Shown: positions 1 through 51,294, numbered from the stretch's first letter. The stretch is 51,294 nt of DNA from Candidatus Gastranaerophilales bacterium (GCA_944323165.1 CALURK010000014.1:1-51294), one strand, 5' to 3'. The notes: generated by a model from the letters alone, not told the origin. Made by a program: numbers and translations.

Positions 1-76
1 CGGTCTTTGCAGAATTTGTTTAAGAAAAATGGCTCACCAAGGTGTTTTACCTGGTGTTACAAAAGCAAGCTGGTAG
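1..76 (+). CDS. rpsN: Ribosomal protein S14 (zinc type), C-terminal fragment
   Basis: This is the 3' end of a gene cut by the window edge, read in frame 2 and stopping at 74-76 (TAG). The visible residues, GLCRICLRKM then AHQGVLPGVTKASW, match the end of zinc-type S14: CxxC holds the last two zinc ligands and the KASW terminus is characteristic. S14 binds 16S rRNA in the 30S head. In most bacteria rpsN is followed directly by rpsH on the same strand. Here rpsH lies 5 kb away on the opposite strand, so the spc operon is broken at this point. Identity is secure despite the short length. Confidence 0.93.
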   Translation, partial: GLCRICLRKMAHQGVLPGVTKASW

Positions 77-228
77 TAATTTTAGGATGCCGGTATAACT
101 AGATAGGTTGTATTGCACCCGGTACTGGCTACTCAGTCAGTATATATAAAAAGGTAAGTACCAGTTTGGTTGTTATATCTGTCAAGCGGGATGGGCTTGG
201 ATATGGATTATGTACTATTTTTATAAAA

Positions 229-258
229 AAAGAGAAACATAGCGTTTCTCTTTTTTTT
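229..258. terminator. Bidirectional terminator between rpsN and the LuxR-type gene
   Basis: An AGAGAAAC / GTTTCTCT stem with a short ATAGC-type loop, A-rich on the left and T-rich on the right. It can end rpsN transcription on + and the LuxR-type gene on -. The 77-228 stretch between rpsN and this hairpin has no open frame or RNA that I recognise. Confidence 0.85.
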
Positions 259-275
259 AGGAATATTATGTATAT

Positions 276-455
276 TTAAAAGGTTTTGTTTTTCTTTAAA
301 TTTTTATTTTTGTCATCCAGTTTTTTATAAATGCTTGATACACACGCTTCAGTGGCATTTCTGGATATACGTAGTTTCTTTGCGATTTCTTGGTTATCAT
401 AACCGGAGGTTACAAGGTTCATAACTTCAATTTCTCGATCAGTAAGGCGATTCAT
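276..455 (-). CDS. Stand-alone LuxR/GerE-type HTH protein
   Basis: A 59-residue protein that is almost entirely a GerE-type helix-turn-helix: LTDREIEVMNLV is the first helix, QEIAKKL the turn region, and a recognition helix followed by VSSIYKKL the rest. There is no receiver or ligand domain, so it would be a minimal DNA-binding protein, as in some single-domain LuxR proteins. I chose the ATG at 455 because a GGAG lies about 6 nt upstream; an ATG at 467 is the alternative. Promoter targets are unknown. It converges on rpsN across a shared terminator. Confidence 0.75.
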   Translation of the reverse strand: MNRLTDREIEVMNLVTSGYDNQEIAKKLRISRNATEACVSSIYKKLDDKNKNLKKNKTF

Positions 456-553
456 TTTAAACTCCATTTTTGTAAATTGTTTATATAAGATGCATCAACT
501 ACACTATTTGTATAATATTTTTTTAAGCGTGTCTATCCGACAGTTAGCTAGTA

Positions 554-970
554 TTATTTTACGAAAAAGTCACAAAGAGCCAGTGGGTGTTGAAAATCGT
601 CATGAGAAAAAACTTGCATTACATAACGTCCTTTTTCATATAGGGTAAAATAATCCGTTTGGTAATATCTTTCATCCAGCATTAGTCTGAAATCTTTGGT
701 TCTAACGACTTCATTTCCTCCCCAGGGAGCGTCTTCTGTCATCTTAAAGATTTGGACTCTTATGTAATCATTTTTCATTTTTTCAGGGGCTATAAACAAA
801 TAATAAACTCTTTGACCTTCTCTGAAAACTTTTTGATTTTGCAGGGCATTTTCTCTGGTTATAGGCTGTGTATTAAATAGAATTATCCCCCTTTTGTAGG
901 TGCAAGCTGAAAAAAAGATTACTGCACAAACTAATAGAACGAAAAATCTTACTAATTTTAAATTTTTCAA
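554..970 (-). CDS. Small lipoprotein of unknown function
   Basis: A 138-residue protein with a lipoprotein signal: a basic N-terminus (MKNLKLVR), a hydrophobic core, and a lipobox FSAC with the acylated Cys at about residue 23. The mature part is polar, rich in Arg, Tyr and Phe, and matches no family I know. The start appears to be TTG, since the nearby ATG is out of frame; an AGGA lies about 11 nt upstream. It follows the TPR gene by 11 nt on the same strand, so the two are probably co-transcribed and may work together in the envelope. Confidence 0.72.
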   Translation of the reverse strand: MKNLKLVRFFVLLVCAVIFFSACTYKRGIILFNTQPITRENALQNQKVFREGQRVYYLFIAPEKMKNDYIRVQIFKMTEDAPWGGNEVVRTKDFRLMLDERYYQTDYFTLYEKGRYVMQVFSHDDFQHPLALCDFFVK

Positions 971-981
971 ACCATAAATTC

Positions 982-3063
982 CTATTTTTCGAGTGTTTTA
1001 ATCTTTTGATTAACCAGATTTAACATCTTTTCATCTTTTTCTATACCAGAATATAAATAATAATATTCAAGAGCTTTTTGTGTATCATCTTTTTGTTCAT
1101 AAGCTAAGCCTAGAGAATAATACGCATAAGGATAGTCAGGAGAAAGTTCTATAACCTTTTCAAAACATTTTATACAGTCATCATAATTTTTTTGGCTTGC
1201 AAGAACCAATCCTTTATTAAAATAGGCATCCGCATTGTTAGGATCAATAATCAAAATTTTGTCATAAAAACTTATTGCTTTCGTATTATTACCCAAAAGC
1301 TTGTATGTATTGGCAATTTTTTGCATCGTAACTTTATCCTGCGGAACAAAAACTACAGCTTTTGTATAGTAGTCGATTGCTTCGTCGTACTTTTGTTTTT
1401 TGTAAGACTCATCTCCTAGTTTTATTAGGCTATCATAAGATACAGCCTTTTCATTTACCTGAGGGGTTTTAACTTCTGTTTCAGTAGTACTTGACTGTGT
1501 TTCTGCTTTTACTTCATTTTGATCTTTTGAAGTATTTACAGCTGTTTCAGAAATAGGTTTAGTGTTTTTATTCGCTTCTGCAATTATTTTTTGATTATTT
1601 TTCAAATCTTTTAGAGCTAGATTATAATCAATGTTTCCGGGAGCAAGTGAAACTGCTTTTTCATAATTTGTTAAAGCAACATCAACGCAGCCCATTTTTT
1701 CATTAGCTTGCGCATATCCAAAGTATGCAGAAGCTTCATTAGGACTTAACTCAATAGCGTCTTCAAAATACAAAATTGCCTGACCGTAATCTTGTTTTTC
1801 CAAAAGTTCATAACCGTAAGCAATCGAAGCTGCCGATAAATTCTGCTCTAATCTTTCATTTGGTTGCTTTTCTAAAAGTGTTTTATAAATTTCTATTGAA
1901 GCTACATAGTTATTCATAGCGTGTAAAGTTAGAGCCTTATTTGCCAATAATTCATAATTATCAGGTTCTGATTTTAAAGCTAAATTATAGTATTTTAAAG
2001 CATTTGTGTAGTCAAGTTTTTTGTGATAACAAAGAGCTAATTCTTTTTTCGTTTCTACATTAGAAGAATCTTTGGAATATGATTTTTCAAAATTGAATAA
2101 TGCAAGCTCATTATTATCCATTTTCTTGTATACAAGTCCTAAATTTCTGTATGCATCGGCATCATCAGGATAAGCTGTTAAATATTCCTTATATTGCTCT
2201 ATTGCCTCTTCATTTTTATCCATATTGCCTAAAAGATTTGCGTAATCAAATTTTAGAGCTACGAGTTTTGGATTTTTTTCAAAAAGTTTTTGAAAAGCAG
2301 TAAGAGCTTTATCATTTTCATCCATATTCTGATAAGAAAGTGCTAACTTTGCAAGTAAAGCTTCATCATCTGGATTGTTTTCTAATGCTTTTTCTAACAT
2401 TTCTGACGCTGCCTGAAACTGTTTTGTGTCATACAATGCCATGCCGTAATTTGCATAATCCTTGAAAGCCGTTGGATATTTTTTATATACATCTGCGTAA
2501 ATATCGCAAGCTTTGTCTGGCTGGTTGTTTGCATAATAAACGTTGGCTAAATTTTCACTTGCTTCCTGATGTTCAGGATAAGCGCTTAAAAACGTATTAT
2601 AATAATCTATTGCACTTTTATAATTCTTTCTAAAATATTCTATATTTGCAAGATTTAAGTAATTGTATTTGTATTCAGGGTAAATTTGTTGAGCTTGCAT
2701 GTATGAATTATAAGCATTTTCATACTCACCCATTGTTTGAAGAATGTTTCCTATACTTATATATATGAATGCGTCATTCGGGCGAAGTTTTATTGCTTTT
2801 TTATACGCTCCTAAAGCGTCCTCATATCGACCGATATCAGAATACAGACCCGCAATTTTTGTATAAAGCATTGCATCGTCACCATTTATTGCAAGCGCTT
2901 TTTGAATAGTGCTGATAGCTGACATATAGTCGCTTCTGTATTCATAATTGCACGCCTGCTGATAGAGTGCGTGTGCTTCTTTAGTCATTTTAGCTTCAGC
3001 CTGAAGCATTGATATTGCAGTCAGAGTCGCAAAAACAGATATATAAAATTTCTTTTTGTTCAT
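982..3063 (-). CDS. Large exported tetratricopeptide-repeat protein
   Basis: About 693 residues. A Sec signal (MNKKKF, hydrophobic stretch, QAEA) is followed by a long array of TPR units (for example the A-x3-Y-x2-A-I-x-L-x-P-N pattern), roughly twelve in the N-terminal block. A Thr/Glu/Lys-rich low-complexity linker covers residues 490-545, and about four more TPRs end the protein. TPR superhelices are protein-binding scaffolds; this one is probably periplasmic. The ATG at 3063 is preferred over the TTG at 3078 because GAGGG sits 8 nt upstream of it. It heads a two-gene unit with the lipoprotein. The binding partner is unknown. Confidence 0.85.
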   Translation of the reverse strand: MNKKKFYISVFATLTAISMLQAEAKMTKEAHALYQQACNYEYRSDYMSAISTIQKALAINGDDAMLYTKIAGLYSDIGRYEDALGAYKKAIKLRPNDAFIYISIGNILQTMGEYENAYNSYMQAQQIYPEYKYNYLNLANIEYFRKNYKSAIDYYNTFLSAYPEHQEASENLANVYYANNQPDKACDIYADVYKKYPTAFKDYANYGMALYDTKQFQAASEMLEKALENNPDDEALLAKLALSYQNMDENDKALTAFQKLFEKNPKLVALKFDYANLLGNMDKNEEAIEQYKEYLTAYPDDADAYRNLGLVYKKMDNNELALFNFEKSYSKDSSNVETKKELALCYHKKLDYTNALKYYNLALKSEPDNYELLANKALTLHAMNNYVASIEIYKTLLEKQPNERLEQNLSAASIAYGYELLEKQDYGQAILYFEDAIELSPNEASAYFGYAQANEKMGCVDVALTNYEKAVSLAPGNIDYNLALKDLKNNQKIIAEANKNTKPISETAVNTSKDQNEVKAETQSSTTETEVKTPQVNEKAVSYDSLIKLGDESYKKQKYDEAIDYYTKAVVFVPQDKVTMQKIANTYKLLGNNTKAISFYDKILIIDPNNADAYFNKGLVLASQKNYDDCIKCFEKVIELSPDYPYAYYSLGLAYEQKDDTQKALEYYYLYSGIEKDEKMLNLVNQKIKTLEK

Positions 3064-3169
3064 AACATAAGCCCTCAAAAATATTTTAGCAAAAAAAGAG
3101 GGATTTTGTTAATTAGCAGGGTAAATGTAAACGATTGTAAAGATGAATTTATTTAACGTCAAATTCAGT

Positions 3170-3175
3170 TATAAT
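3170..3175 (+). promoter_or_regulatory. Possible -10 box upstream of the 3297 gene
   Basis: A TATAAT hexamer just before the pentanucleotide repeat. I see no convincing -35 box at 16-18 nt, so this is tentative. If it is used, the repeat array lies in the 5' untranslated region. Confidence 0.35.
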
Positions 3176-3180
3176 ACTTA

Positions 3181-3215
3181 ATAGAATAGAATAGAATAGA
3201 ATAGAATAGAATAGA
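3181..3215 (+). repeat. Pentanucleotide tandem repeat (ATAGA)x7
   Basis: Seven perfect copies of ATAGA between a candidate -10 box and the hypothetical gene starting at 3297. It is the only perfect short tandem array of this length that I noticed in the window. Confidence 0.95.
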
Positions 3216-3296
3216 AAAATCCTGAGCAATTTCCTTTAATCAGATGTTTTTGTAAATATGTAAGCAAAAATTAATAGATGGGAAAAGGAGATGGAT

Positions 3297-3749
3297 ATGG
3301 GATTTTTAGTTCAAGGATTAGGAAAATTAATTGGTACTTCAAAATCTGGAATTAAGGTTTTTGAAAAATGTGGAACATATGGTGATAGAATACTAACTTC
3401 TTTTAAACCAGGAGCTGTTGAACCACATAAGCAAGTAATTCGTTATGCACCACGAATAACCAAAGATGCTTATCCAATACAGTTTCCGTACAGGCTAGAT
3501 AAAATTTCAAAAGACGTGACTGTTTTGGAAGCAGGGAAAAAACCAATTGAGATTTCAACTATTATTAATAACTGGTTTTTTAATGGCCAACTGACTAGAA
3601 CAAATGCATACGGTCTTAGAGTACAGAGTGGTCACCCCGATATATCTTGGGTGAAAGATACTCTTCACATAAAAGATCCGCTTAGATCCTACAAGACCAA
3701 CATTTCAGTATTTGAAAATAAGAGTATGATAAATCATAAGTACTTGTAA
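3297..3749 (+). CDS. Hypothetical protein
   Basis: A 150-residue protein that I do not recognise. It starts MGFLVQGLGKLIG, has no signal peptide or membrane segment, and is basic and rich in Tyr, Ile and Lys. I chose the ATG at 3297 because AAGGAG ends 6 nt before it; the ATG at 3291 is too close to that site. The gene stands alone between the TPR gene and rplR, ends at a strong bidirectional terminator, and has a pentanucleotide repeat array in its leader. Good ribosome binding site and terminator support a real gene. Confidence 0.65.
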   Translation: MGFLVQGLGKLIGTSKSGIKVFEKCGTYGDRILTSFKPGAVEPHKQVIRYAPRITKDAYPIQFPYRLDKISKDVTVLEAGKKPIEISTIINNWFFNGQLTRTNAYGLRVQSGHPDISWVKDTLHIKDPLRSYKTNISVFENKSMINHKYL

Positions 3750-3750
3750 A

Positions 3751-3787
3751 AAATAGCTCGTACATTTTAGGTACGAGCTATTTTTTT
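3751..3787. terminator. Bidirectional terminator between the 3297 gene and rplR
   Basis: A perfect 13-bp stem (AAATAGCTCGTAC and its complement) with a 7-nt loop, and runs of A and T at the two sides. It ends the + strand hypothetical gene and the - strand rplR, showing that rplR is now the last gene of its transcript. Confidence 0.93.
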
Positions 3788-3788
3788 A

Positions 3789-4157
3789 TTAGAAGCAAAG
3801 TCCTGCTTCTCTAGCTGCTTCTGCTAAAGCTGCAATTCTTCCGTGGTAAAGGAAGCCGCCTCTATCGAATACTACACATTCAATACCTGCTTTTTTAGCT
3901 TTCTTAGCGATAGCTTCACCAACAACCTTAGCAGCTTCGATGTTACCGCCGTGAGCTAATTTTTCTTTAAGGTCTTTATCAATTGATGATGCTGAACAAA
4001 TTGTTACATGTTTTTCATCATCAATTAACTGAGCATAAATGTGTTTTGTGCTTCTATAAACAGCTAATCTAGGAAATTCAGAAGTTCCTGAAACTTTTAC
4101 CCTGATAGCTTGGTGTCTTTTTTGTACTTTTGGTTTTCTAATTTCTTGTTTAATCAT
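3789..4157 (-). CDS. rplR: 50S ribosomal protein L18
   Basis: A 122-residue L18, which binds 5S rRNA in the central protuberance. Family signatures visible: an N-terminal basic tail ([14 protein letters not shown]), [18 protein letters not shown], the [18 protein letters not shown] helix, and [18 protein letters not shown]. The ATG at 4157 gives the normal family length and has AAAGG upstream; a longer reading would add 15 atypical residues. It is the last gene of an rpsH-rplF-rplR run, and a terminator follows directly where rpsE would be expected. Confidence 0.97.
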
Positions 4158-4259
4158 TTTTTTAACCTTTCTTTTCTCTACCCAAACCTTCTTAAGAAAC
4201 AAGACTTAAGGGTTTATTTGGGCTAATTTTAAGTTGTTTTTCTTTTATTTACTTATGCA

Positions 4260-4394
4260 TTTTCCGCCTGTGCAATCAAAGATTGCTTTACTTCATTTCG
4301 CAAAAGCTTCATTCAGTAACGGCGGCTTCGTAGTGCTTCGTCCTCAGTTTGCCGGCTCACCGCCGCCAAATTCGGACTTCACACTGGCTTACGC
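4260..4394 (-). repeat. Repeat R1, copy A (after the rplF stop codon)
   Basis: About 135 nt, roughly 90% identical by eye to 5140-5273 in the same orientation. It is more GC-rich than its surroundings and contains short inverted repeats (GCAATC-AAA-GATTGC; GGCGG paired with CCGCC), so its transcript would fold. It begins within 2 nt of the rplF stop codon. Confidence 0.92.
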
Positions 4395-4395
4395 A

Positions 4396-4935
4396 TTATT
4401 TCTTACCAGCTTTACCAGCTTTACGTCTGATGTGTTCGCCTTCATATTTAACACCTTTTCCTTTGTAAACTTCAGGTGGACGTTTGCTTCTTATGAATGC
4501 TGCTACATCACCAACTGTTTGCTTGTTTGAACCTTTAACAGTGATTTTAGTGTTAGCTTCTACAGATAATGTAATACCTGCAGGTGGTTCAATAATAACC
4601 GGGTGAGAATAACCAAGAGCCATGTTAAGTTTTGTACCTTCCATGTTTGCACGGTAACCAACACCAACGATTTCAAGTTTCTTTTCAAAACCTTGAGAAA
4701 CGCCGTGAACAGCGTTTGCAATCAATGTTCTGAATAATCCGTGTAATGCATTAGTCTTTCTATCATCTGAATTTGGTTCAACGATGATGTGATTATCAGC
4801 AACTGAAACCTTAACTTCATCTCTGAAAGTTACAGATTCAGTACCTTTAGGTCCTTTTGCTGTGATTACATTACCTTCTATTTTTACTTCAACTCCTGAA
4901 GGAATTTCAATAGGTTTTTTACCAATTCTTGACAT
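4396..4935 (-). CDS. rplF: 50S ribosomal protein L6
   Basis: A 179-residue, full-length L6, which binds 23S rRNA near the sarcin-ricin loop. It opens MSRIGKKPIEIPSGVEV, has two related alpha/beta domains, and carries the conserved C-terminal segment RPPEVYKGKGVKY followed by a basic tail. AAGGAG lies upstream of the ATG. Spacing to its neighbours is abnormal: about 340 nt separates it from rpsH and about 240 nt from rplR, both filled by repeats, where tight packing is usual. Confidence 0.98.
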   Translation of the reverse strand: MSRIGKKPIEIPSGVEVKIEGNVITAKGPKGTESVTFRDEVKVSVADNHIIVEPNSDDRKTNALHGLFRTLIANAVHGVSQGFEKKLEIVGVGYRANMEGTKLNMALGYSHPVIIEPPAGITLSVEANTKITVKGSNKQTVGDVAAFIRSKRPPEVYKGKGVKYEGEHIRRKAGKAGKK

Positions 4936-5044
4936 ATTAATTTTCTCCTTTTTGTTTTTTATCAGGCTTTTCTGTCAATTGAACCTGATTTTCTAGTGTT
5001 TTGGATTTTCTTAATCCGTTTTGTCGCTAAGTTTAGTTAGGATT

Positions 5045-5115
5045 TTCTACCCAGAGGTTGACCTGTATATTTAATACAATTTTGTAAATTCATCAATGTC
5101 AACCAACTAAATATA
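5045..5115 (-). repeat. Repeat R2 hairpin element, copy a
   Basis: Arms GGTTGAC (5056-5062) and GTCAACC (5098-5104) separated by 35 nt, with an internal TACAAAATTGTA palindrome. It is homologous to the copy at 12781-12869 and in the same orientation. It lies in the leader of rplF, next to repeat R1 copy B. The outer GTAG/CTAC arms seen in the other copies are not clear here. Confidence 0.85.
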
Positions 5116-5139
5116 TTTACCCCCACACTGGCTTACACT

Positions 5140-5273
5140 TTTCCGCCTGTGCAATCAAAGATTGCTTCACTTCATTTTGCCAAAGCTTCATTTCGTAACG
5201 GCGGTTTCGTAGAGTTTCGTCCTCAGTTTGCCGGCTCACCACCGCCAAATTCGGACTTCACACCGGCTCACGC
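5140..5273 (-). repeat. Repeat R1, copy B (abutting the rpsH stop codon)
   Basis: Second copy of the element at 4260-4394, ending exactly at the rpsH stop codon. A 15-nt motif of the form CACACYGGCTYACRC is found at both ends (5125-5139 and 5259-5273), like a flanking direct repeat or the start of a further unit. Confidence 0.92.
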
Positions 5274-5669
5274 TTACCATACGTAGCAAAGAATTTCACC
5301 ACCAAGGTTTTCTTTTCTTGCTTTACGGTCTGTTAATAAGCCTTTGCTTGTTGAAACAATTGCTATACCCATACCGCCAAGTACTTGTGGTAAGTTTTTA
5401 GCTTTGCAGTAGTTTCTTAAACCTGGTTTTGAAACTCTCTTTAAGTTTGAAATAACAGGTTTGTTAGCTTCGTCATACTTTAATTCGATTGTTAAGTATT
5501 TGAAATGTCCTTCTGCTCTTTCAGAATAGTTGTTGATATAACCTTCTGATTTCAAAAGTTTTGCCAAAGCAACTTTTAGCTTTGATGATGGCATTTCTAC
5601 TGACGGATGTGAAACTACGTTTGCGTTTCTGATTCTTGTTAGCATATCTGCTATAGGATCTGTGTTCAT
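5274..5669 (-). CDS. rpsH: 30S ribosomal protein S8
   Basis: A 131-residue S8, an early 16S rRNA binder. It opens [16 protein letters not shown] and ends with the conserved [17 protein letters not shown] and a GGEILCYVW tail. I chose the ATG at 5669, which gives family length and has AAAGGA upstream; a reading from 5699 would add ten atypical residues. It now begins its own transcript, with a candidate promoter about 170 nt upstream, instead of following rpsN. Confidence 0.97.
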
Positions 5670-6012
5670 CTTTTTTCCTTTTCTCTTGCGGACTTCCAAA
5701 ATAGGTTTGCATCAATCGAGAAACAACTAAATTTAATTCCGATTAAAGCACCCCACCATTGGAGTATCCATTCTACTCGTCGCTTACTAAATTAATTTTT
5801 GCTCATTCGAAGCGTTCTTTAGCAGTCCGACAAGACTATGTTAGCATGGTCATGCTTTGTTTGCAAGATTTTCGCTTTATAATACTTAATATTTTAAATA
5901 TTAAGTGTATTTTTTAAAAAATATTCCCCACCTTGCTGATAGTTTTTTTATAAACAACCTGATTTAATATAATTATTAAATCTTTTTCATACTTCCAGCT
6001 ATTCTTAATTCC
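5670..6012. other. Non-coding stretch upstream of rpsH
   Basis: No credible gene. It holds the rpsH leader and candidate promoter, then an AT-only palindrome at about 5883-5906 (ACTTAATATT on both arms) and a possible + strand -10 box (TATAAT, about 5878-5883). The AT-rich palindrome could act as an upstream element for the rpsH promoter. Confidence 0.6.
5838..5866 (-). promoter_or_regulatory. Candidate promoter of rpsH-rplF-rplR
   Basis: On the - strand, TTGCAA (5861-5866), a 17-nt spacer and TAACAT (5838-5843). The hexamers are moderate but the spacing is ideal, and AT-rich sequence lies upstream. Confidence 0.55.
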
Positions 6013-6038
6013 AAGAGCCTTATACGGCTCTTTTTTTT
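6013..6038 (+). terminator. Orphan rho-independent terminator
   Basis: Stem AAGAGCC / GGCTCTT with a 6-nt loop and about eight T residues. No + strand gene ends nearby. It either ends an undetected small RNA that starts around 5890, or is a relic of an earlier gene order. Confidence 0.75.
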
Positions 6039-6125
6039 GTGCTACGCACGTAGATAATTGGTCGGAACACATAAGCATGGTAGCAAGTTAAAAATGAATC
6101 TACTGGTGTTCCTCAAAACGTGTCT
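6039..6125 (+). repeat. Repeat R2 hairpin element, copy d
   Basis: It opens with CTACGCACGTAG and GATAATTGGTC as in the neighbouring copy, but its arms are GGAACAC (6064-6070) and GTGTTCC (6106-6112), 35 nt apart, instead of GGTTGAC/GTCAACC. Outer GTAGA and TCTAC also pair. Both arms have changed together relative to the other copies. Confidence 0.88.
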
Positions 6126-6132
6126 ACAAATT

Positions 6133-6152
6133 GGAGGTTTAGATTTACCTCC
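6133..6152 (+). repeat. Small hairpin between R2 copies
   Basis: GGAGGT and ACCTCC arms with an 8-nt AT loop, lying exactly between the two R2 elements. Confidence 0.7.
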
Positions 6153-6238
6153 GCACGTAGATAATTGGTCGGTTGACAGGGGTAAATAACTCAAACTAGT
6201 ACTAAAACTACCGGTCAACCTCAAAATAAAACTACAAG
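6153..6238 (+). repeat. Repeat R2 hairpin element, copy c
   Basis: GTAGATAATTGGTC is followed by GGTTGAC (6171-6177), 36 nt, GTCAACC (6214-6220), then TCAAAA and a CTAC outer arm. The left flank is the same as in copy d. A C-run follows at about 6251 just before the end of the nucleotidyltransferase gene. Confidence 0.88.
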
Positions 6239-6258
6239 TGTAAAATATTTACCCCCCC

Positions 6259-7050
6259 CTAGAGGATTTTTCTCAGGTTCTCGACCATTTTATCTGCTGT
6301 CGGAAGGCGTTTTTCGATATCGCCTACGGCGAGAGTTTTGACATCCTGCTCAAAATTTTCCGGTAAAATTTTACAATTTTTGAGGGCGAATGGTATAAGT
6401 TTCTTTTCTCCCGGATTCAAAACTCTGTTTTTTGCAAAAATTGTGTCAAAATAACTTGCAAGAAACGCCGCGCATCTGTGATTAATGCTTACAAAATCGA
6501 GGCGTTCAACCGCGGATGCTATCTGGTCACGGTATGAAAACATAGCATCTTTAAGGTATGCAAAATTCTTTTTGATAATATTTTCTGCCAATTTTTCCGG
6601 ATAAGGGGTGTTAACTCTTTCTTTCACATCTTTTAACCAGCCGTTTTTGTCATAGAGGATTTCCGTTTTCTTAATATTATCCACAAAGCAGGTTGTGTAG
6701 CCTAAAGAAGCATTGTGTCCTTCCCACACCCATTTTATATTTCCTTCGATAAACTCCGGATTGCGGTACATAATATCAATTGGTTTACCGGTTTCCCTTA
6801 GCCTGAAAGTATCGCCGGTTTCAAAGTAGTGGTTATCAATCTCCGGTTTATCGGCGTATTTTTCAGCAATTTTGCGTCTTTCTTCAACCTGCGGTTCTGA
6901 TTTACCATAAATGTAAATATCATAATCGGATTTGCTGTCTGCGGTTTGTGCGGTGGAAGAGCCGCCTAAACCTATTGATTCGACCTCTTTAAGATTTTTA
7001 TAATGTTCTACCATTTCCATTAAGATTTCATGATTACGGTTGATTTGCAT
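6259..7050 (-). CDS. Nucleotidyltransferase-fold protein (DUF4037-like)
   Basis: A 263-residue protein with the polymerase-beta superfamily signature: GLGGSSTAQTADSKSDYD near residues 27-44 gives the GG[ST] element and the DxD-type metal pair, and KPIDIMY near residue 113 supplies the third acidic residue. The C-terminal half is helical. Such enzymes transfer a nucleotide to a small molecule, RNA or protein; the substrate here cannot be told. AGGAG precedes the ATG. The gene looks richer in G+C than its neighbours and is bordered by repeats, which fits horizontal acquisition. It is divergent from polA. Confidence 0.82.
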   Translation of the reverse strand: MQINRNHEILMEMVEHYKNLKEVESIGLGGSSTAQTADSKSDYDIYIYGKSEPQVEERRKIAEKYADKPEIDNHYFETGDTFRLRETGKPIDIMYRNPEFIEGNIKWVWEGHNASLGYTTCFVDNIKKTEILYDKNGWLKDVKERVNTPYPEKLAENIIKKNFAYLKDAMFSYRDQIASAVERLDFVSINHRCAAFLASYFDTIFAKNRVLNPGEKKLIPFALKNCKILPENFEQDVKTLAVGDIEKRLPTADKMVENLRKIL

Positions 7051-7086
7051 ATATACTCCTTTTTTATAATTTTAACACAGTCATGG

Positions 7087-7092
7087 TATAAT
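7087..7092 (+). promoter_or_regulatory. -10 box of polA
   Basis: TATAAT 25 nt upstream of the polA ATG. The -35 region is poor. Unlike the leaderless set it leaves a normal leader with a ribosome binding site. Confidence 0.5.
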
Positions 7093-7117
7093 GCTGTTTA
7101 ACAGATTGGAGTATTAT

Positions 7118-9793
7118 ATGTCAAAAACTTTGATTTTAATAGACGGTCACGCTTTAGCTTACAGGCAGTTTTTTGCGCTTGAAAGAACCGCAATGAAAAA
7201 TTCCGAAAATCAGCCGACCTGGGCGGTGTATGGTTTCTTTAAAGCTGTTTTTGACCTTTTATCTAAAATTCATCCAGATTATATCGCAGTGGCTTTTGAT
7301 GTAGGTAGAAGAACTTTTAGAACAGAAAAGTTTGAAGAATATAAGGCTAACAGAGAAGCTATGCCGGATACTCTTAGAAGTCAAATCGGAGTAATTTGTG
7401 AAGGGCTTAATGCTTTTGACATTCCTATAATTACCAAAGAAGGATTTGAAGCTGACGATATTATCGGAACAATCTCAAAACTGGCTTCTGAAAAGGGGCA
7501 TAATACTCTTATTTTAACCGGTGATCAGGATAGTTTTCAGCTTATTGATAAAGAGGGCTCTGTAAAGGTTCTCATTCCGTCAAAGGGTGAACTTGTTGAA
7601 TATGATTGGAATAAGGTTTATGAAAAACTTGGGGTTTATCCAAATCAGGTCACTGATTACAAAGGTTTGAGGGGAGATACTTCCGACAACATCCCGGGGA
7701 CTAAAGGAATTGGCGAAAAGACTGCTCAGAAGCTTTTGAATAGATATCCGCATCTTGAGGAAGTTCTTGCTGATTGTGAAAACATTCCTGAAAAGGCTGT
7801 TAAACAAAAAATTTGTGATGGCAAAGAAATTGCGATTCTTTCTAAGGATTTGGCTACGATTATAAGAGATGTAGATATTGATTTTGATATTGATAAGGCG
7901 TCTGTTACCTTGCCTCAAATCGAACATGTTTCTGCTTTTTTGAGGAAAATGCAGTTTTATACATTCATAAAAAATATTGATAAAATTTTATCTTCTTTTA
8001 ATTCTGATGGTCATAGCGGTGAAGTTAAGAATTTAAGTTTATTTACTCAGCCTGGAGGGGAAAATGTTCAACAGAGCTTATTTACTCAAGCTATAAAAGA
8101 TACTGTTGAGGACAAAAGTTTTGAATATGAAGCTGTAAATGACGAAAATATTGACAAAATAATTAAGGAAATAGAAAATTCTGAGCGTATCTCTATAAAA
8201 TGGTATTCTTCTAAAGATTTGATAACAGGGTGTTCCATATCTAACGGAAAGAGTTATTATTTTGAAGAACAGTACATTCAACGCTTGAAGGAAATTGTCG
8301 AGAGCCCTAACATTAAGAAGATAGGTTTTGATGCCAAATCTGATTATCATTTGCTTTTAAATAACGGATTTTCTCCAAAGGGGTTAGAATATGATGTTCT
8401 TCTTGCAAGTTACGTTAAAGATCCAAATAGAAAACATACTTTAGAAGCTCAAGCATTGGATTTTTTGAGTCATATAATGTCAAATGAAGATGATGGAGTC
8501 AAACGTTTTTGTGATGAAGCTTATACAATATTTAAGTTGTATGAGTTTTGGCAGAATAATTTGGATGAGAAGGAGCAGAAATTAGTTAACGAAATTGAAG
8601 TTCCTCTAACTATAGTTCTTGCCAAAATGGAGCATACAGGTGTCGCCATTGACGTTAATTATCTCAAGGAACTGTCTTCTTATATGACAGAAAAACTTGC
8701 AGAATTGGAGGATTTAATATACCAATTGGCGGGTGAACCTTTTAATATAAATTCGCCTAAGCAGGTTGCAGAGATTCTTTTTGACAAGCTAGAACTTAAA
8801 ACTAAGAAGAAAAAATCTCGTTCAACAAGCGCGGAAGTCTTAGAGGAATTGGCTCAAGAGTATGAAATTTGTGATTACATTTTGCAGCATAGAAAGTTCT
8901 CTAAATTAAAATCAACTTATACAGATGTCCTGCCGACTCTTATAAGCAAACGTGACGGACGAATTCATACGACCTACAATCAAGCTTTAACTGTGACAGG
9001 CCGCTTGTCGTCATCAAATCCTAATTTGCAGAATATTCCTATAAGAACTGAGGAGGGAAATAAAATCCGTTCTGCTTTTTGTGCTATGGATAAAGAAAAT
9101 TCACTGATTTTATCCGCTGATTATTCTCAAATAGAATTGCGACTTCTCGCTCACGTATCAGGTGATGAACATTTAATACACGCTTTTTGTTCAGGAGAAG
9201 ATATTCACACTATGACTGCTTCAAAGGTTTTTGGAGTCGGGTTGGATGAAGTTACAAAAGAGATGAGAAGGCGAGCAAAGGCAGTTAATTTTGGTATAGT
9301 CTACGGACAGTCAAAGTATGGGCTTGCAAAAAACTTGGGAATTTCAAATAATGAAGCTCAGGAATTTATAGATAAGTATTTTGCAACTTACCCGAAAGTA
9401 AAAGATTATATGAACTATGAAGTCGACTTTGTAAATAAGCATGGGTATGTGGAAACGATTTTTGGACGTAAAAGATATTTAATGTCTGAACTCCAAAGTT
9501 CAAATTACCAGATACGTGAATTTGCTCAAAGAGCTGCCATAAATCAACCTCTTCAAGGTACTGCTGCTGATTTGGTTAAGATGGCAATGATTGATGTTGA
9601 AAGGGAACTTGAAGAAAAAAATCTTAAGACAAAAATGATAATGCAAGTTCACGATGAACTTATATTTGAGGTTCCAAAAGATGAGTTTGAAGTTGTGAAA
9701 GAATTGGCTGTAAGATGTATGGAACTTAAACAACCTCTTAAAGTCCCTTTGGTTGTTGATGTAAATTATGGCACCAGCTGGAAAGAGGGGTAA
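7118..9793 (+). CDS. polA: DNA polymerase I
   Basis: An 891-residue Pol I for gap filling and Okazaki primer removal. Residues 1-280 form the 5' nuclease (DGHALAYRQFF, GFEADDIIGT, TGDQDSFQLI, DTSDNIPGTKGIGEKTA). Residues about 320-480 are a 3' exonuclease-like domain in which the usual DxE of motif I is absent (the segment reads ERISIKWYSSKDL), so proofreading is probably lost, as in Taq and Bacillus enzymes. The polymerase domain has motif A (SADYSQIELRLLAH, near 663), motif B (RRRAKAVNFGIVYG, near 717) and motif C (QVHDEL, near 842). The start is MSKTL with a TTGGAG site; a longer reading from 7091 overlaps the promoter. Confidence 0.98.
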   Translation: MSKTLILIDGHALAYRQFFALERTAMKNSENQPTWAVYGFFKAVFDLLSKIHPDYIAVAFDVGRRTFRTEKFEEYKANREAMPDTLRSQIGVICEGLNAFDIPIITKEGFEADDIIGTISKLASEKGHNTLILTGDQDSFQLIDKEGSVKVLIPSKGELVEYDWNKVYEKLGVYPNQVTDYKGLRGDTSDNIPGTKGIGEKTAQKLLNRYPHLEEVLADCENIPEKAVKQKICDGKEIAILSKDLATIIRDVDIDFDIDKASVTLPQIEHVSAFLRKMQFYTFIKNIDKILSSFNSDGHSGEVKNLSLFTQPGGENVQQSLFTQAIKDTVEDKSFEYEAVNDENIDKIIKEIENSERISIKWYSSKDLITGCSISNGKSYYFEEQYIQRLKEIVESPNIKKIGFDAKSDYHLLLNNGFSPKGLEYDVLLASYVKDPNRKHTLEAQALDFLSHIMSNEDDGVKRFCDEAYTIFKLYEFWQNNLDEKEQKLVNEIEVPLTIVLAKMEHTGVAIDVNYLKELSSYMTEKLAELEDLIYQLAGEPFNINSPKQVAEILFDKLELKTKKKKSRSTSAEVLEELAQEYEICDYILQHRKFSKLKSTYTDVLPTLISKRDGRIHTTYNQALTVTGRLSSSNPNLQNIPIRTEEGNKIRSAFCAMDKENSLILSADYSQIELRLLAHVSGDEHLIHAFCSGEDIHTMTASKVFGVGLDEVTKEMRRRAKAVNFGIVYGQSKYGLAKNLGISNNEAQEFIDKYFATYPKVKDYMNYEVDFVNKHGYVETIFGRKRYLMSELQSSNYQIREFAQRAAINQPLQGTAADLVKMAMIDVERELEEKNLKTKMIMQVHDELIFEVPKDEFEVVKELAVRCMELKQPLKVPLVVDVNYGTSWKEG

Positions 9794-9802
9794 GAAAATT
9801 AA

Positions 9803-10450
9803 TTAACTTTCTTCTTTCAGTAATAGTATTGTGGTTGTTAATTCTTCCTTTAAATATTCGAGTTGCTGCGCTATGTTTTCCGGATTATAAATTGATCCTG
9901 TTGTGGAGTAAGCGAGATATTTTTGATAAGTTACAGCTTCACGTCTTAGGGTTGATATGGATTTTACATAGTTGTTTACTTCTTGCAGCTTTCTAAATGA
10001 TTCATAATAACTTTCAGGCTTTCCCTTATACTTTTCTGCAAGATTATCAACATTTAGAGTTAATAAATTTGCTTTTGTTATAAAAAGTTGTAAACTCTCA
10101 TTATCTTCTATACAATCAACAAGCTTTTCCAGCATAGGGATTATTTCGTTTGCGTCATTTGTAAATTCAGAGGTTTTATCTTTTTTCTGAATAATATTTA
10201 TAAATGCCGGATTGTCCTTTGGAACGGGTTTTAAGTCCGCAGGATCATTAAAATTTTCTTGTGATTCAAATATTGGAGTTGTTACTTTAGTTTTGCTTTT
10301 TTCTATTTTGTCCCCGAGATTAGGAAGAGTGCCTGCATAACCTTTACCTTGCAACTCCTTTTCCAAGGCTTTATCTTTCCTGTTCCAGAAGAAAGCTTGA
10401 GAAGGTAGTGTTATGCTTAATAAAATTAGACAAATTAAAAACTTTTTCAT
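9803..10450 (-). CDS. Exported protein of unknown function
   Basis: 215 residues with a clear Sec signal (MKKFLICLILLSITLPSQA, then FFWNRKDKA). The mature protein is charged and largely helical, with no motif that I recognise; the C-terminal half may form a helical bundle. The ATG at 10450 has no Shine-Dalgarno, but a TATAAT box ends exactly 6 nt upstream, so the mRNA is probably leaderless. It converges on polA (9 nt between stops) and is divergent from eno. Confidence 0.75.
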   Translation of the reverse strand: MKKFLICLILLSITLPSQAFFWNRKDKALEKELQGKGYAGTLPNLGDKIEKSKTKVTTPIFESQENFNDPADLKPVPKDNPAFINIIQKKDKTSEFTNDANEIIPMLEKLVDCIEDNESLQLFITKANLLTLNVDNLAEKYKGKPESYYESFRKLQEVNNYVKSISTLRREAVTYQKYLAYSTTGSIYNPENIAQQLEYLKEELTTTILLLKEES

Positions 10451-10456
10451 AATTAT

Positions 10457-10484
10457 ATTATATTTATTTATTCGCAAAAGGCAA
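10457..10484 (-). promoter_or_regulatory. Leaderless-type promoter of the 9803-10450 gene
   Basis: On the - strand TTGCCT, a 16-nt spacer, TATAAT, then 6 nt to the ATG. Confidence 0.65.
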
Positions 10485-10516
10485 AATATATTTAATTGAT
10501 TTCTATTGTCCTAGTG

Positions 10517-10545
10517 TTGAATAGTTTTTTTTATCCTACTTATAT
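10517..10545 (+). promoter_or_regulatory. Candidate eno promoter
   Basis: TTGAAT, a 17-nt spacer and TTATAT, about 28 nt before the eno start codon, which leaves room for its AAAGGAGG site. Confidence 0.6.
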
Positions 10546-10573
10546 ATCCTTTTTTCAAAAGGAGGAATTAAAA

Positions 10574-11884
10574 ATGTGTGAGATAGAAGATATAATTGCA
10601 AGACAAATTCTTGATTCAAGAGGTAATCCAACAGTTGAAGTCGATGTAAAACTTTTGGACGGTTCTTTGGGAAGAGCTTCCGTCCCATCTGGCGCGTCTA
10701 CAGGGATTTATGAAGCAAAAGAACTCAGAGATAACGTAAGGACTGAATTTCTGGGCAAAGGTGTTTCTAAGGCTGTTGAAAATATCAATTCTGTAATCAC
10801 ACCAAATCTCTTGGGAGAAGACGCTTTTAACCAGCAGTTAATTGATAATTTGATGATGGAAATGGATGGTAGTTTTGATAAATCAACTTTAGGTGCAAAC
10901 GCAATATTGGCTGTTTCTCTTGCCTGTGCAAGAGCTGCTTCCGATTCTTTAGATGTTCCTCTATATCGTTACTTGGGAGGAATCGTAGGAAGAGTTCTTC
11001 CTACTCCAATGATGAATATTTTAAATGGCGGAGCTCACGCTAATAATAACCTTGATTTCCAAGAATTTATGATATCACCTGTAGGTATGTCGACTTTTAG
11101 TGAAGCTGTAAGAGCAGGCTCAGAAATATTTCATACCCTAAAAATGATTTTGAATGAAAAAGGGCTTGCAACAACTGTAGGTGATGAAGGTGGTTTTGCT
11201 CCAAATCTAAATAGCACGCGTGATGCAATTGAATTTATAATTAGTGCTATAGAAAAAGCCGGTTACAATACCAATAATATAAAAATTTGTCTTGATGTTG
11301 CAGCATCTGAACTTTATGAAGAGGGTGAATGTTCAGGAGGAGTTTGTTCTCTCAGTCAATATTTTTTGAAGGGTGAAGGGAAAAAATTAACTTCTGATCA
11401 GATGATAGAATATTTAAAAGAGCTGGTACAGGATTATCCGATAATTTCTATAGAAGATGGTTTAGCGCAAGATGACTGGCTTGGATGGCAAGACCTTACA
11501 GAAACTCTTGGTGATAAATGTCAGCTTGTAGGAGATGACCTGTTTGTTACAAATACAAAAAGACTTAGAGAAGGTATTGATAAGAAGGTTGCTAATTCGA
11601 TACTTATTAAGCCAAATCAAATAGGAACGTTAACAGAAACTTTAGATGCAATCTTAATGGCTCAGAAAAATAATTATACAGCCATTGTTTCTCACCGATC
11701 CGGAGAAACAGAAGATAGCTTTATCTCTGACTTGGCTGTTGCAACTAATTGCGGATTGATTAAAACAGGCTCTCTTTCAAGATCTGATAGATTATCCAAA
11801 TACAATCAACTTCTTAGAATAGAAGAAGAACTTGCGGCAGGAGGAACATATCTCGGAATTAATGCATATAGTAATTATATGTAG
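10574..11884 (+). CDS. eno: Enolase
   Basis: A 436-residue enolase, converting 2-phosphoglycerate to phosphoenolpyruvate in glycolysis. Signatures: [13 protein letters not shown] at the N-terminus, [20 protein letters not shown], the catalytic GDEGGFAP, metal ligands in [11 protein letters not shown] and [10 protein letters not shown], the catalytic Lys in [13 protein letters not shown], and [10 protein letters not shown] chose the ATG at 10574, which has AAAGGAGG 9 nt upstream and gives family length. The 3' end overlaps the small - strand gene by 10 nt. Monocistronic. Confidence 0.98.
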
Positions 11885-12096
11885 AAAGATTTGCCAAAAC
11901 CCTTTATTTTGGGATTGTTACATATTTCTGCCATTCCTAAAAAATAGTCTTTTAGAGCCTCTGATTGTTTGGAAAATCCCTTTTTCCCAACCATTATGTG
12001 GCTCTTTAAAACTCCTTCAACTGCTTTAGGAGGAGGAGAAGATACAAATCGTTTCCCAACATAAAGTTTAGATGTAATACTGCCGATTGGATTCAT
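11875..12096 (-). CDS. Small hypothetical protein
   Basis: A 73-residue basic protein with no signal peptide ([18 protein letters not shown], then [13 protein letters not shown]). No family recognised. A strong AAAGGTGGG site about 8 nt upstream of the ATG supports translation. It overlaps the end of eno in a convergent arrangement. Upstream, 12097-12180 is a short AT-rich space after recR. Confidence 0.55.
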
Positions 12097-12180
12097 AAAG
12101 CACCCACCTTTCTTTCACACATTATAAATATAAAATTTAAAATCTACAAAAAATTGCGTTTTCGTTACAAATTTTAATAT

Positions 12181-12777
12181 TTATAATTCAGTTCTTCCTT
12201 CGATGGCTCTAGCAAGCGTAACTTCATCAGCATATTCTAAATCAGCGCCAACAGGCAAGCCGAAGGCAATTCTAGAAATTTTAATTCCGAAAGGTTTTAT
12301 TAGTTTCGTTAAATAAAGGCTTGTTGCTTCACCTTCAACAGATGGAGAAAGCGCAAGTATAACTTCTTTAACCTCTTCATTAGTAAGCCTTGTGAGAAGT
12401 TCCTTTATCCTAATATCCTCAGCACCAATTCCATCCATAGGAGAGATTAAGCCTTGTAAAACGTGGTATAGTCCTCTATATTCATTAGTCTTTTCAATTG
12501 CTATTAAATCTTTAGTTTCAGCAACAACACATATTACAGAACGATTACGACTCGTAGATTCGCAAATCTCACAAGGACTTTGGGTTGATATATTAAAACA
12601 TATTTCACAAGTCTTTGCACTCCTTTTTGCTTCTATAACCGCGTTTGCGAACTTCTCTACTTCTGAAAGGGGCATTTTTAGTATCTGAAAAGCCATCCGC
12701 TGTGCCGACTTTGGCCCAACGGACGGAAATTTCTGAAACTGTTCTATTAATGCTGCTATGCTTTTTGGATAAATCAT
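12181..12777 (-). CDS. recR: Recombination mediator RecR
   Basis: A 198-residue RecR, which forms a DNA clamp and, with RecO (and RecF), loads RecA on gapped DNA. An N-terminal helix-hairpin-helix (FPSVGPKSAQRMAF) is followed by a four-Cys zinc motif (CEICFNISTQSPCEIC) and a Toprim domain (VICVVAETKDLIAIE). It lies downstream of ybaB, the classical pairing. Its leader is made almost entirely of an R2 hairpin element, and the AGGA site before the ATG falls at the foot of that element. Confidence 0.97.
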   Translation of the reverse strand: MIYPKSIAALIEQFQKFPSVGPKSAQRMAFQILKMPLSEVEKFANAVIEAKRSAKTCEICFNISTQSPCEICESTSRNRSVICVVAETKDLIAIEKTNEYRGLYHVLQGLISPMDGIGAEDIRIKELLTRLTNEEVKEVILALSPSVEGEATSLYLTKLIKPFGIKISRIAFGLPVGADLEYADEVTLARAIEGRTEL

Positions 12778-12780
12778 TTT

Positions 12781-12869
12781 GTAGTCCTATTTAGAGGTTG
12801 ACTTGTAGTTGTATTACAATTTTGTCATTTTAGAATTGTCAACCGACCTAATGTCTACGTGCGTAGCAC
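12781..12869 (-). repeat. Repeat R2 hairpin element, copy b (recR leader)
   Basis: On the - strand: CTACGCACGTAG, then GGTC, arms GGTTGAC (12838-12844) and GTCAACC (12796-12802) 35 nt apart, then an outer CTAC that pairs with GTAG. It fills the entire space between the ybaB stop and the recR start. Confidence 0.9.
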
Positions 12870-13205
12870 CTAGAATAAGCCCGGGATTGAGATACCACCT
12901 GTTACAGCTTTCATTTTTTCTTCCATAACCTTAATAGCTTTATCAGAAGTTTGGTGAATAGCAGCTGTTATAATATCTTCTAACATTTCAATTGTATCTT
13001 CTGAAACTGAAGAAGGATCTTCTGGGTTAATTGCTTCAGCTGATAATTTGATAGATTTGAACAAACCTTTTCCATCGCAGATAACTTTTACAGAACCGTT
13101 TCCAGCTTCGCCAGAAATGTCCATTTTATTCAATTCATCTTGAGTTTCTTTTAGCTTCTTCTGAATATTTTGAGCTTGTTTCATCATATTCATCATGTTC
13201 ATCAT
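12870..13205 (-). CDS. ybaB: Nucleoid-associated protein YbaB/EbfC
   Basis: A 111-residue YbaB/EbfC-family DNA-binding protein. The Met/Asn-rich start (MMNMMNMMKQAQ) leads into the family helix QKKLKETQDELNKM, followed by GEAGNGSVKVICDGKG and a C-terminal helix. The dimer binds DNA non-specifically. AGGAGG lies about 9 nt upstream of the first ATG; because Met codons cluster, the true start may be a few residues later. It is co-directional with recR and follows the YebC gene by 41 nt, so all three may share a transcript. Confidence 0.95.
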   Translation of the reverse strand: MMNMMNMMKQAQNIQKKLKETQDELNKMDISGEAGNGSVKVICDGKGLFKSIKLSAEAINPEDPSSVSEDTIEMLEDIITAAIHQTSDKAIKVMEEKMKAVTGGISIPGLF

Positions 13206-13246
13206 AATTTGTTTCCTCCTATTACTCCCCGTTTGACCCCAATAAA

Positions 13247-14005
13247 TTATATTTGATTTTCAATCTTTGTCATTAAATCATCGTCAATATCGAAATTAGC
13301 ATAAACATTTTGAACATCATCATGTTCTTCTAGTTTACCCAATAATCTCATAATGTTTATTGCAGTTTTTTCATCAGTAACTTCAATCGTGTTTTGTGGA
13401 ATTCTTGTAAATTCAGCAGTTACAGCCTTGAAGCCTTCTTTTTCTAAACCTTCTGCTATAGGTTGAAGATTTGGTACAGATGTGTAAACCTTGTATTCAT
13501 CATCTTCTTCCACGATATCATCAGCATCCAAGTTTATTGCAGCTTCAAACAATTTTTCGTAATCAACATCATCTTTATTGAATGTAATGCAGCCTTTTTT
13601 ATCAAACATCCAGCCCACACATCCTGTTTCACCAAGATTACCGTTAAATTTAGTAAAATAGCTTCTAATATCTCCTGCAGTTCTGTTTTTATTATCTGTC
13701 ATAGCTTCTATAACAACAGCTACACCGCCTGCAGCGTATCCTTCATAAACCATTTCGTCATAATTTTCACTGTTACCGGCACCAGAACCCTTTTCAATTG
13801 CTCTTTTAATGTTGTCATTAGGAAGTCCGGCAGCTTTAGCTTTTTCTATTGCTGTTCTAAGACGAAAATTGCCGGCAGGATCAGGGCCGCCAAGTTTAGA
13901 GGCAACGATTATTTCACGTGAAAACTTTTGAAATTCTGCTGCTCTTAAAGAATCTGTCTTAGCTTTTTTATGTTTAATTGTTGACCATTTTGAGTGTCCG
14001 CTCAT
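13247..14005 (-). CDS. YebC/PmpR-family protein
   Basis: A 252-residue full-length YebC-family protein. Signatures: MSGHSKWSTIKHKKAKTD at the start, AKAAGLPNDNIKRAI, YEGYAAGGVAVVIEAMTDN, and an acidic C-terminal domain. Members were described as transcription regulators (PmpR), and some are now known to ease ribosome stalling at proline-rich stretches; which applies here cannot be read from sequence. AAGGGG precedes the ATG. It is divergent from the CNNM gene. Confidence 0.96.
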   Translation of the reverse strand: MSGHSKWSTIKHKKAKTDSLRAAEFQKFSREIIVASKLGGPDPAGNFRLRTAIEKAKAAGLPNDNIKRAIEKGSGAGNSENYDEMVYEGYAAGGVAVVIEAMTDNKNRTAGDIRSYFTKFNGNLGETGCVGWMFDKKGCITFNKDDVDYEKLFEAAINLDADDIVEEDDEYKVYTSVPNLQPIAEGLEKEGFKAVTAEFTRIPQNTIEVTDEKTAINIMRLLGKLEEHDDVQNVYANFDIDDDLMTKIENQI

Positions 14006-14110
14006 TATATATCCCCTTTTTCTTATATTTATTGCGCAAACATAATGATAACTGAAACGAACTTGTATATCAAGTATTTTCTTATAACTACGCTTGTAGG
14101 ACGATTATTT

Positions 14111-14139
14111 TTGATTTTTTTAGGAATTTATATTATTAT
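14111..14139 (+). promoter_or_regulatory. Leaderless-type promoter of the CNNM/CorC gene
   Basis: TTGATT, a 17-nt spacer, TATTAT, then exactly 6 nt to the ATG at 14146. No Shine-Dalgarno is possible on such a transcript. Confidence 0.7.
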
Positions 14140-14145
14140 TGTAAA

Positions 14146-15441
14146 ATGCTTCTGATAAATGTTTTGATAATCGCTGTATTATTATTTTTTAATGGTTTTT
14201 TTGTCGCTGCCGAATTTGCTCTTGTAGGGGTTAGAAAAACTCGTATTCAGCAGTTGGCAAATGAGGGTAATTTTAATGCTAAATTAGCTTTAGATGCCGT
14301 AAAAAATATTGACAGGTATATTGCTGCGGTTCAATTGGGAATAACTATTTCAAGTTTAGGAATAGGTTGGGTTGGAGAATCTACTCTTGCTACGATTATT
14401 TATCCGTTATTTTCATTTTTGCCGGGAAATTTAGATTCTATTGCTACCCATACTGTTTCTGTATCAGTTGCTTTTGCAGTAATTACAATTTTGCACGTGG
14501 TTGTTGGTGAATTGATGCCAAAATCTATTGCATTACAATTTCCTGAAAAAACGACTCTTTGGGTTGCAAAGCCAATGTTTGTTGTTACAAAAATATTTGC
14601 TCCAATGATATTTCTTCTTAATGGTTTAGGAAATATTTTACTTAAACTTTGCAGAATAGAGCCTGCTACGACTCATCACATGGTGCATACTTCCGAGGAA
14701 TTAAATATGCTGATAGATGCAAGTTGTAAAGGTGGAGCTTTGGACGAAAAGGAAGCGGAAATTATACAAAATGTATTTAAGTTTTCCGACTTAACGGCAG
14801 CTCAAGTGATGATTCCAAGGACAGAAATGGTGGTATTGCCTCTAAATATTGAGTTGGAAGATTTAAAGAAAGTAATTATTGAAAATCAGTACACAAGATA
14901 TCCTGTTTATGATGGTGATTTAGACCACATTGTAGGGTTTGTACATATAAAGGATGTTTATCCGCAAATTGTCAACAATCAGGAATTTATGCTGAAATCT
15001 CTTTTAAGGGATATATTGTTTGTACCGGAAACTATGACTATAGACAAAGTTGCAATGGAATTTAGGAAGCATAAAACTCAAATAGCCGTTGTAATAGATG
15101 AATTTGGCGGAACTAGCGGGCTTATAACCCACGAAGATGTTATGGAAGAAATTTTGGGCGATGTTCAGGATGAATTTGATGAAGATGAAGAGTCGGTTGT
15201 GAAGAAGCTTACTGATGGTAGCTTCGAAGTCTGCGGTAAAATGAGAGTAGATGAGTTTTGTGATTTCTTTAATGTTGCGATAAGCGATGAAGATGTTACA
15301 ACAATTGGCGGATATTTTGTTAAGAAATTAGGAAAAATCGCAGAAGAAAACGATACAATCAAGGATGAATATTTTTCCTATTGTGTAACCCAAACTGATT
15401 CAAGCAGAATTGTAAAATTAAGAATTAAAAGGTCTGATTAG
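14146..15441 (+). CDS. CNNM/CorC (HlyC)-family membrane protein
   Basis: A 431-residue inner-membrane protein of the CNNM/CorC family (annotated as hemolysin-like; members export or sense Mg2+/Co2+). The N-terminal DUF21/CNNM domain (residues 1-190) has three or four membrane helices and FFVAAEFALVGVRKTRI. A CBS pair covers about 205-335 (VMIPRTEMVVL, FVHIKDVYP, FGGTSGLITHEDVMEEILGD), and a CorC_HlyC domain ends the protein. No ribosome binding site is visible. It overlaps the 3' end of the alcohol dehydrogenase gene by 24 nt, tail to tail. Confidence 0.93.
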   Translation: MLLINVLIIAVLLFFNGFFVAAEFALVGVRKTRIQQLANEGNFNAKLALDAVKNIDRYIAAVQLGITISSLGIGWVGESTLATIIYPLFSFLPGNLDSIATHTVSVSVAFAVITILHVVVGELMPKSIALQFPEKTTLWVAKPMFVVTKIFAPMIFLLNGLGNILLKLCRIEPATTHHMVHTSEELNMLIDASCKGGALDEKEAEIIQNVFKFSDLTAAQVMIPRTEMVVLPLNIELEDLKKVIIENQYTRYPVYDGDLDHIVGFVHIKDVYPQIVNNQEFMLKSLLRDILFVPETMTIDKVAMEFRKHKTQIAVVIDEFGGTSGLITHEDVMEEILGDVQDEFDEDEESVVKKLTDGSFEVCGKMRVDEFCDFFNVAISDEDVTTIGGYFVKKLGKIAEENDTIKDEYFSYCVTQTDSSRIVKLRIKRSD

Positions 15442-16458
15442 GAATTTAATTGCATTGCCTGCGATATGTTGTTGCATAGCGTATTCAACTTTATCAAGCG
15501 GCAATTCTGCTGTTATGAGCTTTTCAACTTCCATATCGCCAGATGCGATTAAGTCAAGAGCTTGACGGAAATACTTAGGTGTATGATGGAAAACGCTCAT
15601 TAACCTAATATCTCCATAGTGCATTTTAGTCGTGTCAAAGCAAACTTTAGAACCTGATTTGCATCCCCCAAAGAAATGTACTGTACCGCCCGGGCGAACG
15701 CAGGAGAAAATTAGCTCCCAAATCTCAGGCATTCCAACGCATTCAATTGCAACATCTAAACCCTTCTTTTCATCAGAAAAGTCTTTGAAAATTCTTTCAG
15801 GGTTAGAATATTTTTTCAAATCAACTATTTCATCTGCATGAGCAAACTCTTCTGCAAGTTTTAATTTAATAGGATTTCTGCCGGCAACAATAACTCTTGC
15901 GCCTTTTAGCTTGCACAACCTTGCAAACATCAAGCCAATAGGCCCTATTCCAATAATACCAACAGAATCACCCGGATTAATTCCCGTTCTTTCCACTCCG
16001 TGGACGACATTTGCAAGAGGTTCCGAAAATGCTGCCTTCTCGAAAGGCAAGCTTGGCGGCAATATTAACGTATTCTTTTTAACTATTCTTTCTGGCACAA
16101 CAATGTACTCTGCATAAGCACCATTTAAGAGGTTTAAATTTTCACAAAGATTATATTCCCCTTTTCTGCAGTAAAAACACTCGCCACAAGGAGCTGAGTT
16201 TGCACAAACAACTCTATCTCCGACTTTAACATTTTTAACATCATCCGCAACTTTTTCTACGATTCCTGAAAATTCATGTCCGAAACCTGATGGGATGTCT
16301 TTGATTAAAACCGGATGTCCGCGTCTATATGTTTTAACATCTGTTCCGCAAGTTAGAGCAGCTTGAATTTTTACCAAAATTTCACCTTTACTCAAAGGCT
16401 TAATTCTGGTTTCTTCATATCTTATATCTTGTGGTCCGTAAAATAATACTGCTTTCAT
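15418..16458 (-). CDS. Zinc-dependent medium-chain alcohol dehydrogenase
   Basis: A 346-residue MDR-family NAD(P)-dependent dehydrogenase. Catalytic zinc ligands: C37, H61 and E62 (GHE). Structural zinc: C91, C94, C97 and C105 (CGECFYCRKGEYNLC). The Rossmann motif GIIGIGPIG is near residue 167. The closest functional groups are polyol, threonine and galactitol-1-phosphate dehydrogenases; substrate cannot be assigned. It is the last gene after the OmpH-like gene (6 nt gap), so it may be co-transcribed with the lgt group. Confidence 0.92.
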   Translation of the reverse strand: MKAVLFYGPQDIRYEETRIKPLSKGEILVKIQAALTCGTDVKTYRRGHPVLIKDIPSGFGHEFSGIVEKVADDVKNVKVGDRVVCANSAPCGECFYCRKGEYNLCENLNLLNGAYAEYIVVPERIVKKNTLILPPSLPFEKAAFSEPLANVVHGVERTGINPGDSVGIIGIGPIGLMFARLCKLKGARVIVAGRNPIKLKLAEEFAHADEIVDLKKYSNPERIFKDFSDEKKGLDVAIECVGMPEIWELIFSCVRPGGTVHFFGGCKSGSKVCFDTTKMHYGDIRLMSVFHHTPKYFRQALDLIASGDMEVEKLITAELPLDKVEYAMQQHIAGNAIKFLIRPFNS

Positions 16459-16464
16459 TTTCGC

Positions 16465-16914
16465 TTATTTTATTGTTTTTAAAACCGTTGCTGTGATATC
16501 GTCCCCTCCGTATACTACAGCAGATTTTGGAAGAACCATTGTATATCCGAGTTCAGTTGCTTTCTTTCCAATTTGAGCTGTTATTGCGGCATCAGCGGCT
16601 TTTAATTTTGTAGTGTATTCTTTTAAGTTAGCTTCTCTTTTTTGAGCAAGTTGTTTTTCATAAGATTCAGCTAAAGATTTTTTCTTTTTAACATCAGTTT
16701 GTTTGTTTACATCTGCTTGAGCTTTTTTGATGAAAGCTGCAAGTTCTTTATTTTTAGCTTCTTGTGAAGACTTAAGAGCTTTTACCTGAGATGACGCTGC
16801 TACAACTTTTTGAATATCAACAACTGCAATTTTAGGAGGTTGTGGCTCGGCAAAAGCTGCTGTTGTTGTCATCATTAGTGTTAATACTGATAAAATAGTT
16901 AAAACTTTTTTCAT
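16465..16914 (-). CDS. OmpH/Skp-like periplasmic chaperone
   Basis: 149 residues: a Sec signal (MKKVLTIL to AAFAEP), then KIAVVDIQKVV, the start of the OmpH fold, a long Lys/Ala/Glu-rich coiled coil (residues 45-115), and a return strand ending GDDITATVLKTI. Skp-type proteins are trimeric, with tentacles that hold unfolded outer-membrane proteins. GAGAGG precedes the ATG. It directly follows lgt (1 nt gap), forming an envelope-biogenesis unit. Confidence 0.9.
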   Translation of the reverse strand: MKKVLTILSVLTLMMTTTAAFAEPQPPKIAVVDIQKVVAASSQVKALKSSQEAKNKELAAFIKKAQADVNKQTDVKKKKSLAESYEKQLAQKREANLKEYTTKLKAADAAITAQIGKKATELGYTMVLPKSAVVYGGDDITATVLKTIK

Positions 16915-16915
16915 G

Positions 16916-17695
16916 CTATCCTCTCTTATAATTTATTACCAAAAGTGCAACTGATATGATAATTATACCTATAGATACGAATATTGCAACCGGCATTCCT
17001 AATACATATCTTACGCTGTCTATTCTGAAAGATTCTACCAGAATTCTGACAATAGAATACAATATTAAATATATAAGTGCTAAATTACCGTCTTTTTTTA
17101 GTTTATTAGATTTTACCAATAACATAAGAATGATAAATATTACAATATCCAGTATACTTTCATACAAAAATGCCGGATGAAAATATTGGTAGTCTTGATA
17201 AGGAATAGGCCTGTATTGAGGCGCAATGTATAATTTCCAAGGCAAATTTGTAGGTGTTCCAAAAGCTTCTGAATTGAAGAAATTTCCCCACCTGCCTATA
17301 GCTTGCGCGATAGAAACCCCAATTGCACAAACGTCGCATAATTTGATAGGATTAATTTTATGTCTTTTAGCAAATATCCATAAGCCGATAACTCCGCCGA
17401 TTAATGCCCCGTGGATGGAAATCCCGCCGTGTCTTATTGCTATGATTTCGGTCGGAAACCTCAAATAAAATTCATAATTTAAAACGCAATAATATAATCT
17501 TGCACCTAGTATTCCGAAAATTATTAAGTAAGGTGCTAAATCAATAATGGTTTCCTTTTTTAAGCTAAAGAACTTTGTCCCAAAATAATCAGAAACAAGA
17601 ACTCCCACGCAAATGGCCAACGCCATTATAACACCATAATAATATATGTTAACTCCGAATATGGAGCAAAGAATTTGAGAAGGTGAAGTAAACAT
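16916..17695 (-). CDS. lgt: Prolipoprotein diacylglyceryl transferase
   Basis: A 259-residue polytopic inner-membrane enzyme with about seven hydrophobic helices. It transfers diacylglyceryl from phosphatidylglycerol to the lipobox Cys. Signatures: RHGGISIHGALIGG with the essential His, and the Lgt signature GRWGNFFNSEAFG. Its start codon overlaps the stop of the upstream TPR lipoprotein gene (TAATG), which indicates translational coupling. Its likely substrates within the window are the lipoproteins at 554-970 and 17695-18297. Confidence 0.98.
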   Translation of the reverse strand: MFTSPSQILCSIFGVNIYYYGVIMALAICVGVLVSDYFGTKFFSLKKETIIDLAPYLIIFGILGARLYYCVLNYEFYLRFPTEIIAIRHGGISIHGALIGGVIGLWIFAKRHKINPIKLCDVCAIGVSIAQAIGRWGNFFNSEAFGTPTNLPWKLYIAPQYRPIPYQDYQYFHPAFLYESILDIVIFIILMLLVKSNKLKKDGNLALIYLILYSIVRILVESFRIDSVRYVLGMPVAIFVSIGIIIISVALLVINYKRG

Positions 17696-18297
17696 TACTC
17701 TTTACCCGCAGGAACAGACTCATCACCATTTATAAATGCATTAGATTCTTCGATCAAAGCCTCTATTGTTTCTTTATCTTCAGCATTTGGCTTCATCTCT
17801 AAATATTTCCGCAAATTTTCTATTGCTGATTTTTTTAACTCTATTGCCTTATTTTTTTCTTCAACAGCTTCAGTTCTTTTTCCGGCTTCAATTACAGCAT
17901 TTTTTTCATTAACATTTTCCGATTTATCGCTGTTCTCTTCTAACTTTTGAGCTGCGCTGTCAACAATTTGGTTAGCTTTTTCTGATTGTGCAATTCCAAG
18001 AGAATAATAAAAATCTGCAAAATCAGGTTTAATTTTTATCCCGCCTTCCAAAGCTTCTATAGCCTTGTCGTACTTTTGAGCATTTATTGCAGCAACCCCA
18101 AGGTTATAGTAGGTTTCGTACATTGTTGCATCCAAGTCCAAGCTTGCTTGAAGCCTGTTCATTGCTGATTCATAATCCCCTTTTTGCATATATTCAGCCG
18201 CTTTATTATTAAGTTCTTGTACTGCCATATTATTTATACAAGCCGTAGAAATAACTGCCACTAAAAGGACAGATACAATCATTAAAGCTTTCTTCAT
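17695..18297 (-). CDS. TPR lipoprotein
   Basis: A 200-residue protein starting MKKALMIVSV with a lipobox STAC (acylated Cys at residue 20), then two or three TPR units (residues 30-105) and a charged Glu/Lys coiled segment. It resembles small TPR lipoproteins that act as outer-membrane assembly or peptidoglycan-synthesis scaffolds, but no named ortholog is evident. The ATG at 18297 is preferred over 18315 because GAGG lies upstream. It overlaps lgt by 1 nt. Confidence 0.85.
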   Translation of the reverse strand: MKKALMIVSVLLVAVISTACINNMAVQELNNKAAEYMQKGDYESAMNRLQASLDLDATMYETYYNLGVAAINAQKYDKAIEALEGGIKIKPDFADFYYSLGIAQSEKANQIVDSAAQKLEENSDKSENVNEKNAVIEAGKRTEAVEEKNKAIELKKSAIENLRKYLEMKPNAEDKETIEALIEESNAFINGDESVPAGKE

Positions 18298-18315
18298 ATC
18301 AACTAATTCCCTCAA

Positions 18316-18518
18316 CTATAAAACTTAAGTGACATTTTAATACAAGTTTAGAATTAAAGCAAGTAACTTGTAAAAATACAAGAATACAAAATTAAATGTA
18401 AAGATTTGTTGCACATAAGAATTAAAAAGTCAATTATGAGCTCTGAAATGACTTTATGAATATAAGCGATTAAAGCGCAAGTTTAAGGGGATTTAATAAA
18501 CAACACGAGAGGAAAATT
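18316..18518. other. Divergent intergenic region
   Basis: A space of about 200 nt between the TPR lipoprotein gene (-) and the LysM-like gene (+). It is AT-rich, and I see no hairpin, RNA or clear promoter pair. Confidence 0.4.
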
Positions 18519-20276
18519 ATGGGAAATTTTGATTTGAAGTACGCAGCTTATGAAAGAGCTATGCAGCAGCACGGTTATTTTGGATTAAAAGGGAATGCTA
18601 TAGGTGATCAATTAGGACGTTATGCAGAAGCTTTGCAGTACAAAGAAACAAAGGAGGCAAATAGAGCCGCTGGACGTGAATTTGGACACCAGTTAGCTGC
18701 TGAACGTAGAGCATTGTCTCAAGCAGAACAAAATTCTTTATCATCAGGTTTAAATGGCGAACAAAATGCTGTAAAATCATTACCTTTAGTTCAGGAAAAT
18801 GTTTCCAAAAGTGCAACAAACAATGAGATTAAGATTGCAGACAAAATGAAAGTTGGTACTTCCAAAAAAGGGTTCAAATATTATCTTGTAGACTCTCAAG
18901 GTCAAGTATATCAAGTTGACAAAAAGGCTTATAATGTTGCCAAAAAAGGCAAAAAAGTTTCTAAAGAGGGTGCAACTCTTTTGGATCCTAAAAGAGATAA
19001 GATCCCTGAAAAAATAAAAAAGAGTTCAAAAAAAGTTACTGAAAAATTAATGAGTAATAATGTTCAAGTTCAAAAAAATAATTACAACATAATTACAGAT
19101 CCTCAAGCTTATAATAAGCAAAGAGCTGATATGTATGAAAAATTATGGGGTAATTTTAGTCATCCATCAAATACGCCTCTAGGTATAGTAGAAGCAAAAC
19201 CTGCAGGAGAACCGAAAACTTGGGCTAAGTATTTACAGGAACACGGAAAAACATATACAAAACCTGTTTCAGGAGTTGTAGAAGCTGATAGGCTTGCAAA
19301 TAATATTATTAAGGGAAATGAAATAAAACAGCAGATTAAAGAAACTCTTAGCCAAAAAACTGAATTTAATCCGTCGAATCTTGAAAAATGGTCAGGTCAC
19401 GCACCAAATCCAACATTACAGGCGATGAGTGATTATTATAGAGAATTAGAATCACAACAAATATCACAAGCTGTAAAAAATAAAACAGATGATTTAGGAA
19501 AAGTTGCCGCAAAAGAAGTTGACAATATTGAAAATTTGGGTAAGGTAATTGCTCAGCAGGACGATAAAATAGAAGATTTAGGTAAAGTTGTTGCTCAGCA
19601 AAGTGATAAAATAGATGATTTGACTAAAAAATTAGCGAAATCAAATAAAAAAGTTGCAGTTGTAGCAACGATAGCGACAGTTGCGGCAGGAGCTATCGGA
19701 TATTTATTTGGAAAATCCAATAATGATAACAACAATAAGAAGACATTAAAAGAAGTTCCACAGGAAAAATCTTTGTCATCTTCAGGCAAGGCCTCATCGA
19801 CTCCGGCGATAGAAACCGTAAACAAATCACAAGTAGTTACTCCTGCAGAAACGGACTCTGAAGCTGCTATTAATCAACAAGTTCCAACAGCAGCAACTAC
19901 TGCGGTTAATTCATCCGTTAATAACACTCAAAATTTTGTAGATAAAGTTGCTATTCCAGCGAATGTTTCTGATGATCAGATTAGTTCAGAGCAGGTTGAT
20001 GAGGATGAAAATGAAGCAGTGTTGGATTTGAAAGAAGGGAAATATGTAACAAAACAAGGTGATAATTTCTGGAATATAGCACAACGATATTTAGAAGAAA
20101 AGTATGCTGATGAACCTGAAAAATATAAAAATTTATCAAAAGAAGAACAGAATTCTATGATACAACAAGAAGCTGAGAGAATAATGAAACTAAATGGTTA
20201 TTCATACGATTTGAATCATAATTTCCCAAAACCAATGCTTAGTGTAGAAAGCAGACTGATTTTAGAAGAAATTTAA
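18519..20276 (+). CDS. Membrane-anchored protein with C-terminal LysM-like domain
   Basis: 585 residues. The N-terminal 280 residues are polar and lysine-rich with no family match. Residues about 325-375 contain a threefold repeat of the form LGKV[IV]AQQ[DS]DKI[ED]D, probably a coiled coil. A single hydrophobic helix (VAVVATIATVAAGAIGYLF, near 380-400) is followed by a Ser/Thr/Gln-rich spacer and a divergent LysM-like domain (YVTKQGDNFWNIAQRYLEEK ending MLSVESRLIL). LysM domains bind peptidoglycan. There is no signal peptide at the N-terminus. GAGAGG precedes the ATG. Function unknown; cell-wall anchoring is inferred. Confidence 0.7.
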   Translation: MGNFDLKYAAYERAMQQHGYFGLKGNAIGDQLGRYAEALQYKETKEANRAAGREFGHQLAAERRALSQAEQNSLSSGLNGEQNAVKSLPLVQENVSKSATNNEIKIADKMKVGTSKKGFKYYLVDSQGQVYQVDKKAYNVAKKGKKVSKEGATLLDPKRDKIPEKIKKSSKKVTEKLMSNNVQVQKNNYNIITDPQAYNKQRADMYEKLWGNFSHPSNTPLGIVEAKPAGEPKTWAKYLQEHGKTYTKPVSGVVEADRLANNIIKGNEIKQQIKETLSQKTEFNPSNLEKWSGHAPNPTLQAMSDYYRELESQQISQAVKNKTDDLGKVAAKEVDNIENLGKVIAQQDDKIEDLGKVVAQQSDKIDDLTKKLAKSNKKVAVVATIATVAAGAIGYLFGKSNNDNNNKKTLKEVPQEKSLSSSGKASSTPAIETVNKSQVVTPAETDSEAAINQQVPTAATTAVNSSVNNTQNFVDKVAIPANVSDDQISSEQVDEDENEAVLDLKEGKYVTKQGDNFWNIAQRYLEEKYADEPEKYKNLSKEEQNSMIQQEAERIMKLNGYSYDLNHNFPKPMLSVESRLILEEI

Positions 20277-20309
20277 CAAAGTTGTACAAATAAAAACAGC
20301 AATGATGAA

Positions 20310-20350
20310 GAATGAGTTTAATTTTATAGTTTTACTCATTCTTTTTGTTT
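20310..20350 (+). terminator. Terminator after the LysM-like gene
   Basis: Stem GAATGAGT / ACTCATTC with a 16-nt loop and a T-rich tail, just upstream of prfA. Confidence 0.75.
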
Positions 20351-20397
20351 GTATTTGCACATGTTTGCGGTATACTTTCGATATGAGGTAAAAATGT

Positions 20398-21483
20398 ATG
20401 AAAGATATGTTAGATAAAATCGTTCAGATAGAAAAAAAATACGTAGAGTTAGGTGAAACTCTTTCTGATCCGAATGTAATTGCAGATTATAATAAATTTA
20501 GGGATTTATCAAAACAAAGAAAATCAATGGAAGAAACCGTTGAATTATATTACGCTTGGAAAAAAGCTTCAGACGCAATCGAAGAAGCAAAGCAGATGAT
20601 TCATGAAGAAAAAGACGAAGAAATGAGACAGTTTCTAAAGTCTGATATGGAAGAAAACGAGAAAAAGATTGCAGAGTACGAAGAAAAGATGAAAATACTT
20701 CTTCTTCCACGAGATCCGATGGATGATAAAGATATTATGCTTGAAATCAGAGGCGGTGCAGGTGGCGATGAAGCCAATATTTTTGCTGGCGATTTGATGA
20801 GAATGTATATGCGTTATGCTGATAAAAAAGGATGGCATACACAAATTTTAAGCAAAACAGATTGTGAAGCTGGCGGAGTTAGTGAAGTTATTATCTCTAT
20901 GAAAGGCGACAGTATATATTCTCGTCTTAAATACGAATCAGGTGTACATAGAGTCCAAAGGGTTCCTGCGACCGAATCTCAAGGTAGAGTTCACACTTCA
21001 ACCGCTACTGTTGCTGTTATGCCGGAGGTTGATGATGTTGAAGTTGAATTAAATATGAATGATGTAGAAATAACAACAGCACGTTCAGGCGGTGCCGGCG
21101 GTCAAAATGTTAATAAGGTTGAAACTGCTGCAAGGGTATTTCATAAACCTACAGGAATTATGATTTTCTGTACAGAAGAAAGATCTCAACTTCAAAACAA
21201 AGAAAGAGCTCTTCAAATTTTGAAGGCAAAACTTTATGATATGGAAGTACAAAAACAAATGAAAGAGATTACGGATTTAAGACGTTCTCAGGTTGGTACA
21301 GGGGATAGATCTGAAAGAATCAGAACTTATAATTTTCCTCAAGGTAGGCTTACAGATCACAGAATAGGGCAAAACTTAAATGTTTGGACTGTTATTGACG
21401 GTGATTTAGATGAACTTATTGATTTACTTACTGAGTACGATCAAAAGTTGAAGTTAGAAAAATTAGCTGAAGTGGATTCGTAA
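20398..21483 (+). CDS. prfA: Peptide chain release factor 1
   Basis: A 361-residue RF1, which ends translation at UAA and UAG. The PAT tripeptide in [10 protein letters not shown] distinguishes it from RF2, and [14 protein letters not shown] carries the GGQ motif that triggers peptide release. The N-terminal helical domain and [15 protein letters not shown] are also typical. GAGG lies 10 nt upstream of the ATG. A terminator stem begins inside the last codons. prmC (hemK), the usual neighbour, is absent here. Confidence 0.98.
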
Positions 21484-21501
21484 ACGAGTCCACTTCTTTT
21501 T
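21469..21501 (+). terminator. Terminator overlapping the prfA stop codon
   Basis: A 12-bp stem (GAAGTGGATTCG paired with CGAGTCCACTTC, one G-T) with a 4-nt loop that contains most of the stop codon, then TTTTT. A ribosome ending at the stop would cover this stem, so termination may depend on translation. Confidence 0.75.
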
Positions 21502-21523
21502 AATTGGATTTTAGGGATAAGAT

Positions 21524-21775
21524 ATGTTTAGAAAATGTGTCGGATGCGGCGAATTAAAACAAAAAGAAGATTTAATAAAAATTACAAAGAATTATAAAGA
21601 CGGAAGTGTAGTAATAAGCCCAAATTCGAAAATATTTGGCAGATCTGCATATCTTTGTTATAATCAAAGTTGTATTGATTCAGCATTAAAGAAATCAAAA
21701 TTGAATAAGGTGTTGAAAACAAAAGTAGTGTTTGAAAAAAACGCTTTCGATAATATATTACAGACTCGTAGTTGA
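21524..21775 (+). CDS. ylxR: YlxR-family RNA-binding protein
   Basis: An 83-residue YlxR (DUF448) protein. RKCVGCGELKQKEDLIKI carries the CVxC motif, and GRSAYLCYNQSC is the second signature. It is a small basic protein that normally sits between nusA and infB; reported to act in RNA metabolism. Here infB follows after 42 nt, but nusA and rimP are replaced by prfA. AGGG lies 8 nt upstream of the ATG. Confidence 0.93.
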   Translation: MFRKCVGCGELKQKEDLIKITKNYKDGSVVISPNSKIFGRSAYLCYNQSCIDSALKKSKLNKVLKTKVVFEKNAFDNILQTRS

Positions 21776-21817
21776 AGATTTTGAAAAAAATGCTGAAAAG
21801 GGCGAAAGGAATAATTA

Positions 21818-24337
21818 ATGAATAGTATAAGAGTAAGTGAATTAGCAAAAGAACTTGGATTAACCAGTAAAGAGGTTATCGAGAAGTTCGCGGAAATAGA
21901 CATTATAGTAAAATCGCACTCTAATACTGTAACTCCGATTCAAATACGCAAGTTAAAAGAACATTTAGGAGTTTTACCTCAAAAGAGTTCCGCAAAACCA
22001 AAAGCTTTCGTAGTTAAAAAAGCAAAAATAGCCCAAACAGAAGATAAAAGTTCCGAAGAAGCTCCAAAGCAAGTTTCTAAAATAGAAAAAGTTGCAAAGG
22101 TACAAAAGGTAGAACGTGTAGAAAAAGTTGAGCGTATTGAACGTGTAGAGAAACCTGCATTGGAAAAGAAAGTTGTTGTGGAGAAGGTCGAACCGAAAAA
22201 GACAGATAAACCAACAATAAGGGTAGAACGTACAAAGGTAGAATATCCAAAATCAAGAATTGAAATAGTAAGAAAAGCTCCTGCAAAACCTGCTGGAGGG
22301 GACGACAAGTCTAAAAAGCCTGTTCACAAACCTTCCCAAGAAAAGAAACTTGTGGAAAGAAGAATTATTCCTCAAGAAATATATGAAGGTAAGGGTGGTC
22401 CTTCATCTAAAAGAAAAAATGATAATAAAAAGAAGGATAAAGATTTTAATTCCAAAAAAGAAGATCAGGAAATGATTTCTTTGGAGAAAGCTGCAGCTCA
22501 GAAACATAAGAAAAAATCTCATAAGGAAGAAGCTGTAGAAGAAGTAAAACAAATAGTTGTAAATTCAGCAATGACAATAAGCGAGTTGGCTGATAAAATA
22601 CACAAAACACCTGCAGAAATTGTAAAATTCCTAATGTTCCAAGGCATTATGGCAACAGTAAACCAACTAATAGATGTAGATGTTATTAAAAAGGTTTGTG
22701 CCGAGTACAATTTGGAAGTATTGGAAGAGGATATTGATGCTTATATAGAAGAGGAATTAGAAAAAGAACAGAAACAAAAAGCAATAACAGAAGTAGATAA
22801 GAAGTTGTTAAAGAAACGCGCACCTGTTGTAAGTATTATGGGGCACGTTGACCATGGTAAGACAACTTTGTTAGACAGTATAAGAGCTTCAAAACACAAG
22901 ATTGTAGCAACCGAAGTTGGTGGCATAACCCAGTCAATCGGTGCTTACACAGTTTATTTAGATAACAAACACGAAAAGAAAATAGTGTTTGTAGATACTC
23001 CTGGTCACGAGGCTTTCACTGAAATGAGAGCAAGAGGTGCGAAGGCTACTGATATTGCGATTCTTGTAGTTGCAGCAGATGACGGTATAATGCCTCAGAC
23101 AATTGAAGCAATAAACCACGCAAAAGCAGCAGAAGTGCCAATTATTGTAGCAGTAAACAAGTGTGATAAGCCGGATGCAAATCCTGACAGAGTTCTTCAA
23201 CAATTAACAGAGCACGGATTGGTTCCTGAAGCTTGGGGTGGTGACACCATTACTGTAAATGTTTCAGCTCTTCAAGGAACTGGTATTGATGAACTGTTAG
23301 AATATATTCTTCTTGTAGCAGATTTAGAGGACTTGAAAGCTAATCCTAAGGCTGAGGCCACGGGTGTTGTTATAGAAGCTAATTTGGATAAAGGAAAAGG
23401 CCCTGTTGCAACGTTATTAGTTCAAAACGGTACATTAAGAACTGGAAACTGTATCGTAGTAGGTACCGCTTGCGGTAGGGTAAGAGCTTTGTTATCTGAT
23501 TCAGGTGAAAGAATTACAAAAGCTGAACCTTCTACTCCTGTTGAGATTTTAGGTTTGACAGAGGTTCCGAATGCCGGTGATTTCTTTGAAGTTGTTAAAA
23601 ATGAAAAAGAAATGAAGGCTATTGTTGAAAAACGTAAAGAGAAAGAACGCAACAAACGATTGGATGCAATGCTTCCTGCTCACATGAGAAGAGAAGCCGG
23701 TGACGCTGAGGGTGATATTCCTCAATTGAATTTGATTATTAAAGCAAATACTCATGGTGCTGCAGAAGCTGTTTCGCAGGCTATAGCTCAGCTTGAGTCT
23801 AAAGAAATTGTGACTAAGATTATTCACGTAGGTGTTGGTGATATTTCAGAGGCAGACGTCATGTTAGCTTCTGCTTCAAACGCATTAATTCTCGGATTTA
23901 CGGTAAAAGAAGATGCAAATGCTCTCGCTACTGCTGAAAGAGAAGGGGTTACAATTAAGAAATATGATATTATCTATCAAATCTTAGAAGATATAGAAAA
24001 AACTATGATATCTCTTCTTTCTCCTGAAGTTAAAGAGGTTGAAACCGGTAAAGTCGAAATTAGACAAATCTTTACGATTGGTAAGACCCAAAAAATTGCA
24101 GGATGTTACGTTACAGAAGGTAAAATTAACAGAAACGATACTGCAACAATTTACAGAGATGGCAAAGAAATCTTTAAGGGTTCTGTTGATCAACTTAAGA
24201 GATTTAAGGATGATGTTAAAGAAGTTGCACAAGGTTTTGAGTGCGGTATTTCGTTTGTTAAATTTAATGATATCGAGGTTGGTGATATTGTTAAATTTAC
24301 AACTAAACAAGAAATTGAACGGTCTGAATTAGAGTAA
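21818..24337 (+). CDS. infB: Translation initiation factor IF-2
   Basis: An 839-residue IF-2, which brings fMet-tRNA to the 30S P site. It has an IF2_N domain at 1-52 (IRVSELAKELGLTSKEVIEK), a long charged Lys/Glu/Val linker (75-235), a second IF2_N domain near 245-300 (MTISELADKIHKTPAEIVKF), then the GTPase domain with G1 GHVDHGKTTLLD (near 342), G3 DTPGHEAF and G4 NKCD, and C-terminal domains for fMet-tRNA. AAAGGA precedes the ATG. It is followed 38 nt later by comEC. Confidence 0.98.
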   Translation: MNSIRVSELAKELGLTSKEVIEKFAEIDIIVKSHSNTVTPIQIRKLKEHLGVLPQKSSAKPKAFVVKKAKIAQTEDKSSEEAPKQVSKIEKVAKVQKVERVEKVERIERVEKPALEKKVVVEKVEPKKTDKPTIRVERTKVEYPKSRIEIVRKAPAKPAGGDDKSKKPVHKPSQEKKLVERRIIPQEIYEGKGGPSSKRKNDNKKKDKDFNSKKEDQEMISLEKAAAQKHKKKSHKEEAVEEVKQIVVNSAMTISELADKIHKTPAEIVKFLMFQGIMATVNQLIDVDVIKKVCAEYNLEVLEEDIDAYIEEELEKEQKQKAITEVDKKLLKKRAPVVSIMGHVDHGKTTLLDSIRASKHKIVATEVGGITQSIGAYTVYLDNKHEKKIVFVDTPGHEAFTEMRARGAKATDIAILVVAADDGIMPQTIEAINHAKAAEVPIIVAVNKCDKPDANPDRVLQQLTEHGLVPEAWGGDTITVNVSALQGTGIDELLEYILLVADLEDLKANPKAEATGVVIEANLDKGKGPVATLLVQNGTLRTGNCIVVGTACGRVRALLSDSGERITKAEPSTPVEILGLTEVPNAGDFFEVVKNEKEMKAIVEKRKEKERNKRLDAMLPAHMRREAGDAEGDIPQLNLIIKANTHGAAEAVSQAIAQLESKEIVTKIIHVGVGDISEADVMLASASNALILGFTVKEDANALATAEREGVTIKKYDIIYQILEDIEKTMISLLSPEVKEVETGKVEIRQIFTIGKTQKIAGCYVTEGKINRNDTATIYRDGKEIFKGSVDQLKRFKDDVKEVAQGFECGISFVKFNDIEVGDIVKFTTKQEIERSELE

Positions 24338-24375
24338 TAAACAGCAAAAAATGATTATGCTGGAATTATTTTAGT

Positions 24376-26766
24376 ATGATAAGAGATTTGTGCAAAAATA
24401 TTTCTTTAAACAAGAATTTGCTTATGCTTGTAACAGTAGGGTTTTATATTCTTGCGGTTTATGGTGTTTTAAGTGAGCATACTCTTGTTGTATCGATTGT
24501 TTTTTCTCTATTGTTAATTTTTTGCGTGATAAAAGATTTCTTTAAAATAAAATATATTCTCGTATGGTGTTTTGTTTTTTATATAGGAATTACAAATACG
24601 GTATTACGCTTAAAATCTATTGATGAGCTGGCAAGTATTGCTCCTGTTAATTGTAAGATTTTCGGGCAAATAGTTTCAATTCCTCAGAAAAAGGGGGATG
24701 ATAAGTTAAAATTTTTCTTTAAGGTCAATAAAATTAAGTACGATAATATTACTCAAAGTTTTGATGATGAGAAAACTTTTGTTACTCTAAATACTGATAA
24801 TAATTTTAGGATATATGATTATTATGAGCTTGAAGGAAGATTGTCACCGCCTTTTAAAGTGGGAAATCCTTCTCAATTTGATTACGGAAATTATTTAAGA
24901 AATTTTAGTGTATATTCAGTTTTTTATTCTAAAAGAGGAAGCGAGCCTGTTTATATAAATCATGTACTAAATAAGCGTGAGAGAATTTTACAGGGAATAA
25001 ACGATTATAGAGAAAAGATTATTCAAAAGCACTCCAAGTATTTAGAAAGTCCAAACCTAGAAATATTGGGAGGAATTGTCTTTGGAGATGATGCAGTTAG
25101 TCCTCCTGAAAATATAAAGAAATCGTTTATAAATTCAGGTTTGTTACATATTCTGGCGGCGTCAGGTATGAATGTTGCTTTTATATTTTCATTTTTCTTC
25201 TTAATTTTATCCTTTTTAAGGGTGAATTATAAAATAAACGTTTCCATTGGTATTGTAATGGTCTTAATTTATTCTCTTATGACAGGTTTAGGAGCACCTG
25301 TTGTCAGGGCAACTTGTATGCTTGTGTTTGTAATGATAGGAAAGCTTATAGATAGAGATGCACACAGTATTTCACTACTTTCATTTGTTGCATTTTTAAT
25401 GCTTCTTTATAATCCAATGTATATTAATGATGTCGGGTTTCAGTTATCTTTTGCGGCAACGTTTGGACTTTTGATAATGACGCCTTATTTAATTAAGAGT
25501 AAAAATAGGATTTTAAATTGGGTAATAGGAACTGTAAGTATTCCAATTATTGCCCAAATTTGGGTAATTCCTGTTCAGATATTTTATTTTAATAATATTA
25601 GTTTGTATTCTGTATTTGCGAATATAATGAGTGTTCCGATATTGTCTGTAATAAGCTTTGGAGGTTTTGTAAGTTCCTTAATTTCGACTGTGACTCCCGA
25701 TTATGTTTGTAGAGTTTTCGATTTAATCCTTAATCCTATGATAACTTTTTTAGTAAATATTTCGGATTTTTGGGGCAAACTTCCGCATTCAACAATTCAG
25801 ACAACTCATCCTTCAGTTTTTCAGTTGATTCTATATTATGGAATTTTACTTAATATAATAGCTTTAATTGATAAAAATATAAGAGAAAAATATTTTAATC
25901 TTTTGAAAGCTACATTTGGGATAATGTTGGTACTTTTATTTTTATCAATGTTATCTTTTCCAAACAAAAATTTGGAGATTACAGCTTTTGATGTTGGTAA
26001 TGCTGATGCTTTTTTAATAAGGACTCCAGAAAATAAATATATGATGATAGATACAGGAAAAAGCGCTTATAATGGCGGAAAATCTCAAGCAGAAATATTA
26101 ATTTTGAAATATCTTTTAGACAGAGGGATAAAGAATATTGATACAATTATTGTAACACATTTTGATAATGATCACTGTGGCGGCGTTGTAGATTTAATTA
26201 ACGGTGTAAAAGTAAGTAATTTATATGTAAATTCAAAAGAGCATAAATCAAATGCTGCTAAGAATATTTACAAGACAGCAAAAGAAAATAATGTAAATTT
26301 AATATTAGCCGAAAATAATCAGTCCGTTTTTGATAAAGATGGCTTAAAAATAACGAATTACATTGTACCGAATGTAGAAGGAGTTGGAGATAATGAAGCT
26401 TCAATAGTTACACTTATAAGTTACAACAATTTTAAGATGCTTTTTACAGGAGATTCAGGCGTAGAAACGTTTAATAATTTAAAGAAAGATTTACCGTCCG
26501 ATATTTCCGTGCTAAAGGTTGGACACCACGGTGCAAATGGCGTTTTGGACAATCGGATGCTAAAATATCTGAATCCAAAACAAGCAATTATATCGGTTGG
26601 TACAAACAAATTTGGGCATCCATCAATAAGAACTTTAGAAATGCTAAAAGGTGTTGAAACTTATAGAACCGATGTTAATAATTCTGTTCGTATAGTTATA
26701 AATGCCAATGGTTATGAATTTTTTACTTTTAATCCAAAAAAGAAAAAATATTTAAGAGTTTACTAA
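24376..26766 (+). CDS. comEC: ComEC/Rec2 DNA-uptake channel protein
   Basis: A 796-residue polytopic inner-membrane protein thought to form the channel for single-stranded DNA in natural transformation. An N-terminal DUF4131 region (to about 190) is followed by the Competence domain (LLHILAASGMNVAFIFSFF, GLGAPVVRATCML), about ten helices in all, and a C-terminal metallo-beta-lactamase-like domain from about 530 (FDVGNADAFLIRT, THFDNDHCGG near 594, VGHHGANG). No ribosome binding site is obvious; it may be translationally linked to infB. Its last 4 nt overlap the EF-hand gene tail to tail. Confidence 0.95.
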   Translation: MIRDLCKNISLNKNLLMLVTVGFYILAVYGVLSEHTLVVSIVFSLLLIFCVIKDFFKIKYILVWCFVFYIGITNTVLRLKSIDELASIAPVNCKIFGQIVSIPQKKGDDKLKFFFKVNKIKYDNITQSFDDEKTFVTLNTDNNFRIYDYYELEGRLSPPFKVGNPSQFDYGNYLRNFSVYSVFYSKRGSEPVYINHVLNKRERILQGINDYREKIIQKHSKYLESPNLEILGGIVFGDDAVSPPENIKKSFINSGLLHILAASGMNVAFIFSFFFLILSFLRVNYKINVSIGIVMVLIYSLMTGLGAPVVRATCMLVFVMIGKLIDRDAHSISLLSFVAFLMLLYNPMYINDVGFQLSFAATFGLLIMTPYLIKSKNRILNWVIGTVSIPIIAQIWVIPVQIFYFNNISLYSVFANIMSVPILSVISFGGFVSSLISTVTPDYVCRVFDLILNPMITFLVNISDFWGKLPHSTIQTTHPSVFQLILYYGILLNIIALIDKNIREKYFNLLKATFGIMLVLLFLSMLSFPNKNLEITAFDVGNADAFLIRTPENKYMMIDTGKSAYNGGKSQAEILILKYLLDRGIKNIDTIIVTHFDNDHCGGVVDLINGVKVSNLYVNSKEHKSNAAKNIYKTAKENNVNLILAENNQSVFDKDGLKITNYIVPNVEGVGDNEASIVTLISYNNFKMLFTGDSGVETFNNLKKDLPSDISVLKVGHHGANGVLDNRMLKYLNPKQAIISVGTNKFGHPSIRTLEMLKGVETYRTDVNNSVRIVINANGYEFFTFNPKKKKYLRVY

Positions 26767-27386
26767 TCATTTTTTTCAGCATTAACATTTTCAGCAGCTT
26801 CTTTTACAGCTTTTTCTGCATTCAAATCCTCAGAAACATCCATCAAAGTATAGTAGTTTTCTAAATTTGAGTATAGAAGCTTGCTGTAAGACTTAATTCT
26901 ATTCATAAACTTTTCTTTTTCAACACCGGTCAGTTCTCCGTCTGGATTTCCGTTTATTTCATCACATTCTTTGAACATAGAGTTAACTTTCGCTTTTTCA
27001 GTATCTGTTAGCTTTACTCCGTTGTCAGTCAAAAATTTGTGAAATCCATCAAGATTCATTTTTAAAGTTTCTTGATTTTGAGCAGCTTCCTTGATAGCTT
27101 TTTCTTCCTTTAAACCTTCTGCTACATCGACAAGTGTGTAATAATCTACAACCTTATCATATAAAAACTTGCTGTATGACTGAATTCTATTCATAAAATT
27201 ATCTCTTTCAGCCCCGGTTAATTCTCCATCAGCTTTATTTTCCCCTTGTGCGTTTGTGGTATCACATTCATTAAAAATAGAATTAATCTTATCAGTCTCT
27301 TCTTTTGTTAATTTAAAATTACTGTCTTTCAAAAAAGCGTGAATACCATCGAGATTCATTTTTATATTGCCAAAATCAGAAGTCAT
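26763..27386 (-). CDS. Duplicated EF-hand-like protein
   Basis: A 207-residue acidic protein made of two tandem copies of a unit of about 100 residues. Both copies share MNLDG[IF]H[AK]FL, a loop, DGELTG[AV]E, F[MN]NRI[QK]SYSK and a final helix around YYTL. The loops ENKADGELTGAE and NGNPDGELTGVE fit the 12-position EF-hand calcium pattern, with acidic residue 5, Gly at 6, a hydrophobic at 8 and Glu at 12. There is no signal peptide. Calcium binding is inferred from the loops; the role is unknown. It is divergent from dnaX. Confidence 0.7.
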   Translation of the reverse strand: MTSDFGNIKMNLDGIHAFLKDSNFKLTKEETDKINSIFNECDTTNAQGENKADGELTGAERDNFMNRIQSYSKFLYDKVVDYYTLVDVAEGLKEEKAIKEAAQNQETLKMNLDGFHKFLTDNGVKLTDTEKAKVNSMFKECDEINGNPDGELTGVEKEKFMNRIKSYSKLLYSNLENYYTLMDVSEDLNAEKAVKEAAENVNAEKND

Positions 27387-27450
27387 AAATTTTCTCCTAT
27401 TCTATTACAACCAAACATGTTAACGGCAAAATCAAAAAAAACTTTAGGTT

Positions 27451-27470
27451 TTGTAACGAAATTGTTACAA
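27451..27470. promoter_or_regulatory. Palindrome TTGTAAC-N6-GTTACAA upstream of dnaX
   Basis: A perfect 7-bp inverted repeat between the EF-hand gene and dnaX, 22 nt before the dnaX -35 box. A related motif lies at 50364-50382. It has operator-like geometry; no regulator is identified. Confidence 0.5.
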
Positions 27471-27491
27471 TAAAATTTCTATTACAATGCG

Positions 27492-27520
27492 TTTACCTGG
27501 AACTCTCTTTATGCTACACT
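27492..27520 (+). promoter_or_regulatory. Leaderless-type promoter of dnaX
   Basis: TTTACC, a 17-nt spacer, TACACT, then 6 nt to the ATG at 27527. Confidence 0.7.
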
Positions 27521-27526
27521 AAACGT

Positions 27527-29398
27527 ATGAGCGGGAATTATGTACCATTATATAGAAAATACCGTCCCCAGACATTGGAAGAACTCGTGGGGCAGGAACA
27601 TATAAAGAAAACCTTAACGAGTGCAATAGAGCTGGGAAAAATCGCTCACGCATTTTTGTTTACAGGCCCTAGGGGAACAGGAAAAACTTCTACAGCAAGG
27701 ATTTTAGCAAAATCATTAAACTGTAAAAACGGTCCTACAATTCATCCTTGCGGAGAATGTGAAAGTTGTAGGGATATTACAAATTCTGTACCTATAGACG
27801 TTATAGAAATAGATGCTGCAAGTAACAGAAAGGTTGAGGATACTCAAAATATATTGGAAAAAATCCAGTATGTTCCTGTGAATGGTAAGTATAAAATATA
27901 CATCATAGATGAAGTTCATATGCTTACAAATCACGCATTTAATGCACTATTAAAAACACTTGAGGAACCCCCTGAAAATGTAATATTTATACTTGCAACA
28001 ACAGAAGTACACAAAGTTTTGGATACGATTAAGAGTCGCTGCCAAAGATTTGATTTTAGGCGAATTACAACTGATGATATCGTAAAGCATTTAAGATATA
28101 TTTCCGATAAGGAAAATATTAATATCACAGATGATGCCCTGTTTACAATAGCTAAGAATTCCGCAGGAGGAATGAGAGATAGTATTTCTCTATTAGATCA
28201 ATTGAGTCTTTTAGGAGTATCAAAAGAGGTTACATCGGATGATGTCAATGCAATATTGGGAAGGATTTCTTTCGATACATTAAACAAATTAAGCGGAAAG
28301 ATTATTGCATCTTCTCCGAATGAAGCAATAGAGATCTTGAACGAAATTTATAATGCAGGGAATGAACCTTTACAGATATTAACCAACTTATCAGAGTATT
28401 TTAAGAATTTGTTGATAGTAAAAACCTGTAGAAAAGAACTCTTGCCAGAGTTAACGGGCTTAAATGAACCACAAATAGAAGAGATGTTGAAGCAAAAGGA
28501 ACTTTTAGAAACTCAGCAGATTGTGTTTTTGATGGAGCGAATAACGTATTATATAAAAGAGGTTAAGCAAGCGACAAATCAGCATTTGTGGCTGGAAGTC
28601 GGTATGATCGATCTTTCTAATATGACAGAAAATACAACTTTACTGGATTTACAAAAAAGAGTTAAGGCTCTTGAGAGCGGAAGTACTCCTCTTGCTCAGC
28701 CACTAAGACCGCAAATTCAGAATATACAATCAAGCAGTATTCCTATAAAGACAACTGAAAAAGAACAGAAGACTGTGGAATCGGATCCTGTTACGCGGCC
28801 TGCACCAATTCCTCCTGCTCAGACACCGGCTGCACAAGTTATAAAGGAAAAGACGGACGATTTTACACCACCTCCGATTTCTAAGAAGGCTGATGGAAAT
28901 GATATAAATACATTGTGGCAGAATTTACTTATGAACATAAAAAGTCCAGCTACTAAGGCTCTTTTACACTTGGCAACTCCTGTAAGGATTTCTGCAGATG
29001 AGGTTATAATAACTTTCAAAAATGAAAAACTCGTATCACAAATAAATGATACAAATAAAAAGCAGATGCTTATAGATGCTGCAAATACAATGTTCAATCA
29101 GTCAAATTCAAAAGTATCGGTAAGACTTCCGCAAAGTGGTGATAATAGTTTACAGAATACAAAGCCTGTTATTGAGGAAGAAAAAAAAAAGGTAGCAATT
29201 GAAAAAGTTGAACAAATACCGACTGAATCCGTTTCTGATGAAACACAAGTTAATCCGAATGAAAAAGTTGTAAATAATGAGATTTCAACCGAGATAACTT
29301 CTCCTGATATAAAGAAAGAAGAAAAAAAATCTGAAAGGATAGAGTCTGATCAAGAAAAGATGGTTCTTGAATTATTCGATGGTAAATATATTGAGTGA
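27527..29398 (+). CDS. dnaX: DNA polymerase III subunits tau/gamma
   Basis: A 623-residue clamp-loader ATPase. It has Walker A GPRGTGKTST (near 45), four zinc-binding Cys in the CKNGP and CGECESC segment, Walker B IDEVHML, the SRC sensor SRCQRFDF, then domain III. The C-terminal 250 residues are variable and rich in Pro, Lys and Glu, ending MVLELFDGKYIE. A run of ten A residues at 29181-29190 (codons E552-K555) could shift the frame and give a shorter gamma-like form. No intein is present, unlike some cyanobacterial dnaX. The start codon lies 6 nt after a -10 box. Confidence 0.97.
   Translation: MSGNYVPLYRKYRPQTLEELVGQEHIKKTLTSAIELGKIAHAFLFTGPRGTGKTSTARILAKSLNCKNGPTIHPCGECESCRDITNSVPIDVIEIDAASNRKVEDTQNILEKIQYVPVNGKYKIYIIDEVHMLTNHAFNALLKTLEEPPENVIFILATTEVHKVLDTIKSRCQRFDFRRITTDDIVKHLRYISDKENINITDDALFTIAKNSAGGMRDSISLLDQLSLLGVSKEVTSDDVNAILGRISFDTLNKLSGKIIASSPNEAIEILNEIYNAGNEPLQILTNLSEYFKNLLIVKTCRKELLPELTGLNEPQIEEMLKQKELLETQQIVFLMERITYYIKEVKQATNQHLWLEVGMIDLSNMTENTTLLDLQKRVKALESGSTPLAQPLRPQIQNIQSSSIPIKTTEKEQKTVESDPVTRPAPIPPAQTPAAQVIKEKTDDFTPPPISKKADGNDINTLWQNLLMNIKSPATKALLHLATPVRISADEVIITFKNEKLVSQINDTNKKQMLIDAANTMFNQSNSKVSVRLPQSGDNSLQNTKPVIEEEKKKVAIEKVEQIPTESVSDETQVNPNEKVVNNEISTEITSPDIKKEEKKSERIESDQEKMVLELFDGKYIE
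29181..29190 (+). promoter_or_regulatory. dnaX: A10 slippage/frameshift candidate in dnaX
   Basis: Ten consecutive A residues followed by GG. Shifting to the -1 frame gives Gly-Ser-Asn and then TGA; to the +1 frame gives AGG and then TAG. Either change truncates the protein near residue 555-558. Confidence 0.6.
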
Positions 29399-30178
29399 TT
29401 AAACTTCGGGGATTTTTCTTTTAACGTCAATTATTTTTTTATTCCCATCATACTTTATCAAAACTTCTTTATTGGAATTTATTTGTTTAAGTTCTTTTAC
29501 TTCTTGCTTGGAATTAAATTTACAATCTATAATTTCAAAATCACCACTATTGTTTTCTTTAGATTCTATGTATCGCTCCGGCTTGAGATTTTTGTCGTTA
29601 AGGAGCAGTGTTCTAAAGTTCTTTCCATTTTCAAAAATTTCTGTAATACTGGTTATATTGCCGCTTTCTTCAGTTTGCAACATTGTAAATTTTCCATTAA
29701 TCTTTTCATCGAAGATTATAATGTTAGTCTTAAAAGTACCATCTTCTTGGCGGATGGGTTCAATTTTAGAAATAATATTTCCGGTTGTTTTGTCTTTTTC
29801 TAAAATTGTTTTTATAAATTCATTGTTTTCTGTGGGGTAATATTCTGTGATAGTATCATTTTTATATTCTTTTATGAGTTTAAGATTACCATTGTTATCA
29901 AAATTTCTTTCCCCGTTAATTTCATCAACTTTGAAGCTATAAGGAAGTTCAAGCTTATTAGGAGTAAGTTTTAGCATATCAGAAACATTATTAACTATAC
30001 CAATAGTGTCTTTGTCAAACTTTGGTTTTAAAAGAACTTGATTATAATTTGATATTGCAGCCAAACTCGATAAATTTGCTTTTAACCTAAGTGGATTTGG
30101 AGAGTCATTGTGAGCATTTTTTTCTTCAACTTGTTTATTATATGCAACACTGGCTTTAAATGTTATTTTATTAATCAT
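29399..30178 (-). CDS. Hypothetical protein
   Basis: A 259-residue protein starting MINKITFKASVAYNKQ, with no signal peptide or membrane helix. It is rich in Asn, Lys and Ile, and the middle has repeated beta-strand-like segments (for example GNITSITEIFENGK, and a similar GNIISKIEPIRQEDG), reminiscent of YD/MORN-like beta repeats but not a clear match. AAGG lies upstream of the ATG. It converges on dnaX with adjacent stop codons. Confidence 0.6.
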   Translation of the reverse strand: MINKITFKASVAYNKQVEEKNAHNDSPNPLRLKANLSSLAAISNYNQVLLKPKFDKDTIGIVNNVSDMLKLTPNKLELPYSFKVDEINGERNFDNNGNLKLIKEYKNDTITEYYPTENNEFIKTILEKDKTTGNIISKIEPIRQEDGTFKTNIIIFDEKINGKFTMLQTEESGNITSITEIFENGKNFRTLLLNDKNLKPERYIESKENNSGDFEIIDCKFNSKQEVKELKQINSNKEVLIKYDGNKKIIDVKRKIPEV

Positions 30179-30248
30179 TTAAATAACCTTACAGTTTCTA
30201 ACCTTATATGGTTATAAAAACATTTCGTTTAAAAAAATTGCCTAAATT

Positions 30249-31025
30249 TTAATTTTTTCTATTATTATTTAAATAATTCTTAACATTTGAAGAAAGTGAT
30301 ATATTTTGAAGCATCATATTATATTTTTTTAAATCCCCAATGTTAGCGGCTTCTTGGAGTAAATCCCTTCTGGTAGAAAGTTGCATTTTTTCAGGTTCTT
30401 CAGGGGAATTATTTTTTTCGTCAATTTTTTTAATAACCGTGTCAATGTCAGAAGATGTTGTAATTCCAACTTTAGAGGCAATTTGCTTAACCGGAGTACC
30501 GGCAGGCAGGCGATAAAGCCAATTAATAGAATATTTATCATTCTCAGAAAGTGATGCAACACCGTACTGATGAGGGGTATACATAATATCTTCTTTATAA
30601 GGGCTATGCTGTAAACCTAGGGAATGTCCTACTTCGTGAAGTATTGTGTGATAGACTTCAATATCACTGTCGTATTGTTGGTGAATTCTCCCATCTGTTA
30701 AGCCAATTGCAATTTCTGCGCCGTACAATCTTCCTTGAGAATCCCAGCTAAAATAACAATGTCCTAAAGCTTTTCTATCAACTCGTTTCCAATCTACGTT
30801 AATGTTTGATTCGAGAAGAACACTAGTTATTTTAAATCTTAGTTTCCCTCCAGTAGCAGCGCACCATACGTTGAAAGCATCAATAACCATTTTTCTAAAT
30901 TTAGCATCTTCGCCCGGCTTAGAATAAAATTTCATAGGGGCAATATAGACGACCAAATTATTAATTGGCCATCTCATGATTTTACCGTCTTTTATACTTC
31001 CGTTAAGGTACGTACGTCGTTGCAT
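30249..31025 (-). CDS. Matrixin-family (M10) zinc metalloprotease
   Basis: A 258-residue protein with the metzincin zinc site HEVGHSLGLQH: H130, E131 (catalytic base), H134 and H140, with the Met-turn DIMY at M148. The domain before it (WPINNLVVYIAP, FNVWCAATGGKLRF) is the matrixin fold. There is no visible signal peptide, which is unusual for a matrixin; it may leave by another route or act inside. The C-terminal 75 residues look helical. The start lies 6 nt after a TATAGT box. It is divergent from the 31109 operon. Confidence 0.88.
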   Translation of the reverse strand: MQRRTYLNGSIKDGKIMRWPINNLVVYIAPMKFYSKPGEDAKFRKMVIDAFNVWCAATGGKLRFKITSVLLESNINVDWKRVDRKALGHCYFSWDSQGRLYGAEIAIGLTDGRIHQQYDSDIEVYHTILHEVGHSLGLQHSPYKEDIMYTPHQYGVASLSENDKYSINWLYRLPAGTPVKQIASKVGITTSSDIDTVIKKIDEKNNSPEEPEKMQLSTRRDLLQEAANIGDLKKYNMMLQNISLSSNVKNYLNNNRKN

Positions 31026-31031
31026 ATTAAT

Positions 31032-31037
31032 ACTATA
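31032..31037 (-). promoter_or_regulatory. -10 box of the matrixin gene (leaderless type)
   Basis: TATAGT on the - strand, then ATTAAT and the ATG. No good -35 box. Confidence 0.5.
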
Positions 31038-31073
31038 GCATAGTTTTTTGTTATATTATACTTTTAGCCTCAG

Positions 31074-31102
31074 TTGATTTAGCAGAAACTTTAAAGTATA
31101 AA
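31074..31102 (+). promoter_or_regulatory. Leaderless-type promoter of the 31109 operon
   Basis: TTGATT, a 17-nt spacer, TATAAA, then 6 nt to the ATG at 31109. Confidence 0.7.
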
Positions 31103-31108
31103 TGTATT

Positions 31109-31972
31109 ATGAAGAAGTTTTTGGGAGTGATTGTAATAATATCTTTAATGATGCCGAATGTTGTTTTAGCATCAGAAGATGGTGTTGTTACATTAGATAA
31201 AAATAGTGTGGAAAAACCCAAAATTACAATAGATTCTACAGCTAAACAATTAAAAGGTTCTTTACTGGTAAATGATTCCGAAACTGTCGCTCATTTGATA
31301 GAAGTTCAAAAGGAGCACGATATAAAGGATTTGGAAAAACTTTGGCAGGGTACTGTAGAAAATAACCAGATGATAGAGTTTGCTCTGAAAAAATTGGCGA
31401 CACCTGAGTCACAAAGGCGAATACACTCTTCTTTGATGGCAAAAACTCTTTCTGCAATTATTGCAGGAGCATCATTTGTTCCGAGCTTGATGGGGGCAAA
31501 TTATGGGGTTCAAACATCTGCTTTTTCTGCTGGTAGGCTTGCACAGGGACTTTTAAACAGAAAGACAATGCCTCAGGAAACTCCTCTAACTGATACTGAA
31601 TTAATAGAGTTAGCCGGCATGATTGAAAATCTTCAAGATGCTTTGATAAGTTCTTATTATAATTACAAAAATACTCTAAGTCAGCTAAAGGATACCCGTT
31701 CAAAAATGATTCTGTATAGCAGAAATTACTCAAAAGCGTTAGACGGAAAAGATGTTTTAGAAATTGCGATTTCATCATCTTTGTATGATGCAATGCGTAT
31801 ACAAGAATTTAATTTAGAACAGTCTGCAAAAAAATATCATATACAACTTCAGCGTTTGGCAGGGAAAAAGGTTGTCGATTCATTAGAACTTTATCAATAT
31901 GATTTTAATTCGGTTTTGTATAAAGATGACGGAAAGGGCGGAAGCAAAGGTGGTAAGAATGATAAAAAATAA
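31109..31972 (+). CDS. Exported protein, paralog 1 of a tandem pair
   Basis: 287 residues with a Sec signal (MKKFLGVIVIISLMMPNVVLA). The mature part contains LEKLWQGT near residue 75, a small hydrophobic segment (TLSAIIAGASFVPSLMGANY, near 113-132) and a long C-terminal coiled-coil region ending in a Gly/Lys-rich tail. It shares order and motifs with the next gene, so the two arose by duplication. Family unknown; the helical C-terminus is loosely reminiscent of TolC-type outer-membrane proteins. First gene of a four-gene operon. Confidence 0.75.
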   Translation: MKKFLGVIVIISLMMPNVVLASEDGVVTLDKNSVEKPKITIDSTAKQLKGSLLVNDSETVAHLIEVQKEHDIKDLEKLWQGTVENNQMIEFALKKLATPESQRRIHSSLMAKTLSAIIAGASFVPSLMGANYGVQTSAFSAGRLAQGLLNRKTMPQETPLTDTELIELAGMIENLQDALISSYYNYKNTLSQLKDTRSKMILYSRNYSKALDGKDVLEIAISSSLYDAMRIQEFNLEQSAKKYHIQLQRLAGKKVVDSLELYQYDFNSVLYKDDGKGGSKGGKNDKK

Positions 31973-32852
31973 AATTGCTTTAAGTCTTATAATCTTTTCT
32001 TTCATACTTCTTCCGACTTTAGCAGAAGTTAAGTTGGATGATGTAACTTCACCTAAGGATATATTTTACCGTTTAGGAACAACGGATTCTCCTGAAAATA
32101 AGATTGATGTTACGGGAAAAGTTGAAGTAAAGCCTCAAATTGTAAAAGAGGAGATAAGTTCAAATGAAGCTTTAACTTATGCTGATTTAAGTATAAAGAA
32201 AATGGCATTAGAGGTGTCAAAATCTGTAGAAATTGATTATAACGAGATGATGGAAGATTTATCGTTGCTTTGGCAAGGAGCTGCGACAAAGAGTGATACG
32301 ATAAAATTTGCAATTTATAAACTGTCAAATCCTGATAAGGATAAACCTGATGAAAGCGCTGTAAAGAAAGTTCTGACGACAATTGCCGGCATGTCAACAT
32401 TTTTGGGGGCAGGAACGGGAAATCCTATTCTCGCGAGTGCTGCATTAATTGGCGGAAACACTTTGGGTATTATGTCACAAGACACAAAGGCTTTGAATTA
32501 TAAATATACTCAAGTTACTGATGCGGATATGATTATCCTTGTGAGAAAAGTTGATGAGCTTCAGCAAAAAGTTGTTGATTTGTATTATGATTATATGACA
32601 GCAAGACAACTTTACGATATGACAACGGGTATGGTTCAGGAAAGATATAAAAATTACCAAAAGGCGCAAAATTCAAAAAAAGAAGTTGTTCTAATAACGG
32701 ATACTTTTTACAGAGAAGCTTTGGATGAACAAGTGAAAGCAAGAGGAAGCTTTTTTGAAAAACGTTCACGTCTTGAACAGCTTGTAGGAAATGATATATT
32801 TAGACAATTTGAGTCAAACGTTGATAAAAGGTATGAGAAGGATTTACAGTAA
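31959..32852 (+). CDS. Exported protein, paralog 2 of a tandem pair
   Basis: 297 residues starting MIKNKIALSLIIFSF with a Sec signal ending TLA. The ATG at 31959 overlaps the previous stop by 14 nt and is preferred to a reading from 31899 that lacks a signal peptide. It shares with paralog 1 the LSLLWQGA motif, a hydrophobic Ala/Gly/Thr-rich stretch (LTTIAGMSTFLGAG), and the helical C-terminus with YYDYMTARQ (YYNYKNTLSQ in paralog 1) and RLEQLVGND. Overlapping frames imply coupled translation and perhaps a heteromeric complex. Confidence 0.75.
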   Translation: MIKNKIALSLIIFSFILLPTLAEVKLDDVTSPKDIFYRLGTTDSPENKIDVTGKVEVKPQIVKEEISSNEALTYADLSIKKMALEVSKSVEIDYNEMMEDLSLLWQGAATKSDTIKFAIYKLSNPDKDKPDESAVKKVLTTIAGMSTFLGAGTGNPILASAALIGGNTLGIMSQDTKALNYKYTQVTDADMIILVRKVDELQQKVVDLYYDYMTARQLYDMTTGMVQERYKNYQKAQNSKKEVVLITDTFYREALDEQVKARGSFFEKRSRLEQLVGNDIFRQFESNVDKRYEKDLQ

Positions 32853-32910
32853 CTTTACAATGCCTGAAAAGTATGGTATTTTATGATTATAGCGTCAAAA
32901 AGGATTTTGT

Positions 32911-34584
32911 ATGTACAGTAGGAATTTAGAGTTTTTGGATAATGACCAGCTTAAGTCAAGGTTAGAAAATATAACAATAGAGGAGTCGAGTAAGGATATG
33001 TCTTATTGCATGACGCCTTCTAATGACTATTTGTTGATGAAAAATGATGTTCCTTTTGATGATATTAATAATCCTCGAGAGGCTGTAAAGCAAATGTTAA
33101 AGGCTTCTATAAAATATCCGATGGAAAAAAATGATATTATTATAACATTTGGTATCGGGCTGTGTTATTTACTGGATGAAATTTATAACACATATTCTTG
33201 TAAGATATTTATTTATGAGCCGGATATAAAAGTTTTGCATTTTGTATTACACAATGTTGATATATCGGAGCATTTAGCAAGCGGAAGGGTTTATATAACA
33301 GACAAGTTAGACGAGCTTATGCGCAAATTATCTGAAGTATATATAACTAAAGACAAAGTGGAAGTTGTATATTTGAAAAATTATGCTGTCGTAAAAAGTC
33401 AAGAATTACTTGCATTGACGCAGAAGGTTTTTGATACTTGCAGAAGTAAAATGGTTGATATAAATACTATAAAAAAATATTCAAAAACTTGGTTATTGAA
33501 TACTTTGAAAAATATAAATGCTGTGAATAGTTCGAATGCTTATAAATTATCTGATTTAAAAGATAAATTTAGCGGTCAAACAGCATTGATACTTGCTGCT
33601 GGACCTTCCTTAAATGAAAATATCGAAAAAATAAAAGCAAATAGAGATAAATTCGTTATATTTGCAGTGAATAAAGTATTACGAGTTTTAAATTCAAACA
33701 ATATAATACCCGATTTTGTGGTTTGTTTGGATTCAAACCGAATAGCTCAAACATTAGATGGACTGGAGGATTTTTGTTCAAAAATAAATTGTATTATGGA
33801 CATAAAATCAGACAGCGTTTTGTTTACTAAAAATTTTAAGCGCATATTCGTTTCTTTTTCTCAAAATGATATGGTGGTTAAGAAGCTTGCAGAGTATAAC
33901 GAAATAGTTTCTTATGAAAGTGGTGGATCTGCAACAACATTAGCCTTGGTTGCTGCTGTGAAATTAGGTTTCAGCAAAATTATTTTTGCCGGTTTAGATA
34001 TGGCTTTCAAAGGTGATGTTATGTATTCCACCGGAGAGGTTATGACAAAAGTTTCGGATTCACAAATTGTCGTATCTAATACCAAAAAGAATATTGTAAA
34101 GGTAAAATCAGTGACGGGGGAACTTGTTAATACAAGGGAGGATTACGCTGCTTTTATCCAACATTTTGAGGCTTTAATAAAAGATTTGGGATTTAAAGAA
34201 ATATATAATACTACGAGTTTTGGAGCGTACATAGAAGGTATGAAAAATGTGAAATTTGAAGATATACCTCTTCTATTCTCTTCTATGGGTACTCCTTTTA
34301 TTTTAGGTGAAGTTCAGAGATTCAAGTTTAAAACAGAAGAATGGGCAAGAGAGGAGTTACATTTAATAAATAATGTGATTTCCGTGCTATCGAAGGGTGT
34401 CTTTTCTCCGGCTCTAGTATCTTCAATTGTAAAAAGTCCGTTGATGTATCAATATATGCAAGCAGATATTTTAAAGGTTTTGCAAGCTAAAATGGAGTCG
34501 GATAACGCAGAAGAATTTATACAAAAGACAAAGCTTGCTATAAAGGATATTGTTGATAGTTTACAGAAAAACAGATTAATATAG
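32911..34584 (+). CDS. MAF/DUF115-family glycosyltransferase-like protein
   Basis: A 557-residue protein of the motility-associated-factor family (DUF115; fold related to MptE and sialyltransferases). The core near residues 225-400 has ALILAAGPSLNENIEKI, FVVCLDSNR, SGGSATTLALVAAVKLGF and IIFAGLDMAFKGD. In flagellated bacteria MAF proteins add nonulosonic acids to flagellin; homologs also occur without flagella. No flagellar gene is in this window, so the acceptor may be the exported proteins in the same operon. AAGGA precedes the ATG. Confidence 0.85.
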   Translation: MYSRNLEFLDNDQLKSRLENITIEESSKDMSYCMTPSNDYLLMKNDVPFDDINNPREAVKQMLKASIKYPMEKNDIIITFGIGLCYLLDEIYNTYSCKIFIYEPDIKVLHFVLHNVDISEHLASGRVYITDKLDELMRKLSEVYITKDKVEVVYLKNYAVVKSQELLALTQKVFDTCRSKMVDINTIKKYSKTWLLNTLKNINAVNSSNAYKLSDLKDKFSGQTALILAAGPSLNENIEKIKANRDKFVIFAVNKVLRVLNSNNIIPDFVVCLDSNRIAQTLDGLEDFCSKINCIMDIKSDSVLFTKNFKRIFVSFSQNDMVVKKLAEYNEIVSYESGGSATTLALVAAVKLGFSKIIFAGLDMAFKGDVMYSTGEVMTKVSDSQIVVSNTKKNIVKVKSVTGELVNTREDYAAFIQHFEALIKDLGFKEIYNTTSFGAYIEGMKNVKFEDIPLLFSSMGTPFILGEVQRFKFKTEEWAREELHLINNVISVLSKGVFSPALVSSIVKSPLMYQYMQADILKVLQAKMESDNAEEFIQKTKLAIKDIVDSLQKNRLI

Positions 34585-34591
34585 GTGTTGT

Positions 34592-35218
34592 ATGATAAAA
34601 AAGTTTGTTTTATTGGTAATTTGCTTTTTAATACAAATATCAGCAGCTCATGCGGCAGTTCAGATGAAAGTAATTGCAATAAATGAATTTAGAACAGATA
34701 AACCTTCTGATAGCTTGGATGTAAGAGTTGTAAACGAAACTTTGTTGGGTAAATATACTCTTGGTGTAAATTCAGTTCTTCATTGTAAAGTTTTGAAAGT
34801 AATCGATCCCAGACGTGGAAAAAGAAATGCTTCATTTTATGTGCAGCCGATTTACTATATAGAAAATGATCAAACAGTAAATATAGAGGATGAAATTTAC
34901 GGAAAATATTCAAAGTTTGTTTTATCCAAGGAAGAATTGAAGAACTTTCCGACATTCAAATTTATGAAGAGTGCGGCGTTAACAGTCGGTAATTATTTTA
35001 TAAAAGGAATTTCAATTGCATATTCCTTTGGCGAAGGTGTTGTTAAAAACGAACAAGATAATCGTTTGAAATCAGGTGTAGTAAATGCTTATGAAGAATC
35101 TCCGCTTTCTTATATAGGAGAAGGCGAACAGCTTGATATCAAAGTCGGTGATGATTTTTATTTGGTATTTAAAATGAAAGACGATGATGAAAACGTAGAT
35201 TCATCAACAGAAGAATAA
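34592..35218 (+). CDS. Exported protein of unknown function
   Basis: 208 residues: Sec signal (MIKKFVLLVICFLIQ to AAHA), then a probable beta-rich domain (VQMKVIAINEFRT, YTLGVNSVLHCKVLKVI) and an acidic tail (KDDDENVDSSTEE). No family recognised. It follows the MAF gene by 7 nt and closes the operon that starts at 31109; it is convergent with the TrmB-type gene (3 nt gap). Confidence 0.72.
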   Translation: MIKKFVLLVICFLIQISAAHAAVQMKVIAINEFRTDKPSDSLDVRVVNETLLGKYTLGVNSVLHCKVLKVIDPRRGKRNASFYVQPIYYIENDQTVNIEDEIYGKYSKFVLSKEELKNFPTFKFMKSAALTVGNYFIKGISIAYSFGEGVVKNEQDNRLKSGVVNAYEESPLSYIGEGEQLDIKVGDDFYLVFKMKDDDENVDSSTEE

Positions 35219-35221
35219 CTT

Positions 35222-36046
35222 CTAGTGAATCATATAAGTAGCGTTTGAACCGAGAACTTTGTCTTTTAAACGTTTAAAGCCTTTTCCGTAAATATATTTC
35301 ATCTGTTCAACCAGATTTTCTTCTACGTCGATTAAATACATGTCGTGTACAATAAATTCTTTTATGATGAAGACGATGCTTTGATTTTTTGTCCAAATAA
35401 TATTAGTATCGGAAATATCATTTTTTAAGGAAGAAATCTTTCCGATAATACCCTCTTTATCATCTGCGGCAATAATAATCATTCTTCCGCCAAGCGAAAG
35501 TTCTATATCTCTGGCAAAAGCGTGTTCAAAAATTAAGCCGAATCTGGAATTAAAATTGTCATAACCGACTATTCTAATTTCAACGTTTCTGTTATAAGCA
35601 TTCAATAATTCTTTTTCAAAAACTTTAAAGTCTTGCGACCAAACTTCCATGTAAATTTCGTGTTTTGCATTTTGTATAACTTCAATAATTTTATCTTGAA
35701 TATTTTGTTTTCCTGTAATTGTAATGATTGGTTCATTATAGTCATCTTTGACATCAGGAAGATGTTTATCAAGATAATTGATGGTAGAGTTAATTTTTTT
35801 TGCGAAACTTGCAGTAAGTTGCTTTGGTTTAATTGGAGTATATGTTACAGGTTTAGTGTTTGCAGAAACGACTATATTTTTTTCTTCTAAAGCTTTTAAT
35901 GTATCATACGTTCTTGATTGCGGGATATTAGCAAGTTTGGAAACCTCATATCCTGTAGCAGGATATTTCTTTAATAAAGCAATATAAACTTTTGCTTCAT
36001 AAGTATTAAATCCAATTTCTTTGAGTTTTTCTACTAAATCCGCCAT
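35222..36046 (-). CDS. TrmB-family transcription regulator
   Basis: A 274-residue protein with the TrmB winged helix at 1-75 (LKEIGFNTYEAKVYIALLKK, SKLANIPQSRTYDTLKALEE) and a C-terminal effector domain (about 105-250; HEIYMEVWSQDFKVFEKELL) like the PLD-fold sugar-binding domain of TrmB. Such regulators are common in archaea and less so in bacteria and usually respond to sugars. No target is evident; its neighbours are exported proteins. The start lies 6 nt after a TAAAAT box and has no Shine-Dalgarno. Confidence 0.88.
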   Translation of the reverse strand: MADLVEKLKEIGFNTYEAKVYIALLKKYPATGYEVSKLANIPQSRTYDTLKALEEKNIVVSANTKPVTYTPIKPKQLTASFAKKINSTINYLDKHLPDVKDDYNEPIITITGKQNIQDKIIEVIQNAKHEIYMEVWSQDFKVFEKELLNAYNRNVEIRIVGYDNFNSRFGLIFEHAFARDIELSLGGRMIIIAADDKEGIIGKISSLKNDISDTNIIWTKNQSIVFIIKEFIVHDMYLIDVEENLVEQMKYIYGKGFKRLKDKVLGSNATYMIH

Positions 36047-36052
36047 AGACTT

Positions 36053-36058
36053 ATTTTA
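36053..36058 (-). promoter_or_regulatory. -10 box of the TrmB-type gene (leaderless type)
   Basis: TAAAAT on the - strand, then AAGTCT and the ATG. The -35 region is weak. Confidence 0.5.
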
Positions 36059-36181
36059 TCAGATTTTATGGTTAAAATAAACAAGAAAATTATCTTAATA
36101 ATTCTTTACAAATTAAGCAATTTTGAAATAAAAATAAACTTTATATAGATGAAGGTTAATTTATATAGGTTAGGTAGAAAT

Positions 36182-37510
36182 ATGACACTTCCGATAAGTC
36201 AACTTGCAAATATGGAATTTCAGCTTTATGGTGGAACCTTGGGCGCAAATCAAAATTGCCCAAGTTATGTAAATGGCTATAGAGCAAGCAGTAGTAATCC
36301 ATACGGAAGTTATTATAATTTATATGGAAATAATCCATATTGGAACAATCAATCAGGCGGGTATTATAATAATGCGGGACAATATGTAAATAATTATCAA
36401 TATCCACAAGCTCAACAAATCCAGAGTGTGCCTTCAAACTCTCAGGCAAAAGCTTCCGTTTCGAAAGATATAGACACATTAGCAGATTACTATAAAGATG
36501 TTAATACTTATACTCAAAAATGGGGAGATTTAGGAACAAGTGCCTTGATGATAGGACTTATGGAGAATTCTCAAGTTCTAAAGCATCCTATCAATTCAAT
36601 AAGAGCAATAGGTGTAACAAATAAGATCTTTGATAAAGCAAATCCAGCAATTCAGGCGTTATGGAAGAAAAATCCGGAATTGATGCAAAAAGCTTATGGT
36701 CAGTTGCACGCTGTAAATAGAATGGCTCAGCCAAAGTTCTCTGTTGTACAAAAATGGTTCCAAAAACCTATAGATGATGCAACAAGAAAACAATTAGAAA
36801 AAATCATGTCTGATGCAATAAAATCAGGTGATGAGAAAGCAATTTTAAAAGCGACAGAAACATTAAAGGCATCAAGGGGAATGGATGGTTACCTGCCAAC
36901 TTTATGGAACAAAATAACAGGTGGAAAAAATTATACTCCTCTTGAAAGAATCGCAAATAAAACATCAGAAATAGAAAAAGCAGTAAATGCACCAAAAGCT
37001 TTAAAACCTGGTGTTACAGGGTTGTTAAAACAAGGTTTAAAAGAAGGTAAGACCTTTGCATTATTTGGAATGCTAATGGATTTACCAAAGATTATTTCAG
37101 CATACAAAAATGGTGGTGCAGATTCTGCGTTGACTCAATCTCTGCAAACCGGTGCAAAGGCTGTAGCAGATGGTATAGGTTGGACATTAGGTCGAGCAGC
37201 AGGTACAGCATTAGGAACAAAAGCAGGAGCTGCAATAGGAACAGCAATTTGTCCTGGTGTAGGAACGGCTGTAGGTGCTGCATTAGGATTTATCGGAGGT
37301 GCTGCAGGCTCAATCTTGGCAAGCAAGGTTATGAAAATATTTATTCCAACCGATGAAGCAACTAAACTGGAAGCTAATGCTCAAAAGAAAACGCCAGAAG
37401 GTCAAGCACAGTTGTTGTCTTTAGTATTACAAAAGGCTCAGGCCGGTGAAAAAGTTCCTGAGAAGGTTCTGGTTTCAGCTCAGAATGTAGCAAACGCAAT
37501 GAGTGCATAA
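36182..37510 (+). CDS. Asn/Tyr-rich protein with a C-terminal glycine zipper
   Basis: About 442 residues from MTLPISQLANMEF (a reading from 36149 adds 11). The N-terminal 80 residues are rich in Asn, Tyr, Gly and Gln, like a low-complexity secreted head. A helical middle follows, then a glycine-zipper region of about 60 residues near 345-400 (for example GRAAGTALGTKAGAAIG and GVGTAVGAALGFIGGAAG), which would insert in membranes as a helical hairpin or oligomer. No signal peptide. Glycine zippers occur in pore-forming and outer-membrane proteins. Function unknown. Confidence 0.68.
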   Translation: MTLPISQLANMEFQLYGGTLGANQNCPSYVNGYRASSSNPYGSYYNLYGNNPYWNNQSGGYYNNAGQYVNNYQYPQAQQIQSVPSNSQAKASVSKDIDTLADYYKDVNTYTQKWGDLGTSALMIGLMENSQVLKHPINSIRAIGVTNKIFDKANPAIQALWKKNPELMQKAYGQLHAVNRMAQPKFSVVQKWFQKPIDDATRKQLEKIMSDAIKSGDEKAILKATETLKASRGMDGYLPTLWNKITGGKNYTPLERIANKTSEIEKAVNAPKALKPGVTGLLKQGLKEGKTFALFGMLMDLPKIISAYKNGGADSALTQSLQTGAKAVADGIGWTLGRAAGTALGTKAGAAIGTAICPGVGTAVGAALGFIGGAAGSILASKVMKIFIPTDEATKLEANAQKKTPEGQAQLLSLVLQKAQAGEKVPEKVLVSAQNVANAMSA

Positions 37511-37536
37511 AAATAAATTTTGATATCCTAACCTAT

Positions 37537-37573
37537 ATCCCTTCTTCGTGATAAAATTACATCAAGAAGGGAT
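37537..37573 (+). promoter_or_regulatory. Hairpin covering the ilvD ribosome binding site
   Basis: A 10-bp perfect stem (ATCCCTTCTT / AAGAAGGGAT) with a 17-nt loop. The right arm holds the Shine-Dalgarno GAAGGG of ilvD, and the loop holds GATAAAAT, a -10-like box. It could be a terminator for the upstream gene, or it could hide the ilvD site in read-through transcripts. Confidence 0.55.
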
Positions 37574-37579
37574 TTTATT

Positions 37580-39205
37580 ATGCGAAGTGATAATATAAAA
37601 AAAGGAGTAGCAAGAACTCCTCACAGAAGTCTTTTAATGGCAACAGGTGTTTCTAAGAAGAATATGAATTCTCCATTTATAGGAATAGCAAGTTCATTTT
37701 CCGATTTAGTACCAGGTCACATTGGTATGAGGGATTTAGAAAGACAAATAGAAAAAGGTATCCATACTGCAGGCGGTCAAGCATTTATATTTGGAGTCCC
37801 TGCTGTTTGTGACGGAATTTCAATGGGGCATTCGGGAATGCAGTATTCATTGCCTTCCAGAGATTTGATAGCGGATTGTATAGAAACTGTTGCGAATGCT
37901 CATCAATTAGATGGCTTAGTTCTGCTCTCAAACTGCGATAAAATTACTCCCGGTATGTTAATAGCTGCAGCCAGAATAAATATTCCTTCTATTATAGTAA
38001 CTGCAGGTCCGATGTTGGATGGGGAAAGCAGATGTGAAAAACTTACTATGATAAAAGGAGCTTTTGAGGCTATAGGGAAGTACAGAAACGGAGAGATAAC
38101 CGAAGACAGGCTTTTAGAGTTGGAAGAAGCTTCTTGTCCTTCTGCGGGTGCTTGCCAAGGTTTGTATACTGCAAATACAATGGCTTGTTTAACTGAAGTT
38201 ATGGGTATGAGTTTACCTTATTGTGCGACATCAGCTGCAGTTTCTTCTCAAAAGAGAAGAATTGCTTTCGAAAGCGGTATGGAAATAGTGAAATGGGTAG
38301 AGGAAGATAAGAAGCCTCTTGATATAATTACAAAAGATACCCTTAGAAATGCGATAATTGCTGATTTATCAATGGGTGGTTCTACAAACTCTTTTCTACA
38401 CATTTTAGCAATAGCAAACGCAGCAGGAATAGATGTTACATTAAAAGATTTTGAAGAACTTTCATATAAAATACACCAATTTGTAAAGTTAGAGCCTTCT
38501 TCTAATATAACTATGACAGGTTTTCATAATGCAGGCGGAGTTCCTGCAGTTGTGGATGAGCTTATAAAAAGTGTTCCTGAATACAAAGCTAAAAGAGAAT
38601 ACGCCGGAGTTTATTCTGATAAATCTGTAATACATCCTTATTCAGAACCTTTTACAAAAAAGCCCGGACTTGGAATTTTATATGGAAATATTGCTCCAGA
38701 AGGTTCTGTTATCAAGATTTCTGCCGTGGATGAAAGTTGTTATGAATTTGTCGGAAGCGCAAAAACTTTTGATTCGGAAGAAGATGCTATGAAAGCTCTG
38801 GAGGATGATCTAATAAAAGAAGGAGATGTTATAGTAATCCGCTACGAAGGTCCAAAAGGAGGACCTGGCATGAGAGAAATGCTTGCACCAACTTCACTTC
38901 TTGTAGGAAAAGGCTTGGGAACAAAGGCTGCTTTGATTACAGATGGACGTTTTTCTGGCGGTACAAGAGGTATTTGTGTCGGTCACATTTGCCCTGAGGC
39001 TGCAAATGGCGGTGTTATTGCCCTTATTAAAGATGGGGATAAAATTAGGATTGATATTAATAAAAGAACTATCGACTTGTTAGTTTCAGAAGATGAACTT
39101 GAGAAACGTAAAAAAGATTTAAAACCATTTGTTTCTTCTGCAAAAGGTTACTTGGGTAAATATTCAAGAACTGTTCAGGATGCAAGTCACGGAGCTATAG
39201 TTTAG
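37580..39205 (+). CDS. ilvD: Dihydroxy-acid dehydratase
   Basis: A 541-residue IlvD/Edd-family Fe-S dehydratase for valine, leucine and isoleucine synthesis (dihydroxy-acid to 2-keto acid). Signatures: [16 protein letters not shown], the cluster region [10 protein letters not shown] and [17 protein letters not shown], and [10 protein letters not shown] near the C-terminus. The Cys set suits a [2Fe-2S] enzyme. GAAGGG lies 8 nt upstream of the ATG. No other ilv gene is in the window; the next gene follows after 9 nt. Confidence 0.97.
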
Positions 39206-39214
39206 GAGAAGTAA

Positions 39215-39718
39215 TTGGATAAAAAAACTTTAAGGCAATTAGCTAAAGAAAAAAGAAAAAATCTTTGTGTAAATTGTGATTTACTTGTAGAAAAGCTTGT
39301 ACAGACCGATGAATATAAATGTTCAAAAAACATAATGATTTTTTATCCTCTAAAAAATGAAGTTAATTTACTTTCTCTTCTGAAAGATAAAACAAAAACC
39401 TTTTATCTTCCAAAAGTATGCGGGCAAAATCTTTTGTGCTGCCCTTATAGTGAAGGTGATGAATTGTGTATTTCTGTCTGTAAAACACTTGAGCCCAAAA
39501 CAGAAAGTTGTGATAAGGACGTAATTGATTTGGTTGTTGTTCCGGCACTTTGTTGTGACAGAAAAAACTATAGACTTGGTTATGGTGGTGGTTATTATGA
39601 CAGATTTTTACAGGATTATAAGGGTAAAACAATAGTTTGTCTACCCAAAGAATTAATAGTAGAAACTGTTTATCCTGAGGACTACGACATTTCTGTAGAT
39701 AGAGTAATCACAGACTAA
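39215..39718 (+). CDS. 5-formyltetrahydrofolate cyclo-ligase
   Basis: A 167-residue MTHFS-family enzyme converting 5-formyl-THF to 5,10-methenyl-THF with ATP. MDKKTLRQLAKEKRKN is the typical N-terminus, and RLGYGGGYYDRFL is the hallmark C-terminal motif. The start is TTG, supported by AGGAG 6 nt upstream. It is 9 nt downstream of ilvD in an apparent operon; a folate link to branched-chain synthesis (via pantothenate) is possible but not shown. Confidence 0.93.
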   Translation: MDKKTLRQLAKEKRKNLCVNCDLLVEKLVQTDEYKCSKNIMIFYPLKNEVNLLSLLKDKTKTFYLPKVCGQNLLCCPYSEGDELCISVCKTLEPKTESCDKDVIDLVVVPALCCDRKNYRLGYGGGYYDRFLQDYKGKTIVCLPKELIVETVYPEDYDISVDRVITD

Positions 39719-39726
39719 TTAATAAA

Positions 39727-40059
39727 TTATTGGAAATTATAGCTGAAAGATCTCTGAATAGAAGCGTCAACCGCACCTTGAGCTGATTGCATTTCAGCGT
39801 CAACCATCTTAAGTCTGTTTTGATATTCTTGCATTTGTAAATCAAGCTTTTTCTCTAAAATAATGAGCTTATCTCTTCGAGCCTCTAATTGCTTAACCGC
39901 AGGATTTTCCGGATCCAAGTCGTTACCGAGAGCCATAATCTCATCCGAAGAAGCAACAAGTTCCATCTTCGCAGATGCAATCCATTGAATCTTAGTTTCC
40001 AGCGAAATTTTATACGCTGTAAGATACATCATTCTGAAACTGGAGGCAATTAATCCCAT
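39727..40059 (-). CDS. Short two-helix protein sharing both termini with the 41582 protein
   Basis: 110 residues, predicted almost entirely helical. The N-terminus (MGLIASSFRMMYLTAYK) matches the pattern MG-x2-AS-x3-R-x3-L-x-A-x-K seen in the 572-residue protein at 41582-43300, and the C-terminus (VDASIQRSFSYNF) matches its VKDNIEDSFKTF. It thus looks like the same family with the centre removed. No signal peptide. AAGGA precedes the ATG. It is the last gene of the - strand cluster, convergent with the cyclo-ligase gene. Confidence 0.72.
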   Translation of the reverse strand: MGLIASSFRMMYLTAYKISLETKIQWIASAKMELVASSDEIMALGNDLDPENPAVKQLEARRDKLIILEKKLDLQMQEYQNRLKMVDAEMQSAQGAVDASIQRSFSYNFQ

Positions 40060-40071
40060 AATACATTCCTT

Positions 40072-40341
40072 CTATCTTGTTTCGTTTAAATTCTTGCCTT
40101 TCAGGAATGTGTGTTCATTACTTTCCGCTATCAAACTTTCCATTTTATGAAGCTGATGCTTGTGGTAGTTTACCCTATACTTTGCCATCTTTAGCTTTTG
40201 CCTGATGGTTAGCATATCCTTAAGACTTGAAAGTAAACTTACGGTCAGCGCCTTAAATGGATTTTTCCGTTTAAAAAACGATCTGGTAAAATTCAAAAAG
40301 TTCACTAACCGTTTTATGTTTTCTTGTAGTTCTTCACGCAT
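40072..40341 (-). CDS. Small basic helical protein
   Basis: 89 residues from MREELQENIKRL, very rich in Lys, Leu and Arg, with no signal peptide. The ATG at 40341 fits an AGGAG site 9 nt upstream better than the one at 40347. It lies 12 nt upstream of the short two-helix protein gene, so the two are probably co-expressed. It could be a cytoplasmic chaperone for the neighbour, as small helical proteins often are in secretion clusters, but that is conjecture. Confidence 0.6.
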   Translation of the reverse strand: MREELQENIKRLVNFLNFTRSFFKRKNPFKALTVSLLSSLKDMLTIRQKLKMAKYRVNYHKHQLHKMESLIAESNEHTFLKGKNLNETR

Positions 40342-40700
40342 AAGCATTTACTCCTACACGTTCTAAGCCTACATGTATTATAAAACATGTGAACTTAAAT
40401 AATTGCCTGTTTAGAATATTGTTTGTTACATTTTTTAACATGTTATTTAGAACTAGTCCTATTGCCGGTGATACTGTTGAAGACAAACCTTTTTTTATAA
40501 TAATTTTCTTTTATAGTATTGTTTAACGGCATTTTTTTCAAAAACTTTAACTCTTTTCTGTTATAATACCTAATTTCGTTACAAAAATTTACACAGGAAG
40601 CAATGCTCTTAAAAAGAGCATTATTCAAAATAATATCCAGCATTATTCTAAAAAAAGTTCTTCCTCGCATTTTCTCTCTTCTATTTTATTATTTTAAATA
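40342..40700. other. Mostly non-coding stretch inside the helical-protein cluster
   Basis: It contains a - strand TATAAT box at about 40377-40382, a perfect 9-bp hairpin at 40602-40622 (AATGCTCTT / AAGAGCATT) and a + strand TATAAT at about 40562-40567. A 75-codon - strand frame (40443-40670) exists but has ordinary low-complexity composition and no homology signal, so I do not call it. Confidence 0.5.
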
Positions 40701-41558
40701 TTATAAGTCTTGAATATCTTTGCTAGCAGATTCAATATCGTCTTTCAACATTTTTCTAACAATGTCACCTTGTGTATCAAGCATTTTGCAAACAGTTTCA
40801 ATATTTGCAACTTTTTGAGAAAGTATAGTATCAGCATTAGAAATAACGTTGCTTGAAACCGTCTGATAAGCTGACAATGCAGCAGAGGTAGTACCTTGCA
40901 TTAAATTACCCATAACAACAGCCGGCAGACCGAATTCACCAAGATAAGGAGCTGCAGCAGTCATAATTCCGCCCCAACCTGATACGATACCGGCAAGTGG
41001 CATAAGAATATTTGCCGCACCAATTCCGTAACCGTTTGCAGTACCGATACCATAGGCAGCTGTACTTGCAATATCTGCTATACTACCAATACCTGAAGCA
41101 TATCCTGTTGTTGCTCCATCAGAAGAGCCAAATCCAGAAAGTAAATCTCCTATTCCTGAAGCTCCTCCTGTTGTGTAGCCGCTTTGTCTGTATCCAAAAT
41201 TAGCAGCATATCCGCTTGGAAATCCTGAATAATTTCCTAATGAATTAACACCAAAAGAGGAATAAGTTCCTGTCGTTCCGCCTGTTCCACCTGTATATTG
41301 TGTCCAGTAAGAAGTTCCTGGAATATTCATTGCTGTTGTGCCGCCAAGAGTTGTCATAAAAGCAGATGGAGCAAACAAGCTGGCAAGTTGGTATAAAAAT
41401 CCTCCTGCAGCTTCAAAACCTGTTCCAGAACTTCCTGAACCTGCTACCGTTAAATCACGCAACCTGTCGTATGTTTCGTACAGCATTACCTTTGCATCGG
41501 CTGATGCGGAGCTGTATTTGTTTGCTATTACTAAGTATCCATCGTTTTTGTATGACAT
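40701..41558 (-). CDS. Gly/Ser/Tyr-rich protein with helical ends
   Basis: 285 residues. Residues 1-40 (MSYKNDGYLVIANKYS, then a helix) and the last 60 (SNADTILSQKVANIETVCKM, then KDDIESASKDIQDL) are helical and charged. The centre is Gly-, Ser-, Thr- and Tyr-rich with hydrophobic Ala/Gly stretches. No signal peptide or family match. GAGG precedes the ATG. It lies 23 nt downstream of the 572-residue protein, so they are probably one operon. The design recalls secreted structural proteins or translocators, which is inference. Confidence 0.68.
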   Translation of the reverse strand: MSYKNDGYLVIANKYSSASADAKVMLYETYDRLRDLTVAGSGSSGTGFEAAGGFLYQLASLFAPSAFMTTLGGTTAMNIPGTSYWTQYTGGTGGTTGTYSSFGVNSLGNYSGFPSGYAANFGYRQSGYTTGGASGIGDLLSGFGSSDGATTGYASGIGSIADIASTAAYGIGTANGYGIGAANILMPLAGIVSGWGGIMTAAAPYLGEFGLPAVVMGNLMQGTTSAALSAYQTVSSNVISNADTILSQKVANIETVCKMLDTQGDIVRKMLKDDIESASKDIQDL

Positions 41559-41581
41559 ATAAACCTCTTTTATGCGGAATA

Positions 41582-43300
41582 TTATCCACCGAATGTTTTG
41601 AATGAGTCTTCAATGTTGTCTTTAACAACTTTAGAAACTGCATCAATTTCTGTAGATAGCGCATTCTGCTCTGTATCCAATTGTTTTAGACGAAGCTCAA
41701 GTTGTTGATCTTCTTGTTGTATTAAAGATGTTTTAGCATTAATATCCTGAACCATCTTGTCATATAACGCATTTTCATAATTGTATTGATTCATTGCATC
41801 TTTATAAGCTTCTTCATCTGTGATCGTTTCCGCATTTAATGCATAAGTGACAGAATCATTCTCAAATCTTACAGTCGTAAAACGACCGTTTCCGTCAGTT
41901 TCTAATAATGCGTTTTGAGTAATTTCTTTTTTTGTTGAGATATATGAAGCATTGTAGTAAGATAATTTGTCCTGGCTATCTATCTTGTTAATTCCTGTAC
42001 CACTTTGATATGATCTGTTTAAATCCTCAAATGTAGTGTAGTATGTTACTCCATTCATTTTAAATTGGTAAATACCGCCTAAATACTCATCATTTTCGTT
42101 AAAACAATCAATAATAGATGAGTCAATATTTTGTGCCCTCATGTCAGCTACAACTTGTTTTAACTCAGCTTTTTGATCGTTTGTTAAGTCAGTAAGTAAT
42201 GTAAGTTCACAGTTTCCAACATAAGTCGGTTTACAAAGTCCGTCATAAGTTTGTTCTGCTGTCTGATATGCCTGCAATGCTTGGAATTCTACAGCCTGAA
42301 GAGCTGATATCTGCGCATCATACTGACCAGCTATTTGATCTATAGAATTGTCACCGGTTGTTTGGTATACAGGCAATACAGTCTGAGTGCCTCCGGAGCT
42401 TCCACCATATAAGTTCCTTAAATCTGATCGTAATGCGATTGCTCCGCTTGTAGAATCATAGTAAATATTTGCATAATCTGTTTGTACATCATCTGATAAT
42501 GCACCTTCGCTTACCAGCTTATCGACAGCGGCTTTAACAATGGCTTTGTCCCCTTCGCTAAGCTTGTTGTATCCTGTAAACTCTGTCGGACCTTGAGTTG
42601 TAGTTGAAGGGGATAAGTCGCTTACTGCTCCTGTGTATTCTTGATCATCATTTAGGTTATAATATTTACCGTCTTTTAAGTAATATTGAGTCCCTGCTGT
42701 ATCTGTATATATTGGATCTCCATCATCGGTTACATCAACAACTGTTTGACTTACACTGTAAACATCCGATTCTGTATCATATTCGCAAGAGGAAATCCCC
42801 GTAAAGGAATCTGTATCTGCATAATTTGATAATACAGCAGCTTCATCTTGTTTTGCTTTCGTAGCAGCTTTAGCGGCTTCATATTCTTGTTTTGTTTTTG
42901 TTACTAGTCTTAATGCGGTTTCTATTTGATCAACACTTGCATTAACACCGCTTGAAAACTGTACTTTAGGATCATTTTTCTTTTTTTCTGAACCTGTATA
43001 TACATCTTCATAGTAGTGGTATGTTGCAACATAGTTATAATCTTCTTCCGGCGTTGCAAGCTGCTGCCAATTATCAAGAGTATATTCATTTATCCCATCT
43101 GTGAATGAATACTGTTGTTTCGTATAATCTTGAGTGCTAGGAGGTATTGGCACTTGCAAGCCTAACATCTGGTTAAACAAATTTGCAGATTGATTTGACA
43201 ATACTGTTCTTGCCTGATTTATCTGCTGACCTTCATATTCACAGTTTGATTTTCTTGCAACAAGGGCTAAATACCTTGCCTGCGATGCTGCCATACCCAT
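41582..43300 (-). CDS. Large protein with MGMAASQAR N-terminus and variable centre
   Basis: 572 residues. The N-terminal helix (MGMAASQARYLALVARKSN, then EYEGQQINQ) and C-terminal coiled coil (about 515-572, ending VVKDNIEDSFKTFGG) frame a centre of about 450 residues rich in Asp, Thr, Tyr and Gln with beta-type segments. There is no Sec signal. Conserved ends around a variable middle is the architecture of flagellin, hook and type III needle-type proteins, but the sequence motifs are different. AGGAG lies upstream of the ATG. Probable first gene of the cluster; function unknown. Confidence 0.75.
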   Translation of the reverse strand: MGMAASQARYLALVARKSNCEYEGQQINQARTVLSNQSANLFNQMLGLQVPIPPSTQDYTKQQYSFTDGINEYTLDNWQQLATPEEDYNYVATYHYYEDVYTGSEKKKNDPKVQFSSGVNASVDQIETALRLVTKTKQEYEAAKAATKAKQDEAAVLSNYADTDSFTGISSCEYDTESDVYSVSQTVVDVTDDGDPIYTDTAGTQYYLKDGKYYNLNDDQEYTGAVSDLSPSTTTQGPTEFTGYNKLSEGDKAIVKAAVDKLVSEGALSDDVQTDYANIYYDSTSGAIALRSDLRNLYGGSSGGTQTVLPVYQTTGDNSIDQIAGQYDAQISALQAVEFQALQAYQTAEQTYDGLCKPTYVGNCELTLLTDLTNDQKAELKQVVADMRAQNIDSSIIDCFNENDEYLGGIYQFKMNGVTYYTTFEDLNRSYQSGTGINKIDSQDKLSYYNASYISTKKEITQNALLETDGNGRFTTVRFENDSVTYALNAETITDEEAYKDAMNQYNYENALYDKMVQDINAKTSLIQQEDQQLELRLKQLDTEQNALSTEIDAVSKVVKDNIEDSFKTFGG

Positions 43301-43469
43301 AGCGGTATCTCCTATTTTGTTGATTTACTAATTTTGTCTTAATGGGATATTGTAAAAAGTCAATTCCTCACAGTATCATTATATAGTATTTTTACATTTT
43401 TTAATAAACTTATTTTTTAAATTTCATATATATAGAGTAGTTTGTTTTTTAAAAATCATACGTATATGG

Positions 43470-43475
43470 TACAAT
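43470..43475 (+). promoter_or_regulatory. -10 box of the porin-like gene (leaderless type)
   Basis: TACAAT, then TGATAA and the ATG at 43482. The -35 region is T-rich but weak. On the - strand, a TATAAT at 43378-43383 may serve the 572-residue protein gene. Confidence 0.55.
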
Positions 43476-43481
43476 TGATAA

Positions 43482-44639
43482 ATGAAGCGCATACTTTTAT
43501 TTTTAACCTTTTTTATTTTTATACAAACTTCTGGTTTTGCAATAGAAGAAGTTATTTTGAATGTAGATGATAATAATGCGCCAACTCAAAATGTAAATAA
43601 GGTTTTTGAGGAAGATGATAAGTACACTTTATATGAAAAAATACAAGATATAAAAGCAAAAGAAGTTAAGAATACTGATAGTTCCGCTTACCTGCTGGAT
43701 GGTATACTAACCAAAAATTTTGAATCAGGAATTTTTGAAACTATGCACGTTTTTGGCTATTATAGAGCGGCTGCTGATATTGATGTTTCAGAAGGGGGAG
43801 ATACCATATATGATTTTAGTGCAATTCAAGCAGGTATCAACGGTAAATTCAGAGGCGGAGAGAATTATTATGAAGCACGGTTTCGATTTGACAGACAGGA
43901 CGGCTATTCATTTATACAAGCCCTGCCAATTGATATCTATGTTGCAAATGCTTCAATTCCCCATCATATAGTTATTGTCGGTAATACCAGAACTTCAACA
44001 GGTTATGAAGGTTCCAGATCTGATACTATTATTCCTTTTGTAGCAAGGTCACAAATCTCCAGAAATTTTGGTAATACAAGAAAATTAGGGGTGCGAGTAA
44101 AGGGTAATTACGACTTAGTAGAGTACGATATTGGCGGGTATAGTTCCGATACCTATTTCCGGAGTTTCTTTCCGGGGACAGAATTTGCGGGATGGCTTAC
44201 TTTGAAGCCTCTAGGTAAAACAAACGGTAAGTATGGCAAGTTAAATATCGGAGGCGGCATAACGACCGGGCGTAATGATATTGATTACACTGTATCAGGT
44301 GTGTATGTCGGATATGAGTATAAAAATTTTATGGCTAATTTTGAGTATGCTTATGCAGATGGCTATAATGGTGCAAGGACAATTTCTTCTAATAAGGCTG
44401 AGGGGTTTTATTCAACTTTAGGATATAAAATTACACCAAAGTTGCAGCTTTTGGCAAGGTATGACCAGTACACCCCTGATAGAAACTTTCAAGAAGACAT
44501 AAGAAGAGAGTACTCTGCTGGTATAAATTATTTCATTAAAGGGCAAGCTTTAAAACTAATGTTAAATTATGTATTTTGTCAAAATGATTTGTTTGAAGAT
44601 TCTCATCGAATAATTTTGGGAACACAGTTGATACTTTAA
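43482..44639 (+). CDS. Outer-membrane beta-barrel, porin-like
   Basis: 385 residues: Sec signal (MKRILLFLTFFIFIQ to GFA), a short helical segment (YTLYEKIQDIKAKEV), then from about residue 85 alternating amphipathic strands with aromatic girdles (for example YYEARFRFDRQDGY, YVGYEYKNFMANFEYAYADG, GFYSTLGYKITPKLQLLARYD), typical of a 14-18-strand porin. The last strand reads HRIILGTQLIL. Substrate is unknown; phosphate-selective porins are the nearest structural analogy. It overlaps the CHAP gene tail to tail by 4 nt. Confidence 0.82.
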   Translation: MKRILLFLTFFIFIQTSGFAIEEVILNVDDNNAPTQNVNKVFEEDDKYTLYEKIQDIKAKEVKNTDSSAYLLDGILTKNFESGIFETMHVFGYYRAAADIDVSEGGDTIYDFSAIQAGINGKFRGGENYYEARFRFDRQDGYSFIQALPIDIYVANASIPHHIVIVGNTRTSTGYEGSRSDTIIPFVARSQISRNFGNTRKLGVRVKGNYDLVEYDIGGYSSDTYFRSFFPGTEFAGWLTLKPLGKTNGKYGKLNIGGGITTGRNDIDYTVSGVYVGYEYKNFMANFEYAYADGYNGARTISSNKAEGFYSTLGYKITPKLQLLARYDQYTPDRNFQEDIRREYSAGINYFIKGQALKLMLNYVFCQNDLFEDSHRIILGTQLIL

Positions 44640-45433
44640 GCAGTGTATTTATCAAGAGAGATAAATCCGCTTAAAGTAGAGCTGTTAGCAGTGTATCGTT
44701 GAGTAGCAACCTTATTATTGCAGTTTCCTTCTACCGTTTCAAAAGAACCATCGGAATTAACTTTTGTAACGATACCTGTATGGGATTTACCACCATTTTT
44801 TTCTATCATAATATCGCCAACTTTGACATTTTGGGCAATGAAATTGGCTTTTCCGCTTGAAGGAATTTTTTTGTAACAATTGTTGGCTTCTCCCCATTCT
44901 CTGAGTGAATTTACAGAAGAGAAGTTCTTGAAAGAACTTGGAAGAGAACTTCCGTAAGTCTTTTTTGCGACATATGATACAAAGTCTGCACACCATGGAC
45001 GCGTGTTACCTCCAGAGAAGAGTCTGTTTCCTTCTTTGTCGGAATTTACTTTGCCGACGTAGCTTTTTGCTGTATTCGCTAATTCAAGCTTTAAAGAAGA
45101 GTTTTGACTGGTTGTAGACTTGGAAAAAGTATCACCGGAGAACGATGTGGTGTTAAAATTAAAGCTAAAATTGTTAAAAAGACTGTTATTAAGGTTACAA
45201 TTGGTATTAAAATTAAAGCCGGAATTAAAATTAGTGTTCCAGATATTTGTAGAAAATATATTTGAAAAATCAAAATTATTGAAATTAAATAAGGACATAA
45301 AATTACAGCCAGGAAGCATAGTAGAATTCCAGCCGAAACTGGCAGGGAAGTAAGAGTTTAAGTCGTTAAGCCAACTGCTGCTTCCGCTGAAATAACTGGT
45401 ATTTAATTTTGCAAAATTATCCAAAATAGCCAT
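44636..45433 (-). CDS. CHAP-domain amidase with Asn/Phe-rich head
   Basis: 265 residues. The first 110 are low complexity, dominated by Asn, Phe and Ser. The CHAP domain follows at about 120-260: catalytic Cys148 in RPWCADFVS, His218 in SHTGIVTKV, and the polar third residue in VEGN (235-237). CHAP enzymes cut peptidoglycan peptides. There is no Sec signal, so export must use another route or lysis. AAGGA precedes the ATG. The head resembles that of the 36182 protein in composition. Confidence 0.85.
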   Translation of the reverse strand: MAILDNFAKLNTSYFSGSSSWLNDLNSYFPASFGWNSTMLPGCNFMSLFNFNNFDFSNIFSTNIWNTNFNSGFNFNTNCNLNNSLFNNFSFNFNTTSFSGDTFSKSTTSQNSSLKLELANTAKSYVGKVNSDKEGNRLFSGGNTRPWCADFVSYVAKKTYGSSLPSSFKNFSSVNSLREWGEANNCYKKIPSSGKANFIAQNVKVGDIMIEKNGGKSHTGIVTKVNSDGSFETVEGNCNNKVATQRYTANSSTLSGFISLDKYTA

Positions 45434-45501
45434 AACTAGTCCTTAAATATATAAAGTATATATAAAAGCTATTCTTGCCTTTTTGTAACAAAACTTAATA
45501 C

Positions 45502-45957
45502 TTACCAATTTTCAGAGCCATACGGTTTGTATTTAGAAATGAATTTTTTGTGTTTTTCGATTATAACTGTGTACTCTCTTTTTTCTTCTTTGCTGGCTAA
45601 AGGTAGCAGGGTTTCGTAGTGTAAGATTTCTTCTTTTAGTTTTCTTATTTTTTGCATAATTTCTTCTTTTTTTTGAAAAATTTCGCCATAAAAACCGCAG
45701 TTATCCGGAAGAAAAGCGAAAGGCGAGGACGGGTAATTTATGCAAATTTCGGGTTTTTTGTCATTAGTGCACAAGTTATTTTTCAGAAATTTGCATTTAC
45801 AAAACGTTATATTGTCTTTTTTGCTAAAAGGTTCCAGTAATGAAAAAAAATCTGTGTCTATTTTTTGAATTCCATCACGAAACATTATTCCCTGCGTAAA
45901 ATCAACGGAGATTGAGCTACAGCATTTTCCGCAATGATTGCAATAATTATTCTTCAT
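45502..45957 (-). CDS. YkgJ-family cysteine-cluster protein
   Basis: A 151-residue protein with the CxxCxxCC signature (CNHCGKCC) at residues 6-13 and further Cys in CKCKFL, NNLC, EICINYP and DNCGFYG, the set expected for an Fe-S or zinc site in this family. The C-terminal 60 residues are a charged helix. The family's biochemical role is not well defined. The start lies 6 nt after a TAAAAT box with a good -35, and no Shine-Dalgarno is seen. Confidence 0.88.
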   Translation of the reverse strand: MKNNYCNHCGKCCSSISVDFTQGIMFRDGIQKIDTDFFSLLEPFSKKDNITFCKCKFLKNNLCTNDKKPEICINYPSSPFAFLPDNCGFYGEIFQKKEEIMQKIRKLKEEILHYETLLPLASKEEKREYTVIIEKHKKFISKYKPYGSENW

Positions 45958-45963
45958 AATATT

Positions 45964-45992
45964 ATTTTATACATTTAATAAAGGATTATCAA
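45964..45992 (-). promoter_or_regulatory. Leaderless-type promoter of the YkgJ gene
   Basis: On the - strand TTGATA, a 17-nt spacer, TAAAAT, then 6 nt to the ATG. Confidence 0.7.
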
Positions 45993-46047
45993 TGGACTAA
46001 AATAGATTATCATGGTAGTATATAATTTAGACAAAAGGAGAGCAGAT

Positions 46048-46440
46048 ATGAAGAGATTATTTTTATTAGCGGGAGTATTTCTAGCATTAAATTGTGTAGT
46101 ATATGCAGACGGAAACGCATTCACACCATTGGATTTTAATGATACTCAATACGGAACAGCTCCAGCTGCAACATCAACAGTGAAGGCAGCTCCTTCATCA
46201 ACAGATGGCGATGCTGTGGGTAATGGCAATATTCAAAATGCGATTTTGCAACTTGATAATGCTCAGGTTGATATAAGGAATGATTTATTAAATTGTAAGA
46301 CAAAGTATGCTGATGTAGATGCTCAGTATAAGCTTATAAAGACTGAGAGAAAAGCATTAAAGAAACAAGTTTCAAGTATCGAAAAGAGAATTAAAGAGAT
46401 AGATAAAGCGAAAGAAAAAATAAGAAAGAATATGTTATAA
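46048..46440 (+). CDS. Exported coiled-coil protein
   Basis: 130 residues with a Sec signal (MKRLFLLAGVFLALN to VYA). A Thr/Ala/Pro-rich spacer precedes a C-terminal coiled coil (residues 70-130: QLDNAQVDIRNDLLNCK, then KKQVSSIEKRIKEIDKAKEK). I chose the ATG at 46048, which has AAAAGGAG upstream; a reading from 46012 would start before the ribosome binding site. A TATAAT at 46021-46026 may be its -10 box. Function unknown; a periplasmic spacer or OmpH-like role is possible. Confidence 0.72.
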   Translation: MKRLFLLAGVFLALNCVVYADGNAFTPLDFNDTQYGTAPAATSTVKAAPSSTDGDAVGNGNIQNAILQLDNAQVDIRNDLLNCKTKYADVDAQYKLIKTERKALKKQVSSIEKRIKEIDKAKEKIRKNML

Positions 46441-46442
46441 GA

Positions 46443-46474
46443 AAAACGCCCGATGTTTAAACATCGGGCGTTTT
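46443..46474. terminator. Perfect bidirectional terminator
   Basis: A 32-nt perfect palindrome (arms AAAACGCCCGATGTTT and its complement) shared by the coiled-coil gene (+) and the small exported protein gene (-). Confidence 0.95.
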
Positions 46475-46477
46475 AAA

Positions 46478-46804
46478 TTACTTAGATTGTAATTGGAAGA
46501 GCGGTTTTTCTCTGTTTTCCAAGCAAACGCCAAATTGGCAACTTGAATTATAGTTAAAATTACTTTCTATAGGAGCGAATTCTCTGGTTTGTTCCTGTAT
46601 GACATCATCTCTTTGTATGGGTTTTAAGCGAGCTTCCGGTGTATCTGCGAATTCATTGATATTGCTTTGAGGATTATAAGTGGGTGTGAAAGGTGCTCTG
46701 AAGCCTGGTAAAGTACATACGGTGGCATTATCATCAATAGGACACATAGCGTTTAGCGGAAGCGTGAAGCACAATAGTGAAATTATAGTAAAAAACTTTT
46801 TCAT
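46478..46804 (-). CDS. Small exported cysteine-containing protein
   Basis: 108 residues with a Sec signal (MKKFFTIISLLCFTLPLNA). The mature part has four Cys (in MCPIDD, TVCTLPG, SSCQFG and GVCLEN), which could form two disulfides, and is otherwise Pro-, Asn- and Arg-rich with little predicted structure. AAGGAG precedes the ATG. No family recognised. Confidence 0.7.
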   Translation of the reverse strand: MKKFFTIISLLCFTLPLNAMCPIDDNATVCTLPGFRAPFTPTYNPQSNINEFADTPEARLKPIQRDDVIQEQTREFAPIESNFNYNSSCQFGVCLENREKPLFQLQSK

Positions 46805-46979
46805 AAAATCTCCTTTTAATATTATTTTATAGTTATTTGGGAAAATAGCATTATACGCAAGTCCTAGTACTAAAAGGTAATGGATTGTAAAATTAAAAAT
46901 TATTACATTATTTGATGGATGAAACTAAAAAGAGTATGATGGTAGTATAATAGTGTATAGGGATGGTGGAGGAAATTCA

Positions 46980-48167
46980 TTGTACGCATATCAGCAGCAA
47001 AAGGTAAATAATCAAAGGTGTTTGCATGTTGTTTCAGGCAGAAATGCAGGCACGATAAGATATACAAAAAAACGTAAAAATCCTGTTATGGAAATGATAA
47101 GGACTGTTGTTGTTCTATCATTTTTAGTAGCTTTCGCGTATTTTGTATTTCCAACCTCATACAATAGGTTAATAAAGAATGTTTTTTCACCGCAGAGTAT
47201 TCCTATAAATATCTCTGAGCAATATAATATGGCATTAAAGAATTACAAACGCCCACAAGCAGCAGATTTGTACTCCATTGCTAATCCAATTGCTAATTAT
47301 ATAAGTAATGATTTATTTAAGAATAGATTGCTTTTAACACCGACAATACAAAAGACTCATAGTGAAATAACTACTATGTATCACACAAATGAAATGCAAG
47401 GTTTGAAATCTCAGCTAATATCTTTGATGCGCGAGTATCCGATGATAAAACCTGCAGTATATGTTTGGGAGTATGAGAATGGAAAGTACGTTGACATAAA
47501 TGGAGATAGTCTTTATTCAGCTGCAAGCATAATAAAACTTCCAGTCTTGGTTCGTTTGTTTAAATCTATTGAAGCCAATCAATTTACGATATATGATGAC
47601 ATGCTTTTGACCGATTACTACCAATCTCCCGGATCTGGTAACTTGCAGTATGCGAGAACAGGTGTGAAGTATACAATAGATCAGTTAGCAAAAACTATGA
47701 TACAGGATTCAGATAACACATCCACTAACATGCTAATGTCAAAGCTTGGTGGCATGGATGATATAAATATAGGTTTAAGAGATTGGGGAATTTCAAAAAC
47801 TTATGTAAGAACTTGGTTGCCGGATTTAAAAGGAACCAATAAGACTACAGCTAAGGATATGGCAAAAATCTTGTATAATTTGGATAATCCGGGATTTTTA
47901 AATATAAATTCTCGCGAGTACATAATAGATTATATGAGTCATGTAAAGAATAATAGGCTTATAGCGGCAGGTTTAGGTAATGGCGCGTTGTTTGTTCATA
48001 AGACTGGTGACATCGGTACAATGTTGGGAGATGCCGGAATTGTATATGCTCCAAACGGTAAGAAATACATTGTTGTAATATTAGCAAATCGTCCTCATAA
48101 TGCTCCGCAAGGGAAAGATTTCATAGTAAAAGCATCAAGCCTCATATATAAGGCAGTCGTCGGATAG
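46980..48167 (+). CDS. Membrane-anchored serine hydrolase, class A beta-lactamase fold
   Basis: 395 residues from a TTG start at 46980. That start has GGAGG 7 nt upstream, and a TATAAT at 46946-46951 puts transcription start after an alternative GTG at 46953. A membrane helix near 40-57 (TVVVLSFLVAFAYFVF) anchors a periplasmic domain with SxxK (S183, K186 in SIIK), SDN (244-246) and KTG (341-343, HKTGD), the three motifs of class A-type enzymes. The long N-terminal extension is unusual. Cell-wall hydrolysis or beta-lactam hydrolysis are both possible. Confidence 0.85.
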   Translation: MYAYQQQKVNNQRCLHVVSGRNAGTIRYTKKRKNPVMEMIRTVVVLSFLVAFAYFVFPTSYNRLIKNVFSPQSIPINISEQYNMALKNYKRPQAADLYSIANPIANYISNDLFKNRLLLTPTIQKTHSEITTMYHTNEMQGLKSQLISLMREYPMIKPAVYVWEYENGKYVDINGDSLYSAASIIKLPVLVRLFKSIEANQFTIYDDMLLTDYYQSPGSGNLQYARTGVKYTIDQLAKTMIQDSDNTSTNMLMSKLGGMDDINIGLRDWGISKTYVRTWLPDLKGTNKTTAKDMAKILYNLDNPGFLNINSREYIIDYMSHVKNNRLIAAGLGNGALFVHKTGDIGTMLGDAGIVYAPNGKKYIVVILANRPHNAPQGKDFIVKASSLIYKAVVG

Positions 48168-48196
48168 AAATTATTAATAATTGTAACAATTTATTC

Positions 48197-48227
48197 AATA
48201 TTTGCGCTTTTTAGCGCAAATATTTTT
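48197..48227 (+). terminator. Terminator after the serine hydrolase gene
   Basis: Stem AATATTTGCGC / GCGCAAATATT with a 6-nt loop and a T-tail. Confidence 0.85.
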
Positions 48228-48283
48228 ATGTTTAAATTTTTTAATAGTAAGATAAAATAAAGTTGAAAGAGAAGGTGTATTGT

Positions 48284-50293
48284 ATGAAAAATTTAAAGAA
48301 AAAGATTTCTGCGTTAGTATTAAGCAGTGTATTTGCGACAATGCAAATTTCTTATGCGACGATTGATACAGGTTTAGGAAACGGTATCGGTGGAGCCGTT
48401 ATAAACAATACACAAGGTGGTTTTGTTGATGTTACAACAGGCGCAGGTTCTGCTGATTTAAATTTTAATGGCAATGCTCATGTAAATTGGGATTCATTGA
48501 ACCTTAATAAGGGTGAGTCATTAAATTTTAATGCTGTAGACGGGGCGAACAATTTAACAATTTTGAATACTGTAAATCACGGCATGTCCCAGATTTATGG
48601 TCAAATAAATGCTAACAGCGGAATCGGTCAATTGATTATTTCAAATCCGAATGGGGTTTTATTTGATGGTGCACATTTCACCACTGCAGGTGACGCAATG
48701 ATAACAACGCAGGACATGTCAAATTTAAAAATAGAAGATTTGTCTAATGCAAAGTTTACCAAGTTGTATCAGGAAGGTAAGTTAATACCGATACAAATAA
48801 AGGATTCAACATTCAATATTGGTGGTGATTATAGTATTGTAGCTGCTGGAATTAATGCTGCGAATTCAACAATATCAGCAAAAACTGTTCATTTAGTAAC
48901 TGCAAATGGTCAAGATTACTTGGCATTAGGAGAAACACAGCCTACCAAAGATCAAATAGTAACTAGATTGACCGCTATGAATATAAATGGGGATTTATAT
49001 GTAACAAATGATGTCGGAGCTTTTGAAATAGTAGACGGTGGAACAGTAAATGGCAATGTAAAAGTGTTAACAAGCGGTAATGTTATTATGAATAAAGAAA
49101 ATAACGGTAATAAGCTTGTAATGAATGGGGATGTTGATGTAAAAGGCAATGGCGCACAGATGTTCTTAAGGAATGCAGACGTAGATGGTAACTTAAGAAT
49201 GGCAAGCGGCGGTGGTTTTTTAGACGTAGGTGATATTAATGTAACAAAGGATGCGACATTAATTACTCGTGATGTTTCAACAAACAATGTAAATTGTAAA
49301 CCGACAAAGCATTTTATCCATGTAATAGGTGAAACAAATGTCGGCGGAAATTTAACAATAGATTCAAAAGACAATATTCATATAGGTGGATATGATTATG
49401 ATTCACGTCAATTAGCGGATGGAAAATTGACAGTAGGTGGTGATTTATCAGCGCATGCAAAAGATGGCCATGTAATGACAACAATAGATGTAGATGCAAA
49501 TAAAATTTCATTAGCATCAGATAATTATAATGTCTTAACAGATGGTAAAGCAGTTTTGAATGCAAAAGAATATGAATTTTCATCGAACGGATATTTAGGT
49601 GGTTTGACATCTACGGATGCAATGGGAGTTGATGAAAAAGTTGTAAATATAATGGAAAATTATATTCATATTCCTGATAGCGTAGGTACTCCTGGAAATA
49701 TAAATATTTCAGGTGGTACAATTTCAAAAATCAACACTCCGACAAATGCTTCTACTTACATATCATCAGCAGACGATGTTACTATAACTGGTGCTAATGC
49801 AGGTAGTGTAAATATTACAGCTCCTGGAAAATATATAGAAATTACGGGTAAAGACGTTCATGCAAACGAAATAAATGTAGGCAAAGAAACTGACAAGTTG
49901 AAGGTAGATTTCCCATCAAGAGATTATGATTTAAATTATACTAACATCCGTGACAATCAAAAGGTTACAGTAGCAGGAGATGAGGAAATAACATACAATT
50001 TAACAAATGGTATAAACGGTTATAATAGTGGCACGCAAATAAAGGGCGAAAATACATATTTAGTAGGCCCTGGTCCTCAGATCATTCCAGAGCCGGATCC
50101 TGATCCAATTCCTGACGGAAATGAGAACGTAAAAGTTTTGAGAAGTTTCGAGAATCAGTCAGTAAATATGAATCAAGTCTATACGCCAGTAGCTTATGCA
50201 GCTGATTTAGATGAGGATCAGATAAATGCAGGTGTAAGGAAAAATGTAGATGGCTCAGTTACTGTCGTAAGAGCATTTCCGATGATAAATTAA
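48284..50293 (+). CDS. TpsA-like exoprotein with filamentous-haemagglutinin N-domain
   Basis: 669 residues. Signal MKNLKKKISALVLSS to SYA, then the TPS domain: GLGNGIGGAVINNTQGGFV, HVNWDSLNLNKGESLNF, IYGQINANSGIGQLIISN and the hallmark NPNGVLFDG near residue 115. The rest consists of beta-helix-type repeats (VNGNVKV, VDGNLRM, VGGNLTI and similar), and a Pro/Asp-rich segment (PEPDPDPIPDG) precedes the C-terminus. Such proteins are secreted through a TpsB barrel, which is not in this window. I chose the ATG at 48284, which has GAAGG upstream. Confidence 0.9.
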   Translation: MKNLKKKISALVLSSVFATMQISYATIDTGLGNGIGGAVINNTQGGFVDVTTGAGSADLNFNGNAHVNWDSLNLNKGESLNFNAVDGANNLTILNTVNHGMSQIYGQINANSGIGQLIISNPNGVLFDGAHFTTAGDAMITTQDMSNLKIEDLSNAKFTKLYQEGKLIPIQIKDSTFNIGGDYSIVAAGINAANSTISAKTVHLVTANGQDYLALGETQPTKDQIVTRLTAMNINGDLYVTNDVGAFEIVDGGTVNGNVKVLTSGNVIMNKENNGNKLVMNGDVDVKGNGAQMFLRNADVDGNLRMASGGGFLDVGDINVTKDATLITRDVSTNNVNCKPTKHFIHVIGETNVGGNLTIDSKDNIHIGGYDYDSRQLADGKLTVGGDLSAHAKDGHVMTTIDVDANKISLASDNYNVLTDGKAVLNAKEYEFSSNGYLGGLTSTDAMGVDEKVVNIMENYIHIPDSVGTPGNINISGGTISKINTPTNASTYISSADDVTITGANAGSVNITAPGKYIEITGKDVHANEINVGKETDKLKVDFPSRDYDLNYTNIRDNQKVTVAGDEEITYNLTNGINGYNSGTQIKGENTYLVGPGPQIIPEPDPDPIPDGNENVKVLRSFENQSVNMNQVYTPVAYAADLDEDQINAGVRKNVDGSVTVVRAFPMIN

Positions 50294-50319
50294 AAATAAT
50301 AAAAATTAATAAAGCAAGA

Positions 50320-50347
50320 AATACCGCAAATATGCGGTATTTTTTTT
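50320..50347 (+). terminator. Terminator after the TpsA-like gene
   Basis: Stem AATACCGCA / TGCGGTATT with a 4-nt loop and eight T residues. Confidence 0.93.
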
Positions 50348-50363
50348 GTATTTGCATTTTGAA

Positions 50364-50382
50364 TGTAACGAATTGTAACAAT
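50364..50382. promoter_or_regulatory. TGTAACGAATTGTAACAAT motif
   Basis: It resembles the palindrome upstream of dnaX (27451-27470). It lies between the TpsA-like gene and the 50458 gene. Confidence 0.35.
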
Positions 50383-50457
50383 ATTAAAAAAAAGCCTAAA
50401 GTTTTGAAAAAAAATGCCGATATACATGACAAAAAGAAAAGAAAAAGGAGTAGAAAA

Positions 50458-50823
50458 ATGACAGACGGCATCGGAAGATTATCAGGATATGGCAATTATG
50501 GTGTAGGTGGTTATATGCCTCACAGAAGAGAAGAGGTATCAAAAGAGCCAGAGAAACAAGAACAAGGTTTATTAAAGAATCATGAAGAAACACAGATAGA
50601 TCCATCAAAGGTAATGGATTTTCTAGCAAATAACAATTTCTTTGTAGCATCTCCATCAGTAGGTAGTGTCGAAGGTTTGGATTCTGCGACTCAGGACAGA
50701 GTAGCCGGATATATGGAACAATTTGAAATGATATATGGTGTTGTTCAAGAAGAATTTGGCGAAGAATTAGCACCAGCAGTAATGGATGTAGTGATGGACA
50801 AATTAATGGGCATGTCTGAATAA
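50458..50823 (+). CDS. Small acidic hypothetical protein
   Basis: 121 residues from MTDGIGRLSGYGNYGVGGYM; the ATG at 50458 follows AAGGAG. The Gly/Tyr-rich head is followed by a charged linker and a helical acidic domain (KVMDFLANNNFFVA, VAGYMEQFEMIYGVVQEEF). No signal peptide or family match. A longer reading from 50332 begins within the upstream terminator and is not credible. It ends at its own terminator, just before the rRNA promoter. Confidence 0.62.
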   Translation: MTDGIGRLSGYGNYGVGGYMPHRREEVSKEPEKQEQGLLKNHEETQIDPSKVMDFLANNNFFVASPSVGSVEGLDSATQDRVAGYMEQFEMIYGVVQEEFGEELAPAVMDVVMDKLMGMSE

Positions 50824-50857
50824 AATATAGAAGAAAAGATTTTTCTACACTTTGATA

Positions 50858-50884
50858 AAAAGGCTACAAAATAGCCTTTTTTCT
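50858..50884 (+). terminator. Terminator after the 50458 gene
   Basis: Stem AAAAGGCTA / TAGCCTTTT with a 5-nt loop and a T-tail; it insulates the rRNA operon from upstream transcription. Confidence 0.88.
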
Positions 50885-50933
50885 TTATCTTTAAGAAATG
50901 TAAATAAAAAATAAAAAAAATAAAAAAAAGTTG

Positions 50934-50961
50934 TTGACATTTAAAATTGATGGAATAAGAT
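50934..50961 (+). promoter_or_regulatory. rRNA operon promoter
   Basis: Consensus TTGACA, a 16-nt spacer and TAAGAT (part of ATAAGATAAT), preceded by a long A-rich tract that fits an UP element. Confidence 0.85.
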
Positions 50962-50965
50962 AATA

Positions 50966-51244
50966 AATGTCGGTTGAGAGAACCGGCGGGGTTGAGAAAC
51001 CAGTGTAGATGAAGTATGAGATATACAGCCGGAGGAAATAAGTAGTCTGGTCGTCTTCACAAAAAAAACGAGCCTTAAATTTTATATAAATAGCAAAAAA
51101 TATATGGCTCAATGATGTTAAAAGCACATTGACAACAGAATAGCTAAAGACAAAAAACTTGTTAATTCGTAAAATGATAAGGACAAAGACAAAGAAGTTC
51201 GAGCCTCTTACCTTGAGGGTAAGAGAATGGACATAAACTTTCTG
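50966..51244 (+). other. Structured leader of the rRNA operon
   Basis: About 280 nt before 16S rRNA. Two hairpins closed by GAGA loops lie at the start (about 50971-50985 and 50990-51001, GGTT/AACC arms). The segment ATTGACAACAGAATAGC at about 51130 resembles pre-16S leader motifs of other bacteria. A hairpin with CTCTTACC / GGTAAGAG arms at about 51206-51226 lies just before the 16S. No gene is seen. Confidence 0.65.
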
Positions 51245-51294
51245 ACAATGGAGAGTTTGATCCTGGCTCAGGACGAACGCTGGCGGCGTGCTTC
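51245..51294 (+). rRNA. rrs: 16S ribosomal RNA, 5' end
   Basis: The universal start is visible: AGAGTTTGATCCTGGCTCAG, then GACGAACGCTGGCGGCGTGC. The 5' end is placed by alignment with E. coli 16S. Only 50 nt are present, too few for phylogenetic placement. Confidence 0.98.

What the first reader, a model, noticed from the sequence alone, without database searches (positions are those of the whole stretch)
39727..43300. Cluster of proteins sharing conserved ends around variable centres: candidate undescribed structural or secreted system
The 572-residue protein (41582-43300) and the 110-residue protein (39727-40059) share MG-x2-AS-x3-R-x3-L-x-A-x-K at the N-terminus and I-x2-SF-x2-F at the C-terminus; the large one has about 450 extra residues between. 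Ends that pair as helices around a variable exposed domain is the plan of flagellar axial and type III needle-type proteins, yet no flagellar or Sec signal is present. Between them lie a Gly/Tyr-rich protein with helical ends and a small basic protein that could be a chaperone.
Basis: partly seen in the sequence, partly recalled or inferred. Interest (0 to 1): 0.75.

Follow-up and report, generated by a model that had tools for sequence, protein, structure and literature searches.

The report
Surface-structure operon of second export machine
These genes encode small rod-like proteins, one of them carrying a large variable middle part, that belong with a second, non-flagellar protein-export machine found across gut relatives of cyanobacteria, where published studies had treated the leftover export genes as remnants of a lost flagellum.

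Summary
Window proteins P1 (572 aa) and P2 (110 aa) are homologous at their ends: outgroup genomes carry a 109-aa intermediate that aligns gap-free with P2 and strongly with both P1 ends. P1 is that helical hairpin with about 450 variable residues inserted at the turn. The operon P1-P3-P5-P4-P2 is conserved across Gastranaerophilaceae. P3 is in 133 of 136 family genomes, including 97 of 98 that lack the flagellar FlhA. In 33 genomes P3 lies 7-14 kb from a second export gate, FlhA2; in two whose gene order I read, the stretch holds fliE2-fliF2-fliG-like-fliH2-flhA2. FlhA2 forms its own clade, apart from flagellar FlhA and injectisome SctV; FlhA2, FliF2 and FliI2 miss the curated cut-offs of both systems. 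Genomes without flagellar FlhA keep the export core and a short rod. Best explanation: P1 and P2 are exported by this second type III machine and build its outer axial structure, with P1's variable domain exposed. Gene association is strong; export and assembly are inferred. No profile match to needle or flagellin families was found; the resemblance is in architecture and, weakly, in predicted fold. Earlier genome papers read these leftover genes as incomplete flagella.

The parts
41582..43300 (-). P1, 572 aa: long N- and C-terminal helices around a variable beta-rich centre; candidate axial/surface subunit
   Evidence: 79 related loci; alignment A3; AF2 model pLDDT 89, helices 2-46 and 496-570
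43151..43300 (-). P1 conserved N-terminal end (residues 1-50)
   Evidence: 88% mean identity over 31 relatives
41816..43150 (-). P1 variable centre (residues 51-495), inserted where P2 and the 109-aa intermediates have a turn
   Evidence: 37% mean identity; 109-, 180- and 324-aa forms in other genomes
41585..41815 (-). P1 conserved C-terminal helix (residues 496-572)
   Evidence: 76% mean identity; helix in model
40701..41558 (-). P3, 285 aa, Gly/Tyr-rich with helical ends and a hydrophobic stretch; most conserved large member of the operon; role unknown
   Evidence: present in 146 of 193 genomes; model unusable, pLDDT 36
40443..40670 (-). P5, 75 aa, small basic protein, fifth gene of the operon, not in the finding
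   Evidence: homologues in 60 held loci
40072..40347 (-). P4, 91 aa, small basic helical protein (chaperone or assembly factor is a guess)
39727..40059 (-). P2, 110 aa, short hairpin-type paralogue of P1 with 'DPENPAV' at the turn; candidate repeating axial subunit

Best explanation
The operon encodes the outer part of a second, non-flagellar type III export machine of the class Vampirovibrionia that evolved beside the flagellum. In this genome its parts are scattered: FliE2-FliF2, FliG-like-FliH2-FlhA2, FliI2, FliP2 and a FlgB/FlgC/FlgG-like rod lie elsewhere; FliO, FliQ2, FliR2 and a FliM/N-type protein were read in relatives. P1 and P2 are exported through this machine without a Sec signal and pack by their paired terminal helices into a tube or needle beyond the rod. 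P2 is the plain hairpin subunit; P1 is the same hairpin with a variable domain displayed outside, as in flagellin. P3, P5 and P4 are accessory (cap, translocator-like or chaperone roles are guesses). Shown: homology of P1 and P2, operon conservation, association and linkage with FlhA2, independence from the flagellar export gate, a separate FlhA2 lineage. Inferred: export, polymerisation, surface exposure, function.
For: Own genome has two full FlhA plus a soluble C-terminal homologue, two FliF (21), two FliP (49) and two T3 ATPases. FlhA2 is found in genomes lacking flagellar FlhA (32, 41, 69). Of 136 family genomes, P3 is in 36/36 with flagellar FlhA, 97/98 with FlhA2 only and 0/2 with neither. 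All other families with P3 (f2, f4, f9, f10) carry FlhA2 in the genomes checked. P3 lies 6.9-13.9 kb from FlhA2 in 33 genomes, 32 on the same strand with P3 upstream. In G015 and G083 the order is P1-P3-P4-P2, then fliE2-fliF2-fliG-like-fliH2-flhA2. In L027 the operon is 2-5 kb from flgC-flgB-flgG-like rod genes. FlhA2 clade 100/100, apart from flagellar FlhA and SctV (82). FlhA1, FliF1, FliI1 pass flagellar NCBIfam cut-offs; FlhA2, FliF2, FliI2 pass neither flagellar nor injectisome ones. No Sec-like N-termini. P1 model: 13 of Foldseek's top 14 hits are flagellar axial proteins; VIA-align Z 8-10 to flagellins, 8.0 to HAP3.
Against: No experiment shows secretion or assembly. No sequence match to needle, flagellin, FlgL or rod families. 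Foldseek best E is only 3.3e-3, and VIA-align Z of 8-10 is middling for long helices; unrelated helical chains reach 7.7. P3 is absent in f5, f6 and f7, which have an FlhA2-clade gate. G085 and G167 lack P3 and FlhA2 but keep FliP2 and FliI2, which may be an assembly gap. In the own genome the operon is not next to any machine gene. No second FlhB and no outer-membrane component was identified.
Confidence: 0.62

Rival explanations
1. P1 and P2 are exported effectors or adhesins of the FlhA2 machine, not its structural axis; the shared helical ends are an export or chaperone-docking module and the centre is the cargo.
For: Four P1-type genes in the own genome, three away from the operon; P1 centre variable in size and sequence.
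Against: Both ends are conserved, and P2 and the 109-aa form consist of the ends alone; the operon with P3 is near-universal and usually single.
Confidence: 0.22
2. The leftover genes are a decaying flagellum, as earlier genome papers inferred, and the operon is a lineage-specific flagellar accessory.
For: FlhA2-only genomes retain rod genes, FliE and a C-ring protein, all flagellar in kind; FliP2 just passes the flagellar FliP cut-off; Di Rienzi 2013 (PMC3787301) and Soo 2014 (PMC4040986) read them so.
Against: FlhA2, FliF2, FliP2 and FliI2 coexist with a separate flagellar set in the own genome; FlhA2 is an old separate clade with open frames in every listed genome that lacks flagellar FlhA.
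Confidence: 0.08
3. The operon is a cytoplasmic or envelope coiled-coil system with no tie to type III export; co-occurrence reflects general conservation within the family.
For: No direct export evidence; operon unlinked to machine genes in the own genome; the genomes compared are related, not independent.
Against: Linkage to FlhA2 in 33 genomes, 32 with the same strand and order; linkage to rod genes in L027; joint distribution across families f1, f2, f4, f9, f10.
Confidence: 0.08

Closest known systems
Bacterial flagellar axial proteins (flagellin, HAP3/FlgL, hook, rod)
   Same: Paired terminal helices, variable middle domain, no Sec signal; the P1 model's best fold matches are of this group
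   Different: No detectable sequence similarity to own flagellins, FlgL or rod proteins; present in genomes without flagellar FlhA
Injectisome needle subunits (SctF, Pfam T3SS_needle_F)
   Same: P2 is a short helical protein with a DP-x-NP-type turn and conserved I and F near the C-terminus (resemblance recalled from memory, a lead only)
   Different: 110 aa; no Pfam needle match among 31 members at E up to 10; no solved needle among PDB profile hits
Non-flagellar T3SS, including the Myxococcales form without needle and secretin (Abby and Rocha 2012, PMC3459982)
   Same: Separate export core, vertical inheritance, earlier read as relics
   Different: FlhA2 lies outside the SctV clade; the machine keeps FliE, FlgB and FlgC, which that study uses as flagellum-specific and which the Myxo form lacks
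Incomplete flagella of Gastranaerophilales (Di Rienzi 2013; Soo 2014)
   Same: Same organisms; ACD20 was already listed with two flhA genes
   Different: Read there as loss of flagella; here the remaining genes form a second set that coexists with a complete flagellar export set

Membership tests
Injectisome (NF-T3SS) | Export gate of SctV type | tested here: not met
   hrcV model 584 bits against cut-off 692; FlhA2 outside the SctV clade, 100/100
Injectisome (NF-T3SS) | Secretin SctC in the outer membrane | not tested
Injectisome (NF-T3SS) | Needle subunit of the SctF family | tested here: not met
   No needle match for P2 members in Pfam or in the PDB profile searches
Bacterial flagellum | FlhA, FliF and FliI above curated flagellar cut-offs | tested here: not met
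   FlhA2 702/772, FliF2 116/129.75, FliI2 568/629.8 bits; the genome's flagellar copies pass
Bacterial flagellum | Rod components FliE, FlgB, FlgC | tested here: met
   FliE2 58.7/30 bits; FlgB- and FlgC-like proteins above Pfam cut-offs in own genome and present in FlhA2-only genomes
Bacterial flagellum | Flagellin and hook as part of the machine | tested here: inconclusive
   Own flagellins exist in a genome that has a flagellum; flagellin was not searched in FlhA2-only genomes; their rod/hook-domain hits lie in frames of only 147-259 aa in family f1
Flagellin / axial protein family | Sequence homology of terminal regions | tested here: not met
   hhalign 4.3% to flagellin, 0.3% to rod, 0.1% to FlgL, while flagellin against FlgL gives 97.9%
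Flagellin / axial protein family | Fold: terminal helical pair with inserted beta domain | tested here: inconclusive
   P1 model and ranking fit, but E and Z are weak
Type III secreted protein | Export through the machine | not testable with these tools
   Needs experiment; only absence of a Sec-like N-terminus was checked

The most novel reading that the evidence does not exclude
A third kind of type III nanomachine, neither flagellum nor injectisome, inherited vertically across the non-photosynthetic cyanobacterial class, building a needle or filament from a new hairpin protein family whose larger member displays a variable domain, and kept by gut members that lost the flagellar export gate.
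Probability: 0.45. Interest if true: 0.9.

Novelty: new variant of a known kind. Interest (0 to 1): 0.78.

Why it matters
If true, a large and common group of gut bacteria carries an unrecognised type III apparatus with its own exposed subunit, and genes written off as flagellar decay are a working machine. A type III lineage that keeps a flagellar rod yet lies outside both the flagellar and the SctV clades would bear directly on how injectisomes arose from flagella, and would give a testable candidate for how non-motile Gastranaerophilales touch hosts or neighbours.

Tried and rejected
Pfam and NCBIfam scans of P1-P4: only coiled-coil and low-complexity noise. PDB profile searches with P2: coiled coils only. 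P3 structure: unusable. Needle membership of P2 from its DPENP turn: not supported by profiles. Muramidase next to the C6 paralogue as a dedicated wall enzyme: no linked homologue in the other loci in the BLAST survey. FliI- and FliR-like hits in rumen loci near P1: the L044 hit looks like an F1 ATP synthase beta subunit (my reading, not tested); the L042 FliR is real but 7 kb away. Co-loss of P3 and FlhA2 in G085 and G167 as evidence: weakened, since FliP2 and FliI2 remain and the linked genes could share one assembly gap.

Full report
What is there. On the minus strand at 39727-43300 lie five genes in a row: P1 (572 aa), P3 (285), P5 (75), P4 (91) and P2 (110), flanked by plus-strand genes on both sides. 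P5 was not in the finding. The genome is a 1.93 Mb assembly; its relatives in the named collection are Candidatus Gastranaerophilales or unnamed gut assemblies. The operon is conserved across almost all relatives, with P3, P4 and P2 mostly above 80% identical and P1 at 38-87%.

Are the shared ends real? The N-terminal similarity is: window P2 scores 17.8 bits against a P1 N-terminus profile, while the best of 20,000 shuffled sequences scores 11.7. The C-terminal half taken alone in this genome is not significant (8.8 bits). The link is settled by intermediates. Outgroup genomes G013, G042 and G037 carry, beside P3 and a P4-like gene, a 109-aa protein with P1-like ends and a P2-like length and turn. 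It aligns gap-free with window P2 (28% identity) and scores 54-76 bits against the P1 end profiles. Joined P1 ends against this short group give 99.2% probability, E 2.8e-19, over all 110 columns; that group contains the intermediates, so this is homology by transitivity. P1-like proteins of 180, 324, 434 and up to 733 aa exist. The simplest reading is that an ancestral hairpin was duplicated, P2 stayed short, and P1 took a growing domain at the turn. The centre of P1 is far more variable than the ends (37% against 88% and 76% identity).

Structure. The P1 model has pLDDT 89, helices 2-46 and 496-570 and a beta-rich middle. Thirteen of Foldseek's first fourteen PDB hits are flagellar axial proteins, but the best E is 3.3e-3. 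VIA-align gives Z 9.8 to a hook-filament junction chain, 9.0 to a flagellin and 8.0 to HAP3, which is middling for long helices. There is no sequence similarity to the genome's own flagellins, FlgL or rod proteins. So it is built like an axial protein but is not a member of a known axial family by any test met here.

A second type III machine. The genome has a flagellar export set (fliP-fliQ-fliR-flhB-flhA on contig C22), flagellins and rod/hook genes. It also has a second full FlhA next to a FliH, a second FliF next to a FliE, a second FliP, a second T3 ATPase, and a rod set on C9. A third FHIPEP protein lacks the membrane half. FlhA1, FliF1 and FliI1 pass the curated flagellar cut-offs; FlhA2, FliF2 and FliI2 pass neither flagellar nor injectisome cut-offs; FliP2 just passes FliP. 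In a tree of 43 sequences FlhA2 is one clade with 100/100 support, apart from flagellar FlhA and from four SctV references (LG+G4 model, some long branches flagged). The FlhA2 clade splits into f5/f6/f7 and f1/f2/f4/f9/f10, and only the second group has P3.

Association with the operon. Over 193 genomes at least 90% complete, P3 is in 146. Within family f1 (136 genomes) it is in all 36 with flagellar FlhA, 97 of 98 that have FlhA2 but no flagellar FlhA, and neither of the two without a full FlhA. The genomes examined from f2, f4, f9 and f10 have both FlhA types and P3. In 33 genomes P3 and FlhA2 share a contig 6.9-13.9 kb apart, 32 on the same strand with P3 upstream; these genomes are related, so they are not 33 independent events. 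Gene order was read in two of them: after the operon and several other genes come fliE2, fliF2, a fliG-like gene, fliH2 and flhA2. In L027 the operon lies a few kb from flgC-flgB-flgG-like genes. FlhA2-only genomes keep FliP, FliQ, FliR, FliO and a FliM/N-domain protein at another locus, a single T3 ATPase, and two or three rod-domain proteins.

Mechanism. Most likely P2 and P1 leave the cell through the FlhA2 gate, served by FliI2, and assemble beyond the short rod by pairing of terminal helices, with P1's centre exposed. Association and homology are shown; export, assembly and exposure are inferred. P3, conserved and with a hydrophobic stretch, could sit at the tip or in a target membrane; this is a guess, as are chaperone roles for P4 and P5. 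The main rival is that P1 and P2 are cargo.

What is known. Di Rienzi et al. 2013 (PMC3787301) reported flagellar genes in all four genomes, two flhA in ACD20, and loss of filament and ring genes in MEL.A1, read as genome reduction. Soo et al. 2014 (PMC4040986) found complete flagellar sets in only three of nine Gastranaerophilales genomes, only a subset in the rest, and inferred loss. Abby and Rocha 2012 (PMC3459982) used FliE, FlgB and FlgC as flagellum-specific markers; by that rule the second machine would be counted as a partial flagellum. I found no paper in the held library that describes it as a separate system; most subscription journals are not held.

Limits. Assemblies are mostly metagenomic. 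Flagellin, secretin and ring genes were not searched in FlhA2-only genomes, so 'without flagellum' here means without flagellar-type FlhA. No second FlhB was identified. Family labels f1-f10 are unnamed; Gastranaerophilaceae for f1 is my reading from the named relatives.

Noticed in passing
L092:9882-11363 (own genome C18): A third FHIPEP protein, 493 aa, carries only the cytoplasmic half of FlhA behind a different N-terminus; copies of about 147-166 bits were found in all eleven P1-bearing genomes tested, so it may be a soluble docking platform.
   Followed up: partly
window 44636-45433 (-): CHAP-domain protein without a Sec-like N-terminus, near the operon in many relatives; possible non-Sec exported wall enzyme.
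   Followed up: partly
own genome C6 (L094:9255-10817), C2 (L095:9621-11204), C20 (L093:10183-11367): Three further P1 paralogues with the conserved ends, at scattered loci; the C20 copy is the most divergent.
   Followed up: partly
L094:6145-6981: Glucosaminidase-domain protein without a Sec-like N-terminus about 2.3 kb from the C6 P1 paralogue.
   Followed up: no
PMC4451040: Vampirovibrio chlorellavorus spikes entering algal prey were ascribed to a type IV secretion system; whether that species carries the FlhA2 machine was not tested here.
   Followed up: no
L090:15520-15765 and L091:11903-12148: Proteins of 81 aa with the same start and end (MAIGARDFIDKLLV...) occur at two loci, each within 6 kb of a different flhA.
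   Followed up: no
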